Part shown: positions 1-64,000 of the stretch, piece after piece
Layout of the letters: the number at the start of each line of letters is the position of its first letter
How positions within the stretch are numbered: the stretch's first letter is position 1
Assembly (NCBI GenBank): GCA_024998625.1
Contig: JACOEL010000012.1
Location: 1 to 64,000, forward strand
Direction of reading: 5' to 3'
DNA: 64,000 bases
From: Nitrospira sp.
GTDB lineage: Bacteria; Nitrospirota; Nitrospiria; Nitrospirales; Nitrospiraceae
Program-made: the position numbers and the translations under genes
The notes under the pieces: generated by a model
Seen by the model: the letters and a program-made list of their open reading frames with translations, nothing else
The model's database searches: none
Told to the model about the DNA's origin: nothing

Positions 1-84
1 GTGACCGGCCGAGAAACAGAGTGCTCAGCACAAACGCGAATTAATCAGACCTTCCCTAGAATGATGCGGTAAGAGGTGGTCGCG

Positions 85-1476
85 TTAATTCGTGATGACC
101 AGGCGGCTTCCTGCCTTGATGGTGGGACCTGTGAGGTTATTGTTGGACTTGAGGGTCTTAACGGAGATGTTGAATCGCTTGGCGATTTTCTCCAGAGAGT
201 CGCCTACGCGGACCCGATACCAGTGACCGGATTCCGGCTCAGGCTTGACGTGCCGGACCCTGACGGGGACGGGGAGTGGCGCGAATTTGTGAGTCGGGGC
301 CCGATCCAACAATTGTTCGACCTTCTCCCTGGTGCCGACCGGAACCTTCAGGTGATATTCGGCATCGTCCGGGGGCGTGGCATCGCGCCGTAACTCCGGA
401 TTGAGCACCTTCAATTCCTGGTACGAAATGCCCGTCACATTCGCAATCGCTTTGAAGTGGATGGGGCGCTTCACGACCACTTCCTCGAATTGGTGTGGCC
501 GCACGTCGTTCTGCGGAAAGCCGTAGCGGTCCGGATTCTTGGCGATAATGGTGGCGGCCATGAATCGGGGGACGTATTCTTTCGTTTCCCGCCGGATCAG
601 CCGTGTTTTTGCAATGTCTGAAAAGCTTTCCGCTTGCGCCGTATGGAGGGCTCGCATCACCTTGCCCTCCCCGGCGTTGTAGGCGGCCATGGCCAAAGGC
701 CAGGTGCCGAACAAGTCATACAGGTCCCGCAGGTAGCGCGCAGCCGCGACGGTCGATTTCACAGGGTCTCGTCGTTCATCCACATAACTGTCCACACGCA
801 GCCCATACACCTTGGCGGTCCCCTTCATGAATTGCCACGGACCGGCTGCCCGGGCGCGGGAATAGGCGTGGGGGTTAAATCCGCTTTCAACCAGAGACAG
901 ATAGATGAGATCGCTGGGGAGCTGGAATTCGGAAAAGATGCTATCAACCAGCGGGCGATAGTGACTCAGGCGGATGAGCCATTGTTCAAATCGATTGCGA
1001 ATAGAGACGTTGAAAAAACGAATATGTCCTTGAACGGATGGGTCGAGCACAACCGGTACGTTGTAAGTCGTGGCTTCATCCGATTCCTGCTCTTGCGCGG
1101 AAGCCACTTCCTGAACTACCTCTGCGGGTGGTGTCAGTAGGTCCATAAATCGAGCGGTGGTGCCATTGAGGGGCTTGAGTTGAAGGAGCGCCTCGGCCGG
1201 AGGAACTTCCGTCGACGGTTCGCTGGCCACGGGGGCTGGTACCTCAGCGGCCTCGAGTTCCGCGGCAGTGGCGTGGTCATCCTCGTCGAGCGGGTATTCC
1301 GGTTCGTGGATAGGAGATTGAACGTCGTCCGGGGGTATCGCCGCAGTCGGGGGTGCATCGGCTTGAGGCGGGGGCGACAACTCCGCCCCTGCGAGAGCCG
1401 GCCAGGAGAGAGCGAGCAGGCAGAACGAGAGAACCGGCAGCGCGCGAACACCTGTGCCCAGGAAACGTGCATGCAT
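85..1476 (-). CDS. mltD: Membrane-bound lytic murein transglycosylase D-like protein (SLT + LysM)
   Basis: Predicted periplasmic enzyme that cleaves the MurNAc-GlcNAc bond of peptidoglycan non-hydrolytically. The N-terminus has a hydrophobic signal segment ending near LAGA. A low-complexity Pro/Glu/Ala-rich linker follows to about residue 110. The SLT domain lies at about 170-310 and contains SLVESGFNP, with the catalytic Glu at about residue 197, then AAGPWQFM and AAYNAGEG. A single LysM domain occupies the last ~46 residues (YRVRVGDSLEKIAKRFNIS). I chose the ATG at 1476; an in-frame GTG lies at 1488. No lipobox cysteine is seen, so a Sec-exported soluble or anchored form is likely. A good sigma-70 promoter precedes it at 1531-1559. 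Family assignment is firm; the exact Mlt subclass is by domain order only. Confidence 0.9.
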   Translation of the reverse strand: MHARFLGTGVRALPVLSFCLLALSWPALAGAELSPPPQADAPPTAAIPPDDVQSPIHEPEYPLDEDDHATAAELEAAEVPAPVASEPSTEVPPAEALLQLKPLNGTTARFMDLLTPPAEVVQEVASAQEQESDEATTYNVPVVLDPSVQGHIRFFNVSIRNRFEQWLIRLSHYRPLVDSIFSEFQLPSDLIYLSLVESGFNPHAYSRARAAGPWQFMKGTAKVYGLRVDSYVDERRDPVKSTVAAARYLRDLYDLFGTWPLAMAAYNAGEGKVMRALHTAQAESFSDIAKTRLIRRETKEYVPRFMAATIIAKNPDRYGFPQNDVRPHQFEEVVVKRPIHFKAIANVTGISYQELKVLNPELRRDATPPDDAEYHLKVPVGTREKVEQLLDRAPTHKFAPLPVPVRVRHVKPEPESGHWYRVRVGDSLEKIAKRFNISVKTLKSNNNLTGPTIKAGSRLVITN

Positions 1477-1530
1477 AAGAGTACCCACTAAACTGTTCAG
1501 GGAATGTGAGACAACTGACTCTCGAGGGGT

Positions 1531-1559
1531 AGCCTATCGAGGAGGTCACAATTTGTCAA
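1531..1559 (-). promoter_or_regulatory. Sigma-70-type promoter for the mltD-like gene
   Basis: Read on the minus strand, a perfect -35 TTGACA (1559-1554) is followed by a 17-base spacer and a -10 TAGGCT (1536-1531). Transcription would start near 1524, about 48 bases ahead of the ATG at 1476. The -10 matches only three of six consensus bases, but includes the conserved first two and last. Confidence 0.6.
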
Positions 1560-1696
1560 GAAATTGAGGGAGTTGAGTTCTTGTAGAGGGTACGGTGAAA
1601 AATAATCGCGTGGGAACTCGCGCCGCGTCCCCGAAATAAATCTTGTATGATGCAGTGAAGTCGCTGAAAAGATAAGCATCTTCACGCTCGGTTACC

Positions 1697-1725
1697 TTGA
1701 CTCCTCAGGGGGGCTATGGTAGCGT
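1697..1725 (+). promoter_or_regulatory. Weak candidate promoter for the aminotransferase-serA-hisZ-dnaB run
   Basis: TTGACT at 1697-1702, a 17-base spacer, then TAGCGT at 1720-1725. The -35 is good and the -10 is poor. It lies 57 bases before the ATG at 1782, at the head of a co-directional run with gaps of at most ~30 bases through dnaB. Confidence 0.3.
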
Positions 1726-1781
1726 ACGCCCCTTCAAAATCCCTGACATCGTTCGTTCTGCACAGTGAGGAGGATCGTCCC

Positions 1782-2927
1782 ATGTTGAAACGGTATTTGC
1801 TAGCTCCCGGACCCACCCCCGTTCCTCCGGAGGTGTTACTGGCGATGGCCAGACCGATGATTCATCACCGGGCGCCTGAATTCGATAAACTCTTTGCCGA
1901 AGTCCGCGAGGACTTGAAGTGGTTGTTTCAAACCAGGAACGATGTCTTGATTCTTGCGGCATCCGGCACCGGAGGCATGGAGGGGGCCGTCTCGAATTTC
2001 CTGTCACCGGGAGATAGGGCCCTCACGATCAACGGGGGCAAGTTCGGCGAGCGCTGGACAAAGCTGTGCAAGACGTTCGGAGCGCAGGTCACTGAGCTGA
2101 AGGTTGAGTGGGGGCGCGCGGTGGACCCGCAGGCCGTCGCTGATGCCTTGAAGAAGGATCCGTCGATCAAGGCCGTTTATGTGCAGGCGAGCGAAACTTC
2201 CACCGCTGTGGCGCATGACGTCAAAGCGCTCGCCGATATCATCAAAGGGTATGAGGAGACGATTTTGGTCGTGGATGCCATCACTGCCCTGGGAGTGCTC
2301 GATCTCAAGACCGATGCCTGGGGCCTCGACGTGGTCATTACCGGTTCGCAGAAGGCGTTGATGTTGCCGCCGGGGCTGGCCTTCGCCAGCGTAAGTGAAA
2401 AGGCCTGGCGATTGGCCGACAAGGCCAAGAACGCCGCGTTCTATTTCAATTTTAAGCGCGAGCGGGAGAATCAACAGAAGAGTACGACAGCCTATACGCC
2501 GGCCGTGTCCCTCATTCTCGGCCTGAAGGAAGTGATGAACATTCTGAAAGCCGAGGGACTGGAAGCCGTCTTCGCCCGTCATGCGATGTTGGCGACGGCG
2601 ATGCGGGAGGGCGTCAAGGCCGCCGGACTTTCCATCTTCCCTCAGGAGCGTCCGAGCGATGCATTAACCGCGATTTCAGCGCCGGAAGGCGTGGACGGGC
2701 AGGCAGTCTATAAGAATTTGCGGACCCAGTACGGAATGACGGCGGCAGGCGGCCAGGATCATCTGAAGGGCAAGATCTTCCGTATTTCGCACATGGGGTA
2801 TATCGATAGTTTTGACGTCATCACAGCCCTGGCGGCTGTGGAGATGGTCATCAAGGGGCTGGGCTATCCCATAAAACTCGGTAGCGGGGTGGCGAAGGCT
2901 CAAGAAATTATTATGGGCAAGTCCTAG
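1782..2927 (+). CDS. Class V PLP aminotransferase (serine/alanine-glyoxylate aminotransferase family)
   Basis: A 381-residue cytoplasmic aminotransferase of the AGXT/SPT family. The start at 1782 is set by AGGAGG at 1768-1773 and by the family-typical opening LLAPGPTPVPPEV; a longer frame to 1716 lacks these features. ASGTGGMEGAVSN is the cofactor-phosphate region and GSQKALMLPPG carries the Schiff-base lysine (K191). The gene lies 28 bases before serA and looks co-transcribed. Members of this family transfer amino groups between serine or alanine and glyoxylate or pyruvate. Some act as phosphoserine aminotransferase, and the serA neighbour makes that role plausible here; substrate cannot be read from the sequence. 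Confidence 0.9.
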   Translation: MLKRYLLAPGPTPVPPEVLLAMARPMIHHRAPEFDKLFAEVREDLKWLFQTRNDVLILAASGTGGMEGAVSNFLSPGDRALTINGGKFGERWTKLCKTFGAQVTELKVEWGRAVDPQAVADALKKDPSIKAVYVQASETSTAVAHDVKALADIIKGYEETILVVDAITALGVLDLKTDAWGLDVVITGSQKALMLPPGLAFASVSEKAWRLADKAKNAAFYFNFKRERENQQKSTTAYTPAVSLILGLKEVMNILKAEGLEAVFARHAMLATAMREGVKAAGLSIFPQERPSDALTAISAPEGVDGQAVYKNLRTQYGMTAAGGQDHLKGKIFRISHMGYIDSFDVITALAAVEMVIKGLGYPIKLGSGVAKAQEIIMGKS

Positions 2928-2955
2928 ACTCACCGTCAGGTAAGGCGTCACGACA

Positions 2956-4548
2956 ATGAAAATTTTGGTCAGCGATAGTCTCTCGAAGCAGGGTGTCGAG
3001 GTATTGGAAAGGGCCGGCTTTACGGTGGTGGTGAAAACCAAACTACCGAAAGAGGAGCTGCTGAAGGAAATCAAGGATGCGGACGGGCTGATCGTCCGCT
3101 CCGGGACGAAAGTCACCGCGGAAGTCATCGCTGCAGCGAGTCAGCTGAAGGTCGTCGGACGAGCCGGTTCCGGCTTGGACAATGTCGATACTCCGGCCGC
3201 AACCCGCCGCGGCATCGTCGTCATGAATACACCCGGTGGCAACACCGTGACGACTGCCGAGCATACGATGGCCATGATTTTCTCGATGTCGCGCCGTATC
3301 CCGCAAGCTACTGCCTCGACGAAGGGTGGGAAGTGGGAAAAGGAAAAATTCATGGGCGTGGAGCTGTATAACAAGGTGCTCGGGATTGTCGGCGTCGGCC
3401 AAATCGGCGGGTATCTCACCAAGCTTGCCCAGGGAGTGGGGATGCAGGTGATGGCCTACGATCCTTATCTGGCCCCGGAGCGTGCGGAGAAAATGGGTGT
3501 GACCATCGTCGAGCTGGACGAACTGTTCCGCCGAGCCGACGTCATTTCCGTGCATACTCCGCTGACCCCAGAAACCAAGGCTTTGATCAATGCGCAAGCC
3601 ATTGCCAAGATGAAAACCGGCGTCATGATAGCCAACTGTGCGCGTGGCGGAATCGTGCATGAGGGAGATTTGTGCGAGGCGCTCAAGTCTAAAAAGGTTG
3701 CCGCCGCGGCATTCGATGTGTTCGAGGATGAGCCGGTGAAGCCGGACAATCCGCTCCTGGGGTTGGATAATTTTATCTGCTCCCCGCACATCGGCGCCTC
3801 CACTACGGAAGCGCAGGAAAATGTGGCGATCGGTATTGCCGAGCAGATCGTGGAATACTTCACCAAAGGGATTGCCCGGGGTGCGGTCAATATTCCCTCG
3901 GTCTCGCCGGAGCTCTTGCCGAAACTCCAGCCGTATCTCTCGCTTGGGGAGCGTGTTGGCCTCTTGCAGGCGCAACTGTTGGAGGGCGGGTTGGAGCGAT
4001 TGACTGTCGAGTATAGCGGAGAAGTAGCGGGTTTGAACGTGGCGCCGCTGACGATCGCGGTTCTGAAGGGACTTCTGACCCCCATTCTCGAAGACCCGGT
4101 CAACTACGTGAACGCGCCGGTCGTCGCCAAGGAACGCGGCATCGAAGTCAAAGAGGTGAAGATCAGCGATGCCGGAGACTTTGCCAGCGTGATCCGTGTG
4201 CGGGTTGAGGCCGGGAAGAAATCTCATCAAGTCGCCGGGACCCTCTACCACCGCAAGGACCCGCGCATCATTGAGATCGATCAGTTCAAGGTGGAAGTGG
4301 TGCCGGACAACCATCTTCTGCTGATCCAAAACGAGGATCGTCCGGGGGTGATCGGCACGGTGGGGCATATCCTTGGCGATCACAACATCAATATTGCGCG
4401 CATGCAGTGTTCACGGGAAGAGCGTGGCGGCAAAGCCTTGCAAATTTTCGGGCTTGATGCGCCGCTGCCTAAGTCGGTCCTCGATCAGATTACGAACAGC
4501 AAGCACATCCTTTCCGTGAAGGTCGCCGACCTGTCGAAAGGGTTGTAG
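2956..4548 (+). CDS. serA: D-3-phosphoglycerate dehydrogenase
   Basis: A 530-residue NAD-dependent enzyme that oxidises 3-phosphoglycerate to 3-phosphohydroxypyruvate, the entry step of the phosphorylated serine pathway. The long form is present: a split catalytic domain with the Rossmann motif GIVGVGQIGG near residue 146, the Arg-containing NCARGGIVHE, the Glu/His pair region with SPHIGASTTEAQENV, then an intervening (ASB) domain from ~320 and a C-terminal ACT domain (LLIQNEDRPGVIGTVGHIL, ~450-530). The ACT domain is the usual site of serine feedback. A purine-rich GGTAAGG precedes the ATG. It follows the aminotransferase and precedes hisZ by 18 bases. Confidence 0.97.
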   Translation: MKILVSDSLSKQGVEVLERAGFTVVVKTKLPKEELLKEIKDADGLIVRSGTKVTAEVIAAASQLKVVGRAGSGLDNVDTPAATRRGIVVMNTPGGNTVTTAEHTMAMIFSMSRRIPQATASTKGGKWEKEKFMGVELYNKVLGIVGVGQIGGYLTKLAQGVGMQVMAYDPYLAPERAEKMGVTIVELDELFRRADVISVHTPLTPETKALINAQAIAKMKTGVMIANCARGGIVHEGDLCEALKSKKVAAAAFDVFEDEPVKPDNPLLGLDNFICSPHIGASTTEAQENVAIGIAEQIVEYFTKGIARGAVNIPSVSPELLPKLQPYLSLGERVGLLQAQLLEGGLERLTVEYSGEVAGLNVAPLTIAVLKGLLTPILEDPVNYVNAPVVAKERGIEVKEVKISDAGDFASVIRVRVEAGKKSHQVAGTLYHRKDPRIIEIDQFKVEVVPDNHLLLIQNEDRPGVIGTVGHILGDHNINIARMQCSREERGGKALQIFGLDAPLPKSVLDQITNSKHILSVKVADLSKGL

Positions 4549-4566
4549 ATTGCCCGGCAGTCGACC

Positions 4567-5691
4567 ATGGGCGCTCTTTCGTTGAAGGCTTCCTCTTCCT
4601 CCTCGCCTCTGATGGCAGGTCGGGAACGGTCGCTCATTCCGGTTGGAATGAGCACCATTCTTCCTGACGCCGCTCGACGTATTCGACAGCTCGAGCAGAC
4701 GCTGCTGGCCGTGCTCGCGCGCGGGGGCTACGAAGAAATCATCCTGCCGATGTTCGAGTACCTGGACGTCCTCGCGCCAGGTCTGGAGTCCGAACTCATC
4801 GAGAAATGTTATCAGCTGGTTGATCGGACGACGGGCCGGTTGATGCTGCTGCGTCCGGACGCCACGGCACAGATTGCCAGAACGGTTGCCATGGGTATGC
4901 TGGGCGAGCGACTTCCGCTACGGTTGTGTTATCGAACCTCTGTGTTTCGATATGAGCGTGAGCATGCGGGGCGCGACCGCGAGATTTTTCAAGTCGGGGC
5001 GGAACTCATCGGCGTGGACGGGGTTGCTGGAGATGCCGAGGTATTGACGCTCTTGCTGGAGTGTTTGGCGCAGGTCGGGTTGTTTTCATTCAAGGTTGCG
5101 GTCGGCCATGTTGGGTTTTTTACGGCTCTGCTGGTCAAGTCCGGTCTATCGCATGACGGCCAGAAGCGTGTGGAGCAGGCTGCTGCGCGGAAAGACATGC
5201 CGTTGCTTGAGGAACTACTGATGCGGGAAGGCGTGTCTCGGTCGACGGGGCGGGTTATTCTTGAAGCGCTGGAATTGTGCGGTGGGCCTGAGGTCTTGGT
5301 GCGCGGGAGAAAATTAGTGGGGCGTGACCGGACACTCCTGGGACCACTCGATCGCCTCGCGCAGGTCTACGAGCGGTTGGTATCGCCCGGACAGCAGGCG
5401 GTGTTGCTCGATCTGGGCGAGTTCCGCGGGTTTGAATATTATGACGGGATAGTCTTCGATGTCTTTGCGCCGGGTATCGGGGCGGAACTGGGAGGCGGGG
5501 GGCGATACGACCATCTAATGGGCCGGTTCGGTCGTGCCGCCGCTTCTACCGGATTTGGCCTGGATGTCGATCGTCTGTTTCGAGCTCTCGATTCCTCAGG
5601 TGTCGTGATGCCGCCTCATTCCAACTCCTCCACAGCCGCCGGCTCGAAGCAGATTGCTGCTGAACGGCGAGGGCGCAGGAGCCGGCCATGA
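4567..5691 (+). CDS. hisZ: ATP phosphoribosyltransferase regulatory subunit
   Basis: A 374-residue catalytically inactive paralogue of histidyl-tRNA synthetase. In other bacteria HisZ forms a complex with short-form HisG to start histidine synthesis. Class II synthetase features are visible: motif 1-like ILPMFEYLD, motif 2-like LCYRTSVFRYERE with GRDREIFQVGAELIG, and the late GFEYYDGIVFDVF, GGGGRYDHLMGRFG and STGFGLDVDRLF. The first ~20 residues are Ser-rich and ATG 4609 is an alternative start. The last ~35 residues are low-complexity. Its stop overlaps the dnaB start (ATGA at 5688). HisG is not in this window, so its partner must lie elsewhere. Confidence 0.9.
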   Translation: MGALSLKASSSSSPLMAGRERSLIPVGMSTILPDAARRIRQLEQTLLAVLARGGYEEIILPMFEYLDVLAPGLESELIEKCYQLVDRTTGRLMLLRPDATAQIARTVAMGMLGERLPLRLCYRTSVFRYEREHAGRDREIFQVGAELIGVDGVAGDAEVLTLLLECLAQVGLFSFKVAVGHVGFFTALLVKSGLSHDGQKRVEQAAARKDMPLLEELLMREGVSRSTGRVILEALELCGGPEVLVRGRKLVGRDRTLLGPLDRLAQVYERLVSPGQQAVLLDLGEFRGFEYYDGIVFDVFAPGIGAELGGGGRYDHLMGRFGRAAASTGFGLDVDRLFRALDSSGVVMPPHSNSSTAAGSKQIAAERRGRRSRP

Positions 5692-7043
5692 AGCCGCTCT
5701 CCGCCGTTGATCTCACCTCCCCCAAATTACCGCCGCAGAACGTCGAGGCCGAGCAATCGGTGCTTGGCGCAATTCTGTTGGATAACACGGCGATGGCCAA
5801 AGTGATGGAGGTGCTGACAGACGAGGAATTTTACCGCACCGCGCACCGCAAGATTTATCAAGCCATGCTGGAGCTGTCGGATCGGGGAGAAGTAATCGAT
5901 CAGATTACGCTCACGGAATGCTTGAAAGCACGCTCCGAGCTCGAAGCGGTCGGAGGATCTGCCTACCTGGCCGAACTCGTCCAAGTAGTTCCGACGGCAG
6001 CGAATGTCCGTTATCACAGCAAGATTGTGCGAGACAAAGCGCTGTTGCGAGGGCTCATTCAGACTTCGACAGAGGTCGTGACGCGCGGGTACGATGGGAC
6101 GGTGGCAGTCGATGAGCTGTTGGATTTTGCCGAGCGTTCGGTGTTCAGCCTTGCCCAGGGAAAGCTGGATCGTTCCTTCACTCCGGTCAATCAGATCATC
6201 AAAGAGAGTCTTGATGTCGTCGACAAGTTGTCCAAGCGCAAGGAACGTGTCACGGGCGTGCCGACCGGCTATATCGACCTGGATGACCTGACTGCCGGAT
6301 TACAACCCTCGGACTTGATCGTCATTGCCGGCCGTCCGAGTATGGGCAAGACCAGTCTGGCGCTTGGAATGGCGCAGCATGCCGCGCTGCATGCCGGCAC
6401 TGTCGTCGGCATTTTCAGCCTCGAAATGTCCAAGCCGCAACTCGTGCTCCGCATGTTGAGTTCCGAGGCCCGCGTCGATTCGCATGCGCTCCGGACCGGT
6501 CGGTTGCAAAAGGAAGACTGGTGGCGCCTCGCAGAAGCGGCCGGGAAGCTGGAGCAGGCGCCGATCTATATCGACGACTCCGGCGCCGTGACGGTGCAGC
6601 AGATGCGCGGAAAAGCGAGGCGGCTCAAGGCAGAGCGAGGCCTCGATCTGTTGATTGTCGACTATCTCCAACTCATGCAAGGGAAGAGCGACTCCGAGTC
6701 ACGGCAGCAGGAAATTTCCGACATTTCACGCTCCTTAAAGACCCTGGCGAAAGAGCTAAATGTGCCGGTCATCGCCCTGTCACAGTTGAGTCGCGCAGTG
6801 GAAGCCCGGAAGCCGCCGGTTCCCATGTTGGCCGACTTGCGGGAAAGCGGAGCGATCGAGCAGGACGCCGATGTCGTGATGTTTATCTATCGTGAAGAAG
6901 TCTATGAACCTGCGACGGAGAGAAAAGGCATCGCCGAAATTTTGGTCAGTAAGCATCGTAATGGACCGATCGGGAAACGGGACCTATTCTTTCACGACCG
7001 GTTTGCCAAGTTCGAGAATCTCGAGAGTCGCGAGGTTGTTTGA
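5688..7043 (+). CDS. dnaB: Replicative DNA helicase DnaB
   Basis: A 451-residue hexameric 5'-3' helicase of the replication fork. The N-terminal domain (~15-115) starts PPQNVEAEQSVLGAILLD. A linker-helix region leads to the RecA-like ATPase at ~180-445 with Walker A GRPSMGKTS (~215-223), Walker B LLIVDYLQLMQG, ALSQLSRAVE and the arginine-finger region DLRESGAIEQDADVVMFIYR. Length is normal for the family and no intein is present. It overlaps hisZ by four bases and is the last gene of the run that begins at 1782; the next gene has its own promoter. Confidence 0.97.
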   Translation: MKPLSAVDLTSPKLPPQNVEAEQSVLGAILLDNTAMAKVMEVLTDEEFYRTAHRKIYQAMLELSDRGEVIDQITLTECLKARSELEAVGGSAYLAELVQVVPTAANVRYHSKIVRDKALLRGLIQTSTEVVTRGYDGTVAVDELLDFAERSVFSLAQGKLDRSFTPVNQIIKESLDVVDKLSKRKERVTGVPTGYIDLDDLTAGLQPSDLIVIAGRPSMGKTSLALGMAQHAALHAGTVVGIFSLEMSKPQLVLRMLSSEARVDSHALRTGRLQKEDWWRLAEAAGKLEQAPIYIDDSGAVTVQQMRGKARRLKAERGLDLLIVDYLQLMQGKSDSESRQQEISDISRSLKTLAKELNVPVIALSQLSRAVEARKPPVPMLADLRESGAIEQDADVVMFIYREEVYEPATERKGIAEILVSKHRNGPIGKRDLFFHDRFAKFENLESREVV

Positions 7044-7069
7044 CGCGTTCTTTCTCGGGCCGGTATAAT
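7040..7069 (+). promoter_or_regulatory. Strong sigma-70 promoter for the TPR lipoprotein
   Basis: TTGACG at 7040-7045, an 18-base spacer, and a perfect TATAAT at 7064-7069. The -35 overlaps the dnaB stop codon. The predicted start near 7076 leaves a leader of about 40 bases before the ATG at 7117. Confidence 0.7.
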
Positions 7070-7116
7070 TCCCATCAGTCACTGTCCTTCGAATATTCCC
7101 CCTGCAAGTTGAGCGG

Positions 7117-8988
7117 ATGATTGTGCAACGATTGTGTGAAGAGTGCCCGCAGCCACCCGCCCGGAGGGGTTCTGCGAACGTCGGAACGGTAGCTCTTCTA
7201 CTGGTGGCTATATCCTGTGTCACCGCCGCCTGCCACAGCACGCCTCCTGCCCGTCCCGCTCCTGCTGCGGTCCCATCTGCCGTGCCGGTGGCTCCTCGTG
7301 CCATGCCTTCATCCTCCGATTCCCGCGCATCCTATCACTTTCTCCTCGGGTACCAAGCCGAGTTGGATCAGGAGACGGAACTGGCGATCAAGGAATATCA
7401 ACTCGCGCTGCAAACAGATCCTGCTTCGAATTATCTCAAAGCCAGGCTGGCCGTGCTCTACTTCACCGCGGGGGATGTGCCGTCGGCGGTACGTTTTGCG
7501 GATGAAGTGGCCGACGTGCCGGGGCTGGATGCGCAGATGCTGGGGCAAATCGGCGGCATGTATGCGGCCGCAGGCAAGCCCGACAAGGGGTTGAGACTGT
7601 TCAATCGTGCCATTGAGCAGGAACCTCAGCGTAGCGAGCATTTCTTTGCCAAGGGGCTGTTGCAAGCCAATCAGAAGCAATATGTTGAAGCCGAAGACAC
7701 GATTCGCGCTGGTATCAAGATCAGCCCGGACTCGGCAGTCGGGTACTACTATTTAGGTCGAATCGGGGTCGAAGCCAGAGATTTTGACAAGGCGACGACG
7801 CACTTTGAGCAGGCGGTGGCATTGAATCCGGCTTTCGAACCGGCGTACGTGGCCTTAGGGTCTGTCTATGAAGCCAAGCAGGATCGGGACAAGGCGATCG
7901 GGATCTATCGTCGCTACCTGCAGGGTGTGAATCCAAAAAATCGGGACATCCGGCATCACCTCATTCGCCTGCAAGTCTCGGCGAAGCAATACGACGAAGC
8001 GCTGCGGGAATTGCAGGAGATGTTGTCTGAGGATCCATCAGACCTCGACGCTCAGCTTCGGATGGGGCTCGTCTATGGGGAGCAGAAAGACTATCCCAAA
8101 GCCATTCAGCAGTTGAAACATATCCTCACGGTGCGGCCGGCGGAACTGAAAGTCCGTGACTACCTGGGGTATTTGTATGAGGAAACCAAGGATTACGCCA
8201 ATGCGATGGAGTCCTATCGTTACAATCTGACGCTGGAGCCTTCGTATTTCGAGGGACATCTGCATTTGGGTGTGCTGCAGTACCGGACCAAGCAGTATGC
8301 CGAAGCCATTCAGCACCTTCGCGAAGCCAGCCGGTTGAATCCCAAGCAACCGGAGGCCCATATCGTCCTGGGGTTGTCGCACTTTCAGGTCGAACAGTAT
8401 GAGCCTTCCCTCCAGGCGTTTCAGGAAGGGATTCGGCACAATCCGGACAATGCAGACCTGCATTTTAATGCGGGAACCGCGTATGACAAGCTGAACCGAT
8501 TCGACGATGTGGTGAAGTCCATGCAGACGACGCTCGCCTTGGATCCGCACCACGCCGATGCTATGAACTACCTGGGATATAGCTATGCAGAACGCGGCGT
8601 GAAGATCGAAGAGGCGATTGCGCTGACCAAGCAGGCCGTCGCCCTTCGACCGACCAATGGGTATTACGTCGATAGTCTGGCCTGGGCCTTTTTCAAGAAG
8701 GGCCTGCTGGCTGAAGCGCTGGCGGAGATGAAACGGGCGGTTGCGCTGGTCGGCGACGATCCCGTGATTTATGAACATCTCGGCGAAATCTACTTAAAGC
8801 AGCAACATCTCTCGGATGGTCGGGAAGCGCTCCTGCATTCGCTGGAACTGGATCCGTCCAACGACAAGCTGATGCAGCGATTCCGTGAACTGGGTTTAGG
8901 CGATCCCGCCAAAGAAGAACGCATTCGCCAGGCGCTCCGGCGCGTTTCAGATCGCAAGGGCGCCACTCCGGCTCCCGCTCAGCAGTAA
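7117..8988 (+). CDS. Tetratricopeptide-repeat lipoprotein
   Basis: A 623-residue protein made almost entirely of TPR helices. A basic N-terminus and hydrophobic segment lead to VTAAC, a lipobox with the acylated Cys at residue 39, followed by a Pro/Ala linker. From ~70 onward there are roughly fourteen TPR units, with recurrent patterns such as YLGRIGVEARDFDKA and HLGVLQYRTKQYAEA. It is probably a membrane-anchored periplasmic scaffold. Similar large TPR lipoproteins are found with outer-membrane assembly, secretion or pilus systems, and the pilus module follows, but no partner can be named. It has its own promoter at 7040-7069. The run of T at 8995-9002 just after the stop may help termination, though no convincing stem precedes it. 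Confidence 0.85.
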   Translation: MIVQRLCEECPQPPARRGSANVGTVALLLVAISCVTAACHSTPPARPAPAAVPSAVPVAPRAMPSSSDSRASYHFLLGYQAELDQETELAIKEYQLALQTDPASNYLKARLAVLYFTAGDVPSAVRFADEVADVPGLDAQMLGQIGGMYAAAGKPDKGLRLFNRAIEQEPQRSEHFFAKGLLQANQKQYVEAEDTIRAGIKISPDSAVGYYYLGRIGVEARDFDKATTHFEQAVALNPAFEPAYVALGSVYEAKQDRDKAIGIYRRYLQGVNPKNRDIRHHLIRLQVSAKQYDEALRELQEMLSEDPSDLDAQLRMGLVYGEQKDYPKAIQQLKHILTVRPAELKVRDYLGYLYEETKDYANAMESYRYNLTLEPSYFEGHLHLGVLQYRTKQYAEAIQHLREASRLNPKQPEAHIVLGLSHFQVEQYEPSLQAFQEGIRHNPDNADLHFNAGTAYDKLNRFDDVVKSMQTTLALDPHHADAMNYLGYSYAERGVKIEEAIALTKQAVALRPTNGYYVDSLAWAFFKKGLLAEALAEMKRAVALVGDDPVIYEHLGEIYLKQQHLSDGREALLHSLELDPSNDKLMQRFRELGLGDPAKEERIRQALRRVSDRKGATPAPAQQ

Positions 8989-9290
8989 TCCCTCTTTTTT
9001 TTCGCTTCATCGGGCATCCACGAACCGGGCTTCATCGCCTGCGGTCTTTCCACGCCCCGCACAAATCCTTTCCGTCTGGCGTCCCTCTCCCAGTCCTGAA
9101 TTGCCGGGACCGGCTGTCTCCTATTTGTTGGGAATGGGAGCCGTGACTGTTCGATTCCGTCAATTTTTGGCACTTTCTCTTCTGAATTCAGGCCTGCGGG
9201 GGACTGTCGGGCGGCAATCGCTGGGAGATCTAAAAGAAAAGATCAATATTGACGTGATCTTATCAATCTTACCGGCACTCGGCGGTTTCG
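8989..9290. other. Intergenic stretch upstream of the first pilin promoter
   Basis: About 300 bases between the TPR lipoprotein stop and the sigma-54 element at 9291. Short open frames exist but have no ribosome site or recognisable product. The second half is AT-richer (around 9228-9275), which would suit an activator or IHF site upstream of a sigma-54 promoter. No specific operator could be identified. Confidence 0.4.
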
Positions 9291-9306
9291 TGGCACAAGG
9301 CCTGCT
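9291..9306 (+). promoter_or_regulatory. Sigma-54 (-24/-12) promoter of the first pilin
   Basis: TGGCAC-AAGGC-CTGCT matches the sigma-54 consensus TGGCAC-N5-TTGCW at all but one position, with the invariant GG (9292-9293) and GC (9304-9305) exactly ten bases apart. Predicted transcription start is near 9316, about 70 bases before the pilin ATG at 9386. Pilin genes are well-known sigma-54 targets. Confidence 0.75.
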
Positions 9307-9385
9307 TATAGAGCCCATATCTGCAGGGCGTCGGTGGTGGGTGAGCAGGTAAATCGGTTTTTCAGGATGTCTGTGCCCAAGTTCC

Positions 9386-9913
9386 ATGCTGACTACATCG
9401 AAGCAACAAGGGTTCACGCTGATCGAATTGATGGTCGTGGTGGTGATTGTGGGAGTTCTCGCTGCGTTTGCCATCCCCAATTTTCTTCGATACCGGGCGC
9501 AGGCGATGCAGGCTGAGGCACGGTCGAACTTGGCGGGTATCTTCGTGGCAGAGACCTCGTTCTTCAGTGAGCGGAAAGAATATGGGAATTTTACAGATGT
9601 GGGCTTTGCCATCGCCGAAGGCGGGACGAACCGCTACACCTATCGGTCCGGTCTGGGAATTGGATCGGGGATGGGGCCGAACGGGGGCAATCTCTGTGGA
9701 CCGTCCAGCAGCTGTGACACGATTCAGACGGCGTCTCCGATGCCAGGGGCAATGACATATACGGGAGCGGTAGGTAGCGCGACGGCATCCGCCTCTGGAT
9801 TTACGGCCACCGCCGCAGCGGATCTCGATGGAGATGCCACGCATGACGGCTGGTATGTGAACGATGCGAAGCAGGGATTGAACGGGGCGGAGCCCAATGA
9901 TGTGTCGAGTTAG
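9386..9913 (+). CDS. Type IV major-pilin-like prepilin (copy 1)
   Basis: A 175-residue type IVa prepilin. A nine-residue leader ends in Gly (MLTTSKQQG). The cut site is G/FTLIE, giving a mature N-terminal Phe for methylation and the conserved Glu5, followed by a hydrophobic helix ([26 protein letters not shown]). The globular part has a Cys pair (NLCGPSSSC), a low-complexity Ser/Ala/Thr stretch and an acidic loop DLDGDATHDGW, and ends in PNDVSS. A peptidase such as PilD must cleave it; none is in the window. No strong ribosome site precedes the ATG, unlike copy 2. It is a paralogue of the next gene: leader, Cys pair, acidic loop and C-terminal Ser all correspond. Confidence 0.92.
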   Translation: MLTTSKQQGFTLIELMVVVVIVGVLAAFAIPNFLRYRAQAMQAEARSNLAGIFVAETSFFSERKEYGNFTDVGFAIAEGGTNRYTYRSGLGIGSGMGPNGGNLCGPSSSCDTIQTASPMPGAMTYTGAVGSATASASGFTATAAADLDGDATHDGWYVNDAKQGLNGAEPNDVSS

Positions 9914-10049
9914 TGAGAGCGCAAAACTTGTCAGAAGATGACGGAAAACGGAATGGAGTTCAGGCGGCGAGGCCAGAGGTTACGGACGGAATGGAGCTAA
10001 GTAAAGGAAATATAGAAGAAATGATAAGGAACTACAGGAAGGAGGTGTT

Positions 10050-10065
10050 GGGCATAGAATCTGCT
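10050..10065 (+). promoter_or_regulatory. Sigma-54 (-24/-12) promoter of the second pilin
   Basis: GGGCAT-AGAAT-CTGCT has the invariant GG (10051-10052) and GC (10063-10064) exactly ten bases apart. The -12 block CTGCT is identical to that of the first pilin promoter. Predicted start is near 10076, about 90 bases ahead of the ATG at 10167. Confidence 0.65.
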
Positions 10066-10166
10066 GTTCCCAAGATCTGCTAGGCTTGAAAAAAGCTGTG
10101 TCGTACGAAGAGGCAAGGGAGAAGAACGTGTCGTATGAAGTGGCAACATTAGGAAAGGGAGGAAGT

Positions 10167-10688
10167 ATGTTGAAGCAAATCAAGGGTCAAAAAGGTTTTA
10201 CGTTGATCGAGTTGATGATCGTTGTGGCGATCATCGGTATCTTGGCGGCCATCGCCATTCCGAACTTCTTGCGTTACCAGGCGAAGTCCCGGCAGTCTGA
10301 AGCCAAGACTAACCTGGGCGCGATTTTCGTGGCGGAGACGGCTTATCTCAGCGAAAATTCACGTTACGGAAGCTTCTCGGAGATCGGCTATGCTCTGGCC
10401 GGCACGACGAACCGGTATACGTATCGCAGCCCGGCGATCCTTGGTAACGCTGCATCGTCTAACACGGTGGGTGTCGACCAGATCCCCTGTGGCGCCCCGG
10501 TGGGTTGCACGGTTCAAACTGATGCGGCTCCCGCCGTGCCCTCTTTGGCCAGCTCGACGGCCGGGTCAGTTGGCTTCACCGCTTCGGCCGTGGCCAGCAT
10601 CGACAACGACCCGACGATCGATGGTTGGTCCGTCAATGATATCAAGGGCGGTCTGACCGTGGCGGTTCCTGACGACGTGATCAGCTAA
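10167..10688 (+). CDS. pilA: Type IV pilin PilA (copy 2)
   Basis: A 173-residue prepilin. The start at 10167 follows GGGAGGAAGT, a strong ribosome site, and gives a ten-residue leader ([10 protein letters not shown]) cut before [20 protein letters not shown]; Glu5 is present. A longer frame to 10086 would put 27 extra residues before a normal leader and is unlikely. The globular part has a Cys pair (IPCGAPVGC), an acidic loop [11 protein letters not shown] and the terminus PDDVIS. The better ribosome site and closer fit to the PilA consensus make this the likelier main subunit. It has its own sigma-54 element and an 11-bp terminator hairpin, so it is probably transcribed alone or together with copy 1. 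Confidence 0.95.
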
Positions 10689-10715
10689 CGATCAGTCGCA
10701 GGGCTTTTCAGAGAC

Positions 10716-10740
10716 GGGGGAGGAACCACGTTCCTCCCCC
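10716..10740 (+). terminator. Terminator after the pilin genes
   Basis: A perfect 11-bp GC-rich stem (10716-10726 with 10730-10740) closes a three-base loop and is followed by GCTTTCATT. It begins 27 bases after the pilA stop. The T tract is short, but stem strength and position support termination. Confidence 0.75.
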
Positions 10741-10905
10741 GCTTTCATTCCGGCTGACCGAGCAACCAATTCCGCGATCCATTCGCCGGCAGTCGCTCTA
10801 GCCGTTACCGCCTGCCCCGCCACAGTATTCAAATTCACTTTGCCAAATTGGGCTTGTCTGATAAAGCAGGAGATATCCGCTTCGGCAAGTGACCAAGACG
10901 TCGCT

Positions 10906-12903
10906 ATGAACATGCTGCCTCCCATTTCGTTGCTGCTGGTCAGCGCACTCGTGATCTTCTCGCCCCTGCAGGAAGGCGGCACGACTCATCCCGCGCAAAT
11001 GATCATCAGGCTGTTGATCGTAACGTGGCTGGGAATCGTGCTGGCGGCCGGCATTCGCGCCGGGCGACTTGCCATCCCTGTGTTGACGATGCGGTACGTG
11101 GTGCTGGCGTTTGTCGGTCTGGCTTTGCTGGCGACCATCCTTTCACCCTACGCTCATCCGAGCCGCCAGTGGTTCATTGTGATCGTGGGGTACGCGACGT
11201 TGTTCTATTTACTTGTCTCGTTCGTCGAGCGGTGGGAGCATATTCGCAGGCTGACCGTTGTGATCGTGCTGATGGGCGTGGGCGAAGCAGGCTGGGCCAT
11301 CATGCAAGGATTGGCATGGAATGTCCTCAGGCCAAGCGGCACGTTCTTCAATCCCAATTTTCTTGCCGGATATCTCACGGTGGCCTGGACGATTCTGTTC
11401 AGCGTCGCCGTCTACGGGTATAGACAGGTCCCGGCACGTTCACGGCGGTGGATGTCTCCCGTTCTGTGGTGGATCGGGCTGGGGACAGCGTTGGGCGGCC
11501 TGTTCCTGGCTGTTCTGTTGACCCAGTCGCGGGGGGGCATGGTCGTATTCCTCGTCGGGTCGATCTTTGTGCTGACGGCCCGGTATGGATGGAAATTGGC
11601 CGGCAGCTGTGCGGCCGTGGTGGTGTTGCTCGGACTGTTTGTCCCGACGCCGGTCCGTGATCGAGTGTTGGCGGAGCATCAACAGAATCCTGTGTCCTAT
11701 GCTCGTTGGCAGATGTGGCAGGGCGCGGTCGCACAGATGGTTGACCATCCGTTTGGCATCGGGTTGGGGCTGTATCAATACACGTTTCCTCTCTATGCGT
11801 TTCCGGTTGAGGGTGAAATTTCCCGGTTTGGAAAAGTGGCACAGACCCCACACAACGATTACCTGCAGTTGGGCGTCGAGATGGGGCCTGGATCGATTCT
11901 CGTGTTTGGCATCGGGATTGTCTTGCTCCTCCGCGAGCTACGGCGGGTGCTTCACTCTCGACTGCGGTGTTGGCAGAGAAGTCTGATGGTGGGGGCGGGG
12001 GGTGGAGCCATCGCACTACTGGTCCATGCCATGCTTGACTCGAGTTTGCGCGAGTCGGCTCTCGCGATCCTGCTGGTGCTCTGTGGCGCATTGATTGTGT
12101 CGGCCGCACGGCTGGCACAGCGGAAAACCGACAACGTGTCTGTCATACCGATCCATTCACGATGGGCGTGGGGAATCGGGGCGGCGTGTCTGGTGCTGGT
12201 TGCCGGGGCAGAAGTGACGCGAATGGGTGTGGCCTGGATGAAGTTTGACAGGGCTTCTCGTCAGGCCATGGCAGGTGAAACGGATGCGGCGATCGAAGGA
12301 CTGAAGACCGCGGTAGCATTGGATCCAGGTAAGGCGCTGTACCATCACGGCCTGGGATCAGTCTATGCGAGGGCCTTCGAAGCCTCCCGCGACAAGCAGG
12401 TGTTCCAACTGGCCTATGCGGAGTTTAAGCGCGCGATCGAACTGAATCCGCTCGATAGCCGCCTGCTCGGGCTCTTGGGGCAGCTCTATGCTTCCGCAGC
12501 GAAAGTTCCCACTGCTCCGGTGGCATCCGATGATCAGCAGAAAGTCTGGTTGCGTGCTGCGGTTCAAGTCTACGAACGGGCCATCCGGCTTGCGCCGTTT
12601 TCCGCGATGTATCGATACGAACAGGCCCGGCTTTACTGGATGCTGGGTGAGCGGAACGACGCAGAACGTCGGGCAGCAGAGGCGGAAAATCTGGAGCCGA
12701 ATTTTCTGCCGGCTCGTGCGTTGCTGGCTCGCCTGTGGATTGAAGCAGGGCAGGTCGACGAAGCCAGAGGGCAATTGCGTGAAATTCTGGCACGGCAGGC
12801 GCGCTACAAGGAGTGGAGCAAGACGAGTCTCGACCAGGCATTTTTGAATGTCGACGTCGCCCCGCTTCGTGCTGCAGTCGGAGAAAAGACGGTCGCCGGA
12901 TGA
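10906..12903 (+). CDS. O-antigen ligase (Wzy_C) family membrane protein with C-terminal TPRs
   Basis: A 665-residue integral membrane glycan ligase/polymerase-fold protein. About ten to twelve hydrophobic segments fill residues 1-430. Family hallmarks are GTFFNPNFLAG (~146) and TPHNDYLQLGVEMG, with a conserved His near 316, in the large periplasmic loop. The C-terminal ~200 residues are TPR-like (TAVALDPGKALYHHGLGSVY, AIELNPLDSRL). The ATG at 10906 opens with a clean membrane segment; a frame to 10840 adds an unlikely polar stretch. Wzy_C proteins include O-antigen ligase WaaL, polymerase Wzy, and the pilin/protein glycosyltransferases PglL, PilO and TfpO. Position directly behind two pilins favours pilin glycosylation, but this is context only. 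Its stop overlaps the next start (ATGA at 12900). Confidence 0.85.
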   Translation: MNMLPPISLLLVSALVIFSPLQEGGTTHPAQMIIRLLIVTWLGIVLAAGIRAGRLAIPVLTMRYVVLAFVGLALLATILSPYAHPSRQWFIVIVGYATLFYLLVSFVERWEHIRRLTVVIVLMGVGEAGWAIMQGLAWNVLRPSGTFFNPNFLAGYLTVAWTILFSVAVYGYRQVPARSRRWMSPVLWWIGLGTALGGLFLAVLLTQSRGGMVVFLVGSIFVLTARYGWKLAGSCAAVVVLLGLFVPTPVRDRVLAEHQQNPVSYARWQMWQGAVAQMVDHPFGIGLGLYQYTFPLYAFPVEGEISRFGKVAQTPHNDYLQLGVEMGPGSILVFGIGIVLLLRELRRVLHSRLRCWQRSLMVGAGGGAIALLVHAMLDSSLRESALAILLVLCGALIVSAARLAQRKTDNVSVIPIHSRWAWGIGAACLVLVAGAEVTRMGVAWMKFDRASRQAMAGETDAAIEGLKTAVALDPGKALYHHGLGSVYARAFEASRDKQVFQLAYAEFKRAIELNPLDSRLLGLLGQLYASAAKVPTAPVASDDQQKVWLRAAVQVYERAIRLAPFSAMYRYEQARLYWMLGERNDAERRAAEAENLEPNFLPARALLARLWIEAGQVDEARGQLREILARQARYKEWSKTSLDQAFLNVDVAPLRAAVGEKTVAG

Positions 12904-13841
12904 AGGGCAGGACCTTGAAGCAGGGACTGATTCAGACAACCTTGGGATTGATGCTGCTCGCCGGTTCCTCGGTACTGCTTCATCTCCTGGATGGTCAACG
13001 GACTGCGGTGGCGCGAGCCGAGCAGCTGGCCTATCTCCCGAAAGGGGAATACCTGAAATTGGCGGTGCTCGGCTATCGGCAGGTCGTCGCGGATCTGATC
13101 TGGCTGCAGGCGGTTCAGCACATCGGTGCAAAGCGGGACACGCAGCTTGGGTATACCTGGACCTATCATGCCGTGGATGTTCTGACGGACCTGGATCCCA
13201 CCTTCGTTCCCCCCTATCAAGCCACCGGGTTGTTTCTTGGAGTGCTGGTTGGCCGACAAGAGGAAGGCCTGGCGATCCTAGGCAAGGGAATCCGTCACAA
13301 CCCATCGAGCTGGCAACTGCCGTTTCTAGCCGGATATGTCTCGTATTATGAACTCTGCAATCCGGTTGCGGGAGGGGAATACCTTCGCATCGCGGCACGC
13401 GTTCCCGGTTCCCCGGCCTATCTTCCTCAGTTGGCCGCGCGCATGACGGTCGAGAGCGGTGACCCGACGGCGGCGCTCGAATTTCTGGACCGGTTCTCCC
13501 GGAGCGTGACCGACGAACGGGTTCGCGAGGCCCTTCTGCAACGTATGAAAGAAATCGTCCAGGAAAAGGATCTGCGTTTCCTGGAAGAGAGCATCAGCCG
13601 CTATCGCGCAAAGTATGGGCAGCCTCCGGCAAAGCTTGAAGATCTGATGCTGCACGGGATCATTCAGCAACTGCCGGCGGATCCTTTGGGTGGTGAGTAT
13701 GAGGTCGATGCCTTCAGCGGAGTTGTTCGTGCGACGTCGAAGCGTGACCGGCTTCGCATTCATGAAAAGGTGGCTTGTCAGGCAAAAGCCGGCGACGTGA
13801 GGCCTCAGGCATGGGCCAATCCCCTCCCGGCCCTGAAATGA
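12900..13841 (+). CDS. Membrane-anchored protein of unknown function in the pilus module
   Basis: A 313-residue protein. The ATG at 12900 overlaps the preceding stop; one membrane segment (LIQTTLGLMLLAGSSVLLHLL) is followed by a soluble part. The middle is helical and repeat-like (PTFVPPYQATGLFLGVLVGRQ, LAILGKGIRHNPSSWQLPF), reminiscent of degenerate TPRs. The end (LPADPLGGEYEVDAFSGVV) resembles the PxDPxGxxY signature seen in type II pseudopilin-like C-termini. I do not recognise a named family with certainty. It is translationally coupled to the glycan ligase and lies 15 bases before an ABC ATPase, the position of PilG in the Myxococcus PilG-PilH-PilI trio. Confidence 0.75.
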   Translation: MKGRTLKQGLIQTTLGLMLLAGSSVLLHLLDGQRTAVARAEQLAYLPKGEYLKLAVLGYRQVVADLIWLQAVQHIGAKRDTQLGYTWTYHAVDVLTDLDPTFVPPYQATGLFLGVLVGRQEEGLAILGKGIRHNPSSWQLPFLAGYVSYYELCNPVAGGEYLRIAARVPGSPAYLPQLAARMTVESGDPTAALEFLDRFSRSVTDERVREALLQRMKEIVQEKDLRFLEESISRYRAKYGQPPAKLEDLMLHGIIQQLPADPLGGEYEVDAFSGVVRATSKRDRLRIHEKVACQAKAGDVRPQAWANPLPALK

Positions 13842-13856
13842 AGATGGAGGCGTTTC

Positions 13857-14828
13857 GTGGACGATATTGTCACTGAAGATCTGAGTAAATCGTACCCGTC
13901 CGGTTGGCCAGGCCGGCCGCCGTTCGTTGCCTTGGATGGCCTGTCATTGACGGTCCGGCGGGGAGAAATCTTCGGCTTTCTCGGTCCGAACGGTGCCGGA
14001 AAAACCACGACCTTAAAAATCCTTCTCGGACTCGTTCGCGCGACCAGCGGGCGCGCGCATCTGCTGGGCGAGCCGGCTGGCGATGTGGCGACTCGCCGTC
14101 GGATCGGTTTTCTTCCCGAGTCGCCCTATTTTTATGATTATTTGACCGCGGAAGAGTTCCTCGGCTTTTACGGGGAATTGGCCGGCTTGAGTCGCGCCGT
14201 CACCACTCAGCGGGTGGACGAACTGTTGCAGCTCGTCGGGTTGGGCGAGGCGCGCACGAGGCAGTTGAGGAAGTTCTCCAAAGGGATGCTGCAACGCATC
14301 GGCCTCGCACAGGCACTCATCCACGATCCCGAACTGGTCATTCTCGACGAGCCCATGACCGGTTTGGACCCGGTCGGCAGAAAGCAGGTACGTGACCTGA
14401 TTTTGAGTCTGCGGGATCGGGGAAAGACGGTCTTTTTCAGTACACACATTTTGCACGACGTCGAAATGATCTGCGACCGCGTCGGTATCGTCATGAAAGG
14501 GCGGTTGGTGGCCAGCGGCCGGGTCAATGAACTGGTCCGCCAAGACCATATCCAATCGGTCGAGATCGTATGCCAGCATATCAAGACGGAGGGCAATGCT
14601 CTCATTCACTCGCTCGCCACGCGGGTGTTGCAGCAGGGCCCGCAATGCTTGATCGTGCTGCCCAGTCCTGATGCGGTGGATGTCCTGGTGGGTGAGATCC
14701 GTCGTCAGGGGGGGCGCCTGCTTTCGGTGACGCCTCATAAGGCCTCCCTCGAAGATTTGTTTTTCCATGAGGCCGCGCAAGCGGTCTCACGTGTGCCGGC
14801 GCATGTGACCAGTGGGAGGGTGTCCTGA
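13857..14828 (+). CDS. ABC transporter ATP-binding protein of the pilus module (PilH-like)
   Basis: A 323-residue ABC-2 type ATPase. GTG start at 13857, preceded by GGAGG (13846-13850). Walker A GPNGAGKTT (~43-51), Q-loop region, signature RKFSKGMLQRIGLAQAL, Walker B LVILDEPMTGLDP, and switch His in FFSTHILHDVE. A C-terminal ~80-residue extension follows the nucleotide-binding domain. The next gene is a six-segment permease two bases downstream. Such pairs export or gate substrates; in Myxococcus xanthus PilH/PilI are required for pilus assembly. The same function here is inferred from the pilins and coupled genes upstream. Confidence 0.88.
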   Translation: MDDIVTEDLSKSYPSGWPGRPPFVALDGLSLTVRRGEIFGFLGPNGAGKTTTLKILLGLVRATSGRAHLLGEPAGDVATRRRIGFLPESPYFYDYLTAEEFLGFYGELAGLSRAVTTQRVDELLQLVGLGEARTRQLRKFSKGMLQRIGLAQALIHDPELVILDEPMTGLDPVGRKQVRDLILSLRDRGKTVFFSTHILHDVEMICDRVGIVMKGRLVASGRVNELVRQDHIQSVEIVCQHIKTEGNALIHSLATRVLQQGPQCLIVLPSPDAVDVLVGEIRRQGGRLLSVTPHKASLEDLFFHEAAQAVSRVPAHVTSGRVS

Positions 14829-14829
14829 T

Positions 14830-15594
14830 ATGGGTGCGATCGGGGTCATCGCAGTGAATGCGTTCCGTGAAAGCCTGAGAGATAAGATACTCTACAATTT
14901 GGTGTTGTTCGCCGGGTTACTCATTGGACTGTCGGTGCTGCTCGCGGACCTCTCCATTACCGAGCATCACAAGGTGATCGCGGATATGGGCCTGGCGGCA
15001 ATCAATCTGATCGGCGTGATTATCGCCATGTTCGTCGGCATCAGTTTGGTCAATAAGGAAATCGAGCGACGCACGATCTATACGATCATGGCCCGTCCGA
15101 TCAGCCGCAGCTTTTTCATTATGGGAAAATATTTCGGCCTGACGTTGACGCTCCTGGTGAATATGTCCGTCATGCTGGCCGTCTTCCTGCTCACACTCTG
15201 GCTCTACCATGTCCCGATCGAGCCTTCACTGTTCCAGGCCGTGCAATTGATGTTCGTCGAGATTCTGGTGGTGACGGCGATCGCGCTTTTTTTCTCGACG
15301 TTTACTTCCTCGACGCTCAGCGCCATTTTTACCTTGGGGCTGTATGTCATCGGGCATCTGACTGCGGACCTGAGGGCGATGGTGGCGAATAGTGAGGGCG
15401 TGGTCGGGAAGGCAGTGGTCGACCTGTTGTACTACCTTTGTCCGAATCTGGAAATGCTTAATATCAAGGGCCAGGCGGCTGTGGGTGTTTCTGTCGCACC
15501 GGAGTATATGATGCTCGCGTCCCTCTACGGGTTGCTGTACGCGGGGGTGTTGCTGACGGGTGCCTGCCTGGTGTTTCAACGGCGAGATTTCTGA
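14830..15594 (+). CDS. ABC-2 type permease of the pilus module (PilI-like)
   Basis: A 254-residue membrane protein with about six hydrophobic segments (IGVIAVNAFRESLRDKILYN opening, then LVLFAGLLIGLSVLLADL, LIGVIIAMFVGISLV, LTLLVNMSVMLAVFLLTLWL, LVVTAIALFFSTFTSSTLSA and the C-terminal GLLYAGVLLTGACLVF). The ATG at 14830 is preceded by GGGAGG; an in-frame GTG at 14812 would overlap the ATPase. The pattern VNKEIERRTIYTIMARPISR between segments two and three is typical of ABC-2 permeases that work with CcmA-like ATPases. It is the last gene of the pilus module; a 129-base gap follows before the polysaccharide exporter. Confidence 0.87.
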   Translation: MGAIGVIAVNAFRESLRDKILYNLVLFAGLLIGLSVLLADLSITEHHKVIADMGLAAINLIGVIIAMFVGISLVNKEIERRTIYTIMARPISRSFFIMGKYFGLTLTLLVNMSVMLAVFLLTLWLYHVPIEPSLFQAVQLMFVEILVVTAIALFFSTFTSSTLSAIFTLGLYVIGHLTADLRAMVANSEGVVGKAVVDLLYYLCPNLEMLNIKGQAAVGVSVAPEYMMLASLYGLLYAGVLLTGACLVFQRRDF

Positions 15595-15723
15595 TCCACG
15601 GTCCTGCTGCATCGGTGCGCTGAAGCGGCGCGACGAGTCTCATCACTGATAGGGCGTCACGCGCATCATTCCTGCCCAGGCCAGACGGCCGGACGGCGGG
15701 GGTTCTCAGCCAAAGGCTACGAA

Positions 15724-16548
15724 ATGGCGTCGCGGCAATACGGCCTCTCCCCCCTCATGGTCTTTACCAGTATGTCCTCGCATTGGAACCTGCTCTGCCT
15801 ATTGACCAAGCGCGAAATCGTCAGCCGTTATCGAGGGTCGCTGCTGGGCGTGGTATGGGCGTTTCTGCATCCGACGGTCATGCTGGCTGTGTATACGATT
15901 GTGTTCAGGGGCGCGTTCGGTATGCGGTGGGGGCGGGACGGCGAGAGTGCCCTGGATTTCGGCCTCCTGCTGTTCTCGGGGCTGATCATTCATGCCTTGT
16001 TTGCTGAGAGTATTCATCGGGCGCCGTACCTGATCGTGAATCATAGCAACTACGTCAAAAAGATTGTCTTTCCGCTGGAAATTCTCGCCTGGACTTCCCT
16101 CGGCGCGGCGCTCTTTCACGCGGCCATCAGTGCACTTGTGTTGATCGTCTTTTACGGTATCCTCCACCATTCGCTGCATTGGACGATGTTGTTGATCCCT
16201 GTCCTACTCCTGCCGCTGGCCCTGGTGACGATCGGAATCTCCTGGTTTCTCGCCTCCGCCGGTGTGTTCCTGAGGGATCTCGGTCACGCGAGCGGCCCGG
16301 TCACCACTGTGATGTTGTTTCTGTCGCCGGTGTTCTATCCGGCCTCGGCATTGCCTGAACCCTATCGGGTCCTGCTCCATGCGAATCCGCTCACCTTTCT
16401 CATCACTCAAGCGCAGGATGTGCTCATCTGGGGAAAGGCTCCATCCTGGGTCGGCATCGGCCTCTATTGTGTGTGCAGCTACCTGATCGCATGGGCCGGG
16501 CTCCTGTGGTTTCAGAAGACACGGAAGGCGTTTGCCGATGTCCTCTGA
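15724..16548 (+). CDS. wzm: Polysaccharide ABC exporter permease
   Basis: A 274-residue ABC-2 permease that moves a lipid-linked polysaccharide across the inner membrane. The N-terminal amphipathic entry is followed by LLCLLTKREIVSRYRGSLLGVVWAFLHP, the classic Wzm/KpsM/TagG gate-helix signature. About six membrane segments follow, including GISWFLASAGVFLRDLGHA and MLFLSPVFYPASALPEPYR. The Wzt ATPase start lies inside the last codons of this gene, so the two are translationally coupled. This gene opens the polysaccharide cluster that runs to 32822. Confidence 0.93.
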   Translation: MASRQYGLSPLMVFTSMSSHWNLLCLLTKREIVSRYRGSLLGVVWAFLHPTVMLAVYTIVFRGAFGMRWGRDGESALDFGLLLFSGLIIHALFAESIHRAPYLIVNHSNYVKKIVFPLEILAWTSLGAALFHAAISALVLIVFYGILHHSLHWTMLLIPVLLLPLALVTIGISWFLASAGVFLRDLGHASGPVTTVMLFLSPVFYPASALPEPYRVLLHANPLTFLITQAQDVLIWGKAPSWVGIGLYCVCSYLIAWAGLLWFQKTRKAFADVL

Positions 16549-17923
16549 GTGGGCCATCCGTGTGCACAATCTGTCGAAAACCTACCGGCTGTACGATCAC
16601 CCGGGCGACAGGGGGAGGCAGTGGATCCTGCCTGCGGTGCAGAAATGCCTCGGACGCAAACCCGCGCAATATTACCGCGAGGTGCATGCTGTCGAAAATG
16701 TGTCCTTCGAGGTGAAGAAGGGGGAGACGCTCGGCATCATCGGTCGAAACGGGTCCGGGAAGTCCACACTGTTGCAGTTGATCGTGGGGACCTTGAGTCC
16801 GACAGGCGGAACGATCGAAATCGATGGTCGGGTTGCGGCGCTGCTGGAACTGGGAGCGGGCTTTCATCCGGAGTTTACGGGTCGGGAGAATGTGTTTCTC
16901 AACGCGTCCTTGCTCGGTCTGTCGCGAGCGGACATCGACGCGCAGTTGGATGACATGCTGGCGTTCGCCGATATCGGAGCCTCGATCGATCAGCCGGTGA
17001 AAACCTACTCGAGCGGCATGGTGGTTCGTCTGGCCTTTGCCGTGATGGCGCATGTGAAGGCCGACATTCTCGTCATCGATGAGGCATTGGCGGTGGGGGA
17101 TGCATTTTTCGTTCAGAAGTGTATCCGATTTCTCAGAGCCTTTATGGAGCGGGGCACGGTCCTCTTCGTGAGTCATGATTCCGCTGCGGTGCTGAGTCTC
17201 TGCCGGAAGGCGCTCTGGCTGGAGCATGGGCGGATTGCCGGTATCGGTGAGGCGAAGACGGTGTGCGATGGGTACCTGCACGAGGCCTATGCCGTGAACC
17301 GGGGCGAGGCCGGTGCGGAGGCTTCCGAGGTGTCGTCCGCATCCAGATCTGACGCGATTCAGTTAAGGCCTCCCGTGATCTCTGAATCGAAGGGCGAACA
17401 GGGCCTGCAGCATGCGGAGAATGTCTCAGGTCCAGAGGGTCGCCAAGCGCGGATCGAGAAGATACGGTTCAGCGATGCCGTTGGCCGAACGGTCCATACG
17501 GTGAGCAAGCGCGAACGTGTGTCGCTACGAATTTGGTGCCGGACGTCCATATGGATGAGGAGTCCGATCGTCGGGTTTCTCGTGCGGGATCGATTCGGCC
17601 AATCCCTCTTCGGCGCCAATACCTGTCTGGTCGGACAGGGGGTATCGGATGCTGTGGCGCCGGGGAGCAGCTTTGTCGCGGTGTTGGAATTTGTGATGCC
17701 GGTGCTTCATCCGGGCGATTACGCGATGAGTGTTGCACTTGCCGACGGAACGCAACAGCAACATGTGCAACATCATTGGATGCATGATGCGCTGGCATTC
17801 ACCTCCGCACCGACGGAGCCATGTTTTGGCCTCTTTGCCGTTGAATTAGTGCAGGCTGGTTTGCGCCGGACTTCCACGCAGGATTCTCGAGATGAAAGAG
17901 CCAATGACTCCGTTGCCCTGTAG
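16538..17923 (+). CDS. wzt: Polysaccharide ABC exporter ATPase with C-terminal Wzt substrate domain
   Basis: A 461-residue ATPase. The nucleotide-binding domain (1-~235) has Walker A GRNGSGKST (~69-77), YSSGMVVRLAFA as signature, Walker B ILVIDEALAVGDAFF and FVSHD. A linker of ~50 residues leads to a C-terminal beta-rich domain (~300-450: ARIEKIRFSDAVGRTVHTV, PIVGFLVRDRFGQSLFGANT, HPGDYAMSVALADG), matching the Wzt carbohydrate-binding domain. In E. coli O9a and Klebsiella O2a this domain recognises the capped non-reducing end before export. A capped, methylated chain terminus is therefore plausible, and methyltransferases follow directly. ATG 16538 is chosen; TTG 16532 is nearer the GGAAGG. 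Confidence 0.92.
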   Translation: MSSEWAIRVHNLSKTYRLYDHPGDRGRQWILPAVQKCLGRKPAQYYREVHAVENVSFEVKKGETLGIIGRNGSGKSTLLQLIVGTLSPTGGTIEIDGRVAALLELGAGFHPEFTGRENVFLNASLLGLSRADIDAQLDDMLAFADIGASIDQPVKTYSSGMVVRLAFAVMAHVKADILVIDEALAVGDAFFVQKCIRFLRAFMERGTVLFVSHDSAAVLSLCRKALWLEHGRIAGIGEAKTVCDGYLHEAYAVNRGEAGAEASEVSSASRSDAIQLRPPVISESKGEQGLQHAENVSGPEGRQARIEKIRFSDAVGRTVHTVSKRERVSLRIWCRTSIWMRSPIVGFLVRDRFGQSLFGANTCLVGQGVSDAVAPGSSFVAVLEFVMPVLHPGDYAMSVALADGTQQQHVQHHWMHDALAFTSAPTEPCFGLFAVELVQAGLRRTSTQDSRDERANDSVAL

Positions 17924-18626
17924 AGTGTGCGGAGGCGATGCCTTTGTGCATCACGACGTGTTGTGGAGCGACCTGATCAGCCAATGGGGCTTATCAGCCG
18001 CTGAGGCGGACTATATCAACGTCCAGCAGGGAACCTCCTGTTCCACCTGTGGCTCAAATGTCCGATCGATTGCGTTGGCGGATGCCCTGTTGCGATTCAC
18101 CCACGTGAGTTCGACACTAAAAACATGGGTCGGATCTGATGCGGCTCGCGCCTATACCGTGCTGGAGATCAATGAAGCCGGTTCCCTGAGCAGTGTCCTT
18201 GCCACCATGCCCGGCCATCGGCTCGTGCGTTATCCGGATTACGACATGATGGCGTTGCCGTTCGAAAGTGGATCGTTCGATCTCGTGGTTCATTCCGACA
18301 CGCTGGAACATGTGCCGGATCCAGTCCGTGGATTGCGGGAGTGCCGGCGTGTTCTACGACGTGGAGGCGCCTGCATTTTTACCGTCCCCGTGGTGGTGGG
18401 ACGCCTGACGAGGAGCAGAAAAGGATTGCCGCTCAGTGTCCATGGCAGCGAAGGCTGTCAGGACTCCTCACTGGCGGTGCACACTGAATTCGGCGCGGAT
18501 GTCTGGTGTCAGGTCTTGGAGAGCGGATTCGACGAGTGCCGGGTGGTGCCGTACCGGTTTCCTGCAGGCATCGCAGTAATTGCGGGTCTGTCTGAGTCGG
18601 CGGCGACGAAAGGGGGCCAGCGGTGA
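17892..18626 (+). CDS. SAM-dependent methyltransferase (class I, degenerate motif I) with N-terminal Cys cluster
   Basis: A 244-residue protein overlapping the wzt end by ~30 bases; ATG 17904 is an alternative start. The N-terminus has C-x2-C (CRVCGG) and C-x2-C (CSTCGS), probably a zinc-binding knuckle. The methyltransferase core has SFDLVVHSDTLEHVPD, the post-motif typical of UbiE/type 11 methyltransferases, and RECRRVLRRGGACIFTVPV. The usual Gly-rich SAM motif I is replaced by VLEINEAGSLSSVLA, so cofactor binding may be altered. Placed after Wzt, it could modify the growing or finished glycan. Substrate unknown. Confidence 0.82.
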   Translation: MKEPMTPLPCRVCGGDAFVHHDVLWSDLISQWGLSAAEADYINVQQGTSCSTCGSNVRSIALADALLRFTHVSSTLKTWVGSDAARAYTVLEINEAGSLSSVLATMPGHRLVRYPDYDMMALPFESGSFDLVVHSDTLEHVPDPVRGLRECRRVLRRGGACIFTVPVVVGRLTRSRKGLPLSVHGSEGCQDSSLAVHTEFGADVWCQVLESGFDECRVVPYRFPAGIAVIAGLSESAATKGGQR

Positions 18627-19564
18627 ACAAGACAGGCCACGTGTTGCCGGAGCTCGAGGCAACCGGTGAGCGATTCCTGCCCGAGATGCAGGGAACCATC
18701 GCGCTGGAGCATTTGCACCGGTACGCCCTGGCCCGGGACTTTGCGGCCGGGAAGGTCGTCCTCGATATTGCCTGCGGTGAAGGCTACGGGTCGGCCGTCC
18801 TGGCCGGCGTGGCTGCGCGTGTGTACGGCGTGGACATTGCTCCCGATGCCATCGCCCATGCAAAGGCTAAATATCAGCGATCTAATGTGGAGTTCCTCAC
18901 CGGCCGTTGCGCGGACATTCCGCTCGCCGATGGCGCCGTCGATCTGGTCGTCAGTTTCGAGACCATTGAGCACCATACCGAGCATGAAGAGATGTTTGCC
19001 GAAATCAAGCGCGTCCTGCGACCGGGCGGCCTGATGATCATGTCCAGCCCTGACAAGCGGGAGTATACGGAACGTGCCAATCATGCCAATGCTTATCATG
19101 TGAAGGAACTCTATGCGGAGGAGTTCCAGCGGCTGGTGGAGCGCTACTTTACGCGTGTCGCCATTCTTGGACAGCGTGTGTTGTATGCGTCGGCGATCCT
19201 GCCGTCAGGACGCCTCGGGGAATCGATTCATTATCACCGCGAGCATAGTGCAGGAATCCAGTCGGCACATGGCTTGGTGCGGCCTTGCTACCAGGTCGCC
19301 GTGGCATCGGACGCCGAAATACCCTTGCTGTCCGGCAGTCTGTTCGAGGAGATCGGTGAGTCGGATCCGGAAATCCGATTGCTCCGGCATCAGTTGGACC
19401 ATGCCCGGCAGCGGACTGCCGGCTTGGAGGATGAGGTCACGGGACTCAAGAGGGCGATCGACTCCATCCTACATTCACACTCCTGGCGTGCGACTCGGCC
19501 CCTCCGTGCGGCAGCCAATCTGCTTCGGGCGATCACCGGCAAACCAACTGAAACGGAGCCGTAG
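18623..19564 (+). CDS. SAM-dependent methyltransferase with C-terminal coiled coil
   Basis: A 313-residue protein; GTG start in a four-base overlap (GTGA) with the preceding gene. It has class I methyltransferase motif I VLDIACGEGYGSAVL (~48-62), YGVDIAPDAIAHA, and DLVVSFETIEHHTEHEEM. After the domain, residues ~245-280 form a short coiled coil (LLRHQLDHARQRTAGLEDEV) followed by HSHSWRATRPLRAAANLL. This SWRxTxPLR tail recurs in glycan-cluster glycosyltransferases and methyltransferases and may mediate membrane or complex association. Likely role: O-methylation of a sugar in the exported polysaccharide, possibly the terminal cap read by Wzt. Confidence 0.87.
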   Translation: MNKTGHVLPELEATGERFLPEMQGTIALEHLHRYALARDFAAGKVVLDIACGEGYGSAVLAGVAARVYGVDIAPDAIAHAKAKYQRSNVEFLTGRCADIPLADGAVDLVVSFETIEHHTEHEEMFAEIKRVLRPGGLMIMSSPDKREYTERANHANAYHVKELYAEEFQRLVERYFTRVAILGQRVLYASAILPSGRLGESIHYHREHSAGIQSAHGLVRPCYQVAVASDAEIPLLSGSLFEEIGESDPEIRLLRHQLDHARQRTAGLEDEVTGLKRAIDSILHSHSWRATRPLRAAANLLRAITGKPTETEP

Positions 19565-19585
19565 GTCCTGTTTCCAAATGACCGT

Positions 19586-22500
19586 ATGAGCCTTGTGACC
19601 CAACGATTGGTGAAGTCCTTCCGGTTCGCGAAGTTTTCCCTCGTGGAAGGCCTCTCCTGGTACAGACGGCACGGCCGCTTGCCGAAAGGATCGGAGTGTG
19701 TCGACCTGTTTCGAAAAGCGTTTTTCCGGTTCAAGATCCTCGCGCATCGAGCCGCCCCCGCTCCCAAAACGATTGAACAGGTCCTCCCGCCTTACGAGGC
19801 GTGGTTGCGGGTGAATGCGTGGAATACGCGGATGCGCGACGACCTGCGCGATCGGCTCAGCAAGCAGGCGGGCTCCCTGCCCACGATCTCGATTGTCATG
19901 CCGGTACACGATCCGCCCGTTGAATTTCTTGAGCGAGCGATCGAGTCGGTATGCGCGCAGGTCTGCGAGCGATGGGAACTCTGCATCGTGGATGATGGCA
20001 GCACGAACCAGAATGTGCGTGCGGTGCTGGAACGGTGGAGCGCCGTGGATCCTCGAGTTCGAGTCGCTTGTCTGGCGCAGAACGTCAATATCAGTGCGGC
20101 CACCAACAAAGCCGCCGCGCTGGCCGGCGGCGAGTTTCTGTTGTTTTTGGATCACGACGATGAGTTGACGCCGGATGCCGTCGGGGAGGTCGCACTGTTC
20201 CTCGCTGAACAGCCTGGTGTGGATGCGGTGTATTCCGACGACGACAAGATCGATCTGTCTGGCAGGCGGTATGCGCCTCAATTTAAACCCGACTGGTCGC
20301 CGGAACTGCTCCTATCCTACATGTATCTGAGTCATGTATTCGTCGTGCGCCGGGCCTTATTCGAGTCGGTCGGCGGTATGCGGGTTGGTTTCGAAGGCGC
20401 TCAAGATTACGACTTGGCCCTGCGGGTGGCGGAGCAGACATCTGCCTTTGGACACATTCCAAGAGTGCTCTATCATTGGCGGGCCTTGCCGGGGTCGACG
20501 GCCACCAGCGGCGCGGCGAAACCGGCCAGTCTCGAAGCGGGCCGGAGGGCGGTGGCCGAAGCCTTCGAACGCCGGGGTATCACTGCCCGTGTGACTCAAC
20601 CGGAGTTCGCCGCCCAGGGCAACCTGGGCATCTACAGTCATGAGTTCCCGGACGAAGGCCCCACGGTCACCATTATCATTCCAACGAAGAATCAGCCGGC
20701 GATCCTTCGTCGATGCATCGACTCTCTCCACAGCACCACCTATCGGAATTACGAGGTCGTCATCATCGACAATGAGAGCGACGATCCTGAAAGCCTCGCC
20801 TATCTCCGGTCACTTCCGCATCGCGTCATTCGTATCCCCAATCCATCCGGGCGGTTCAATTATGCGGCCATCAACAATCGCGCAGTGGAAGCCGTGACCG
20901 GTGAGTTTGTGTTGTTCCTGAACAATGATACCGAGGTGAAGGTTCCGCGCTGGTTGAGTCAGATGGTGGGATATGCACAGATGCCCGGTGTCGGTGCGGT
21001 CGGGGCGAAGCTGATATTTGCCGACGGCCGCATTCAGCATGCCGGTGTGATTCAGGGCTTGTATCATGGCCTGGCCGGGCCGGCGTTTAAGCTGACGCCT
21101 GCGTGGGAACACGGCTATCTGGCGTATGCCTCCGTCGTCCGTAATTACTCGGCGGTGACCGCTGCCTGCCTCTTGACCTCGCGGAAGCGGTTTCTGGAAC
21201 TCGGCGGGTTCAACGAAGCGGAGTTCGGCGTTGCCTACAACGACGTCGACTACTGCTATCGCCTGGTCGACCAGGGGTATCGCTGCGTCTACTGTCCTGA
21301 CGCGCAGCTCACCCACTATGAGGGGTTCTCGCGCGGGTTCCGCGACGATCCCGCCGAAGTCGTGGCGTTTAAGCAGAAGTATAAACGTCGAAACGATCCC
21401 TGGTATAGCCCTTCGCTGTCCCTCGTCGATGAGAGTTTTCAGCTAATCCCGCGAAAACTGGCTTCCCGCCGACAGAAGCCGATCCCGATCGTCATGACCG
21501 CGCTGAGCCTGAATTGCGAAGGGGCACCCTGGAGTCAGTACGAACTGACCAAGGAGCTCGTGAAGCGAAAGCTGATTCAGCCCATCGTGTTTTCTCCGGT
21601 GGATGGTCCGTTGCGTGTGCTCTATGAAGAGCAGGGAATTTCCGTGATGATCGATCGGCATCCTCTCTGGGGTGTCACGAACCTCACGGAGTACGAGGCC
21701 GCTATCGCGGCCTTCTCCTCCAAGTGTCTCTCGTGGGGAGCGGAACTGATCTATGCCAATACACTCCAGAGTTTTTATGCCGTCTCGGCGGCGCACCAGG
21801 CGAGATTACCCTCGGTGTGGAATCCGAGAGAGAGCGAGCCCTGGCAGACCTATTTTGATTATTTGCCTGACGGCGTCATTCAAAAGGCCTACGATTGCTT
21901 TGCCTGGCCTTATCGGGTGGTGTTTGTCGCCGACGCGACCCGCGATGCCTATGCCGCACTCAACACGCGCCACAATTTTATAGTGATTCGCAACGGCTTG
22001 GACCGGACACGTATTGAGCAGGCTCGTAGGGAGTGGACAAAGGCAGAGGCTCGCGCGTCCATCGGGGCGGGTGAAGGGGAGATCGTCATTCTCCTGCTTG
22101 GAACCGTCTGTTCGCGGAAGGGGCAGCAGGATCTGGTCAACGCCGTGGCGGCGATGTCCCCGGAGTTACAAGACAAGATTCACTGCTATATCGTGGGAGA
22201 TCGGCCAGGCGACTACAGTGCGGAATTGCACGGCCTGGTCAAGCAACTGCCTGCTTCATTGTGCAATAGGATGCACATCGTGCCGGAGACGCGCCAGACG
22301 ACACAGTATTATCTGGCAGCCGACCTGTTCGTCTGCACCTCCAAGCTGGAGAGTTATCCCCGCGTGGTTCTTGAGGCAATGGCGTACGGTCTTCCTATCG
22401 TCACCACCCCCGTGTTCGGCATCCGTGAACAGGTTCAGGAGGGCGTTAATGCATTGTTTTACGAGCCAGGAGACAGTCGTGCGCTGGCCGCACGATTGCA

Positions 22501-22651
22501 GGGCCTGATTCAGGATGAACCACGTCGCTCCTGCATGGCCGCGCAGAGTGCTCATGTGCTCGCCATCGGGACGGACTTCGACGAAATGGTCGAGGCCTAT
22601 GGGGAGATCTTTGCCGAAGCCTGGTTGACAGGCGGAGAGCGGTTGTCATGA
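19586..22651 (+). CDS. Three-module glycosyltransferase (GT2-GT2-GT4)
   Basis: A 1021-residue cytoplasmic or membrane-associated enzyme. A ~90-residue N-terminal extension is followed by a first GT2 domain (~95-330; ISIVMPVHDPPVEFLERAI, FLDHDDELTPDAV, YSDDDKID). A second GT2 domain spans ~345-600 (VTIIIPTKNQPAILRRCIDS, FLNNDTEVKVP, NDVDYCYRLVDQGYRCVYCP). The third module (~630-1010) is a GT-B/GT4-like domain with LLGTVCSRKGQQDL, DLFVCTSKLESYPRVVLEAM and GLPIVTT. It could add several sugars in sequence or act as a polymerase. It lies 21 bases after the coiled-coil methyltransferase, and its stop overlaps the next start. Confidence 0.92.
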   Translation: MSLVTQRLVKSFRFAKFSLVEGLSWYRRHGRLPKGSECVDLFRKAFFRFKILAHRAAPAPKTIEQVLPPYEAWLRVNAWNTRMRDDLRDRLSKQAGSLPTISIVMPVHDPPVEFLERAIESVCAQVCERWELCIVDDGSTNQNVRAVLERWSAVDPRVRVACLAQNVNISAATNKAAALAGGEFLLFLDHDDELTPDAVGEVALFLAEQPGVDAVYSDDDKIDLSGRRYAPQFKPDWSPELLLSYMYLSHVFVVRRALFESVGGMRVGFEGAQDYDLALRVAEQTSAFGHIPRVLYHWRALPGSTATSGAAKPASLEAGRRAVAEAFERRGITARVTQPEFAAQGNLGIYSHEFPDEGPTVTIIIPTKNQPAILRRCIDSLHSTTYRNYEVVIIDNESDDPESLAYLRSLPHRVIRIPNPSGRFNYAAINNRAVEAVTGEFVLFLNNDTEVKVPRWLSQMVGYAQMPGVGAVGAKLIFADGRIQHAGVIQGLYHGLAGPAFKLTPAWEHGYLAYASVVRNYSAVTAACLLTSRKRFLELGGFNEAEFGVAYNDVDYCYRLVDQGYRCVYCPDAQLTHYEGFSRGFRDDPAEVVAFKQKYKRRNDPWYSPSLSLVDESFQLIPRKLASRRQKPIPIVMTALSLNCEGAPWSQYELTKELVKRKLIQPIVFSPVDGPLRVLYEEQGISVMIDRHPLWGVTNLTEYEAAIAAFSSKCLSWGAELIYANTLQSFYAVSAAHQARLPSVWNPRESEPWQTYFDYLPDGVIQKAYDCFAWPYRVVFVADATRDAYAALNTRHNFIVIRNGLDRTRIEQARREWTKAEARASIGAGEGEIVILLLGTVCSRKGQQDLVNAVAAMSPELQDKIHCYIVGDRPGDYSAELHGLVKQLPASLCNRMHIVPETRQTTQYYLAADLFVCTSKLESYPRVVLEAMAYGLPIVTTPVFGIREQVQEGVNALFYEPGDSRALAARLQGLIQDEPRRSCMAAQSAHVLAIGTDFDEMVEAYGEIFAEAWLTGGERLS

Positions 22652-23784
22652 GGGTGAAGTTCAATCTTGAAACGCCGGTGGGTAACAGCCTGCAGGGAAT
22701 CGTCCGTTTGTCAGGCTGGTATATTCCTGAGCACGGCCGTCGTCCGGAACTCTATGTCGCCTGCAACGGGAAGCGAGAGGCCGCGCTGGAATGGGGAAGT
22801 ATTCGGCCGGATGTTTCCTCCGTCTATCCGGCACAGTCTCAGTCGATCATCAGCGGGTTTCAAGGCGACCTGTGGGTGGGTGAACATCTGCAGGGGCAGG
22901 AACTGGATGTCGCAGTGTTGGATGCGGCCGGGCAGAATCGGGAACTCTTTCGGCGCACCTACGTTATCGGGGCCTCCAGTGCCCCCGTCACACGAGACCG
23001 CTCGTTCAACCTCTTTGATCTCCTCGTGTGTCCAGAGTGTCGTTCTCCTCTTTCGAAACAGGATCCCGGGTGGGTCTGTCCCAGGTGCGCGATGCCCGTG
23101 CATCTTCGGGCGGGCGTGCCGCATTTTCTCCATGAGCTGGGAACTCCTTGCCTTCATCTGAGCGAGCAGACGAGCACCCATCCCTATTCCTCCGACGTGC
23201 TCGACATCCTTGGCCGCCATCGCGCGGGCCTGGTGCTCGATTTCGGGGCCGGCCACACACCCAGGGAATTGTTGCGCCCCCATGTCGTCTATCTGGATGC
23301 CGTTCAGTACCAGTGGACCGATCTGGTTTGCACGCGCGGACGGTTGCCGTTTCGCGATCACACCTTCGATGCCGTCGTGAGTCAGGCGGTCTTCGAGCAT
23401 CTCGAGGACCCGCATCAGACCGCGCGTGAGCTCTATCGTATTCTAAGGCCCGGCGGCCTCATCCACCTTGATACGGCCTTCATGCAGCCGCTGCATGGTG
23501 ATCCCTGGCATTTCTTCAATATGACGCAACACGGCCTGCGGCAGGTCATGGCCCCGTTTCAGGAAATCCGGTGCGGTATCAAGAGCTACCAATACCCGTC
23601 GGCCGGTTTGTTGATGCAACTTGAAGCTATCACGCCGTTTATCACGTCCAGGAAATGGCGCAAGACCATCGCGAAATGGCACAAGGAATTACAGGCGGGA
23701 GCAGGGGAGTTCGACGACTCGCTCGGGGAATTCGGTCGGACCACGCTGGCCGCCGGGTTTTACTTCGAAGGACGGCGTCCATAG
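22648..23784 (+). CDS. Methyltransferase with N-terminal beta domain and Trm112-like zinc ribbon
   Basis: A 378-residue protein coupled to the preceding gene by ATGA. Residues ~1-110 are beta-rich with no recognised catalytic motif (GIVRLSGWYIPEHGRRPELY). Residues ~128-165 hold a Trm112/YcaR-like ribbon: LVCPECRSPL and WVCPRCAMPVHL followed by RAGVPHFL. The rest is a class I methyltransferase (VLDFGAGHTPRE, FDAVVSQAVFEHLEDPHQ, ILRPGGLIHLDTAF). The order beta-sandwich, zinc ribbon, methyltransferase is unusual. The N-terminal part could bind glycan. Substrate unknown. Confidence 0.85.
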   Translation: MRVKFNLETPVGNSLQGIVRLSGWYIPEHGRRPELYVACNGKREAALEWGSIRPDVSSVYPAQSQSIISGFQGDLWVGEHLQGQELDVAVLDAAGQNRELFRRTYVIGASSAPVTRDRSFNLFDLLVCPECRSPLSKQDPGWVCPRCAMPVHLRAGVPHFLHELGTPCLHLSEQTSTHPYSSDVLDILGRHRAGLVLDFGAGHTPRELLRPHVVYLDAVQYQWTDLVCTRGRLPFRDHTFDAVVSQAVFEHLEDPHQTARELYRILRPGGLIHLDTAFMQPLHGDPWHFFNMTQHGLRQVMAPFQEIRCGIKSYQYPSAGLLMQLEAITPFITSRKWRKTIAKWHKELQAGAGEFDDSLGEFGRTTLAAGFYFEGRRP

Positions 23785-23926
23785 CTAGACGATACGCGGA
23801 CGTTTACGTCCTGTTGCCACGAGTCACGGATTCATACCGTCAGTGATTGCTTCGTCCCTGCCCGCAAGGTCATCGCCGGTGCGGACACATGACATATCCG
23901 AACGGTACCGATTAGGGAGGCCTGTG

Positions 23927-24946
23927 GTGCGAGAGATCCTCATTCCGGGAATCATGCGCGTGCTCCGTGGCTTGGAACGGGTCCATACAGCACTGGGTCG
24001 TCGCGTATTGCCGCAGACGGCAACATTCATGAGTACCGATGAACACCGCGTCTCGGACTACTGGGGCAAGCAGTTCGAGGCCATGCGGACGGACAGCTCC
24101 TACTGGCTCAACAACAAGCTGGTCGAGGAGTCGACGTATCGCCTGATGACCGATACCCCCAAACATTGGCTGGGCTGGCTGCTGAACGACTATTTTGCCC
24201 ATCGTACGTTCAACCGCTCGCTGAGCGTCTGTTGCGGGGACGGCGCCCACGAGATTCAGCTCTATACGTCGGGCAAGGTGCGATTTGTCAGCGGGGTTGA
24301 TATCTCGGAAGGCGCGATCATGCAGGCGAACGGACGCTTTGAAGCGATCGCCGCGCCTCAGGACCGGTATCGCTTCGAGGTGCGGGATGTGAATGCACTT
24401 ACGATCGACGGCACGTTCGATCTGATTCTTTCGACAGGAGCCTTGCACCACACGACCAATCTTGAAGCCCTCCTGGCGACGGTGGAGCGTGCGCTGGAGC
24501 CGAACGGCTACTTCATCGTGGTGGAGTTCATCGGACCGAACCGGTTTCAATGGACCGACCGGCAAGTTGAGATCGCGAACCAGGTGCTCAGTGTCCTCGA
24601 TCCATACTACTTACGCGACGGCAGGCAGACCAAATTCGAGCGGCCCTCGGTCGAAAGCATGATCAAGAGCGATCCATCGGAGGCGGTGCGATCTGCCGAG
24701 GTCTACCCATTGGTGAAAAAGCATTTCGAGATACGCTATGAGCGATTTTACAACGGGACACTGCTCCATCAGCTGCACCCTCTCCTGAGATCTGAGCTGG
24801 CGAATCGCGGGCAGCGGGACTTCGATTCCATCGTGAAGTTGATTCTTTTGATGGAAGACCTTTTGATCAAGGGCGGCGTATTGCCGTCCGATTTCGTATT
24901 CCTCATTTGTCAGAAGCCGATGCCTGGCACCCGGCGATCAGAATAG
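23927..24946 (+). CDS. SAM-dependent methyltransferase
   Basis: A 339-residue class I methyltransferase. GGGAGG at 23915-23920 sets the start at GTG 23927 (or the tandem GTG 23924). The open frame continues upstream to 23843 but has no ribosome site there. Motif I is SVCCGDGAHEIQLYTSG, followed by VSGVDISEGAIMQANGRF and FDLILSTGALHHTTNLEALL. The C-terminal third is helical and ends before the asnB start. It is the fourth methyltransferase in the cluster, separated from its predecessor by about 140 bases without a clear signal. Confidence 0.83.
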   Translation: MREILIPGIMRVLRGLERVHTALGRRVLPQTATFMSTDEHRVSDYWGKQFEAMRTDSSYWLNNKLVEESTYRLMTDTPKHWLGWLLNDYFAHRTFNRSLSVCCGDGAHEIQLYTSGKVRFVSGVDISEGAIMQANGRFEAIAAPQDRYRFEVRDVNALTIDGTFDLILSTGALHHTTNLEALLATVERALEPNGYFIVVEFIGPNRFQWTDRQVEIANQVLSVLDPYYLRDGRQTKFERPSVESMIKSDPSEAVRSAEVYPLVKKHFEIRYERFYNGTLLHQLHPLLRSELANRGQRDFDSIVKLILLMEDLLIKGGVLPSDFVFLICQKPMPGTRRSE

Positions 24947-24963
24947 AGGGGAGGTCCCGGCGT

Positions 24964-26793
24964 ATGTGCGGCATTGTCGGCCTATGTGATCGCATGGAGC
25001 CTAATCAGGCCCGTCGTCTTTTGCGGCGATTGCTGGAGACCATGGAGGCGCGCGGCCCGGATGGTTCGGGAGAGTTTGTCGAAGACTATATCGTGATGGG
25101 GATGAGGCGGCTGGCGGTGATCGACGTGGAAGGTGGAGCGCAGCCGCTTCTGAGTCGTGACGGACAGGTGGTGGCCTTCCAAAACGGGGAGATCTATAAC
25201 CACGTCTCCCTCCGCCATGAACTGGAACAACAGGGTGCGGTGTTTCGAACAGTCAGTGACACGGAGGTCCTGGCGCATGGGTACGACCATTGGGGAATCG
25301 ACGGGTTGCTGGCGAAGCTCGACGGAATGTACGCCATTGCGATCCTCGATCGCCGGAACCAGCAGCTGCATCTTGCGCGCGATCGTTTCGGCGAGAAGCC
25401 GCTTTACTACAGTGCGACGTCGAATAGGTTTGCCTACAGCTCGAATACGAGAGCGCTGGCACTGTTGCCGTGGGTCGATTGCGACATTGCTGCGGGCAGC
25501 GTCGATCGGTATCTGGCGCTGCACTATGTGCCCGGGCGCCGGACGATTTTCAAAGGGATTCAGCGTGTGTTGCCCGGCGAGCGGCTGACGGTCTCCTTGC
25601 GATCGCTCACGCTCCATCATGAGCGATACTACAGTCCGGCGGTACGCCCGCTCGTGCCGGTGGACACCAGCACACTGCTGGAGCGGATCGAACAGGCCGT
25701 TACCAGCAGATTGGTGGCCGATGTCCCGGTCGGCGTGTTTCTTTCCGGTGGAATCGATAGCTCCATCGTCGCATCCCTCGCGGCGCGGCACCATCCGGCC
25801 ATCGACACCTTCTCCATGGGGTTCAAGGATGCGCGGTACGATGAGTCGGTACATGCCGAGGTGGTGGCTCGCGCGATCGGTTCCTCGCACCACCATTTTA
25901 CGTTCGATGAAACCGCGTTCCAGGAATTGTTGCCGGCGGTGGTCGAGAGCCTGGATGAGCCGCTCGGCGACCAGGCGTTGCTGCCGACCTACTGGTTATG
26001 CCGGGAGGCAAAGCGGCATGTCACGGTGGTGCTGTCCGGAGAAGGTGCCGACGAAGTGTTTGCGGGATATGACTATTACGGCACCATGTTGTCGCGTCGG
26101 TCCTGGCGTGCAGGGCTCAAGGAGTGGGCCACCGGCCGCAGGTCGTCTGGTACGCCTCACAGTCTGTGCGACAATTCATGGCCGGTGACGCCATCCGGAT
26201 TTCCCCTCGTCATGGATTCAGGCGGGCGCCGGGGTATCCTTGGAGAGCCGGTGCACGATCCCGATCCCTGGGAAGAGTCTCTTCTGTCATCTCTCGACGC
26301 CGCAGAGAATCCCCTTCAGCGCGCCACCCTTACTGATGTCTTGACGTGGTTGCCCGATGATCTGCTCGTCAAGCTCGATCGAATGGCCATGGCCAACAGC
26401 CTCGAAGGGCGTGCCCCGTTCCTGTCGCCGGCGCTGGTCGAGGCGGCGCTCCGGCTTCCTGAGGCCCAACGGATGACCGGGGCACAGACCAAGATCGCCC
26501 TCCGCGAAGTGGCCGCTCTGTTGCTTCCTCAAACTATCGTCCGGCGAAAGAAACACGGGTTCATCCTTCCCATGGCCAAGTGGCTCCAGCAATGGTTGGG
26601 ACGAGTGGGGAACCTGGGGGACTATTTCAATCTGCATCGCATCAAGGAGTTCGACGTGGCTGCCGCCGTGTCCTTGGTGGAGCGGGAGCTGGTTTCGGAT
26701 GGACCGAACGAGCGTCTTCTCTTCTCGCTGGTGATGTTGGCTGAATGGCACCACTCCTTCTTCAGGCGGATGGCTGCTGACTTCAGGGCATGA
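24964..26793 (+). CDS. asnB: Asparagine synthase (glutamine-hydrolysing) family amidotransferase
   Basis: A 609-residue enzyme. The start at 24964 follows GGGGAGG and places Cys2 (MCGIVG) as the N-terminal nucleophile of the class II glutaminase domain (~1-215; RLAVIDVEGGAQPL, FQNGEIYNH). The synthetase domain has the PP-loop FLSGGIDSS at ~259-267 and LSGEGADEVFAGY. This form belongs to the AsnB subset common in polysaccharide clusters (exosortase-type asparagine synthases). Such enzymes may amidate a uronic acid or other carboxylate on the glycan rather than make free asparagine. The cluster context favours that, but no residue settles it. Confidence 0.92.
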   Translation: MCGIVGLCDRMEPNQARRLLRRLLETMEARGPDGSGEFVEDYIVMGMRRLAVIDVEGGAQPLLSRDGQVVAFQNGEIYNHVSLRHELEQQGAVFRTVSDTEVLAHGYDHWGIDGLLAKLDGMYAIAILDRRNQQLHLARDRFGEKPLYYSATSNRFAYSSNTRALALLPWVDCDIAAGSVDRYLALHYVPGRRTIFKGIQRVLPGERLTVSLRSLTLHHERYYSPAVRPLVPVDTSTLLERIEQAVTSRLVADVPVGVFLSGGIDSSIVASLAARHHPAIDTFSMGFKDARYDESVHAEVVARAIGSSHHHFTFDETAFQELLPAVVESLDEPLGDQALLPTYWLCREAKRHVTVVLSGEGADEVFAGYDYYGTMLSRRSWRAGLKEWATGRRSSGTPHSLCDNSWPVTPSGFPLVMDSGGRRGILGEPVHDPDPWEESLLSSLDAAENPLQRATLTDVLTWLPDDLLVKLDRMAMANSLEGRAPFLSPALVEAALRLPEAQRMTGAQTKIALREVAALLLPQTIVRRKKHGFILPMAKWLQQWLGRVGNLGDYFNLHRIKEFDVAAAVSLVERELVSDGPNERLLFSLVMLAEWHHSFFRRMAADFRA

Positions 26794-26976
26794 TGGCCGG
26801 CCGTCGCTGCTGCGGCTGAAACCGCCGCCGTCTGTTCGTGGCGCAATCCCCCCATTCCCCCCGTCAAAAACAGCGAAAAACCTATCCTTGCCTGAGAACT
26901 TCGGTACTATTTGAGCAGTCGGTCGTGCGCGCGCAACCGGCTGATATTTCACCGCAACAGGGCAGAAACACGTGCA

Positions 26977-28116
26977 ATGACGGTCACGTATTTCTCGAAA
27001 AGCTCGAGCATCGGTCCCAGCAGTCGCTACCGCGTCTTTCAATTCCTGCCTCATTTCCAAGCAGCAGGGATCGACTGTCACGTGGATGCCCTGTTTGGAG
27101 AGACCTATTTCTCGATTTTGAACGTGCGATCGTGTGCGCTGCGGACCCTGTTGAAGATTCCCTATGCGCTCGTCTGTTTTCTTCAACGACTGTGGACTCT
27201 GTTGACCCTTGGCAGGCGGGACCTGATCGTGATCGAGGGGCAGCTCTTTCCCTATGCGCCTCCGTTGGTCGAACGGCTGCTGTGCTGGTGCCGATATCGA
27301 GTGGCGATCGAAATGGATGATGCGATCTATCTGACTCCCGGACATCAGAAGAAAATGCCTGCGCTGCTCTCAATGACCACAGGCGCCATCGTCGGGAACG
27401 ACCGGCTCGCCGCCTATGCGAAGCAGTTTTCGTCGCGGGTCTGTGTCGTTCCCACAGTCGTCGATACGGAACGATTCAAACCGGATTCGACGAGATCCAC
27501 CGGTTCATCTGCACAGAACTCGGATGCCATCACGGTCGTGTGGATAGGCCTGGCGTATAACCTGAAATGTCTGGATGTGCTGGCGCCGGCTCTCCGCACG
27601 CTGCAATCCAAGTTTCGCCTCACGCTCCGTGTGGTCTGTTCACAGCGACCGCACATGCCGGGTGTCGAGATTGAATTCAGATCCTGGGATTTTCAGCGGG
27701 AGGTGGCGGATCTGCAGGATGCCACGATCGGCGTGATGCCGCTTGAGGACACCGAGTGGGCCCGGGGCAAGTGCGGGCTGAAGCTCTTACAGTATCTTGC
27801 GGTGGGGGTGCCTTCGGTGGCTTCTCCCGTCGGAGTGAATCGCGACATCATTGCGAACGGGGAGAATGGATTTCACGCCGTCACCGAGCAGGAGTGGTAC
27901 GAGCGTCTCGAGACACTCTGCCGGCAGCCCCAGTTGCGGGCTCGAATGGGGCAGGCGGGGCGTCGGACCGTGGAGGAGCGGTACTCCCTGGCGGTGTGGG
28001 GCCCCCGGCTTGCCGACGTGTACCGGACCTTGGCAGGAAATGGGCGTGTGAATGAGATACACCGGGCAGTTCACAGCCCTGTGTCCGGCCAGCGTCGTTC
28101 GACAGGAGCCCGATGA
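26977..28116 (+). CDS. Glycosyltransferase (GT4-like)
   Basis: A 379-residue GT-B enzyme. The ATG at 26977 opens MTVTYFSKSSSIGPSSRYR, the usual N-terminal strand; an upstream frame to 26911 lacks a ribosome site. The acceptor half has a membrane-associating hydrophobic stretch (LLKIPYALVCFLQRLWTLL). The donor half contains VVWIGLAYNLKCLDVLAPAL, VMPLEDTEWARGKCGLKLLQ and GVPSVASPVGVNRDII, with the EX7E-like region reduced to ARGKCGLK. Similar proteins occur in exopolysaccharide clusters next to undecaprenyl-phosphate transferases, as here. Donor and acceptor sugars unknown. Stop overlaps wecA (ATGA). Confidence 0.87.
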   Translation: MTVTYFSKSSSIGPSSRYRVFQFLPHFQAAGIDCHVDALFGETYFSILNVRSCALRTLLKIPYALVCFLQRLWTLLTLGRRDLIVIEGQLFPYAPPLVERLLCWCRYRVAIEMDDAIYLTPGHQKKMPALLSMTTGAIVGNDRLAAYAKQFSSRVCVVPTVVDTERFKPDSTRSTGSSAQNSDAITVVWIGLAYNLKCLDVLAPALRTLQSKFRLTLRVVCSQRPHMPGVEIEFRSWDFQREVADLQDATIGVMPLEDTEWARGKCGLKLLQYLAVGVPSVASPVGVNRDIIANGENGFHAVTEQEWYERLETLCRQPQLRARMGQAGRRTVEERYSLAVWGPRLADVYRTLAGNGRVNEIHRAVHSPVSGQRRSTGAR

Positions 28117-29171
28117 TTCTGCTCATGCTCACATTTGTGGTCGCGATGCTCCTCTCGATCTACGGCGTGCCGATCGCGCGTCGCGCGGCTCTGAAGTTCG
28201 GCATCGTGGATAATCCGGATGGCCGGCTGAAGCATCAGCGCGAGCCGGTGCCCTATCTAGGTGGATTGGCGATCTATCTCGCGTTTCTGGTGAGCCTGGC
28301 CTTTACCTTCGAGTTCCGGCAGGACGTGCTCGGCATCGTGCTCTCCGGGACACTGATCGTCATGCTGGGGCTGATCGACGATTTCGGGGTGTTGTCGCCG
28401 GGAACCAAACTCGCGGGCCAATTCCTGGCGGTGTTCGTGCTGATCAAGAGCGGCATTCGCATCGAAATCGCCTCCTTGCCCGATTGGGTCGATATCGTGC
28501 TGACGGTGTTCTGGATGATCGGCCTCATCAATGCCTTCAACCTGCTGGACATCATGGACGGGTTGTCGGCCGGTGTCGGCGTCATCAGTGCCGCATTTCT
28601 ATGCGTGGTGGCGATCCTGAATGGCGATCAGGCGATCGCGTTCATGCTGGCGGCGCTCATGGGAAGCCTGCTCGGCTTCCTTCGATACAACTGGCGGCCG
28701 GCGTCGATCTACATGGGCGATTCCGGCGCGATGTTCATCGGTCTGATGCTGGGCGCCCTGTCGATGATCGGCAAATACACCACTGGCCATTCCGTCTCGC
28801 TGCTGACGCCGGTCTTGATTCTGGGTATGCCCATTTTCGATACCCTGTTTGTCATGTATATCCGGTTCTTGCGCGGCCTGCCGGTGTTTCTCGGCAGTCC
28901 CGATCACCTTGCGATTCGTTTGCGGCATTGGGGGCTTTCGGTGACGCAAGTCGTCCTGCTCAGTTATCTCGGCGCGGCGTTGTTGGGGGGAATCGGCCTG
29001 CTGGTCATGGCCGTGCGCCAGGATCTTGCCGTGGTGCTCAGTGGCCTCACGGTGGTGTGTCTCGCCTTGGCCGCCGTGGCCTTGACGCGTGTGAAGGTTT
29101 CGACCGGAACCGTGGCCGTGAGTGCCGAGGCGGTCCCGGCGCGTTCGACAGAAAGGACCGGCGTAGTATGA
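28113..29171 (+). CDS. wecA: Undecaprenyl-phosphate phospho-sugar transferase (WecA/TagO/MraY family)
   Basis: A 352-residue polytopic inner-membrane enzyme that moves a sugar-1-phosphate, typically GlcNAc-1-P, from its UDP form to undecaprenyl phosphate, starting glycan assembly. About ten to eleven membrane segments are seen. Diagnostic motifs: DNPDGRLKHQREPVPYLGG, LGLIDDFGVLSPG, INAFNLLDIMDGLSAGV and MGDSGAMFIGL, with Asp pairs for Mg and nucleotide. The C-terminal ~40 residues are variable. It is coupled to both neighbours by ATGA overlaps. It most likely supplies the primer lipid for the chain exported by Wzm/Wzt; specificity for GlcNAc is the usual but unproven choice. Confidence 0.92.
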   Translation: MILLMLTFVVAMLLSIYGVPIARRAALKFGIVDNPDGRLKHQREPVPYLGGLAIYLAFLVSLAFTFEFRQDVLGIVLSGTLIVMLGLIDDFGVLSPGTKLAGQFLAVFVLIKSGIRIEIASLPDWVDIVLTVFWMIGLINAFNLLDIMDGLSAGVGVISAAFLCVVAILNGDQAIAFMLAALMGSLLGFLRYNWRPASIYMGDSGAMFIGLMLGALSMIGKYTTGHSVSLLTPVLILGMPIFDTLFVMYIRFLRGLPVFLGSPDHLAIRLRHWGLSVTQVVLLSYLGAALLGGIGLLVMAVRQDLAVVLSGLTVVCLALAAVALTRVKVSTGTVAVSAEAVPARSTERTGVV

Positions 29172-30478
29172 TTTTAATCGTCGGGGCTGGATTGGCGGGG
29201 CTCAGCGCGGCCTATCACTTGCGCGGGGTGCCCTACAAGATTCTAGAGCGGGAACGCGAGGTCGGAGGGCTCTGCCGTTCGTACGTGAAAGACGGGTTCA
29301 CCTTCGACTATACGGGGCATCTGCTTCACTTCCGGCAGACCGCAATCAAGGCGCTGGTCGAGAGCCTGCTGCCGGACAAACTTCAGCGGCATGCCCGCAG
29401 ATCCTACGTCTATTCTCATGACACCTACACCGAGTATCCGTTTCAAGTGAATACACATGGCCTCCCACCTGAAGTAGTGCGGGAATGCCTCTTGGGGTTC
29501 ATCGCCACGCTGTCGAATCCATCATCCAAGCCTCCGGCGGAGAGCCGGTCGTTCGAACAATGGATCGTCGAGAGCCTAGGCGAGGGTATTGCGAAACATT
29601 TCATGGTGCCCTTTAACGAGAAGCTGTGGCAGGTGCCCCTGGATGAGCTCACGTCCGACTGGGTGTCGTGGCTGGTGCCCAAGCCGGATGTGAAGGATGT
29701 TGTCAATGGTGCCTTGGGAATCAAGGACAAGGCCTTCGGCTACAATCCGTCGTTTCAGTATCCCGCAACCGGCGGCATCAAGGTCTTGCCGGAAGCCTTT
29801 CTCCCGTCGGTCGAGAACTTGTCGTACGATTCGGAATTGGTAGAGATCGAGACGGGCCGGCGACGAGCGGTCTTTCGCAGCGCACAGGGCGAACGGACGG
29901 AGGTGTACGACCGGATCGTGTCGACGATCCCCCTGCCTGATCTAGTGCGGCGTTGTGTGGATCTCCCGGCATCGTTGCGGGAATTGGCTGCGTCGCTGCG
30001 ATGGGTTTCTGTGTCTAACGTGAATCTGGCCGTCGCCCGTGAGCGCATTTCCGACAAACATTGGATCTATTTTCCCGAGCACCGGTATCCGTTTTATCGT
30101 GCCGGGTTTCCGATGAATTTTTCTCCGTCCATGGGGCAACCCGGCTGCAGTTCCCTCTATGTGGAAATCTCGCACCAGCCGGCTGAACGGGAATCCGATG
30201 CTTCGCTCATCGAGCGAGTCCGGCGGGGGTTGGAGCAGGCGGGGGTGCTCCTGCGGAATGATGAGCTGGTGATGTCGGATGTGAAAGATCTCTATTACGC
30301 CTATGTCTTGTTCGACCGGTATCGTGGCCGTGCGGTGCAAGAGTTGCTAGCCGAGTTGGAGCGACGCGGGATTTCGTCGATCGGGCGGTATGGATTGTGG
30401 GAACACACGTCGATGGAGGATGCGATTGCCCAGGGGCAACAGGCGGCTGCGCGATTACGGATGAAGGCCGCGGCCTGA
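29168..30478 (+). CDS. FAD-dependent oxidoreductase, protoporphyrinogen-oxidase/UDP-galactopyranose-mutase-like
   Basis: A 436-residue flavoprotein. The ATG at 29168 overlaps the wecA stop and starts the dinucleotide-binding fold at once: MILIVGAGLAGLSAAYHL, then LEREREVGGLCRS and FTFDYTGHLLHF. NEKLWQVPLDELTSDWV and GIKVLPEAFLPSVE fit amine-oxidase/UGM-like enzymes of glycan clusters. The open frame extends much further upstream through wecA, but that part is an out-of-phase shadow. It may isomerise or oxidise a nucleotide sugar. True UGM activity is not assured, since this group is poorly characterised. Confidence 0.87.
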   Translation: MILIVGAGLAGLSAAYHLRGVPYKILEREREVGGLCRSYVKDGFTFDYTGHLLHFRQTAIKALVESLLPDKLQRHARRSYVYSHDTYTEYPFQVNTHGLPPEVVRECLLGFIATLSNPSSKPPAESRSFEQWIVESLGEGIAKHFMVPFNEKLWQVPLDELTSDWVSWLVPKPDVKDVVNGALGIKDKAFGYNPSFQYPATGGIKVLPEAFLPSVENLSYDSELVEIETGRRRAVFRSAQGERTEVYDRIVSTIPLPDLVRRCVDLPASLRELAASLRWVSVSNVNLAVARERISDKHWIYFPEHRYPFYRAGFPMNFSPSMGQPGCSSLYVEISHQPAERESDASLIERVRRGLEQAGVLLRNDELVMSDVKDLYYAYVLFDRYRGRAVQELLAELERRGISSIGRYGLWEHTSMEDAIAQGQQAAARLRMKAAA

Positions 30479-30482
30479 GCGC

Positions 30483-31682
30483 GTGAATGTCATGCATGTA
30501 GTCTGTCACGTCATTACGAAACTGGAGTTGGGCGGCGCGCAGGAAGTGGCGATACAGGTCGTATCGGGCTTGGACCGCAGACGATTTCGTCCGGTTCTCC
30601 TGGCAGGGCCGGGTGGGCTGCTGACCGACGAGGCGTATGCGCTGAAAGGTGTCGAGGTAGGGACGATCCCGTCGCTCGTTCGTGAGATTCGTCCCCTCCA
30701 TGACCTGCGCGCATTGTGGGAACTGGTGGGGACGTTTCGACGCCTCCGGCCAAAGATTGTGCACACCCACAGTTCAAAAGCTGGTATCCTAGGGCGGTTA
30801 GCCGCCTGGCTCGCGGGTGTCCCCTGCATCCTGCACACGATACACGGGTACGGCGTGACGCCCGCGCAGCCGTTCTGGCAACAAAAGGCATTGATCGCAC
30901 TGGAATGGATGGTGGGCCGGATCACCACCCATTGGATTGCCGTGTCGCAGGCCGACCGCCGGCAGGGCATCGAGTGGGGGCTCTTTACCGCGTCCAAGGT
31001 GTCGGTGGTGAGACCGGGAATCGATCCGACGGCGTTTGCGGCACGTATCGAGTTGCCGGAGCGTGACCGTCTTCGGGCCATGCTCGGAGTGGGCCCTGAT
31101 CAGCTGCTGGTGGGAACGGTCTCGTGCTTGAAACCGCAAAAATCTCCCGAAGACTTTGTCCGCGTCGCCGCGCTCGTGTGTCAGCGTGTTCCCACCGCCC
31201 GCTGTGTGCTCGTCGGCGACGGAGTGTTGCGGCCGAACGTCGAAGCATTATTACTCGCGCAGGGGCTTCAGGATCGTGTGACCCTGCTCGGCTGGCGACG
31301 CGATGTGGCTGCGTTGTTGAAAGCCTTCGATGTGTTCGTCCTGACGTCCCAATGGGAAGGGTTGCCTTGCGCCATCCTGGAGGCCAGAGCCAGCCGGGTT
31401 CCGATCGTAGCTACGAGAGTGGGTGGCGCCGCTGAGGCAATTGTTGAGGGTATCCAAGGAACGCTTTGCCCCGTCGGAGATGTTCGGGCCTTGGCCGAGC
31501 GAGTCTGTCAGATTTGGGAAGACGAGGGCTTTCGCATCGACCTCCGGGCGGGTACGCAGGACCTTCCGGAGGAGTTTACGATTCAAGAGACGCTCAAACA
31601 GTATCAGTCGCTCTATGCCTATCTCCTGCATGCCACGCATCCGAGTGAAGATGTCATGAAGTTGCAGCCCAATCGGCTGTAG
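30483..31682 (+). CDS. Glycosyltransferase family 4
   Basis: A 399-residue GT-B retaining glycosyltransferase. GTG 30483 and ATG 30492 are both possible starts; HVVCHVITKLELGGAQEVAI is the family-typical opening with the GGA loop. Other motifs: HTHSSKAGILGRLAAWLAG, VSVVRPGIDPTAF, VGTVSCLKPQKSPEDFV, FDVFVLTSQWEGLPCAILEA (the EX7E region) and VPIVATRVGGAAEAI. It lies four bases after the flavoprotein. It probably adds an internal sugar of the repeat or primer. Donor unknown. Confidence 0.92.
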   Translation: MNVMHVVCHVITKLELGGAQEVAIQVVSGLDRRRFRPVLLAGPGGLLTDEAYALKGVEVGTIPSLVREIRPLHDLRALWELVGTFRRLRPKIVHTHSSKAGILGRLAAWLAGVPCILHTIHGYGVTPAQPFWQQKALIALEWMVGRITTHWIAVSQADRRQGIEWGLFTASKVSVVRPGIDPTAFAARIELPERDRLRAMLGVGPDQLLVGTVSCLKPQKSPEDFVRVAALVCQRVPTARCVLVGDGVLRPNVEALLLAQGLQDRVTLLGWRRDVAALLKAFDVFVLTSQWEGLPCAILEARASRVPIVATRVGGAAEAIVEGIQGTLCPVGDVRALAERVCQIWEDEGFRIDLRAGTQDLPEEFTIQETLKQYQSLYAYLLHATHPSEDVMKLQPNRL

Positions 31683-31703
31683 AAGGGGGAACCGGGGGAT
31701 ACG

Positions 31704-32822
31704 ATGAACATTCCGCTGCTTGATCTCAAAGCCCAATATCAATCGATGCGCAGTGAAATCCTGGCTGCGATCGAGGCCACCTGTGACGAGCAGGGCTTTA
31801 TCCTCGGCCCGCGGGTGGCGGCGCTGGAACAGGCGGTTGCGACGTATGTCGGCAGTGCCCATGGCATCGGAGTCGCCTCCGGCAGCGACGCGCTGTTGCT
31901 GGCGCTGATGGCCTTGGGCGTGAAAGCCGGCGATGAAGTGGTCACGGTGCCTTTTACCTTCTTTGCGACGGCGGGGGCGATTTCCCGGTTGGGGGCCAAG
32001 CCGGTATTCATCGATATTCGCCCCGATGATTTCAATATGAATCCGGCGTTGTTGGAGCGAGCCATTACGACACGGACCAAGGCGATCATTCCCGTGCACC
32101 TTTTCGGTCAATGCGCCGATATGGATACGATCAATGCGATCGCCCGGCGACACAAGATCGGCGTGATCGAAGATGCCTGCCAGGCCATCGGGGCCCGTCA
32201 GAACGAACGGCATGCCGGGGTGTTGGGCGATGTGGCCTGCTTCAGCTTTTTCCCGTCAAAGAACCTCGGAGGGTTCGGGGATGCCGGCATGGTGACCACT
32301 CACGACAAGGCGCTGGCGGAGTCCATCACTATGTTGCGGGTTCACGGGAGCCGCGTGCGCTATGTGCACGAAGCGATCGGCATCAACAGCCGGTTGGATG
32401 CGTTGCAAGCGGCGGTGTTGTTGGTGAAGTTGAAACGTCTCGATCGGTGGGCGGAAGGCCGTCGCCGGAATGCCGCGCGCTACGCCCAGTTGTTCACGGA
32501 GGCGAATCTGGCAGATCGTCTTACCTTGCCTGCGGTGAGAGCCAATAACTTTCACGTCTTCAATCAATTCACGATTCGAGTGCAGAGGCGTGACGAGTTG
32601 CGGAGTTATTTGAAAGACCAGGGCGTAGGCTCGGAAGTCTATTACCCCTTGCCCCTGCATTTGCAAAATTGCTATCGGGATCTGGGTTATCAGAAAGGCG
32701 CGTTCCCACAATCGGAACGTGCGGCCGAAGAAGTGCTCTCGCTTCCCATCTACGCGGAACTTTCCGACGAACAGCTTCAATACGTCGTGCAGACGATCGC
32801 CTCGTTCTATCGTAGACGCTAG
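31704..32822 (+). CDS. DegT/DnrJ/EryC1 family sugar aminotransferase
   Basis: A 372-residue PLP enzyme that aminates keto-sugar nucleotides (for example at C3 or C4). Motifs: [15 protein letters not shown] opening, [59 protein letters not shown], and [16 protein letters not shown] with the Schiff-base lysine at K186. The C-terminal [13 protein letters not shown] is typical of the GDP-perosamine/UDP-3-keto-sugar subfamily. An amino sugar is thus expected in the exported glycan. It is the last gene of the co-directional cluster; a hairpin at 32834-32868 follows. Confidence 0.93.
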
Positions 32823-32833
32823 CCTACGCGTTG

Positions 32834-32868
32834 CCGTCCGGCTCTCGCGTCCTTACGGGGCCGGACGG
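32834..32868 (+). terminator. Hairpin after the polysaccharide cluster
   Basis: A nine-base stem, CCGTCCGGC (32834-32842) with GCCGGACGG (32860-32868), has a 17-base loop and lies 12 bases after the aminotransferase stop. Only a short TT follows, so intrinsic termination is plausible but not certain. Confidence 0.5.
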
Positions 32869-33247
32869 TTCATTCCCACATCCCGACAGTCAGCGTTTTC
32901 ACAGCTCAGTGCTGGTAGCGCAGCGTCTCCAGGCCTGCAGCCCTGTGACGGTCGTTGCTGCGTATCTCTTGTGACGTGGCCGTCATGGGCGATTCATCCG
33001 GCAGGGTGGACGTTGCGCATGCCTCGCTCCCAGTCGTCGAATCGACGACAAGCACTGAGATAGATCGGCGTTCAAGTCTGAACAACGATGAGGTGGTGGC
33101 GTACACCGGTCAAGGCTTAGCCGTCTTCCTCATATCTTGCTTGCCAAGTCAGGCCTGTTTTCTGTCGCGATTGAGGCGTAAATGCGGCGCGGCGGCATAG
33201 GGATTGCTCCCAGAGAGGAAAGGGAGAGACGCCGCGTCGTTGTACGT
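32869..33247. other. Intergenic stretch before the histidine kinase
   Basis: About 380 bases. Short open frames are present but have no good ribosome site or recognisable product. A short inverted repeat, CGTCGAATCGACGA, lies within 33036-33055. I could not define a convincing -10/-35 pair. It separates the polysaccharide genes from the signalling pair and probably carries the kinase promoter. Confidence 0.4.
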
Positions 33248-35080
33248 ATGACAAGACCTTCATCATCCTTTCTTGGCATGTCCCGTAGCAGCTACTCCCG
33301 GTTGGGAGTGGCCCTGGCGTTGATCGCGGTGATCGGCGCCATCGATTGGTGGTTGCCTCTGGGCCTGACCATCACGACTCTCTACGTCGTGCCGGTTCTC
33401 ATCGCTTCCCGGATCCCTTACCCTCGTCTCACGTTCTGGGTGGCCGCTCTGGCGTCCCTGGTGACGATCCTGGATATGTTCGATCAGCCGTTCTTTGCGT
33501 TGACCTGGGTCAGCGCCGTGAATCGGGCGTTTGCGCTCATGGTGATTTGGGTGACCGCGCTGTTGTGCTTGCGGCGGCAGCGCGACGAGGCCGAATTGTT
33601 GCGCATCAATGAAGATATCGAGCAACAGGTGCAGGAGCGCACGGCGGATCTGGCTGCCGCCAATCAGGAGCTTGAAGTGTTGCGGGCGGAAGCGGTGTCC
33701 GAACTGGTCGCGATCGTCAAATCGTCCGACGATGCCATTGTGGGCATGACGCTGAACGGCATGATTCAAAGTTGGAATCGGGGGGCGGAACGGGTCTACG
33801 GGTATCGCGCCGAGGAGGTGCTCGGCCGGCCCATCTCTGTGCTGTGTCCCCCGAATCGATTGGATGAAGTGCCGACCATGCTCGATCGGATTGCGCACGG
33901 CGAACATGTCCGCAATGTGGAGATGGTGCAGCGGCGGAAGCAGGGGGAGCGCATCGATGTGTCGTTGACGATCTCGCCGGTGAAAGATGTGGACGGCTGT
34001 GTCATGGGCGCGTCGGCCATCGCGCGCGATGTCACGGTGAAGCGGCGCATCGAGGCGGCGTTGCGGGAAAGTGAGGCCCGGTTTCGCATGATGGCGGACA
34101 CGGCTCCGGTGATGGTGTGGATGGCCGGGCCGGACACGCACATTACCTTTATCAATAAACGCTGGCTGGAATTCACCGGGCGCACCGTGCAGGAAGAGAT
34201 CGGCGACAACTGGTTTACAGGCATTCACACCGACGACCTGGACCGCTGTCGGAAGTCTTATCTGGAGGCGTTCAAGTCGGAGCAGCCGTTCTTTCTGGAA
34301 TACCGGCTGCGGCGTCATGACGGCGAGTACCGGTGGATCATGGATACGGGAGTGCCCTTGTTCGACGAGGAGGGACGGTTCGGCGGGTACATCGGGACCT
34401 GCATGGATCTGACCGAGCGCAAGGACATGGAAGACCAGCTCCGCCGGATGTTGAAGGAAAAAGAAAGTCTGCTGCGGGAAGTGCATCATCGGGTCAAGAA
34501 CAACCTGCAGGTCATTTCCAGCCTGTTGAATTTGCAATCGGCCTCCATCAAGGACCCGGTCGTCAATCAGCTGTTCCGCGAATGCCAGGTGCGGATCACC
34601 TCGATTGCGCTGCTTCACGAGACATTGCACCGCTCGCATGATCTTTCGCGAATCAAAATGGGCGACTACATCCGCACGTTGACCGGCCATCTCTTCCGAT
34701 CGTATGGGGTCGATCCGAACCTCATTTCACTGGAACTGAACGTAGACGATGTCGAGTTCGATATCGACACGGGGTTGACCTGCGGGTTGATCATCGATGA
34801 GCTGGTCTCCAATTGTTTGAAACACGCATTTATCGACGACAGCGGCGGAACGGTGCACATCGATCTGCTCGATCATGTCGACGGCACGTTTACCCTGTGC
34901 GTGAGCGACAACGGCATCGGGATTCCCAAGGACGGTGTGCTGAACAATCCCGATTCACTGGGGTTGGAACTGGTGACGCTGCTGGCGGAGAAGCTGGACG
35001 GCAGCACGGAACTCCGCAGTGGCGCCGGCACAGAATGGCAGATTCGCTTTCAGCAACTGCAATATTCAGAAAGGGTGTGA
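33248..35080 (+). CDS. Membrane-anchored PAS histidine kinase (HisKA_2 type)
   Basis: A ~610-residue sensor. Three to four membrane segments lie near the N-terminus (VALALIAVIGAIDWWLPLG, ITTLYVVPVLIASRI and following). A coiled-coil linker (RRQRDEAELLRINEDIEQQV) is followed by two PAS/PAC domains (~140-285 and ~285-400). The phosphoacceptor motif REVHHRVKNN near residue 411 marks the HWE/HisKA_2 class, and the ATPase domain has GLIIDELVSNCLKHAF and CVSDNGIGIP. The start is uncertain: ATG 33248 lacks a close ribosome site and ATG 33182 is in frame. The next gene is a response regulator, almost certainly its partner. Confidence 0.9.
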   Translation: MTRPSSSFLGMSRSSYSRLGVALALIAVIGAIDWWLPLGLTITTLYVVPVLIASRIPYPRLTFWVAALASLVTILDMFDQPFFALTWVSAVNRAFALMVIWVTALLCLRRQRDEAELLRINEDIEQQVQERTADLAAANQELEVLRAEAVSELVAIVKSSDDAIVGMTLNGMIQSWNRGAERVYGYRAEEVLGRPISVLCPPNRLDEVPTMLDRIAHGEHVRNVEMVQRRKQGERIDVSLTISPVKDVDGCVMGASAIARDVTVKRRIEAALRESEARFRMMADTAPVMVWMAGPDTHITFINKRWLEFTGRTVQEEIGDNWFTGIHTDDLDRCRKSYLEAFKSEQPFFLEYRLRRHDGEYRWIMDTGVPLFDEEGRFGGYIGTCMDLTERKDMEDQLRRMLKEKESLLREVHHRVKNNLQVISSLLNLQSASIKDPVVNQLFRECQVRITSIALLHETLHRSHDLSRIKMGDYIRTLTGHLFRSYGVDPNLISLELNVDDVEFDIDTGLTCGLIIDELVSNCLKHAFIDDSGGTVHIDLLDHVDGTFTLCVSDNGIGIPKDGVLNNPDSLGLELVTLLAEKLDGSTELRSGAGTEWQIRFQQLQYSERV

Positions 35081-35085
35081 CCGCC

Positions 35086-36081
35086 ATGGAACCAGCCAGC
35101 ATCTTGATCGTGGAAGATGAGCCCGTTGTGGCGAAGGACATTCAGCTGAGCCTGCAACGCTTAGGTTATCGCGTGCCTGCTACGGCAACCTCGGGAGAGG
35201 AAGCGGTCCGTAGAGCCGACGATATCCACCCCGACCTGATTCTGATGGATATCGTGTTAAAGGGGAAAATGGATGGGGTGGAAACGGCGCTGCAGATTCA
35301 GCGTAAGCAGGATGTGCCGGTCATCTACCTGACTGCCTATGCCGATAACCATACGCTGGAGCGGGCCAAAGTGACGTCTCCGGCCGGCTACATGTTGAAG
35401 CCGTATCAGGCACACGAACTGAGGCCCACGATTGAACTGGCGCTGCATCGTGCCCAGCATGAGCGGCACATGCGCGAGCGTTTACGGTGGATTGCCACGA
35501 CCATGCGTTGCATCGGCGACGGCATCGTGACGATCGATCGCGGCGGGCGAGTGGCCTATATGAATCCCGCCGCCGAGAGCCTGACGGGGTGGAGTCAGGA
35601 CGATGCGGCAGGTATGGGCGTGACGGCGCTCCTGGGTTTTCACGAGGCCGGCCCGGCATATGAATTGGAGAGTCCGGTACAGCAAGCGATGACGCAAGTG
35701 CGCATTGTGGCGATCGAGGAAGCCCTCCTGGCCTCCAAGCAGGGGGGACGCCGGGCCATTCGCGGCAGCGTGGCGCCGGTCGTCGACGACGGAGGGAACG
35801 TGCTCGGCGTCGTGCTGGTGTTTCACGAGACCGCATCGGGCGAACGGGGCCTCCAGGCCTCTGTTAAGCAGGGGGACACGCTCTGGAAGATGAATGCGCG
35901 ACTCGGGCGTCCGCAGGGAATTATCAATTTGTGTTCCTGGTGCAAGCGCGTGCCGGACGAGTCCGGCGAGTGGTACGACTTGGCCACGTTTGTCGCCGAG
36001 CGATCGGCGATCCAGTTCAATGGCGGGCTCTGCCCGGAATGTATGGACCACTGCTTTCCTTGCGACGGCAGGCATAAGTAG
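35086..36081 (+). CDS. Response regulator: REC-PAS with C-terminal Cys motif
   Basis: A 331-residue protein. The ATG at 35086 sits at good distance from AAAGGG; GTG 35077 would overlap the kinase stop. The receiver domain (~1-120) opens ILIVEDEPVVAKDIQLSLQR, with phosphoacceptor D55 (LILMDIVLKGKMDGVE) and the conserved Lys in YMLKPYQAHEL. A PAS domain follows (~135-250; IGDGIVTIDRGGRVAYMNPA). The tail has NLCSWCKRVPDESGEWYD and GLCPECMDHCFP, a C-x2-C...C-x2-C pattern also found in other two-component proteins and probably metal-binding. There is no DNA-binding or enzymatic output domain, so it likely acts through protein contacts or as a phosphorelay member. Confidence 0.88.
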   Translation: MEPASILIVEDEPVVAKDIQLSLQRLGYRVPATATSGEEAVRRADDIHPDLILMDIVLKGKMDGVETALQIQRKQDVPVIYLTAYADNHTLERAKVTSPAGYMLKPYQAHELRPTIELALHRAQHERHMRERLRWIATTMRCIGDGIVTIDRGGRVAYMNPAAESLTGWSQDDAAGMGVTALLGFHEAGPAYELESPVQQAMTQVRIVAIEEALLASKQGGRRAIRGSVAPVVDDGGNVLGVVLVFHETASGERGLQASVKQGDTLWKMNARLGRPQGIINLCSWCKRVPDESGEWYDLATFVAERSAIQFNGGLCPECMDHCFPCDGRHK

Positions 36082-36174
36082 TGTGAGAGGCGTGCGGACC
36101 TGTTCACACGAGGTCCCTCGAACGTTTGCGCCCACCGCCGCAGTTTTCCTCCCTGCGCTAATTTTCAAGAAAGC

Positions 36175-36203
36175 TTCAAGAATGTATGCGAATAGACTAT
36201 AGT
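36175..36203 (+). promoter_or_regulatory. Candidate promoter for the fused oxidoreductase
   Basis: TTCAAG at 36175-36180, a 17-base spacer, and TATAGT at 36198-36203, 25 bases before the GTG start at 36229. The -10 matches five of six positions; the -35 is weak. Confidence 0.4.
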
Positions 36204-36228
36204 AGCGTTTCACATTCACGCAGAACTT

Positions 36229-38244
36229 GTGGCCAACTCTACTCTGACAACTCCAGACTCGCGCCCGTTACGGATCGCGCTCATCGGTGCCGGCCGTCAT
36301 GCCCAGCACCATGCCCGCGCCATTTTGCGTTGCCCCGGTGTGCAACTGGTGGCGGTGGCTGATCCGTCAGACGCAGCTCAAGCGGCGATGCGGGATATTG
36401 TTCCGGGCATCGGCTGCTTCAAGACTCCGGAGGAACTGTTTGCCTCTGAACGTCTCAATGTGGTGCACATCATTACTCCGCCGGCCTCCCATGCTCCGTT
36501 GGCCAGGATGGCTCTCAAGGCAGGATGCCACATCTATGTCGAGAAGCCCTTCACCGAGTCGACGGAGGACGCACAACAGATCCTGGATGAGGCGAGCGCA
36601 AAAGGTCTCCGGGTCTGTGCCGGCCATCAGCTGTTGTATGAACCGCCCACCCGGGTTTTGACCCAGTACTTGCCGTCGATTGGGCGTGTCGTGCATGTCG
36701 AGAGCTATTTTTCCTTCCGGACCGTGCGTCATGCGCCGGGTGGCCGCAAGGTGCTTCGGGCCGACCACCAGCTGCTCGATATCCTGCCGCATCCGGTCTA
36801 CCTGTTGCTTCAGGTGTTGGAGCAAGCCGGGGAGGGCCGTACCGAGCTGCTGTCCTTGGAAGTGAGTCAGGCCGGGACCGTGCATGCGTTGGTGCGACGC
36901 GGCGGCGTGACCGGCACGTTGATCGTGACGCTCGAAGGGCGCCCGGTGGAGAGTTATCTGCGGGTCGTTGGAAAGAACGGGTCATTGTTCGCCGACTATG
37001 TTCGCAGCACCACCCAGCGCGCCATCGGTCCTGGGTCGTCCGGCATCGATAAGTTATTCGCGCCCTACCGGCAAGCCTGGCAATTGCTGATCGGCACGAC
37101 GTCCGCGATGGCGAACCGATTTCTCAAGAGTCAGCGGAGTTATCCCGGGCTGGCTGAACTGTTTACCGCCTTCTATGAGTCCGCGCGGACGGGCGGGCCG
37201 TCGCCCTTGTCGCCGGAGAGTTTGTTGGAGACCGTGCGCATCTGTGAGCGCGTGGCAAAAGCCCTGAAGGTCGGCGAGGCCAAGGCCCTGGCTGACGCCG
37301 CGCCGACGCCGGTCGAGAGCCGGGGCGTGCTGGTCACCGGAGGAACCGGGTTTCTGGGAAAAGAAATCGTGCGAACGCTGCTGTCGCGCGGCCGCCCTGT
37401 TCGTGTGGTGGCGCGACGTGAGCCGTCCCCCTGGGAGCGGATTGCCGGCGCCGAATATGTGGTGGCCGATGTGGCGATGGGAACTACCGCGCAGATCTTC
37501 AAGGGGGTAGATACCGTCATTCATGCCGCGGCAGAAACCGCCGGTGGTTGGCCGGAGCATCAGCGTAACTCGTTGGACGCCACGGAGCAGATGGTTCGCG
37601 GGGCCGATGCGGCGGGGATTACGCATTTCGTCCATGTCAGCAGTCTTGCCGTATTGGCGCAAGGCAACGGCCGGCCTATCGGCGACGACCATCCGTTGGA
37701 GCCAGACAGCAAGGGGTCCGGTCCCTATGTCTGGGGAAAGTTGGAATCCGAACGGTTGGCGGTCCAACTCGGTAAAGAACTCGGTCTCTCCGTGAAAGTG
37801 ATTCGTCCCGGGGCATTGGTCGACTATCGCGATTTCGACCCGCCGGGCCGCCTTGGTAAGCGGTTGGGAAATATCTTCGTGGCTGTCGGTTCGCCGGATG
37901 ATCGTCTGGGGGTGGTAGATGTCGGATTTGCCGGCCGCTTCCTTGGCTGGATGACGGACGCGTGGGACAACGTGCCGAGTCCCTTGAACCTTCTCGATCC
38001 TGTTTCGCCGACCAAGCAGGAATTGCTGGATCGTCTCCGGCAAGCCAACCCGGATCTCACGGTGGTCTGGTTGCCAAGGTTTGTCTTGGTTCCCCTCTCC
38101 TGGATGGCGACGCTCGCGCAGAAAATCCTGCGGCCCGGGAAGCCGGCTATCGATGTCGCCAAGGTGTTCAGTGTCCTTCCTTACGACACTTCCGGGATTG
38201 CGAAGCTTGCCCCTCAGGTCGATCACGCCCCCGAGAAACGGTAA
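36229..38244 (+). CDS. Fusion of Gfo/Idh/MocA oxidoreductase and NAD-dependent epimerase/dehydratase
   Basis: A 671-residue two-domain protein with a GTG start. The first half (~15-345) is a Gfo/Idh/MocA dehydrogenase: ALIGAGRHAQHHARAIL Rossmann motif and HIYVEKPFTES with the EKP at 105-107. The second half (~365-671) is an extended SDR: GVLVTGGTGFLGKEIVRTLL near 367, the VHVSSLAVL strand and YVWGK (Y500, K504) as the YxxxK pair. The two usually occur as separate nucleotide-sugar enzymes; here they are one reading frame with no internal stop, so substrate channelling is possible. It is separated from the polysaccharide cluster by the two-component genes but may serve it. Confidence 0.9.
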   Translation: MANSTLTTPDSRPLRIALIGAGRHAQHHARAILRCPGVQLVAVADPSDAAQAAMRDIVPGIGCFKTPEELFASERLNVVHIITPPASHAPLARMALKAGCHIYVEKPFTESTEDAQQILDEASAKGLRVCAGHQLLYEPPTRVLTQYLPSIGRVVHVESYFSFRTVRHAPGGRKVLRADHQLLDILPHPVYLLLQVLEQAGEGRTELLSLEVSQAGTVHALVRRGGVTGTLIVTLEGRPVESYLRVVGKNGSLFADYVRSTTQRAIGPGSSGIDKLFAPYRQAWQLLIGTTSAMANRFLKSQRSYPGLAELFTAFYESARTGGPSPLSPESLLETVRICERVAKALKVGEAKALADAAPTPVESRGVLVTGGTGFLGKEIVRTLLSRGRPVRVVARREPSPWERIAGAEYVVADVAMGTTAQIFKGVDTVIHAAAETAGGWPEHQRNSLDATEQMVRGADAAGITHFVHVSSLAVLAQGNGRPIGDDHPLEPDSKGSGPYVWGKLESERLAVQLGKELGLSVKVIRPGALVDYRDFDPPGRLGKRLGNIFVAVGSPDDRLGVVDVGFAGRFLGWMTDAWDNVPSPLNLLDPVSPTKQELLDRLRQANPDLTVVWLPRFVLVPLSWMATLAQKILRPGKPAIDVAKVFSVLPYDTSGIAKLAPQVDHAPEKR

Positions 38245-38482
38245 CCGTCACTCCCGCATGGGCTGTATCATGGTTGAATCGGTACGGGGCCGATTCATCT
38301 TCCCTGATCGAAATGAGTGTATTCTTAGAAGTGTTTGAAAAGTATAGCGATGCTGGATGGTTCGAAAAAGATGTCTTCGTGGGGTTGATTTGAGGCGTCA
38401 GAGGGGGTAAGTCTAAAGAGCATTCTACGAGCAAAGCCAGTCCCTTAACGGCAACCGCCTCACCAGCGAAGAGTTGATCATC

Positions 38483-39745
38483 ATGAACATTGGAATGAAT
38501 GCGCGTGCGCTTACCATCGGTCTGGCCTTTCTGGGTGTTGTCTCAGGATGTGCGGTGGACCAGCGCTGGCGTTCAGCCATGCAGGAAGGGAATCACGCCC
38601 TGCGTTCCGGCGACTACACGCATGCGGAGGAATCCTTTGTGGCCGCTCGCAAGGAAGCGGAGGTGATCGATCCACAAGGGAAACGTTTGGCCGAGACGTT
38701 GAGTCAGCTGGGCGAAGTGAACCGTGAGCTGGGGCGGTTTCCACGCGCTGAAGCACTCTTTCAGGAGGCCCTGGCGATTAGGGAGCGCGTGTATGGGCCG
38801 GCTCATGCCGAGACGGCTGCCAGCCTGACCGACTTGGGCGAACTCTATCGCCTGCAGGGACTCTATATGCAGTCCGAAGCGCTTCATCAACGGGCACGGG
38901 AAATCCGCGAGCGGGTGTTCGGCGCGGACCATAGCAAGACAGCCGAGAGTTTGAATAATATTGCCGTGGTCTATCAGGATCAACGACGCTTCGCTGATGC
39001 CGAACCCGTCTTGCAGCGCGCACTTGCCATTCTTGAAAAACAACTTGGGCCGGAACAAAGCACGACGGCCATCACGCGCGACAACCTGGCGAAGATGTAT
39101 CAGGCGCAGGGGCAGCATGCTCGCGCGATGCCGTTGTATCAGCGCGCCTTGACGATTCATGAAAAGGCCTTCGGTCCCAACCATCCGATCGTGGCCAGGA
39201 ATCTTGAAAATCTGGCGGATACGTATCGGGCCCAGAATCAATACCCTCAAGCCGAAGTGTTGTATCAACGCGCGGTCAGTATTTTTAAAAAGTCTCTCGG
39301 CAACGACCATGTCGATACGGCCGAGGCGATGAGTCGCTTGGGACAACTCTATGAATTGCAGGGACTCTATTCCCAGGCGGAGCCGCTCTTTCAGCAGGCG
39401 ATTGCAATCCGGGAAAAGCAGCAGGGCGCGGAGAGCCCTCACGTCGCGGGTGAACTTAAGAATCTGGCGGGGCTCTATCAATCGCAGAATAAGCTGGAAC
39501 AGTCCGAGGATCTCTATAAGCAGTCGCTGGTCATCTACGAACAGTCCGTTGGTTATGATCGTGAGGCCTACGTGAAGGCCTTGAGGAGTTACGCGTCCCT
39601 GTTGCGGCGTCGGCAGCGGTCCGGCGAAGCCGAGCGTCTGGAGGAGCGAGCCAAGGCGGTCCTGAAGCGCCTCGCACTGGAGAGTCAGAGTCAGGGGAAA
39701 ACTGCTGCGGATGTTCCGCTTGCTCCCGTTGCTCCGGTGCCATAG
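38483..39745 (+). CDS. Kinesin-light-chain-type TPR lipoprotein
   Basis: A 420-residue protein. From ATG 38483 (ATG 38474 is also in frame) a signal peptide ends in VVSGC, a lipobox with Cys23. The rest is about eight 42-residue TPR repeats of the kinesin-light-chain type, with recurrent GLYxQAExLxQRAxxIRE and GxxHxxTAxxLNNLA (for example LYMQSEALHQRAREIRERV and HSKTAESLNNIAVVYQDQ). Likely a periplasm-facing scaffold anchored in the inner or outer membrane. The 229-base leader region upstream shows no clear promoter. Partner unknown. Confidence 0.85.
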   Translation: MNIGMNARALTIGLAFLGVVSGCAVDQRWRSAMQEGNHALRSGDYTHAEESFVAARKEAEVIDPQGKRLAETLSQLGEVNRELGRFPRAEALFQEALAIRERVYGPAHAETAASLTDLGELYRLQGLYMQSEALHQRAREIRERVFGADHSKTAESLNNIAVVYQDQRRFADAEPVLQRALAILEKQLGPEQSTTAITRDNLAKMYQAQGQHARAMPLYQRALTIHEKAFGPNHPIVARNLENLADTYRAQNQYPQAEVLYQRAVSIFKKSLGNDHVDTAEAMSRLGQLYELQGLYSQAEPLFQQAIAIREKQQGAESPHVAGELKNLAGLYQSQNKLEQSEDLYKQSLVIYEQSVGYDREAYVKALRSYASLLRRRQRSGEAERLEERAKAVLKRLALESQSQGKTAADVPLAPVAPVP

Positions 39746-39895
39746 AGTAGCCACTGTGCTGCCCATTTCTCCCACCTCCCACTACTGAAACTTCTGCTCC
39801 ATTCTCACCCCTTGCCCGTATGCTCAGCACGGTATTTATCGCCCCTCTCTCGCATAGAGGAGCAGTCCGAGGCTGATACCCGCCGGAAGTATCGC

Positions 39896-39924
39896 TTGAG
39901 GCAGTACGCCTAATCCCCTACACT
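39896..39924 (+). promoter_or_regulatory. Sigma-70 promoter for the 250-residue lipoprotein
   Basis: TTGAGG at 39896-39901, a 17-base spacer, and TACACT at 39919-39924. Predicted start is near 39931, leaving ~36 bases before the ATG at 39967. Confidence 0.6.
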
Positions 39925-39966
39925 GTGGCCGCGAACCGCCCAGTTAATCCACCCAGAAGGACCTCC

Positions 39967-40719
39967 ATGAATCGAATGGTGATTGTGCTGCTTTCCCTGC
40001 TCGTTCTGGCCAGCGGGGCCTGTGTCGGTAAACCTCCGAAGAAACAGTTTCAGCGCCTGGCGGGTGAATTCGTCTCGCCGGTTCATATCACGAAGCCTGT
40101 CGATCAGCAGAGTGCGGTCCTCGGGATCACGATCAAGAGTCCCGCCTGGGTGCCCAACACCGAAGATCGGTTGTATTTGGTGAAGGTCGAGAACGAGCGC
40201 GACCTCTTCGAAGGTTCCAAACTGATTCCAACCAGCATTCTGGCTCCGCCACCCGGGGCCGGGGGAGGCGGGACGGTCTATGTGCAAAATATTCCGCCGG
40301 GGCGCTATGCGGCCGTGGCATTCAGCACCTCGGAAAAGGGATTTGGGAAGGTGCGCGAAGTGACGTTATTTCTGTTGCCCAAGGCGGTCGTGAAGCAGAG
40401 CGATACGACCGTGGCCCCCGGCAGCATCAGTTTTATGGGGGAGTACGAAGTAGGCAACTCGACGATGGTCCTGCAGGAGAAGGTGGCCGATCCGGTGCAG
40501 GAACATTACTTCGAAGCATTTTGGGGCAAGCCGCTGGCCCAGGTCATAGCCGATCTGCAGATGATCGGCACGCCGGCCTATTTCGCCGTGCACACGGTCA
40601 GCGTGAAGCAGGGGAGCCGGGATGCTACTGCCGAGGAGCGCTTCCTTTCTGTCGCCAAGCGCGACCTTGAACCGGCTTGGACGCCGATGATCGAACGGCG
40701 TCGAGCTGCAGCAAAGTAG
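39967..40719 (+). CDS. Lipoprotein of unknown function
   Basis: A 250-residue protein. The start at 39967 follows AGAAGGACCTCC. The signal peptide MNRMVIVLLSLLVLASGAC gives a lipobox with Cys19. The mature part has a Gly/Pro-rich turn (PPPGAGGGGTVYVQNIPPGR) followed by a beta-rich segment (YAAVAFSTSEKGFGKVREVT) and a mixed C-terminus. This resembles small surface or periplasmic lipoproteins with a carboxypeptidase-regulatory-like beta fold, but I do not recognise a named family. Transcribed alone, with a promoter at 39896-39924 and a terminator at 40793-40817. Confidence 0.8.
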   Translation: MNRMVIVLLSLLVLASGACVGKPPKKQFQRLAGEFVSPVHITKPVDQQSAVLGITIKSPAWVPNTEDRLYLVKVENERDLFEGSKLIPTSILAPPPGAGGGGTVYVQNIPPGRYAAVAFSTSEKGFGKVREVTLFLLPKAVVKQSDTTVAPGSISFMGEYEVGNSTMVLQEKVADPVQEHYFEAFWGKPLAQVIADLQMIGTPAYFAVHTVSVKQGSRDATAEERFLSVAKRDLEPAWTPMIERRRAAAK

Positions 40720-40792
40720 GACATGGTTACGTATGCATCCGATGCAGCGCCTCTCCGTTGTGTGCCCTGATCGTGTGATTGTCTGAATCGAA

Positions 40793-40817
40793 GCCCCTGC
40801 GCACAGAGCGCAGGGGC
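40793..40817 (+). terminator. Terminator after the 250-residue lipoprotein
   Basis: A perfect ten-base stem, GCCCCTGCGC (40793-40802) and GCGCAGGGGC (40808-40817), with loop ACAGA, followed by GCCTTCC. It lies 73 bases after the stop. Confidence 0.7.
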
Positions 40818-40954
40818 GCCTTCCAGCGGAATAAGACTCTGTCCTCCAGCGCCCCTCACCTGTTAACGAGAAATTTACCTTGTCCGGACGTGCCTGTGCC
40901 CTTTGCACTGTAGTCTGATGAGGACCAGCTTACTCTCAGCACAGGAGGAGTCGT

Positions 40955-41170
40955 ATGCGCCTCGTAAGACAAGGCATTCAGATGTATCGGTCTCGTCCGC
41001 GCCGCCAGGATATTTTGTCTCTCCGCCAGACAAGGTCGAGGATCAACGGCCAGTGCCTGGAGTGTCGGAAGGAGATTCCCTTCATACAACTGAAACACCG
41101 GCCGCATGCGACCTTGTGCACAAGCTGCGTTCAAGAACGTCTCGACTGTCTGTCTGCGGATGCGCTCTAG
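40955..41170 (+). CDS. Small DksA/TraR-type zinc-finger protein
   Basis: A 71-residue basic protein with a strong ribosome site (AGGAGG, 40942-40947). The second half is a DksA/TraR C4 zinc finger, CLECRKEIPF...LCTSC, with C34, C37, C55 and C58. The long DksA coiled coil and its acidic tip are absent; the first 30 residues are Arg-rich. It therefore cannot be a canonical DksA and may be a stand-alone zinc-finger or RNAP-associated peptide. Its TAG stop (41168-41170) lies inside the left arm of the palindromic repeat at 41167-41200. Confidence 0.8.
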   Translation: MRLVRQGIQMYRSRPRRQDILSLRQTRSRINGQCLECRKEIPFIQLKHRPHATLCTSCVQERLDCLSADAL

Positions 41171-41200
41171 CCCGGACCATTTATGAATAGTCCGGGCTAG
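41167..41200. repeat. Palindromic repeat, copy A (also likely terminator)
   Basis: Eleven-base arms CTAGCCCGGAC and GTCCGGGCTAG flank CATTTATGAATA. It is the same element as the perfect palindrome at 51371-51406: shared arms AGCCCGGA/TCCGGGCT and a core close to ATTCATGAAT. It overlaps the stop codon of the zinc-finger gene and can fold as a strong hairpin on either strand. Confidence 0.85.
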
Positions 41201-41486
41201 TCGTGAGGGCATCCGCTCGCCTGAATTATCATTGCGTGCGGCCAGGGTCGCGCAACGGCATCGTACCGAGGATAGGACGTGTCGGTTGTCCATGCCGAGG
41301 TGTCTGATTCTGGTCATGCGGTCACCGTCAAGAAACCTTGCCTTGCGACCCACCGCTCCCCGGTTACCCCGTTCTACCTGTCCTGACGGTTTCTCTCTAT
41401 CAATGATCGGGCGAGCAGGCTGGCTTGGACCTGTGTAGGGTCAGGGGCGTGTCCTCGTAGGCGTTCGGTTTCGAGTCAAAATGGGT
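41201..41486. other. Intergenic stretch between convergent zinc-finger genes
   Basis: About 285 bases between the palindromic repeat and the hairpin at 41487. Short frames exist on the plus strand, but they lack ribosome sites and resemble no known product. No further structure was recognised. Confidence 0.4.
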
Positions 41487-41524
41487 GGGCTGTTCCGCTC
41501 CGGCTCAGAAGAGGGGAACAGCCC
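41487..41524 (-). terminator. Terminator of the DksA-like gene
   Basis: A ten-base stem, GGGCTGTTCC (41487-41496) with GGAACAGCCC (41515-41524), lies 55 bases past the stop of the minus-strand DksA-like gene. On that strand it is followed by ACCCATTTTGAC. Confidence 0.6.
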
Positions 41525-41579
41525 GGGAGAGAGGTGCGGAGAGGTGGACGCAGCTCAACTCCCAATCGATAGCCTCATG

Positions 41580-42011
41580 TTAGGATCGGTAGACCTCTTC
41601 GGCGGGCTTGTCGAGTCTCCATGCCGTGCTCCGCAGCGAAGCGCGTTCTTCAGCCAGGCGTTTACACGTGATACAGAGCATCGCATCGGGCTGCGCGCGG
41701 AGTCGTGACAGGGGGATGTCCGCTCGGCAGCGATGGCAGATGCCGTACGAGGTGTCGAGCATGCGGTTGAGGGCGCGTTCGATCTGCCTCAGTTTGGCAT
41801 AGGCCCGTTGTGCGATGAGGTCGTCGATCATCCGCTCCTGTTCGCAGGCGGCCAGATCGAGGACATCTGCAGGGAGGCCTTGATCTGTTTGCGGCAGCGG
41901 GCGGGACATGACCTGTGCGAAGAGCGTGCGGCGGCTTTGAAGCAGGTGCGTGCGTAAGGAGGTATAGGCCCGGTGTCGTGGATGGAGTCGGACGACCTGC
42001 GTGACACTCAT
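41580..42011 (-). CDS. DksA/TraR family regulator
   Basis: A 143-residue protein with a strong ribosome site (GAGGAGGGGAG). The predicted coiled coil spans ~15-85. At its turn lies DVLDLA, matching the DxxDxA tip motif (D49, D52, A54) by which DksA acts in the RNA polymerase secondary channel. The C4 zinc finger CHRCRADIPL...LCITC (C92, C95, C113, C116) follows, then a short basic tail. These features support a true DksA-like modulator of stringent-type transcription. It converges on the smaller zinc-finger gene at 40955, whose finger it resembles. Full-length E. coli DksA is 151 residues. Confidence 0.88.
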   Translation of the reverse strand: MSVTQVVRLHPRHRAYTSLRTHLLQSRRTLFAQVMSRPLPQTDQGLPADVLDLAACEQERMIDDLIAQRAYAKLRQIERALNRMLDTSYGICHRCRADIPLSRLRAQPDAMLCITCKRLAEERASLRSTAWRLDKPAEEVYRS

Positions 42012-42125
42012 GGGGCTCCCCTCCTCGTGGTCATTCCCGTAGCATAGACGGCTGAAGTGACAACCGTATAAGCGAGCGGTTAAGGAGGGGTTAATAACGA
42101 CGTGCGCCTGCGCCGGCAGGAGAAA

Positions 42126-44264
42126 TCAGGTGACGAGCTTGTTCATGAGCCACTGCTGGGACGAACGAGCGGCCCTGCGTCCTGGCGTCTGACGCCGGTA
42201 AGTACCGTCTCGATGGAGAATCCAGGCGTGGGTATTGTCTTCGAGGTAGGGGCGAAGTCCCTCGTCGATCACGCGCTGACGTAGTGTTTTATCCAGTACA
42301 GGAAAGGCCACTTCGATGCGTCGAAAGAAATTTCGATCCATCCAATCGGCGCTGGAGAGAAAAACCCGGTCGTCGCCGTCGTTCAGAAAATAGAAGATCC
42401 GGCTATGTTCGAGAAACCGCCCGATGATCGAACGTACGCGGATATGTTCCGAGAGGCCCGCGATGCCGGGTCGTAAGGCGCAGGGGCCCCGGACGATCAA
42501 GTCGATTTTCACTCCGGCTTGAGAAGCCTTGTAGAGGGCCCGGATGATTTGAGGCTCCAGGAGCGCATTCATTTTCGCGATGATGTGGGCCGGGCGGCCC
42601 TGCTTGGCCCTGTCGGTTTCACGGCCGATCCATTTCAACAGCGTGGCGTGCAATGTAAACGGCGATTGGAGAAGGTGTTTGAGCCGTCCCGGACGTCCCA
42701 GGGAGGTGAGCTGCTGGAACACCGTGCGAACGTCCCGCCCGATCGCCGCATCGCAAGTGAGCAGTCCGAAGTCGGTATAGAGCCGCGCATTGCGGGCGTG
42801 ATAATTGCCGGTTCCAAGATGCGTATAGCTCCGCAGCATCCGGCCTTCCCGTCGGAGCACCAGACTCATCTTGGCGTGGGTTTTATGTCCGACCACGCCG
42901 TACACCACATGGGCGCCGGCCTCTTCCAAATCGTGAGCCAACTCGATATTCGCCTCCTCGTCGAAGCGGGCGCGCAGCTCGATCACCACGGTCACTTCTT
43001 TTCCGCCTCGCGCTGCGTCCACCAGTGATTGCACGATGGCGGAATCCGCCCCTGTGCGATACAGAGTCTGCTTGATGGTGAGGACGTGCGGGTCCGTGGC
43101 CGCCTGGCGGAGAAACTCTGTCACCGGCGCAAACGATTGATAGGGATGATGCAGCAGAATGTCGCCCTGCCTGATGGCATCGAACCAGTCTTCGCTCGGC
43201 ACAGGCGTCGTGGGAATGCCGGGGGTGAAGGGCTGAAATTTCAGATCAGGCCGATCCACCAGGTCGGGTACGGCCATCAGTCGATGCAGATTGACCGGTC
43301 CGTGGCACTGATACACGTCGCGCGCATCCAGATGAAACTGTTCCCGTAGAAAATAGACTAGATCGGGCGGGCAGTTGTCCGCCACTTCCAGCCGCACCTC
43401 GTCGCCGAATCGCCGCTCAGGCAACTGTCCCTCCAGCGCTCGCCGAAGGTCGTCCACGTCTTCCTCGTCGACAAAGAGATTGCTGTTTCGTGTGACGCGG
43501 AATTGGTAACACCCGGTGACGTGCATGCCGGGAAAGAGTTGATGGACAAAGGCATGGATCACCGACGACAGGAACGCGAAATCGTGAGGCCAGGCGGCAT
43601 TGCGCACCGGTAGATGAATTACGCGCGGCAGCGACCGCGGGACTTGGACGATGGCGGTTCCGTTGGGCCGACCGAAGGCATCGGTTCCTTCCAGCGTCAC
43701 CAGAAAATTGAGACTCTTGTTGAGCAGTTTCGGAAAAGGATGCGCGGGATCCAAGCCCACCGGACTCAGCAGCGGGAGCAGTTCGCGCGAAAAAAACCGG
43801 CGCATCCAGCGAATGTGCGACGGCATCCAATCGGCGCGCTTGAGAAACCGGATACGTTGGTCGGCCAGCTGGGGAATCAGGGATTGATTCAGGACGACGT
43901 ATTGCTCGTGCACCAGTTGGTGCGTCAGCATGGCAATGCGGGCCAGCAGTTCGGAGGGGGTCAGTCCGTCGGCGCCCCGTTGTTCGACTCCATGGGTCAC
44001 CTGTTCCTTGAGCCCCGCCACGCGGACTTCGAAGAACTCATCGAGATTGGAGCTCACGATGCAGAGAAACTTCAACCGTTCCAGCAACGGAACCTTCTGA
44101 TCTTTCGCCAGATCGAGGACGCGCCGGTTGAATTCCAGGAGGCTGAGCTCGCGATTCAGGTACCATTCCGGCCGGGAGAGGTCGCTCGTGGCCGGCCGGT
44201 GCGCCCTGCTCTTCGGCGTCGGTGCGTGGGGCTGAGTCTCTGAAGGTGTCTGTGGCGATGACAT
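42126..44264 (-). CDS. ppk: Polyphosphate kinase 1
   Basis: A 712-residue enzyme that reversibly polymerises ATP gamma-phosphate into polyphosphate. The start at 44264 is the first ATG; a TTG-initiated frame to 44312 is possible. Domain order is normal: N domain (WYLNRELSLLEFNRRVLDLA), head domain, then C1/C2 with LKQTLYRTGADSAIVQSL, THLGTGNYHARNARLYTDFG with the phosphorylated-His region, and VRSIIGRFLEHSRIFYF. The first ~30 residues are Pro/Ser/Thr-rich and probably disordered. It lies 114 bases upstream of the DksA-like gene on the same strand; both are stress-linked, but shared transcription is not shown. Confidence 0.95.
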   Translation of the reverse strand: MSSPQTPSETQPHAPTPKSRAHRPATSDLSRPEWYLNRELSLLEFNRRVLDLAKDQKVPLLERLKFLCIVSSNLDEFFEVRVAGLKEQVTHGVEQRGADGLTPSELLARIAMLTHQLVHEQYVVLNQSLIPQLADQRIRFLKRADWMPSHIRWMRRFFSRELLPLLSPVGLDPAHPFPKLLNKSLNFLVTLEGTDAFGRPNGTAIVQVPRSLPRVIHLPVRNAAWPHDFAFLSSVIHAFVHQLFPGMHVTGCYQFRVTRNSNLFVDEEDVDDLRRALEGQLPERRFGDEVRLEVADNCPPDLVYFLREQFHLDARDVYQCHGPVNLHRLMAVPDLVDRPDLKFQPFTPGIPTTPVPSEDWFDAIRQGDILLHHPYQSFAPVTEFLRQAATDPHVLTIKQTLYRTGADSAIVQSLVDAARGGKEVTVVIELRARFDEEANIELAHDLEEAGAHVVYGVVGHKTHAKMSLVLRREGRMLRSYTHLGTGNYHARNARLYTDFGLLTCDAAIGRDVRTVFQQLTSLGRPGRLKHLLQSPFTLHATLLKWIGRETDRAKQGRPAHIIAKMNALLEPQIIRALYKASQAGVKIDLIVRGPCALRPGIAGLSEHIRVRSIIGRFLEHSRIFYFLNDGDDRVFLSSADWMDRNFFRRIEVAFPVLDKTLRQRVIDEGLRPYLEDNTHAWILHRDGTYRRQTPGRRAARSSQQWLMNKLVT

Positions 44265-44365
44265 AACCAGTGGGTCGGCAGTGTATCTCAGCCGTGCGAA
44301 ACGGCGGATCAAGAAACAGTTAAATTTTTCACCATGCTGTCTGGACTATCCAGGTGCAGCCGGTG

Positions 44366-45271
44366 TCACAGGGCGCATCCGATGCGAGCGGTGGAGACCA
44401 CGAAGTTGTCGAAATATCGCTGTTGAATCTGAGCAAACGGGACCGAGGTCCAATACTGCTCCAGGTACACCGCATTGATGCCGTAGTCGTTGTAGTTGCC
44501 GATCCAATTGATTCCGGTTCGTTGCGCGTCGAGTCGATCGTTGATCCAATATTCCAAGACGCCGTCGCCGGCATCGCCGCTGTTCAACTTCATGTGCACT
44601 TCGATGCAAAACCACGTTCCGATGTGGGATGGGCTGAACAACGGAGTCTGCCCGCCGGCCGCGCCGAGCCAGCGTAGACGTGGAAAATCGTTGTACGTGG
44701 TCGTGCGCAACATGCCCAATTCGTCGGTTCCTGACGCAGGGTCGAGATAGAGCCGTTCGGGGTCCGAGCCGGGGAGCGCTCCGCTCCAGAGATGGCCGAT
44801 GGCGGCCTGCGCAAACCGGTCGCTGGAGAGAATTGTGGCTCTGGTCAACTTGTCGGCTCCACCGCCGGTCCAGCCGGGCTGGAGCCGCAGATCGAACCGC
44901 CAGTAGATGTCGCGATACTTGGTGGTCCCGGCATCGACCGGTTTCATATAGTTGCTTGGGGTCTTGCCGAACGCCAGGTGAAGGGAACCGCCGTGGGGAT
45001 CGCCGGGCAGGTATTCTGCTCGCATGCCGGTTGAGCGGTCGACCCCTGCCCCGGCTTCGCGGACGAACCGACCGTGCCGGATGTCGTACTCGAAGTAGTG
45101 GCTTAAACGGTCGATCTCGAAATCATCGCACCAGATCCATTCTGGATGGCGACTCTGCCAATCTGCGCACGGGGCCTGGTGTGGCTCACCGGCGTCACTA
45201 CGGCTCGGCCCGAGGAGGCAGGCGGCGACGCAGAGCGCCGCCGCGAGACTCCATCGAGACTGAATTGCCAT
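44366..45271 (-). CDS. Secreted protein with concanavalin/polysaccharide-lyase-like beta fold
   Basis: A 301-residue protein with a Sec signal peptide (AAALCVAACLLGPSRSDAG). The mature part opens with WIWCDDFEIDRLSHYFEYD and continues with beta-strand patterns (DIYWRFDLRLQPGW, GTWFCIEVHMKLN, VLEYWINDRLDAQR, YFDNFVVSTARIGCAL), as in LamG/polysaccharide-lyase-type jelly rolls. No catalytic set could be identified, so binding is as likely as cleavage. It starts two bases after the ilvD stop and is probably co-transcribed with it, though no functional link is known. Confidence 0.75.
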   Translation of the reverse strand: MAIQSRWSLAAALCVAACLLGPSRSDAGEPHQAPCADWQSRHPEWIWCDDFEIDRLSHYFEYDIRHGRFVREAGAGVDRSTGMRAEYLPGDPHGGSLHLAFGKTPSNYMKPVDAGTTKYRDIYWRFDLRLQPGWTGGGADKLTRATILSSDRFAQAAIGHLWSGALPGSDPERLYLDPASGTDELGMLRTTTYNDFPRLRWLGAAGGQTPLFSPSHIGTWFCIEVHMKLNSGDAGDGVLEYWINDRLDAQRTGINWIGNYNDYGINAVYLEQYWTSVPFAQIQQRYFDNFVVSTARIGCAL

Positions 45272-45273
45272 GG

Positions 45274-46947
45274 CTAGGTCGTCACCGCACCTTCCGATGC
45301 GGAGGAGACGTGGCGGGCGTATTTCCCCATGACGCCGGACAGGTACCGGGGGGACGGATGCTTCACCTTCTTCAGGCGCGCCGCCAGTTCCTTCTGTGTC
45401 ACGTTGACATCGAGGCGTCGTTTTGTGATGTCGAAGGTGATGATGTCACCGGTCTTCACCGCCGCAATCGGACCGCCTTTGATGGCTTCCGGCGCGACAT
45501 GTCCGGCCATCAGGCCGTGGGTGGCTCCGGAGAAGCGACCGTCTGTGAGCAGGGCGACGGAGTCGCCGAGTCCTGCTCCGACGATGGCGGCCGTCACGCC
45601 GAGCATTTCCCGCATGCCCGGGCCTCCCGACGGTCCCTCATATCGAATGACGACGACATCACCGGCTTTGATCTTTCCGGCCTGCACTGCCGTGAAGGCA
45701 TCTTCTTCGCGCTCGTAGACCTTGGCCGGTCCGCTGAAATGCAGAATGGAGTGGCCGGCGACTTTCACCACGCACCCTTCAGGGGCGAGGTTGCCCTTCA
45801 GAATGACCAGGCCGCCGGTCGGCTTGATCGGTTTGGACAGTGGCCGCAGAACCTGTTGGTCCGGCTTTTCGGTGGCGGCTTTGGCCTCTTCGCCGATCGT
45901 CCGTCCGGTGACGGTGATCTGGTCCGGGTGCAGGATCTTCGCATCGATCAGGCGTTTAGCCACCAGCGTCGTGCCACCGGCGGCATACAAGTCTGCCGCG
46001 GTAAATCGGCCGCCCGGTTTGAGATCGGCCAGCAGCGGCACCTTCCTGTTGATCTTGTCGAAATCGTCGATGCTGAGCCGTACGCCCATTTCGCGTGCCA
46101 CGGCTAGCAGGTGCAGCACGGCATTCGTCGATCCCCCGGTCGTCGCGACAGCAGCGATCGCATTTTCGATGGAGCGGCGCGTGATGATTTGCTTGGGCCG
46201 AATGTCTTTCTTGAGCAGGTCCATGACCAGTTTGCCGCATTCGAACGCGACATCGTCTTTGCGTTGGTCCATGGCCGGGACGCCGTTTCGGCCCATCGGC
46301 GAGATGCCGAGAAATTCAAAGGCGATGGCCATGGTATTGGCGGTGAACTGGCCGCCGCAGGCGCCTGGTCCTGGGCAGGCATGGTCTTCCAAGTCTTTCA
46401 GTTCGGCATTGGACATCTTGCCGGACGCGTGTTTGCCGACTGCCTCGAAGACGTCCTGAATCGTGACGTCGTGCCCCTGGAAGTGCCCGGGCATGATGGA
46501 GCCACCGTAGAGCATGAGGGATGGGACGTTCAGCCGGCAGAGCGCCATGACGGTGCCGGGAATGGTCTTGTCGCATCCCGACAGGGCCACGACGCCATCG
46601 AACAAATGCCCACGGGCGACGAGCTCGATGGAGTCGGCGATGACCTCGCGACTGATGAGCGATGCCTTCATGCCCTCGGTGCCCATGGAAATGCCGTCGG
46701 AGACCGCGATGGTGTTGTATTCGATCGGCGTGCCGCCTGCCGCACGGATGCCTGCCTTCACCCGCTCCGATAACCGGCGCAGGTGAAAATTGCAGGGCAT
46801 GACTTCAATCCAGGTGTTGGCGACGCCGATCAGCGGGCGTTCGAGGTCGGCATCGGTGAACCCGACGGCTTTCAGCATGGCGCGGGCCGGTGCGCGGCCT
46901 GGTCCGTCGAGCAAGTTGTGGCTTTTGTGTCGTGGGTCGATCGTCAT
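45274..46947 (-). CDS. ilvD: Dihydroxy-acid dehydratase
   Basis: A 557-residue Fe-S enzyme that dehydrates dihydroxy-acids to 2-keto acids in valine, leucine and isoleucine synthesis. The start at 46947 has a GGAG site; a longer frame to 47037 adds 30 residues of unlikely sequence. The cluster-binding cysteines are in [17 protein letters not shown] and [28 protein letters not shown] is the C-terminal signature. Length is normal. The next gene on the strand is the secreted protein two bases away. Confidence 0.96.
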
Positions 46948-47124
46948 GGAAACTCCTTCATGTTCGGGATCGGAACACCGCTGTTCATGCCGGTTAGTGG
47001 GTCGCAAACTTTCGCATAGATGAGCGCAAAGGGTCAATCCGCCGGTCTGGAGATCGGCCGCCGCTGAGCTTGGGAATGGCGAGCAGGGGGAAGGGGGCAG
47101 ATGAATGGAGCGGGTCGAGGCGGG

Positions 47125-47162
47125 TGCGGCAGGATCGCATCTGAAGGCACGACCCTGCCGCA
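47125..47162 (-). terminator. Hairpin after the PepSY-like gene
   Basis: A nine-base stem, TGCGGCAGG (47125-47133) with CCTGCCGCA (47154-47162), begins seven bases past the stop of the minus-strand gene ending at 47169. No T tract follows on that strand, so it may be a weak or Rho-assisted terminator, or an mRNA-end stabiliser. Confidence 0.4.
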
Positions 47163-47168
47163 GGAACC

Positions 47169-47528
47169 TTAGTGCTTCTCTTTCTTGCCCTTCTTCTCGT
47201 GCTTCTCTTGTTTGGCTTCCTTATCGATGATGGTGCCCGTGCCCGCATCGATATGGACTTCAGTCATTTTGCCGTCGGCCCCCAGCACTTCGACTTCCCA
47301 GACCGTCTTATCGTGCTTCTTTTCAAGCTCGGCTTCGACGGCCGTGCCGGGGACTGCATCCAATGCGGTCTTAATGGCCTGGTCGATGGTGACCTTGGCA
47401 TCCTTCACCAACTCGGCGGCGTCACACTTCTCGTCCTTGCCTTTGTGTCCCTTGTCACTCCAGGCAGGACTGCTCGTGAAACAGAGTGCCGCGACCATCA
47501 GGGCGGGTACTGCAACGTGCTTGATCAT
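47169..47528 (-). CDS. Periplasmic PepSY-domain protein
   Basis: A 119-residue protein. The ATG at 47528 follows GGAGG. The signal peptide ends near SPAWS. The mature part holds a single PepSY-like domain (~38-100: [52 protein letters not shown]). PepSY proteins inhibit proteases or bind ligands in the periplasm. The tail is Lys/His/Glu-rich ([11 protein letters not shown]). It lies 32 bases after the Spy-like gene and is probably in the same transcript. Confidence 0.82.
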
Positions 47529-47560
47529 GTGTGACCTCCGGTTCTGTGCAAGGTGCACGG

Positions 47561-48175
47561 TTATTGGGGCTTCGCCTCGCCGTGCGGATTGGCACTGTGC
47601 GGGTTCGCGCCGTGAGGGTTGCCGCCATGCGGATTCTTGCCGTGGGGAGCGGCCTGGCCCGCGCCCTTATGCTGCTGCATCATCTTCTCATGTTCGGCTT
47701 GCTCCTTGGCTCGCTGTTCCGGGGTGAGCAGCGCGAGGGCTTCCCTTCTGGTCTTGATCGATAGAACGCGGAGTCCGATCTGCACGTCGGCGCTTTGCTT
47801 GAGCTTGGCCTCGATGGCGGACAAATCCGACTTCTCATCATCGTTGAGTGCCTTCACTTCCCGTTCGGCGACCTGAATGTCGGCTTCCATCTTGATCCGG
47901 TTCTTATCGAGGTTGAGCTGCAAGTCCTTGAGCTTGGTGACCTGGTCTGCGCTCAATCCGATGTCTTTCTCATGTTTCAGGAGGTGACGGATGAGGTGGC
48001 CTGCGCCGCCGTGCATCATCATTTCCATCATGGCGGCGCCCATGCCGTGCTGGCCCTTCTCGTAGCCGCCGCCGTGTCCGCCATATCCACCTTCGGGGTT
48101 CGCCCAGGCGGGGGAGATCGTCAACGCGCAGGCGATGGCCGAAGCGGTGGCAAATGTGAACAGTTTCGTCGTCAT
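47561..48175 (-). CDS. Spy/CpxP-like periplasmic protein with His-rich repeats
   Basis: A 204-residue protein with a strong GGAGG site. The signal peptide is cut after AWA (~25). A Gly/His/Met-rich stretch (30-60, with MMEMMMHGGAGH) precedes a helical core (~65-165) with GLSADQVTKLKDLQ and the LTPEQ motif at 150-154, both hallmarks of the LTXXQ/Spy/CpxP family of periplasmic chaperones and metal sensors. The C-terminus has four near-repeats of NPHG (181-199, one reads NPHS). His/Met content suggests metal binding, possibly copper or nickel. Confidence 0.85.
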   Translation of the reverse strand: MTTKLFTFATASAIACALTISPAWANPEGGYGGHGGGYEKGQHGMGAAMMEMMMHGGAGHLIRHLLKHEKDIGLSADQVTKLKDLQLNLDKNRIKMEADIQVAEREVKALNDDEKSDLSAIEAKLKQSADVQIGLRVLSIKTRREALALLTPEQRAKEQAEHEKMMQQHKGAGQAAPHGKNPHGGNPHGANPHSANPHGEAKPQ

Positions 48176-48200
48176 TCGTTCCTCCTTCAGTTGAGAGCGA

Positions 48201-48848
48201 TTAATGTCCAGTCAACCCGCGTAACAGCCCTTGGTCTCCGGTGAGGGCGTTCACCATAAATTGAACGGCCAGCGCGGCGAGCAACAGGCCCATCAGCCGG
48301 GAAATGATTTTCTCGGCAATGGGATTGAGCCACTTCGCGCTGCGTGCGCCGATTGCTAATATACTGTAACTCGCCAACCCGATCAGTACAAGGCATCCCA
48401 ACAATACGGTACGCAGCACCCATGTGGTGGCCTGCGTTTCCAGCAGGATGACCGTCGAGATTGCAGCCGGCCCTGCCAGCATGGGGATGGCGAGCGGGGT
48501 GACGGCGATGTCGTCTTTGTTGGTGCCGGCCGCCGTTTCCGCCGCCGTTTCCTGCACCGTGGACCGTTGCGCCCGCAACATGTCCAGCGCGACAAGTAAT
48601 AGGATCAGCCCACCGGCGATCTGCACCGCCGGCAAGGTAATACCCAACAATTTGAGGATGGTTTGCCCGAACAGGGCGAATCCCGTGAGGAGGGCGACGC
48701 TAACCAGACAGGCGACGCGCGCAGTCCGGAGCCGCTGCGCCACGGAATCCCGCGGGGTCATGGCGAGGAAGGCTGGGACCACGGCGATGGGATCGACGAT
48801 CACGAAAAGCGAACTGAACGCGAGGAGCGCGTATTCGGCGATAGTCAT
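48201..48848 (-). CDS. MarC family membrane protein
   Basis: A 215-residue inner-membrane protein with about six hydrophobic segments. The family hallmarks are the opening EYALLAFSSLFVIVDPIAVVPAFLAMT and TPLAIPMLAGPAAISTVILL, repeated as two inverted halves. MarC/NAAT proteins have no agreed substrate; the older link to multidrug resistance has been withdrawn. It starts 28 bases after the dnaJ-like stop and is probably co-transcribed with it. Confidence 0.9.
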   Translation of the reverse strand: MTIAEYALLAFSSLFVIVDPIAVVPAFLAMTPRDSVAQRLRTARVACLVSVALLTGFALFGQTILKLLGITLPAVQIAGGLILLLVALDMLRAQRSTVQETAAETAAGTNKDDIAVTPLAIPMLAGPAAISTVILLETQATTWVLRTVLLGCLVLIGLASYSILAIGARSAKWLNPIAEKIISRLMGLLLAALAVQFMVNALTGDQGLLRGLTGH

Positions 48849-48876
48849 AGAAGGGATCGGCTCGGGGCTGCGCTGA

Positions 48877-49902
48877 TCAGGATGTACTGCGTCTCGATGC
48901 GGCGATGATCTCGGCCCGGGGATCGCTGTGGCGGGCGCGGCTCAACTGCTCGTAGAGCGCCCGCTCTTCGTCGGAAATGGTGATGGGCATGACGATCTTC
49001 AGCTTGAGGAAGAGATCGCCCTGCTCGCCGGTCGAAGTCGGGAGCCCTTTGCCCTTCAGGCGCAGCTTACTGTCGGCCTTGCTGCCCGGGGGAATTTTGA
49101 CCTTCACCGGTTCCGTCAGGGTCGGAGCCATCACTTCAGCACCCAATGCCGCTTCCCATGGCCAGACGGGCAGAGTGGCTTGAATGTCGGATCCCTTCTG
49201 CCGGAACACGCCGCCGGCCTGAATATGGACGCGCAGGTAGAGATCGCCCGGCTTCCCTCCATTGATGCCTGGTTGTCCCTTGCCTGCCAGCCGGACACGA
49301 GTATCGTCCTGCACGCCGGCCGGAATGCGCACTTCGATCGCACGCTTTTCAGCCTGGGTACCGGTGCCGCCGCAGACCACACAGGGACGGCCGCGTACGA
49401 TGGCACTGCCGCCGCAGGCCTTGCAGACGACGCGTTCGGTGAGATCGATACGTCGGGTGACGCCGGTCAACACGTCGCGAATGGTGAGGTGAACGTCGGT
49501 TTCCAGGTCCTCTCCATCAACGGCAAACCCGGGAGAGGCGCCGCGGGTTCGTCCTCCGAAAAAGGTCTCGAAGATATCGCCGAAATCGCCGCTGAATCCG
49601 CCGGCCTGGCCGCCCCGGCCTGCTTGAGCGCCGGCCTGTTGGCGCGCCTGCTCATAGGCTTCCGCCTGTTCCCAGTTCGAGCCGTATTGGTCGTATTTTT
49701 TTCGCTTCTCCGGGTCCGACAGCACCTCGTGCGCTTCGTTCAATTCTTTGAACTTCTTCTCCATCTCCGTTTTTTTTGTGCCGGTATGGAGATCGGGGTG
49801 GATTTCGCGGGCGCGGCGGCGAAAGGCCTTCTTGATGTCGTCGGCCGTCGCGTTGCGTGGCACGCCAAGGATGTCGTAATAACCGCGTTGCGATGTGGCC
49901 AT
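48877..49902 (-). CDS. dnaJ: DnaJ/CbpA-type co-chaperone with half a zinc finger
   Basis: A 341-residue Hsp40. The J domain (~1-72) has [10 protein letters not shown] with the HPD triad. A Gly/Phe-rich linker follows (~85-115, [15 protein letters not shown]). Instead of the four CxxCxG repeats of DnaJ there are only two (CKACGG and CVVCGG), so at most one zinc can be bound in the normal way. The C-terminal substrate domains ([38 protein letters not shown]) are normal. It would recruit DnaK for refolding; DnaK is not in the window. The type lies between DnaJ and the zinc-less CbpA. Confidence 0.9.
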
Positions 49903-50060
49903 CAGGGTCTGTCCGTGGAAAATAATCCGGTGCGCGCAGGCGAAGAGTGCAATCCTTTCCGGAGCTTACGAGGTCTCCGGGCGCATTGCAAGCGAACTCA
50001 TGGTTTTTCTCTTCCGCCGCCGTTGTCTTTATGAAAGAGATAAGAGAGCCCCGGGCACAG

Positions 50061-51161
50061 TCAAGTGGGTGTGGCGGAGGGCGGGTCGAAACGGCGGTGG
50101 TCGATGAACAGATGCAATTTATCGACAGGGAAAAAGAGTGTCACTGTCTGTCCCTGCACTGTGTCGGCGCGGCGGGCCGTACGCACCACGAGTCGACGCT
50201 CACCGGCCCGGCAATGCAGAAGCAGGTCCGCCCCGAGATCCTCGACCAGTTCCACCGTTCCTGTTATCTGCACGGCTTCGGGCGACTCACGGAGCGCGAT
50301 ATCTTCCGGTCGGATGCCGAGCGTGACGTCGGATTTCTGCGTTGAGTGAGGTGGGATCAGCCTTGTCGGGAGTGGGAGGGTCAGGCCGTTGCCTTTGAAG
50401 ACTGTCTTTCCGCCTTCTGTCATCAGGCTGCCTTCCCAGAGGTTCATCGGCGGGGTGCCGATGAAGGAGGCGACGAAGGGATCGGCCGGGGCGGTGTAGG
50501 TCTGCTGAGGATCATCCGCCTGTCGGATGCGCCCGCCCTCGATGACGACGATGCGGTCGCCCAGCGTCATGGCTTCCACTTGATCGTGAGTCACGTAGAT
50601 CATGGTGACCTGCAGACGCTGCTGCAGCTTCTTGAGTTCGATACGCATCGAGGTGCGCAGCTGTGCATCCAGGTTGGAGAGCGGTTCATCGAACAGGAAG
50701 AGCTTGGGCTTACGCACGATGGCCCGCCCCATCGCAACGCGCTGCCTCTGTCCTCCCGATAGGTCCTTGGGTTTGCGATCCAGAAGGGGCTGAATGTCCA
50801 GGAGCTGCGCCGCTTCGGCGATGCGTTCTTCGATCACCCGGCGCGGAGTTCGTCGGATCGTCAGGGCAAAGGCGAGATTCTCGCGGACCGAGAGGTGCGG
50901 ATACAGCGCGTACTGTTGAAACACCATGGCGATATCACGTTCGGCCGGAGGGAGATGATCGACCGCTGTTCCGGCAATACACACCTGACCTGAAGTCTGG
51001 CTCTCGAGCCCGGCAATAATGCGCAGGAGCGTCGATTTGCCGCAACCGGAGGGGCCAAGCAGAATCGTAAAACTCCCATCGGGAACCTGCAGCGAAATGT
51101 CGCGCAACACGGGCTGCTCCCGAAACGACTTTGAGATGTGACGCAATTCTAGTTCAGCCAC
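50061..51161 (-). CDS. Sugar ABC importer ATPase (MalK/UgpC family)
   Basis: A 366-residue ATPase. GTG 51161 is chosen because AGGGAG lies six bases upstream; TTG 51179 is the longer option. Walker A GPSGCGKST, the CUT1-typical GLESQTSGQV, signature LSGGQRQRVAMGRA, Walker B LFLFDEPLSNLDAQLR and YVTHDQVEAM are present. The C-terminal ~120 residues are the OB-fold/TOBE regulatory region (DVTLGIRPEDIAL, GADLLLHCRAGERRLVVRT). It energises the two permeases encoded upstream on the same strand, from which it is separated by ~240 bases containing a palindromic repeat. Confidence 0.93.
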   Translation of the reverse strand: MAELELRHISKSFREQPVLRDISLQVPDGSFTILLGPSGCGKSTLLRIIAGLESQTSGQVCIAGTAVDHLPPAERDIAMVFQQYALYPHLSVRENLAFALTIRRTPRRVIEERIAEAAQLLDIQPLLDRKPKDLSGGQRQRVAMGRAIVRKPKLFLFDEPLSNLDAQLRTSMRIELKKLQQRLQVTMIYVTHDQVEAMTLGDRIVVIEGGRIRQADDPQQTYTAPADPFVASFIGTPPMNLWEGSLMTEGGKTVFKGNGLTLPLPTRLIPPHSTQKSDVTLGIRPEDIALRESPEAVQITGTVELVEDLGADLLLHCRAGERRLVVRTARRADTVQGQTVTLFFPVDKLHLFIDHRRFDPPSATPT

Positions 51162-51370
51162 AGCGATCTCCCTACCCAATAACGAGCCACAGTGCGCACA
51201 GAATGTTTAAAAAGGCCGCCTTCTTCCCCCAACCCCGGGGCAAACCGAGCGCCTTGTCACGGGCGCGGTTGGAGTGAGGTCCGCGACGAGAAGAATAAAC
51301 GCCATGTTTGCGGACGACTACAGCCGGTGAGCGCCCAGTGTCCGTAGGCCGTCGGACTTTTCAACATTTT

Positions 51371-51406
51371 GATAGCCCGGATTATTCATGAATAATCCGG
51401 GCTATC
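51371..51406. repeat. Perfect 36-base palindromic repeat, copy B
   Basis: The left half GATAGCCCGGATTATTCA is followed directly by its exact reverse complement. It supplies the TAG stop codon of the minus-strand permease (CTA at 51402-51404) and is related to copy A at 41167-41200. The 18-bp arms would make a very stable hairpin or cruciform between the permease and ATPase genes. Confidence 0.92.
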
Positions 51407-52217
51407 CTTTGACCGCCCCGGCGGACAACCCGCTCACAATCCATCGTTGGCACAACAGCACGACCACGATCAGCGGAAGGGTCGCCACCACGGAAGCCGC
51501 AGCCAGCTCGCCCCAGGGCATGGTGAATTCTCCCTGGAACAGGGCAATGCCGACAGGCAGGGTTTGTTGCTCCGGTTGGGTCAGGATCAAGAGCGCGAAG
51601 AAAAATTCGTTCCAGGCATAGATCAGAATCAAGATCGCCGCGGTGAAGATCCCCGGCGTCGCCAACGGAAGCGTGATCCTGAAGAGGGTTGCCCAGGGCC
51701 CGCAGCCATCTACGCGCGCGGCATCTTCCAACTCCGGCGGCAATTCTTTGAAGAAGCTGGCGAGAATCCAGATGGCCAACGGCAGGGTGAGGGCCACATA
51801 GGGCAACACGACGCCCCAACGGTGGTTGAGGCCGCCGATTGTGTCGAGCAGTCGCCAGACGGGCCCGGCAATGGCCATCTGGGGAAACATCGACACGCAG
51901 AGCAACACGGCCAGAATCCCTTGTTTGCCGGGAATGGTCAGCCGGGCCAGCGCGTAGGCGGCCGGGATGGCGAGCAAAAGGGCGAGCAGCGTGGTGGCCC
52001 CGGCCACGACGACGCTGTTCAACATATAGTCGAAGAGGTGATGGTCGAAGAGGGCAGAGCGATAGAATCCCAGGCTGCCTGATGGCCACCAGGCGGGCGG
52101 CGCGGCTTCGATCTCACCTTGCGACTTGAAGGATGTGAGGACGAACCAGAGGAAGGGCAGCAGGCTCAAGCCCACCGTGGCAAGGATGCCTAGTGCGAGG
52201 AGGAGCCGTCGATTCAT
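51402..52217 (-). CDS. Sugar ABC importer permease 2 (MalG-like)
   Basis: A 271-residue membrane protein. The ATG at 52217 overlaps the preceding permease stop (ATGA); the open frame continues to 52739 but only as an out-of-phase shadow. Six membrane segments are seen, with the CUT1 opening LSLLPFLWFVLTSFKSQGEI. The EAA loop ELPPELEDAARVDGCGPWATLFRITLPLATPG contacts the ATPase. Its TAG stop lies in the palindromic repeat at 51371-51406. It pairs with the permease at 52214 and the binding protein at 53122. Confidence 0.94.
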   Translation of the reverse strand: MNRRLLLALGILATVGLSLLPFLWFVLTSFKSQGEIEAAPPAWWPSGSLGFYRSALFDHHLFDYMLNSVVVAGATTLLALLLAIPAAYALARLTIPGKQGILAVLLCVSMFPQMAIAGPVWRLLDTIGGLNHRWGVVLPYVALTLPLAIWILASFFKELPPELEDAARVDGCGPWATLFRITLPLATPGIFTAAILILIYAWNEFFFALLILTQPEQQTLPVGIALFQGEFTMPWGELAAASVVATLPLIVVVLLCQRWIVSGLSAGAVKG

Positions 52218-53125
52218 GTTCGCCTGCGCTCCAGGAGACTCGACCCGATGGCGCGCAGGTACGTCAACGACAGCGCCAGGATTATCAGGAACACGGCCAC
52301 GGAGACGGCAGAGCCATATCCGATCCGGCCTTCCGTGAACAGGGTTTGGTAGCCATAGAACTGGAGGACCTGCGTGGCGTCGCCCGGGCCGCCTTGGGTC
52401 ATCACGAACACGAGATCGAAGACACGAAATGCATCCATGGTACGAAACAGTAGTGCGAGCAACAGCGCGGGCTTCAGCAGCGGAAGGGTGATGTGCCAAA
52501 ACCGTTGCCGGGCGGTAGCGCCATCGACCCGGGCGGCATCGTAGAGATCGTCTGGAATGACCTGGAGGCCGGCCAGGACCAGCAACGCGGCGAAGGAGGA
52601 TGTCTTCCAGACGTCCGCCAGTACGACGATGCCGAACGCCACGCTCGGATAGGCCAGCCAGGGGATGTAGTCGGTGACCTGTTCGCCGAACAACAATAAG
52701 TTTGCGAACCCGTACTGATCGTTGAAGATATAGCGCCACAGTTGCGACGCGACGACCGTCGGAATGGCCCAGGGAATCAGAATCGCCGCCCGCACGAGAC
52801 CGCGCCCGCGAAACCGCTCATGAATCACCAGCGCAATGATCAGTCCGCAGGCCAACTCCAGCAGCGTCGAAAGGACGACGAAGGCGAGGGTGACGGCCAG
52901 TGCCTGCTGCGCCACGGGATCACGGAGCAGCGCCACATAATTGTCCAGACCGACGAACGGACTGCCCAGTTGCGGCAATCCGATGTAGATATTGTGCAGG
53001 CTGAGCCAGAGCGAATCCAGAACCGGATACAGCGCAAAGACCATGGTCACCAGCAGCGCCGGGGCTACCATGGTCCAGGCCGCCAGATTCTCGCGATGTC
53101 GTAGAATCGAGGAGGCGCGGTTCAC
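52214..53125 (-). CDS. Sugar ABC importer permease 1 (MalF/UgpA-like)
   Basis: A 303-residue membrane protein, GTG start, overlapping the binding-protein stop (GTGA). Six membrane segments: AWTMVAPALLVTMVFALYPV opening, then QALAVTLAFVVLSTLLELACG and others. The EAA loop is VIPDDLYDAARVDGATARQRFWHITLPLLKP. The short N-terminus without extra MalF-type segments fits the UgpA/LacF-like subgroup. Solute probably an oligosaccharide or trehalose-like disaccharide; not readable from sequence. Confidence 0.94.
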   Translation of the reverse strand: MNRASSILRHRENLAAWTMVAPALLVTMVFALYPVLDSLWLSLHNIYIGLPQLGSPFVGLDNYVALLRDPVAQQALAVTLAFVVLSTLLELACGLIIALVIHERFRGRGLVRAAILIPWAIPTVVASQLWRYIFNDQYGFANLLLFGEQVTDYIPWLAYPSVAFGIVVLADVWKTSSFAALLVLAGLQVIPDDLYDAARVDGATARQRFWHITLPLLKPALLLALLFRTMDAFRVFDLVFVMTQGGPGDATQVLQFYGYQTLFTEGRIGYGSAVSVAVFLIILALSLTYLRAIGSSLLERRRT

Positions 53126-54492
53126 GGGACTTGTTCCCCCAGGGACAACAACCGATTGATCTGGGCATCGGCCGCAGTTGCTTCCTGCGCAAGATCGAGG
53201 TCGTCGATGGCGAGGGCGCGGCTGAAATACCGTTGCAGTAGATGCGAGATGGCGGGATACAGGGGGGAACGCGGGCGAGCGGTTGCGGACCGGAGGACGG
53301 CGAAGTGGTTACGGAGTTGCGGCGCTGCTGCCAGCAGGTCCGGATCGGAAAACAGCGCCTGACGGGAGGGCGCGATGCCGGCCTCCTGGGTGAATTTCTT
53401 TTGCATGGCCTGGCTGGAGAGAAACTCGATGAGCGCCCAGGCCTCGTCAGGGTGCTCCGAGTAGGCGCTGATACCGTAGAGCCAGCCGCCGAGTGCTGCG
53501 GCCGTGCGCCCCGGAGTGAACCCGGGAAGGGGCATCACGGCGACCTGTCCGGCGACGGTCGAGCGAGTCCGGTTGTTGGCCAGTTCCCAGGCATAGGGCC
53601 AGTTCCGGTGAAAGACTGCATGCCCTTGAAGAAAGACGGAGAGGGATTCCGGTTCTTGATAGGTCAACGCCGCGCGTGATGCAAGCCGGCCGATTACGCG
53701 CTCGCGAACGAACTGCACGGCGGCCATCGCTTCGGGTTGAGCCAGAGTGGAATGTGTTCCATCCGCGGTCAGCAGGCTTCCGCTGTGGCCGTCGATGAAC
53801 TCCAGCATGGTACAGACGAGGCCTTCGTACTGTTTGAATTGCGCCGTGTAGCCGCGCAGCGTCGGATTATTCCGCCGTTCCCCGGCGACAATCGTCTCGG
53901 CCTGCCGGGCCAGTTCGTCCCAGGTTGCCGGTGGTGAGAAGCCGTATTTGGTCAGCAAATCCGAGCGATAGTAGAGCAGGCCTGCATCGATGCGGCTCGG
54001 GACGCCGTAAAGATGGTCTGAATATCGTGTGACCTCAATGGTGGCGGGAAGAAACTCCTCACGCATGGCCGGAGTAAATCGCTCATCGAGCCGACGGGCC
54101 CAACCGGCTTCGGCAAACTCCGGCACCCAGATCACATCCATGAAAAAGACATCGACCGTGGCATCGCGATTCTTTAGCTTTTGCGTCAGGAGATCGTGAT
54201 AGGCGGTCGAGCTGTGCGGGGCCAGTTCGCGCACGACCGAAATATCAGGATGGGTTTTGGTGAACTCGGAGAGGGCCTCCTCCCATACGCGCGGGTGATC
54301 CGGTTTCCAGGAGATGAAACGTAGCGTGACGGAGGGAGCGTTCCCGCCCCCCATCTTCGACGGTGACTCAGCGTGGCTGGGGTTGCCTATGAACCCTGCA
54401 AGAAGGAAAACAAGCAGTCCGATCCAGCGAGGGACTCTCGAGGGAGGAACTGATGTGCGCGGGATGCGCTGAGAGGGGGGAATCCATCGCAT
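53122..54492 (-). CDS. Extracellular solute-binding protein of the sugar ABC importer
   Basis: A 456-residue periplasmic binding protein (family 1). A long basic N-terminus precedes a hydrophobic core (IGLLVFLLAGFIGNPSHA) and a probable Sec cleavage after SHA; no lipobox. Motifs: VTLRFISWKPDHPRVWEEAL, FFMDVIWVPEFAEAGWARRL, YGVPSRIDAGLLYYRSDLL and PLPGFTPGRTAAALGGWLYG. The pattern with DVIWVPEFA resembles ThuE-like trehalose/maltose-binding proteins. ATG 54492 or GTG 54495 starts it, with no ribosome site and a promoter only ten bases away, so the transcript may be leaderless. Confidence 0.92.
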   Translation of the reverse strand: MRWIPPSQRIPRTSVPPSRVPRWIGLLVFLLAGFIGNPSHAESPSKMGGGNAPSVTLRFISWKPDHPRVWEEALSEFTKTHPDISVVRELAPHSSTAYHDLLTQKLKNRDATVDVFFMDVIWVPEFAEAGWARRLDERFTPAMREEFLPATIEVTRYSDHLYGVPSRIDAGLLYYRSDLLTKYGFSPPATWDELARQAETIVAGERRNNPTLRGYTAQFKQYEGLVCTMLEFIDGHSGSLLTADGTHSTLAQPEAMAAVQFVRERVIGRLASRAALTYQEPESLSVFLQGHAVFHRNWPYAWELANNRTRSTVAGQVAVMPLPGFTPGRTAAALGGWLYGISAYSEHPDEAWALIEFLSSQAMQKKFTQEAGIAPSRQALFSDPDLLAAAPQLRNHFAVLRSATARPRSPLYPAISHLLQRYFSRALAIDDLDLAQEATAADAQINRLLSLGEQVP

Positions 54493-54502
54493 CACTCTAT
54501 AT

Positions 54503-54531
54503 CTTATACAGAGTCAGAGAGGTGGAAGCAA
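54503..54531 (-). promoter_or_regulatory. Promoter of the sugar ABC importer operon
   Basis: On the minus strand TTGCTT (54531-54526), a 17-base spacer, and TATAAG (54508-54503). The start would fall at ~54496, within four bases of the ATG at 54492, implying a leaderless or nearly leaderless mRNA. Confidence 0.45.
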
Positions 54532-54554
54532 AACCGGAACCGTCATTCCATCAG

Positions 54555-55493
54555 TTAGCGTGGCGTCGCGGTCTTGGCCTTTGCCATCATCTTGCAGTAG
54601 GAGCAGGTGTCGGCGGTGGTGGGTTGTCCGCAGGATTGGCAGGGGTGCAGGGTCCGCTGATCCTTCTCGGCCATGGATTCCTTGGGCACGTCCGGCTTGT
54701 TCTGCTTCTCAAGAAACCCCCAATAGAAACGTTGTTTCGTGCCGGGCGATTCCGTTTCCAGACGGTTGAGGACCTCTTTATAGAGGATCATCTTCGATCC
54801 CTTGGCCATGGGGCATTCTTCTACGATGTAGTCGATGCGATTGACGACCGCGTAAGCGGCGATCTCCCGTTCCGACAATCGACAGAGCGGCTTCACTTTC
54901 TTGGCGAAGCCTTCGACGGAGGCAGGAAGGGTCGGTCCTTGTTTCTCCAGATATTCATCCTGCCAGTGCAGCACATTACCTAAGAGGCGCGCGGCTTCGT
55001 CGTCCAGATTGTGGCCCGTGGCCATCACGTCATAGTCCTGTTCCACCGCCGCGCGATTGAACTGATACCGCTTGATGGTTCCACACGTCGAACAGGTCGG
55101 GCGATGAAGGACGGTGGCCAATTCACGAATGCCGCCGCCGGCTTCCTGCTCGACGACATGCACGATCAGTTTCGCGCCATGGGCGGCGGCCACGGTGTCT
55201 GCGTAGTGCCGCACTTTCCGGTGCGATTCATCGGAGTAGGCACCGATGCCGAGATTCACATACAGCGCGTCGGCGCGGTAGCCGAGGGTCAGCAGGATAT
55301 GCCACAGGGCGAGGCTGTCTTTACCCCCCGAGACGGCCACCAGGATGCGGTCCTCGGGCGCAAACATCTTGAACGACTTGATCGCGCGCGCGACCTGCTC
55401 GTGCATAAAGGTCGTAAAGCAGCCTTTGCAGAAGGCGGCATTGTGCCGTGGGAGGCTGATGACGGCCTTGGTCTTGCACTTGCCGCAATTCAT
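54555..55493 (-). CDS. ttuA: tRNA 2-thiolation enzyme, TtuA/NcsA type
   Basis: A 312-residue adenylating sulfurtransferase of the TtcA/TtuA family. All TtuA features are present: N-terminal zinc knuckle C3, C6, C22, C25; PP-loop SGGKDS (55-60); three Fe-S cluster ligands C134, C137 (TCSTCG) and C227 (EECPM); and C-terminal zinc knuckle C285, C288, C297, C300. Thermus TtuA makes 2-thiouridine at tRNA position 54 with sulfur from the ubiquitin-like TtuB; archaeal NcsA acts at U34. The neighbouring gene encodes a TtuB-like protein, which supports this branch over glutathione-free TtcA. Which uridine is modified here is unknown. Confidence 0.92.
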   Translation of the reverse strand: MNCGKCKTKAVISLPRHNAAFCKGCFTTFMHEQVARAIKSFKMFAPEDRILVAVSGGKDSLALWHILLTLGYRADALYVNLGIGAYSDESHRKVRHYADTVAAAHGAKLIVHVVEQEAGGGIRELATVLHRPTCSTCGTIKRYQFNRAAVEQDYDVMATGHNLDDEAARLLGNVLHWQDEYLEKQGPTLPASVEGFAKKVKPLCRLSEREIAAYAVVNRIDYIVEECPMAKGSKMILYKEVLNRLETESPGTKQRFYWGFLEKQNKPDVPKESMAEKDQRTLHPCQSCGQPTTADTCSYCKMMAKAKTATPR

Positions 55494-55537
55494 AACTGTT
55501 CCGTCAATCGTGAATGGTGAGAGGAAGATTGCACCGT

Positions 55538-55732
55538 TCAGCCGCCGGAGATCACCGGTCGGATTTCAACCTGGTCGGCGTCGGCGAGCATTTCATCTTC
55601 CGTGACGAGTTCATCTCCCCGGATGACGAGATGCGCCTCCATCACCAGATTAAGTTCGCGTAGCAACTCCTTGGTGCGTTTGGGCCCTTTGATTTCAACT
55701 TGGCGTTGCGGATGACTGAGTTGAACGATCAT
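55538..55732 (-). CDS. ttuB: Ubiquitin-like sulfur carrier (TtuB/MoaD/ThiS family)
   Basis: A 64-residue beta-grasp protein. The ATG at 55732 is used; a longer in-phase frame to 56155 overlaps the uridylyltransferase gene and is a shadow. The sequence opens MIVQLSHPQRQVEIKGPK, has the internal DELVTEDEMLADADQVEI typical of the fold, and ends VISGG, the Gly-Gly that is adenylated and thiocarboxylated by an E1-like enzyme. It lies 44 bases before the ttuA-like gene on the same strand, so it is the probable sulfur donor. No E1-like activator (MoeB/TtuC) is in the window. Confidence 0.88.
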   Translation of the reverse strand: MIVQLSHPQRQVEIKGPKRTKELLRELNLVMEAHLVIRGDELVTEDEMLADADQVEIRPVISGG

Positions 55733-55844
55733 GCGCGATGATACGGCTGAGTTGTGCGGGATTGCAAACGGTATGCGGAAGAGGGAATGAGTCCGAGAGG
55801 GCGTGACGCACTCCAATATGAGGAAAGACGGCCTTATGATTCGA

Positions 55845-56846
55845 TCAAATCTCCGCGTCTCGCAGGGCCTTCGCCGCTTCTTCCGGGGCGACTGGGTTGA
55901 TATAAAACCCGGTGCCCCATTCAAATCCGGCCACCTGGGTGAGTTTCGGGATGATCTCGATGTGCCAATGATAGTAGTCTCCGGTTTTTTCGTGCAGCGG
56001 CGAGCTGTGCAGGATGAAGTTGTAGGCCGGTCGAGCCAGCACGGCATCCATCCGGCGTAGCGCTTCGCCCAGCATAGGCGCCAGAAATTCGAACTGAGCA
56101 CGTTGGCATTCTTCGAAATATCCTGCGTGACGCTTAGGAAGGATCCACATTTCAAACGGAAAGCGGGGCGCGTAGGGGGTCAGGCAGACAAACTCCGGGT
56201 TCTCCAAGACCACGCGGGTGCCTTCCGACGATTCCTGCCGCAGGATGTCGCAATAGATGCAGCGTTCCTTCTGCTGGAAATGCTGCCGACATCCGTCGAT
56301 TTCTTCGATGACGCTGGTGGGCACGACCGGCAAGGCGATGAGCTGAGAGTGGCTATGCTCCAACGTGGCGCCCGCCGTGGCGCCCTGATTCTTGAAGATC
56401 AGAATATATCGCAACCTCAGATCCTTCTTGAGGTCGAGAATCCGGTCGCGATAGGCCCAGAGCACATCCTCCACCCGCTTGGCCGGCAGGTCGGCGAGGT
56501 GTTCCTTGTGATTGGGGGTTTCGATGATGACTTCGTGGGCGCCGATGCCGTTCATGCGGTCGTAGAGGCCGAGGCCTTCGCGTCCCATGTCGCCTTCGAC
56601 ATGCAGCGCGGGAAACTTATTGGGGATGACCCGCACGGTCCAATTCGGGCTGTCCGGTTCCGAGGCATGGGGCCGATAGGCGAGGATTTCTTTCGGCGTC
56701 AGACGTTCCTGTCCCGGGCAAAACGGACACATGGATGCAGAGGGAAGCGGCGCCGACGGCATAGAGACGTCTTGGGGGCGCCCGCCTCGTTCGGTTGAAA
56801 TGATGACCCAGCGGCCGACGATCGGGTCTCTTCTCAGTTCAGGCAT
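55845..56846 (-). CDS. galT: Galactose-1-phosphate uridylyltransferase family enzyme
   Basis: A 333-residue HIT-superfamily nucleotidyltransferase. The start at 56846 gives MPELRRDPIVGRWVIISTER, the canonical opening. Zinc ligands C40 and C43 (CPFCPG) and the active-site HSHSQ (164-168) are present; the family's usual motif is HPHxQ, so the middle Pro is Ser. A second Cys pair (CIYC) follows. It transfers UMP, or in some bacterial members ADP, between hexose-1-phosphates. The GH57 gene lies directly upstream and the importer downstream, suggesting alpha-glucan or galactose handling. Confidence 0.92.
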   Translation of the reverse strand: MPELRRDPIVGRWVIISTERGGRPQDVSMPSAPLPSASMCPFCPGQERLTPKEILAYRPHASEPDSPNWTVRVIPNKFPALHVEGDMGREGLGLYDRMNGIGAHEVIIETPNHKEHLADLPAKRVEDVLWAYRDRILDLKKDLRLRYILIFKNQGATAGATLEHSHSQLIALPVVPTSVIEEIDGCRQHFQQKERCIYCDILRQESSEGTRVVLENPEFVCLTPYAPRFPFEMWILPKRHAGYFEECQRAQFEFLAPMLGEALRRMDAVLARPAYNFILHSSPLHEKTGDYYHWHIEIIPKLTQVAGFEWGTGFYINPVAPEEAAKALRDAEI

Positions 56847-56949
56847 CTCGACTCCTCTAGTTGTCAATGGTCACTGTGCACTGCTCGATGTCCAATGATG
56901 GGGCGGATGGTGAGGACCTCATTGAACAGGGAGCATTGAGCGTTGTCGT

Positions 56950-59154
56950 TCAGACCCGCCACATGGTGGCCTCAAAGTCGTCCCCCGGCCGGTTGAGGGT
57001 GGCCGGGCTGTGGTGAGGATACCGCGCGATTTCCATCCCATGTTCCGACACCGTCAGGGTCAACCGTACTTCTGTGCCGATCTCGATGCCCAGTTCTTTG
57101 AATGGGATGCCCAACTCCAGAATTTTTCGCCGGCAGATCGTGCTGTAGGAGCCCCTGTCGCGATAGAGGCCGGATTCGTCTGCCCGGGAGAGCAGGAAGG
57201 TGTCAGCCCCTTCGGTCGTGAGGGCAAACGACAACTTATATTGCTGGATGCCTGAGCTGATGTAGAGGTCTGCGGTGCAGTGCTCCTGGCGCGTTTGAGA
57301 TCGTTCATCGAGATCCAGCCGAAGGTAGAGATGTTCGCGGTCGAATCCGAAGAAAATGGAGGTGAAGAGCCCTTCGGCCTTCCACATCGCTCCCAAAGGC
57401 GGCGTCGGGTTGATGGTACCGGCCCCGCGCCATTCGAAAAAATTGGAGACCATGCCGTCGAGGGTCGGGGTGATGAGCGCCAGCGGGAGTTGCACCAGGT
57501 CCAGGCCTTGCGGCGTGCGGGCCTCGACCAGGGGCTGATTCAAGATGTCGGGCGGCGTCACCCCGGCATAGGTCCAGACGTTGCGCAGATGCGTGCGGAA
57601 CAGGCGGTCGAATTCCTGTTTGTAGTCGGTGTCGAAGTCGTCACCGTACCACCAGAACCAGTCGCTGCCTTCGGCGGCATAGAGTTCGTCCCAGGCCGCG
57701 CGGGCCTTGTCCGGCGCCAACGAGGGCGTGAGATCCACGAGACGGGCCCGTGTGTGCTGCAGGAGGTCCCAGCCGCGATTGTCTTCCTGGTGGCCGATCC
57801 AGATTTTAAAGTCCTGGTTGATCCAGGAGCCGGAATGTAATTGATCGAGGCGTTGAGGGGGCGGAACTGACTCCAACGCGTGGCTCACGGTGTTCAATCG
57901 CACGCGGATGCCGTGGCCGATATGGAGCCCGTCCTGTTCGAAGGCGCGAAACAGCAGGGAGAGGAAGCGTTCACCACCGTCGTGGTAATGCTCCCATGGA
58001 TTCTCGCCGTCGAGAATCACGGCCAGGAGTCCGTTCTCCAGCGGAATGTCGTACGCAAGGCCACGGATCCGCCTGAGCACATCGTCGGCGGCCGATTCCG
58101 GGGTCGTCTTGTGATAGACGAAGCCGAAGGCATCGGAAATATCCCGGTCGCGGAACACCATCGTGAGCGGCTGCTCTGTGGTGCCGACTGCGTAGGGCTG
58201 ATAGAGATGATAATGACGATTCCAGGCCTGGTCGGCCATCTGGAGCGACCGGTAGAGGATACCTTCGTCTGTCGCCAGCCAGCGAATCCCGGCCTTGCCC
58301 AGGATAGGCAATAACTCGGGACAGACCGACCCTTCGGACGGCCAGAGCCCAGCCGGTGCACGGCCGAACGTGTGCGTATGGTAGTCGATCGCCCGTCGCA
58401 CCTGAGCTTCGGCATCGGCCGGCGCATGGAATCGAGCGGGCAGCGGCAGGTCCGGCCTGGCGCGGCGAGTGAATTCCGAGTCGATCACGAGCGGAAGAAT
58501 CGGGTGGAAAAACGGCGTGGTGGTCAATTCGATCTGCCCACGCTCCTGGAGCGCCTGATACATCGGAACAATCTGCCTGATTGCGGTCTGTTGCAGAGCC
58601 AGCACTTCCTGCTTGTCCTCTTCGGTGAATCCCCGATTCTTGGCGCGCAACTCCGCCAGACGTGGAAAGCGCTGCAGGCTGCCGTATCCGAACCAGGCCA
58701 GGTTGTGCCAGACCTGGAGGTCTAGAAATTCCTGCGTTGAAAACTGTCGAGCCAGACGATCGAGGTCTTGCCCCTGGACGTCGACGCCACGTTTCACCAG
58801 CAGTTCCTGATAGCGGGGAAAGGGGCGCACCATGGTGGCCCAATTGGCGGAAAAGAAATGGCGAATCAGGAAGGCCTTTTCAGTCGGGATCAGATCGGCC
58901 GCTGGGCGTTGCGCAGATTCCAGGAATAAATCGCGGACGCGGCCGGTGGAGAACTCTTCCAGTTGCAGTAGCAGCGATGGAGTGAAGTTAAAAGTCGAGT
59001 GAGCCTCGGGAAATCGCTCCAGCAGGAAGGCCATGTCGAAGTAGGCCTTGGTGGCGTGCAGACGTACCCAGGGCATACTCGCGGACCCCGTGAGCGGGTC
59101 CGTGTAATACGGCTGGTGCATATGCCAGAGGAAACAGAGTTGAATGGTTTTCAT
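56950..59154 (-). CDS. Glycoside hydrolase family 57 (alpha-glucanase/amylopullulanase-like)
   Basis: A 734-residue retaining alpha-glucan-active enzyme. GH57 motifs in order: LWHMHQPYY (1), a second His-containing region, LWPSEGSVCPE with the nucleophile Glu (~272), and AVILDGENPWEHY with the acid/base Asp (~379). The catalytic barrel fills ~1-480. A C-terminal ~170-residue beta domain (IFFGFDREHLYLRLDLDE, TEVRLTLTVSEHGMEIARYP) may bind substrate. No signal peptide is seen, so it is cytoplasmic and probably acts on glycogen or imported oligosaccharide. It is the first gene of the minus-strand run; the 157-base gap to the VanZ gene should hold both promoters. Confidence 0.93.
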   Translation of the reverse strand: MKTIQLCFLWHMHQPYYTDPLTGSASMPWVRLHATKAYFDMAFLLERFPEAHSTFNFTPSLLLQLEEFSTGRVRDLFLESAQRPAADLIPTEKAFLIRHFFSANWATMVRPFPRYQELLVKRGVDVQGQDLDRLARQFSTQEFLDLQVWHNLAWFGYGSLQRFPRLAELRAKNRGFTEEDKQEVLALQQTAIRQIVPMYQALQERGQIELTTTPFFHPILPLVIDSEFTRRARPDLPLPARFHAPADAEAQVRRAIDYHTHTFGRAPAGLWPSEGSVCPELLPILGKAGIRWLATDEGILYRSLQMADQAWNRHYHLYQPYAVGTTEQPLTMVFRDRDISDAFGFVYHKTTPESAADDVLRRIRGLAYDIPLENGLLAVILDGENPWEHYHDGGERFLSLLFRAFEQDGLHIGHGIRVRLNTVSHALESVPPPQRLDQLHSGSWINQDFKIWIGHQEDNRGWDLLQHTRARLVDLTPSLAPDKARAAWDELYAAEGSDWFWWYGDDFDTDYKQEFDRLFRTHLRNVWTYAGVTPPDILNQPLVEARTPQGLDLVQLPLALITPTLDGMVSNFFEWRGAGTINPTPPLGAMWKAEGLFTSIFFGFDREHLYLRLDLDERSQTRQEHCTADLYISSGIQQYKLSFALTTEGADTFLLSRADESGLYRDRGSYSTICRRKILELGIPFKELGIEIGTEVRLTLTVSEHGMEIARYPHHSPATLNRPGDDFEATMWRV

Positions 59155-59311
59155 CGGGAAGTTTCTTGCAGACTTCCGGGCAGTATGTCATAGGGGTAGG
59201 AGTGTTGCAATGAAAGGGCGGGATCGAGGAGGGCCTGTTTTCTTTCCGATCGGGTGAGAGCGATCAGGCGGTGTCGGACCGGCCGTGGTGCGAAACGGGG
59301 AGTCAGGCAGA

Positions 59312-59755
59312 ATGGAATCGAATCAGATGGTTTCGAGCGAGATACGTACAGAGCCGCTAGTGTCCCCCGTCTCGATTCTGCGGTATTGGGGACCGGTCTG
59401 CTCGTATGCCGGACTCATTTTCTTCGGGTCGTCGGTATCCAATCCACCGGAATCCGTTTCGTCATTATTGGGGAACATTTCCGACAAGATCTTGCATCTC
59501 TGCGAATACGGGGTTTTGGGGGCCTTAGCCTTTCGGGCCTGTCGCCATGGAGCGGGTGCCTGGGGGGCCCGACATGCTGTCATCGTGGCGGTGGCCGGTT
59601 GTGCGCTCTACGGCTTGAGCGATGAGATCCATCAATTGTTCGTGCCGCTTCGTCAGGGAGATCCGTTGGACCTGGTGGCCGATTCCCTGGGTGCCACGCT
59701 CGGGGCCTGGACCTGGCGTCTCACGGAACGGCGCGCGGTTCCGTCACCCCTATAG
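59312..59755 (+). CDS. VanZ-like membrane protein
   Basis: A 147-residue inner-membrane protein. ATG 59312 follows GGGGAG; GTG 59285 is in frame. Four hydrophobic segments carry the VanZ signature: YWGPVCSYAGLIFFGSSVS, DKILHLCEYGVLGALAFRA, and GLSDEIHQLFVPLRQGDPLDLVADSLGA. Founder VanZ gives low-level teicoplanin resistance, but most chromosomal members have no known role. It converges on the aldo/keto reductase gene. Confidence 0.88.
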   Translation: MESNQMVSSEIRTEPLVSPVSILRYWGPVCSYAGLIFFGSSVSNPPESVSSLLGNISDKILHLCEYGVLGALAFRACRHGAGAWGARHAVIVAVAGCALYGLSDEIHQLFVPLRQGDPLDLVADSLGATLGAWTWRLTERRAVPSPL

Positions 59756-59880
59756 ACTCGACGCGTCCCGCCCGGCCCTATCTCATCGATTCTTCCCGCA
59801 GTGTTTCTCCGACCTTCGCTCCGTTCCGTGCGTGATGACGATTCAGATGGTCTGCTGAGCGTGCCCTCCGTTTTCAGCCT

Positions 59881-60852
59881 CTACCAGGCGTAGGCCTCGG
59901 GGGCCGCGCCGCCGGGGCCGGGGAAGATTGTGTCCAATGTCTTCAGGCTGTCCGGAGTCAGCGTCAACTCCAGCGCCGGAAGTGCGGATGTCAGCTGTTC
60001 CATGGTGCGTGGACCGATGATGGGAGAGGTCACCGCCGGTTGATGGAGAAGCCAGGCGAGGGCGACGGCGGCCGGCGCGGCATTCACTGTCTTGCAGAAC
60101 TGCTCATAGGCTTCTAGCGTTGCGCGATGGGTCTCGATGTCTTTCCGGACGTCTTCGTCTGCACGCCGCCCGGTTGTGTACGTGCTTAGCGCCCCTCCCA
60201 GCAGACCTCGCGCCAGGGGACTCCAGGGAATCATGCCGATCCCATAGGCCTGACAGGCCGGGATGACTTCCAGCTCGACGGTTCGCTCGAGAAGATTGTA
60301 AAGGCTCTGTTCGGAGATGAGGCCGAGAAAGTGGCGTGACTTCGCCAGCTCTTGCGCCTGGGCGATGTGCCAGCCGGCAAAATTGCTGCTGCCGACGTAC
60401 AGCACCTTCCCTTCGCGGCAGAGTTGCTCCAGCGCCTGCCAGATTTCTTCCCAGGGGCACTCACGATCGATGTGATGCATTTGGTACAGGTCGATATGGT
60501 CTGTCTGTAGACGCCGGAGACTCTCTTCGCACGCGCGTTTGATATGCAAGACAGACAGGCGAGACTGGTTGGGCCAGTCGCCCATGCGGCCATAGACCTT
60601 CGTGGCCAGCACCACCTTTTCGCGCCGCCCCCCGCCTTGTGCGAACCAACGGCCGACAATCTGCTCCGTCACCCCTTCGCCGACTTTCCATCCATAGACG
60701 TTGGCGCTGTCGAAAAAGTTGATGCCCCGTTCGAGCGCCTGGTCCATGATCGCAAAGCTGTCGGTTTCGGAGGTCTGTGGCCCGAAGTTCATGGTGCCGA
60801 GACAAAGGCGGCTGACTCGCACTCCAGAGCGGCCGAGATGAACGTATTGCAT
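59881..60852 (-). CDS. Aldo/keto reductase
   Basis: A 323-residue NADPH-dependent carbonyl reductase with a (beta/alpha)8 barrel. AGGAAGGAG precedes the ATG. Motifs: VSRLCLGTMNFG opening, FFDSANVYGWKVGEG with the catalytic Tyr and Asp, VVLATKVYG with Lys, YQMHHIDRECPWEE with His, and the C-terminal ITSPIIGPRTMEQL cofactor loop. It belongs to the Tas/YajO/potassium-channel-beta-like subgroup. Divergent from the amgK-like gene. Substrate unknown. Confidence 0.93.
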   Translation of the reverse strand: MQYVHLGRSGVRVSRLCLGTMNFGPQTSETDSFAIMDQALERGINFFDSANVYGWKVGEGVTEQIVGRWFAQGGGRREKVVLATKVYGRMGDWPNQSRLSVLHIKRACEESLRRLQTDHIDLYQMHHIDRECPWEEIWQALEQLCREGKVLYVGSSNFAGWHIAQAQELAKSRHFLGLISEQSLYNLLERTVELEVIPACQAYGIGMIPWSPLARGLLGGALSTYTTGRRADEDVRKDIETHRATLEAYEQFCKTVNAAPAAVALAWLLHQPAVTSPIIGPRTMEQLTSALPALELTLTPDSLKTLDTIFPGPGGAAPEAYAW

Positions 60853-60969
60853 GTGCGTCTCCTTCCTGTGAGAGGACAGAATACCGGCCTATGCCGGAGT
60901 CTGACAACCGACCGTGGCTAAGTGGCATGCAGCAGGTAACTTTCTGCTGGTAGTTCAGCAAGGTTTGGC

Positions 60970-60975
60970 TATAAT
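60970..60975 (+). promoter_or_regulatory. Perfect -10 element nine bases before the amgK-like start
   Basis: TATAAT at 60970-60975 precedes the ATG at 60985 by only nine bases, so transcription would start at or just before the start codon. No ribosome site fits in that interval. The -35 region (CTGGTA, 17 bases upstream) is weak. Confidence 0.55.
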
Positions 60976-60984
60976 GCCGATCGT

Positions 60985-62085
60985 ATGACAACGACAAATC
61001 CTGCCGCTCCCGCGGCACCGCTCGCCCCGCCGGATCCTGCACGAATCGCCAAGACAGTGGCCAGCAAGATGCCCTTTCGCGGCGATGTGACGGGGTTGAC
61101 CCCGCTCGCCGGTGACGCGTCGAATCGTCGATATTTTCGGATCGCCCTGAAGGGGACGCCCTCGGCATTGATCCTCATGCAGTTGGCCGATCCGGAAGGA
61201 TTCAAGAAATCAGAAGAAGCCGTCAGCGGAGCCTCCGCTCAGATTGCGGAGCTGCCCTTCACCAATGTGCTCACGCACCTGCAGCGTACCGGTGTGACCG
61301 TTCCGCAGTTGCACTATTATGATCGCGAGGCCGGTCTCCTATACCTGGAGGATTTCGGGGACCTGACGCTGGCAGAAGCCTGCCGTGATGCGGACCGTGC
61401 CCGGTTGGTGGAGCTCTATCGTCAGGCGATCGATCAACTGGTCTTGCTCCAGGTGAGGGGGACCACGCCGCCCGCGCCGGGCTGTATCGCTTTTCACCGG
61501 CGCTTCGATGTGCCGCTGTTGATGTGGGAGTTCGACCATTTTCTCGAATACGGGATTACCGCCCGCTTGGGTCTGCCGATGAAGCCGGCCGACGACAAGG
61601 CGATCCGCGCCGAGTTTCAACGCATCGCCGATTTATTGGCAGGGCAGCCGCAGGTGTTCGTCCATCGCGATTACCATTCACGTAATCTCATGGTCGACGG
61701 GTCGCGCATCGGCATCATCGATTTTCAAGATGCCCTCATGGGCCCGGCTACCTACGATCTGGCCTCGTTGCTGAAAGATGCCTACATCGAGTTGGAGGAT
61801 TCGGTGGTGGCCGGGCTGGTCGACCATTTCCTCGACGGGCTTGCCGCCCAGGGGCAGGAGTGGGCGGATCGGGCGGCGTTTCGTCGCCTGTTCGATCTCA
61901 CCAGTATCCAACGCAACCTCAAGGCCGCCGGCCGGTTTGTCTACATCGACCGGGTCAAACACAACCCGAAATTTCTCGCCGATATCCCTCGTGTCCTGGG
62001 CTACGTGAAACGGAATTTGTCCAAATACCCCGAGTTGGCCACATTACGTCAGCACTTGGCGCCCTACGTTCCTGAACTCCAGTGA
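60985..62085 (+). CDS. amgK: Aminoglycoside-phosphotransferase-fold kinase, AmgK-like
   Basis: A 366-residue kinase. The N-lobe is preceded by a ~20-residue Ala/Pro-rich stretch. The catalytic loop VFVHRDYHSRNLMVDG (~His227/Asp229, Asn234) and IGIIDFQDALMGPATYDLAS with the metal-binding Asp are intact. In Pseudomonas, AmgK phosphorylates the anomeric position of MurNAc and GlcNAc, and MurU converts the product to UDP-sugar, bypassing de novo UDP-MurNAc synthesis. The MurU-like gene directly downstream supports this role. Its own -10 lies nine bases upstream. Confidence 0.88.
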   Translation: MTTTNPAAPAAPLAPPDPARIAKTVASKMPFRGDVTGLTPLAGDASNRRYFRIALKGTPSALILMQLADPEGFKKSEEAVSGASAQIAELPFTNVLTHLQRTGVTVPQLHYYDREAGLLYLEDFGDLTLAEACRDADRARLVELYRQAIDQLVLLQVRGTTPPAPGCIAFHRRFDVPLLMWEFDHFLEYGITARLGLPMKPADDKAIRAEFQRIADLLAGQPQVFVHRDYHSRNLMVDGSRIGIIDFQDALMGPATYDLASLLKDAYIELEDSVVAGLVDHFLDGLAAQGQEWADRAAFRRLFDLTSIQRNLKAAGRFVYIDRVKHNPKFLADIPRVLGYVKRNLSKYPELATLRQHLAPYVPELQ

Positions 62086-62193
62086 AACGTCAAACGCGAA
62101 ACGCCAGCCGTAACTCGTGAACAGGCCTGTCAGCCAAGAATCCTGGATGTACGCGCTTCACGTTGTCCCTGTCACCGTTCACGTGTGGTTCAC

Positions 62194-62928
62194 ATGAAAG
62201 CCATGATTCTTGCCGCGGGCCTTGGAACCAGATTGAGGCCCCTCACCGACGTGACGCCAAAGCCGCTCCTCCCGGTGGCCGGCACGCCCATGATCGTTTG
62301 GAATCTGCTCCTCTTGAAGCGTCATGGCATTCGCGAGGTGGTGATCAATCTCCATCATTTGGGTGCAATGATTCCGCAGGCGCTGGGCGACGGCTCGGCG
62401 TTCGGGATGCGAATCATATACTCGGACGAGCCCGTGATCCTCGGTACGGGTGGCGGAATCAAACAGGCAGAACCATATTTTCGTGGCGAGCCGGTCCTGA
62501 TTCTGAACGGCGACACGCTGTTCGAACTGGATCTCGGCGCGTTGATGGCCTTTCATCGATCGCGACAGGCCGCGGCGACCCTGGTGCTGCGGCAGGACCC
62601 GGAGGCGGCTCGTTGGGGGTTGGTTGAAGTGACGGAACGTGGGGACGTAGTGCGGATCATCGGGCGTGGCTGTACGGAGACGATATCAACCACCGGCCGC
62701 ATGTTTGCCGGCATCCATATTTTGCATCCGCGTTTGTTGCGTGATGTGCCGGTCGGGAAGGAATCGTCGATCATCGATGCCTATGTGCGCGGTATTCAAG
62801 AAGGGGAACGGATCGTTGGGTACGATTTCAGCGGCTATTGGAGCGATGTCGGCACACCTGAACGGTATGCGCAAGCAGAGCGGGATGCTGCAGCCGGGTT
62901 GCTCAGATTGTCAGCACGAAAGTCGTAA
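62194..62928 (+). CDS. murU: MurNAc-1-phosphate uridylyltransferase-like nucleotidyltransferase
   Basis: A 244-residue Rossmann-type sugar-1-phosphate nucleotidyltransferase. Motifs: MILAAGLGTRLRPLTDVTPK and PLLPVAGTPMI (nucleotide and activating Lys), ILGTGGGIKQA, VLILNGDTLFELD (metal Asp) and YWSDVGTPERYAQAE. The short length without a left-handed helix domain matches MurU rather than GlmU/RmlA. ATG 62194 is used; GTG 62185 is in frame. It follows the amgK-like gene by 108 bases. Alternative: a mannose- or GDP-heptose-type transferase, which shares the fold. Confidence 0.87.
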   Translation: MKAMILAAGLGTRLRPLTDVTPKPLLPVAGTPMIVWNLLLLKRHGIREVVINLHHLGAMIPQALGDGSAFGMRIIYSDEPVILGTGGGIKQAEPYFRGEPVLILNGDTLFELDLGALMAFHRSRQAAATLVLRQDPEAARWGLVEVTERGDVVRIIGRGCTETISTTGRMFAGIHILHPRLLRDVPVGKESSIIDAYVRGIQEGERIVGYDFSGYWSDVGTPERYAQAERDAAAGLLRLSARKS

Positions 62929-63014
62929 GCCAGACGGAATGGGCTAGAGAACTCCGCTTTAGTGGTTACTAGATTAGGTCGGCAGTCGGTCGGACTCAAA
63001 TTGAGCATGTTCAT

Positions 63015-63139
63015 GCAGGATGGTCAAAACGGTCGTTCAGCAAGGCCGCAGCAAGTGAAGGGCCGAGGCGTACCCGCAGGGTACGTTGAGGGTCTGAACG
63101 AAGCGAGAACGAAGCTGACGGCCGTTTTCACCATCCTGC
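63015..63139. repeat. Long nested inverted repeat between convergent genes
   Basis: Outer arms GCAGGATGGTCAAAACGG (63015-63032) and its imperfect complement ending at 63139 (CCGTTTTCACCATCCTGC) enclose further pairing, including an exact inner GTACCC-GCA-GGGTAC. The whole ~125 bases can fold as one long stem. It sits between the convergent murU-like gene and sigma-54 activator and may act as a two-way terminator. It has the look of a dispersed intergenic repeat; only one copy is in this window. Confidence 0.8.
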
Positions 63140-63143
63140 CTGG

Positions 63144-64000
63144 TTACTCGTCGGGTGTGGATTTCCGTTGCTTAATCAGCCGCGCAAGATAGGTTCGCTG
63201 CAGGTCCAAAAACTCCGCCGCTTTCGTTTGATTCCCCGCCGCTTTTTCCAACGCCCGCTCAATGATATAGGCACTATGCGCTTCCATGGATTCATGGTAC
63301 GTGAGGTTCAGGTAGGGAAGCCCGTGTTCTGAACCTCCTTTCCCGGCTGCGTCGTCGGGCGACAAGGCCAGAAATTCAGGTTCGATGACGTCGCTGGGAC
63401 TGAGCACCACGGCGCGTGAGAGGACGTTATCGAGTTCGCGGATGTTGCCGGGCCAGGGATAGTGGGTCAATGCGGCGCACGCCGCCGGGCTCAGCGAGAC
63501 TCCGGGACGTTTTGCTTCACAGGCATGCCGCTTGAGGAAGAACTCGGCCAGCCGCACGATATCTTCGCTCCGTTCCCTTAACGGCGGGAGGGTAAAGCTG
63601 ACCACGTTGAGCCGGAAAAAGAGATCTTCCCGGAACTGCCCCGCCTTGACGGCCTGCTTGAGATCCTTGTTGGTCGCGGCGACGAAGCGAATGTTGACGG
63701 AGACCGAGCGTGTGCCGCCGACACGTTGAAATTCTTTGTCTTGCAGCACGCGCAGGAGCTTGGCTTGCAGCGGCAACGGCATGTCGCCGATTTCGTCGAG
63801 AAACACTGTTCCGCCTTCCGCCATTTCGAGCTTGCCCTTTTGAAGCCGGTCGGCGCCGGTGAAGGCGCCGCGCTCGTGGCCGAACAGTTCGTTTTCGAGC
63901 AACGTTTCCGTGAGCGCCACACAGTTGATGACGACCATGGGCATGCTCTGGCGCGGACTCCATTGGTGGATGGAGCGGGCGAAGAGTTCCTTGCCGGTGC
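63144..64000 (-). CDS. Sigma-54-dependent transcriptional activator (3' part; 5' end outside window)
   Basis: The visible 285 residues start inside the AAA+ domain, at the end of Walker A ([12 protein letters not shown]). GAFTGA, the loop that contacts sigma-54, is intact, followed by [20 protein letters not shown] (Walker B), [33 protein letters not shown] and [18 protein letters not shown]. The C-terminus is a Fis-type helix-turn-helix ([22 protein letters not shown]). The N-terminal sensory domain, probably a receiver, is cut off. NtrC/PilR-family proteins drive pilin promoters; two sigma-54 pilin promoters are present here, but 53 kb away, so a link is only possible. Confidence 0.95.

Follow-up and report, generated by a model that had tools for sequence, protein, structure and literature searches.

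Nitrospira, nitrite oxidisers that are both widespread and hard to grow, have their home in flocs and biofilms, where pili plausibly matter. Within the stretch of 64,000 nucleotides analysed here (the window; contig C5 of a 4.42 Mb genome in 37 contigs, whose nearest named relatives are Nitrospira MAGs and Candidatus Nitrospira defluvii), two pilin genes stand in tandem. The initial annotation had proposed that each has its own sigma-54 promoter, and that the two might be expressed independently or in differing ratio. Are these promoters real, does one activator or do two serve them, and what sets the amounts of the two pilins?

Two pilin genes and their -24/-12 elements

The features of the pair and its messages are as follows.

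9291-9306, + strand: sigma-54 promoter of pilin 1, TGGCACAAGGCCTGCT, GG at 9292-9293 and GC at 9304-9305 (predicted by direct reading and conservation)
9386-9913, + strand: pilin 1, type IV prepilin of 175 aa, leader MLTTSKQQ then GFTLIEL (PF07963, 38.3 bits)
10050-10065, + strand: sigma-54 promoter of pilin 2, GGGCATAGAATCTGCT, GG at 10051-10052 and GC at 10063-10064 (predicted by direct reading and conservation)
10151-10162, + strand: strong Shine-Dalgarno of pilin 2, AGGAAAGGGAGG (from sequence and anti-Shine-Dalgarno energy)
10167-10688, + strand: pilin 2, type IV prepilin of 173 aa, leader MLKQIKGQK then GFTLIEL (PF07963, 39.8 bits)
10715-10741, + strand: terminator-like hairpin after pilin 2, 12 pairs, strong

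As annotated, each element precedes its own type IV prepilin gene: PF07963 is over its cut-off in both, and both proteins have the prepilin leader, the GFTLIE cleavage site and Glu5. The Pfam family Pilin_PilA (PF14245) stayed under its cut-off of 28.5 in both (20.6 and 27.8 bits). The solved structure nearest by sequence is 8tj2, 'Type IV major pilin protein PilA' (E 8.4e-37 for pilin 2 and 1.8e-26 for pilin 1); the predicted structures, with mean pLDDT of 43.9 and 48.3, are confident in the N-terminal helix only and too poor for comparison. Given that the neighbours are a TPR protein upstream and a Wzy_C O-antigen-ligase-like protein downstream, pilus genes do not flank the pair.

Matches to pilin 2 occur in 59/61 relatives, and by our own count 26 of the 29 genomes of the genus keep both tandem genes intact, the exceptions being G004, which lost pilin 1, G012, in which pilin 1 is frameshifted, and G017, which has neither gene; in G010, pilin 2 runs off the contig end. 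The copy lost or broken in G004 and G012 is thus pilin 1. At the G004 locus (L125, 1000-1580), pilin 1, its promoter and its box (described below) are missing and the TPR gene is joined to the pilin-2 control region, where the box and promoter of pilin 2 remain in place. Mean identity over 24 species is 82.4% for pilin 1 and 81.5% for pilin 2, the two are 52% identical to each other, and in a quick tree they form separate branches (support 99 and 92). Since both pilins are equally conserved while the copies are only 52% identical, pilin 1 is a maintained gene. Judged from these sequences, we regard the locus as a pair of type IVa-like major pilin genes that has long stood in tandem in Nitrospira.

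The -24/-12 elements can be read directly from the DNA, each with ten bases from GG to GC, and both end in the identical -12 block CTGCT, all of which agrees with the initial annotation; the base 5' of the GG is G, not T, in the pilin 2 promoter. The transcript of pilin 1, previously placed at a start near 9316, is predicted to begin at ~9317, within one base of that position, and that of pilin 2 near 10076. No sigma-70 promoter was found in 8950-10850 (0.9 expected).

One strict -24/-12 match in a single genome is weak evidence, near chance. Over the 4.4 Mb of the genome, the strict pattern TGGCAYNNNNNYTGCW is matched 36 times versus 23 for a reversed-pattern control, and a loose pattern, GGNA-N7-TGCW, has 28 in the window versus 15.6 +/- 4.4 in shuffles. 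The strict site alone being so near background, it could be argued that the two elements are chance matches; however, this is contradicted by their conservation genus-wide and, at similar spacing, in other genera, and we find the idea scarcely credible. Because they are conserved across relatives, we accept the elements as more than chance, and conservation settles that the predicted sigma-54 promoters at both pilins are real. All 26 distinct pilin-1 upstreams contain TGGCAYRRGSYCTGCT, and all 26 pilin-2 upstreams contain a related site, GGGCAYAGAANCTGCT in 25 and AGGCACGGAAGCTGCT in G004. Over 27 rows and 203 bp upstream of pilin 1, 11/16 promoter columns are invariant versus 0/187 elsewhere, and the promoter is the best conserved 16-mer; for pilin 2, 14/16 promoter columns are invariant, within a longer conserved block (66/240 other columns invariant). 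A home-made promoter score, shaped on these loci, is 16.5 in 26/26 distinct pilin-1 upstreams and 15.5 in 26/26 pilin-2 upstreams across the genus, while a score of 14.5 is attained by 1.8%, and one of 15 by 0.65%, of shuffled 200-bp regions; as both the score and the upstream box were shaped on these loci, these genus counts are partly circular, and the tests free of that circularity are the other genera and the third promoter described below only.

Indeed, sigma-54-like sites 50-145 bp before the pilin start also occur in other genera of the genome's own family (f1) and in a second family (f2). Among the pilins of f1 and f2, the second of G032 has a score of 13.5 and the third of G046 one of 10.5. 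Among the pilins of families f3 and f4, no promoter of score 14.5 or more was found in 16/16 genomes. This comparison kept 100 pilins. Rows identical in the last 120 upstream bases were dropped, so that neither L063 pilin 2 nor the genomes present again as genome_contigs copies were counted twice, as were rows whose upstream region was shorter than 190 bp or whose mature length fell outside 100-230; the frameshifted pilin 1 of G012, pilin 1 of G004, absent there, and both genes of G017, absent from the assembly, are likewise omitted, and f2 is covered by 7/8 genomes (G055 left out). At one locus of G046 (L114, 1080-2993, reverse strand of the fetched stretch) there are three tandem pilins, the first two with sigma-54 sites and the third with neither a sigma-54 site nor a ribosome site.

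A shared upstream box and the candidate regulators

Upstream of the promoters, and elsewhere in the genome, the following features were noted.

9159-9171, unstranded: candidate PilR enhancer, box of pilin 1, GTCAATTTTTGGC, 132 bp before the first base of the promoter
9920-9932, unstranded: box of pilin 2, CGCAAAACTTGTC, 7/8 match, 130 bp upstream
10036-10049, + strand: near-invariant block AGGAAGGAGGTGTT, touching the -24 element of pilin 2
L131 12301-12918 (C14:56300-56917): third candidate PilR promoter, box and promoter before a pilin-like gene

The palindrome GNCAA-N3-TTGNC lies ~130 bp upstream of both pilin promoters and is also found in other genera. Before pilin 1 it matches strictly (8/8) in 26/26 genus loci (shuffles 0.6%), its edge lying 131-133 bp from the promoter; when a longer block is taken as the reference, the core stands at 147-149 bp in 27 loci. 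Before pilin 2 the distance is mostly 130 bp, with at least 7/8 in 26/26 loci (shuffles 5.5%) and 8/8 in 12 (shuffles 0.08%); the box is imperfect at the window's own pilin 2, where a second dyad, GTCA-N5-TGAC at 9930-9942, overlaps it and the conserved block reads CAAAACTTGTCA-N5-TGACGGAAAA. In most other genera of the own family the box stands at 128-131 bp, and in the second family at 85-87 and 105-108 bp. These clusters, about two helical turns apart, would fit an enhancer that must face the polymerase. Beyond the genus, other sigma-54-positive pilins have at least 7/8 of the box in 15/21 cases (shuffles 6.8%) and lack it in 6/21, versus 1/27 with a box among sigma-54-negative pilins (shuffles 6.0%), the two groups being split at a score of 13.5. 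The f3 and f4 pilins have no box but for isolated 7-of-8 matches. Outside families f1-f4, the loci L209, L211 and L212 have sigma-54-like sites without the box; at L211 and L212 (about 3001), which hold distant Nitrospirota pilins, the sites are strong, and the missing GNCAA-N3-TTGNC suggests a different activator site.

Of 55 sigma-54-like sites checked in the portions of the genome examined, only two have a perfect box within 200 bp, namely pilin 1 and C14:56410-56425. The latter precedes a pilin-like gene, before which lies a gene for a PilB/GspE-like ATPase. Its box and promoter are kept in 21/21 genomes examined (our own and 20 further genomes with a homolog), at 110-111 bp (17 at 8/8 and 4 at 7/8); if the conserved ATG is the start, this promoter is only ~31 bp from it. 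Genome-wide, the strict box occurs at 8 places (control 3), near 3 of which a sigma-54-like site scores at least 14 and near 5 of which none does; the site by the box at C17:128482 looks like chance.

The initial annotation had called for a scan of the genome for rpoN and pilS/pilR, and both are there. A single rpoN copy (PF04552, E 1.7e-56) lies on C29, and a PilS-PilR pair lies on C25, within a pilC-pilS-pilR operon on a separate contig from the pilins (PilC being named from sequence and position, not by family search). The kinase has the PilS-type transmembrane domain PF25323 at 65.7 bits (cut-off 27) and is the only kinase over that cut-off; the activator adjoining it (C25:293409-294785) is a REC-AAA-HTH protein (PF00072, PF00158, PF02954). 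The gene order pilC-pilS-pilR was found in 11/11 loci inspected in f1 and f2 (our own and ten other genomes; at the G029 locus, where a kinase regex missed, PilS is taken from the PilS profile), and the PilR helix-turn-helix is nearly identical in 10/11, those in which it is not cut off. Searching for pilins beside pilSR in other genera, we found no activator or kinase motif in 10 loci of 19-20 kb.

Among the 61 relatives, rpoN is present in 58, including all 16 genomes of the PilS-less families f3 and f4. PilS is present in 43/61 (f1 35/37, f2 8/8, f3 0/12, f4 0/4); the two f1 genomes lacking PilS, G034 and G035, show no match to a pilin either. A PilR ortholog at E 1e-170 is found in 41/61 genomes and in none of f3 or f4, with G037 (PilR seen at its inspected locus) and the 66%-complete G028 under the cut; this distribution was profiled for one activator only, PilR, among the 36 PF00158 matches of the genome. 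Pilin sigma-54 promoters thus co-occur with pilC-pilS-pilR, and the f3/f4 pilins without such promoters belong to genomes that have RpoN and no PilS or PilR ortholog. Since this co-occurrence follows clades, it may reflect one or two evolutionary events.

A second sigma-54 activator ends the window. The earlier caution that it cannot be assigned as the pilin regulator stands: its domains are REC-AAA-HTH_8, a DUF1015 gene lies next to it, and a search for histidine-kinase motifs up to 2.5 kb away found none. It is not the PilS partner, the activator linked to PilS being the one on C25. Elsewhere in the window, 33182-35080 encodes a histidine kinase (PAS-PAS-HisKA_2) of which one stretch weakly resembles PilS (17.5 bits, below the cut-off), and a GG-N10-GC site (33194-33208) lies near the start of its reading frame.

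Two further stretches near the pilin promoters deserve mention. Over 10036-10100, the 14-base G-rich block 5' of the -24 element and some 20 bases 3' of the -12 element of pilin 2 are near-invariant genus-wide, which neither RNA fold nor reading frame explains. RNA structure gave no signal in either leader (z -0.15 and +0.90), a leader peptide over AGGAGGTGTTGGGC was ruled out by reading, as its conservation is not codon-like, and an in-frame upstream extension giving a long form of pilin 2 was rejected on account of L052, L060 and L062, in which the spacing to the ATG does not keep the frame. Some 50 bp 5' of the pilin-1 promoter, a second dyad-like and loosely conserved stretch, GATCAATATTGACG at 9241-9254, may be the site of a second activator or of a bending protein.

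A probable shared activator, two promoters and a possible ratio set by translation

Where the two genes contrast is in their translation signals. Pilin 1 is without a Shine-Dalgarno in 26/26 loci (mean anti-Shine-Dalgarno energy -1.8 kcal/mol, -5.8 to 1.9, n=26), and pilin 2 has a strong one in 26/26 (mean -11.3 kcal/mol, -11.3 to -10.7, n=26), which suggests that the second gene probably makes most of the protein. In L045, L063 and L064 no more than 34-36 bp separate the pilin-1 promoter from the ATG, so the leader would be about ten bases. A terminator search of the region found 2 sites, with 1.8 expected in shuffles; no terminator-like site was found between pilin 1 and pilin 2, and therefore the first promoter may also feed pilin 2.

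We consider it likely that PilS/PilR and RpoN co-activate both pilins from separate promoters via the shared box, with pilin 2 as the main subunit. PilS would phosphorylate PilR, which would bind the predicted site GNCAA-N3-TTGNC at both pilins and loop to RpoN polymerase at both promoters, so that the pilins would be switched on or off together. RpoN polymerase would transcribe each pilin from its own promoter, and pilin 2 possibly from promoter 1 as well. Output would diverge after transcription start, the strong ribosome site making pilin 2 the main subunit and its lack making pilin 1 a second subunit of lower dose, and both may assemble in one filament. The independent expression proposed earlier is not indicated, given that the two promoters have the same palindromic box at almost equal distances, a sign of one shared activator. 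A differing ratio, also proposed, remains plausible through the translation signals, though not through separate regulators.

Were different activators to drive the two promoters, the pilins would be expressed under different conditions. The boxes are indeed not identical in sequence detail or in orientation, conserved blocks found at pilin 2 (AGGAAGGAGGTGTT and GTCA-N5-TGAC) are absent at pilin 1, and the genome has 36 PF00158 matches; yet the same palindrome at about the same distance recurs at both promoters and at the third one, and the f3/f4 pilins that lack promoters and boxes are likewise without PilS and PilR, for which reason we hold separate activators to be unlikely. The box might instead belong to another regulator, either a sigma-54 activator or a DNA-bending protein, with PilR acting elsewhere. 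A profile match of the same kind is known for a different activator, PrsR of the PEP-CTERM system (PMC1569441, in the part available), and only one activator was profiled here; against this stand the pilC-pilS-pilR linkage, the PilS profile over 61 genomes and the conserved helix-turn-helix, and we regard this reading as rather unlikely.

A further view is that a single promoter is relevant, that of pilin 1 giving a two-gene message and the second element being accessory. It would agree with the missing terminator-like site between the genes and the strong one after pilin 2. However, the second promoter equals the first in conservation (14/16 invariant columns), it is kept in G004 where pilin 1 is deleted, and such a promoter also precedes the pilin 2-like gene found alone in the stretches fetched from G029 and G033; we consider a single relevant promoter very improbable. 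Joint activation by PilR from both promoters is the reading that we prefer. An extension of it, doubtful but worth stating, is that pilus composition is fixed by design: one activator, matching phased boxes and a translation-set ratio would yield a two-subunit copolymer with a constant minority of pilin 1, and the conserved lack of a ribosome site would hold pilin 1 at low dose.

For Nitrospira, the outcome is a pilus regulon open to test: its candidate activator has a name, its binding site is predicted, and its target promoters number three. The pilin pair itself has long been kept, with transcription signals that match and translation signals that contrast.

Relation to known pilin systems

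Our literature search found no description of sigma-54 pilin promoters in Nitrospira, of the GNCAA-N3-TTGNC box, or of two pilins each with its own sigma-54 promoter. Two related major-type pilins at one locus are known from Legionella pneumophila, pilA1/pilA2, although there they are ~72% identical, compared with 52% in Nitrospira (PMC13170364). Only PilA2 was seen on the surface and PilA1 is obscure; pilSR is present, and pilA2 mRNA was slightly, not significantly, lower in a pilR mutant. The available part of that paper describes no paired sigma-54 promoters for pilA1/pilA2.

The PEP-CTERM PrsK-PrsR system similarly combines an upstream activator motif and a -24/-12 element with a distribution matching the kinase-activator pair, albeit with different genes, kinase and activator, as far as the accessible text of PMC1569441 describes it. 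The NmpR boxes of Myxococcus xanthus are also bound by an NtrC-like activator and form a dyad of similar size (GCGCA-N5-TGCGC), whereas their sequence and targets differ (PMC11841059, seen in part).

PilSR/RpoN control of pilA is itself classical and already known (PMC2725144 and PMC6058289, from the parts available). In G. sulfurreducens, pilA has a PilR-regulated RpoN promoter and lies immediately downstream of pilR (PMC2725144). In P. aeruginosa, the PilR site is marked by TGT-N11-AGA and GTCT (PMC6058289); Nitrospira has the GNCAA-N3-TTGNC box in their place, TGT-N11-AGA being absent before both window pilins and found in 4/26 and 3/26 genus loci. We take these hallmarks to be a feature of the P. 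aeruginosa site and not of the whole family, so that filing the Nitrospira genes as PilSR/RpoN-controlled pilins rests on PilSR, RpoN and the promoter. With the PilS-PilR/RpoN systems of Pseudomonas aeruginosa, Geobacter sulfurreducens and Myxococcus xanthus, Nitrospira shares a sigma-54 pilin promoter, a PilS-type kinase and a PilR-type activator; unlike them, it has two pilin genes with one promoter each, on another contig than pilSR.

Follow-up and report, generated by a model that had tools for sequence, protein, structure and literature searches.

The closest described counterpart of the gene pair studied here is TtuA/TtuB of Thermus thermophilus (5gha, 5ztb), an enzyme and sulfur carrier that make m5s2U54 in tRNA. 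A mechanistic model is available for the Thermus pair (PMC3980101, PMC7138817); in the same organism, m5U54 is made by TrmFO and m1A58 favours thiolation (PMC6313347; PMC7912444). The product has been reviewed as thermophile-specific and absent from mesophiles (PMC6313347). TtuA of Pyrococcus horikoshii (PH0300; 3vrh, 5mko) was reported to work without TtuB, using free sulfide (PMC7138817). Archaeal NcsA with SAMP2 and eukaryotic Ncs6 with Urm1 belong to the same superfamily and follow the same carrier principle, but target the wobble U34. Certain other sulfur carriers (QbsE and HcyS) have residues past Gly-Gly that are removed by a JAMM protease (QbsD and HcyD, respectively). In Deinococcus, DRJAMM cleaves MoaD–MoaE to expose the glycine (PMC8832034).

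We analysed a window of 64,000 nucleotides (the whole stretch of DNA under study) from a Nitrospira genome (G000; 37 contigs, 4.42 Mb). The closely related loci fall within Nitrospira lineage I, the N. defluvii protein showing 94% identity; from this placement and general knowledge of the genus we take the host to be mesophilic. The initial annotation had proposed a 64-residue beta-grasp protein with a Gly-Gly end ahead of a TtuA-like enzyme carrying all diagnostic cysteines, and each of these elements was recovered (Table 1): ttuB lies upstream of ttuA on the minus strand with a gap of 44 nt, and its product ends in ISGG, with TGA directly after.

Table 1. Positions of the ttuB–ttuA pair, its diagnostic residues and its neighbours in the window.
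Feature	Position	Strand	Description
ttuB	55538..55732	minus	64 codons, ATG at 55732; 64-aa beta-grasp sulfur carrier without C-terminal tail
ttuA	54555..55493	minus	312 aa, tRNA 2-thiouridylase family; PP-loop ATPase, three-Cys Fe–S site, two zinc modules
TtuA C134-x2-C137 Fe–S ligands and K141	55068..55094	minus	Align with C130/C133/K137 of Thermus; no variation among 23 TtuA sequences
TtuA C227 Fe–S ligand, K231, K234	54792..54815	minus	Aligned to Thermus C222, K226, K229
galT-like uridylyltransferase	55845..56867	minus	Pfam GalP_UDP_transf, E 2e-15; upstream neighbour, same direction as ttuB
Sugar ABC importer substrate-binding protein	53122..54495	minus	Pfam SBP_bac_1, E 4.5e-36; downstream neighbour of ttuA

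Thermus TtuB was the best PDB match of the small protein (phmmer, E 1.2e-7; about 35% identity) and the top fold match of its predicted model (pLDDT 91; 5ztb_E, TM 0.91), with ThiS and MoaD structures matching the model more weakly. The source genome has its own moaD, which sits in the moa cluster, and its own thiS, which adjoins thiG; with these two carriers accounted for by separate operons and TtuB the better fit by sequence and fold, MoaD and ThiS are ruled out as identities of the small protein, and its original reading as TtuB holds. Orthologues are 36–92% identical to the window TtuB and keep the Gly-Gly at all 101 distinct loci. The dN/dS of ttuB against close relatives is roughly 0.03–0.15, which together with the phmmer E value argues that the pair is no chance finding. 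The gene is under strong purifying selection, and the pair is selected, not decaying.

The larger protein was matched by phmmer to Thermus TtuA with an E value (3.6e-76; 46% identity) that excludes chance, to Pyrococcus TtuA (2.2e-70; 44%) and to the U34 enzyme NcsA (4e-20; 28%); identity to TtcA was 25%. Its predicted model (pLDDT 86) had TtuA of 5ztb and 5gha as top fold matches (TM 0.89), and fold ranked the relatives in the same order as sequence; in the TtuA tree, deep branches are long and placement is weak. Alignment to Thermus located all three Fe–S ligands and both zinc modules (C3/C6/C22/C25 at the N terminus and C285/C288/C297/C300 at the C terminus). Residue 25, a Cys in the window protein, is replaced by His in Thermus and in some of the relatives. 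The PP-loop (SGGKDS) fits SGGxDS, C227 is invariant among the 23 TtuA sequences, and K231 and K234 are kept in most of them. Against the NCBIfam U54 model NF049949, which was built on Pyrococcus-type proteins with a cut-off set for Pyrococcus-type equivalogs, the window TtuA scored 275 bits, below the required 450; none of the 245 phylum genomes reached this cut-off, despite having Thermus-type proteins as nearest relatives. The shortfall limits the exact label of TtuA, not its family membership. Enzyme and carrier families, folds, Fe–S and zinc ligands, the ISGG end and the active-site lysines are all shared with Thermus, at the modest identities given above and in a host that, unlike Thermus, is mesophilic. 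The [4Fe–4S] site and the two zinc modules are shared with P. horikoshii as well.

We looked for partner genes in the source genome through family searches, including the E1-like MoeB/TtuC and the MnmA/TtcA enzymes that the initial annotation had suggested looking for. Two MoeB/UbaA-type E1 adenylyltransferases (275 and 267 aa) are encoded on contig C32, and MnmA (U34) and TtcA (position C32 of tRNA) elsewhere in the genome, with strong scores. TrmFO and a TrmI-type m1A58 enzyme are also encoded, as is a JAMM-type protein, distantly like desampylase, in a cysteine/threonine synthase cluster on contig C32. TrmFO, TrmI, the two E1 enzymes and the JAMM-type protein complete a Thermus-like gene set, which differs from that of Thermus in having two E1 genes, not one. 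The cluster on contig C32 (L014:4706-10311) combines both E1 enzymes, CysO-like and ThiS-like carriers and cysteine synthase with threonine synthase and the JAMM-type protein (HSHPKDPARPSHTD).

TtuA, NcsA and TtcA form one superfamily and tRNA modification sets differ across bacteria, which leaves a small chance that the pair makes s2U at another tRNA position (U34, NcsA-like, or C32, TtcA-like) or thiolates a different RNA. However, with MnmA and TtcA present, thiolation of U34 and C32 is already served, and a target of the NcsA or TtcA type is disfavoured. The ranking of identities, with Thermus TtuA well above NcsA and TtcA, and the presence of both enzymes that ready position 54 for thiolation in Thermus (TrmFO and TrmI), also speak against another position. 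Given that MnmA, TtcA, MoaD and ThiS are separately encoded, TtuA/TtuB are not doing those jobs, and position 54 of the tRNA would be their natural target.

Sequence and predicted fold support the TtuB/TtuA assignment, as do the active-site residues, the genomic context and the conserved pairing of the genes. We consider it probable that the pair is a TtuB/TtuA tRNA thiolation module, with the chemistry taken from the Thermus model, U54 as the presumed target and the reaction presumed to run at moderate temperature. By analogy, an E1 enzyme would adenylate the TtuB C terminus, which would then be loaded with sulfur as a thiocarboxylate (TtuB-COSH) and coordinate the free iron of the TtuA [4Fe–4S] cluster. 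In the tRNA T-loop, U54 would be adenylated at C2 by the PP-loop of TtuA, and the sulfur would pass to U54, displacing the C2 oxygen. With methylation by TrmFO, the product would be m5s2U54, and m1A58 made by TrmI may favour the thiolation. We infer from this correspondence that the Nitrospira pair produces m5s2U54. Our literature search found no nucleoside data for Nitrospira tRNA and no paper connecting TtuA with Nitrospira.

The distribution of the pair was determined in 245 evenly sampled genomes of the phylum, 112 of which contain TtuA. In the 88 sampled genomes of the class, counted from result tables and dependent on the E-value thresholds used, TtuA was found in 80 and TtuB in 83 (both, 80; TtuB only, 3; TtuA only, 0; neither, 5). 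The ttuB–ttuA order is maintained out to other families and Bacillota. A subset of Nitrospira, including N. moscoviensis, has the two genes non-adjacent, unlike Thermus, which counts against the thiolation-module reading. Loci with ttuA but no adjacent ttuB are L076 and L240 (N. moscoviensis), L077, L084, L089, L090, L094, L098 and L121; ttuB lies elsewhere in the same genome, and in N. moscoviensis the distance is approximately 11 kb.

Around the pair, the gene order on the minus strand is GH57 glycosidase, galT, ttuB, ttuA and the sugar-binding protein gene, so the location between galT and a sugar importer was correctly described at the outset. It was also thought unexpected, and is explained as a lineage-specific neighbourhood: GH57–galT–ttuB–ttuA is kept at most Nitrospira loci, whereas deeper relatives have ttuB and ttuA together without galT, and the importer gene adjoins ttuA in only some close relatives. 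As this neighbourhood is missing from deeper relatives, a functional tie to galT or the importer is unsupported; galT is probably not part of the thiolation system, and the substrate-binding protein lies outside it.

We regard it as slightly less probable still than another tRNA position that TtuB chiefly serves another process, as a sulfur carrier or as a protein modifier acting through ubiquitin-like conjugation, with its use by TtuA secondary. Thermus attaches TtuB to lysines K137/K226/K229 of TtuA and to TtuC (PMC3980101), and the equivalent K141/K231/K234 are all present in the window TtuA. An E1 and a desampylase-like JAMM protease are encoded, and three genomes keep TtuB without detected TtuA. 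The same three lysines, however, lie in the active site, where K137 is catalytic in Thermus (PMC7138817), and conservation of these residues therefore does not prove conjugation. That TtuB co-occurs almost perfectly with TtuA, and that their genes are paired, indicates TtuA as its chief partner. We know of no E2 or E3 for TtuB conjugation, which also weighs against a modifier role. That the pair is a horizontally acquired thermophile leftover, inactive in a mesophile, would accord with m5s2U54 being regarded as thermophile-specific (PMC6313347) but is very improbable, as the pair is retained in 80 of the 88 class genomes, its active-site residues are invariant and dN/dS is well below 1, all of which favours an active, selected function.

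The window TtuB needs no trimming. Among relatives, SGG is present at 101 of 101 distinct ttuB loci; 49 of these stop right after it and 52 continue, mostly for 1–37 residues, which is a further difference from Thermus. The tails are hypervariable (tailed loci include L065, with a tail of 15 residues, L068, L070, L071, L073, L091, L074 and L082). They are not an assembly artefact, given that closed genomes are among those with tails (N. defluvii, L050, with the tail SV, and isolate UBC2, L119, with the tail A). On the TtuA tree of 79 loci, tail state changes at least 18 times, a count that may be inflated by tree error (shuffled labels: mean 26, minimum 20). Some tails end with an ATGA overlap onto the ttuA start, and several 15-residue tails are translated from TTCACG-type repeats, copies of which lie upstream of other genes as well, outside ttuB. 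Short direct repeats of this type were seen near genes at L065:5966-5988, L079:2033-2055 and L117:5966-5988. In one metagenome-assembled genome (G156, contig C83, L018), ttuB runs in frame into ttuA (SGG-MKCKVC...) as a natural fusion; the two genes are unfused at L019, from the same genus. We found no prior description of TtuB tails in the literature.

Other sulfur carriers were compared in 14 relatives and the source genome. MoaD and ThiS always have residues past the Gly-Gly, and the CysO-like carrier ends exactly at Gly-Gly within the genus and is tailed outside it. The MoaD of the source genome (L015:4356-4664) ends in FAGG-NHRSTR, and at three loci of relatives (L210, L222 and L233) MoaD continues in frame into MoaE-like sequence, as in Deinococcus. 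Such residues past Gly-Gly are shared by tailed relatives with the JAMM-activated carriers (MoaD–MoaE, QbsE and HcyS), in contrast to the tail-less window TtuB. As the TtuB C terminus has to be free for activation and cluster binding, a tail must be removed first; by analogy with these carriers, tailed TtuB is probably trimmed by a JAMM protease before it is activated, with the cut expected after the Gly-Gly. This removal would resemble the trimming of eukaryotic ubiquitin-like precursors. A Prok-JAB match is present in 228 of the 245 phylum genomes, a near-universal occurrence that gives a comparison of tails with JAMM presence no contrast.

The locus represents a known type of pair in an unexpected host, and, if trimming is borne out, the tailed TtuB found in relatives would count as a new variant. 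We are evenly divided on the broader proposal that this mesophilic clade makes m5s2U54 to serve a need unrelated to heat, and that TtuB and other carriers are often proproteins with a variable tail cut by JAMM. If the tails are trimmed, ubiquitin-style precursor processing would extend to the TtuB carrier. Given the description of m5s2U54 as thermophile-specific, the conservation of the pair in mesophiles is the point of note. The complete, selected and near-universal TtuA/TtuB of nitrite-oxidising and comammox Nitrospira makes a possible moderate-temperature role of m5s2U54, for instance in stabilising tRNA or in sensing sulfur, directly testable.
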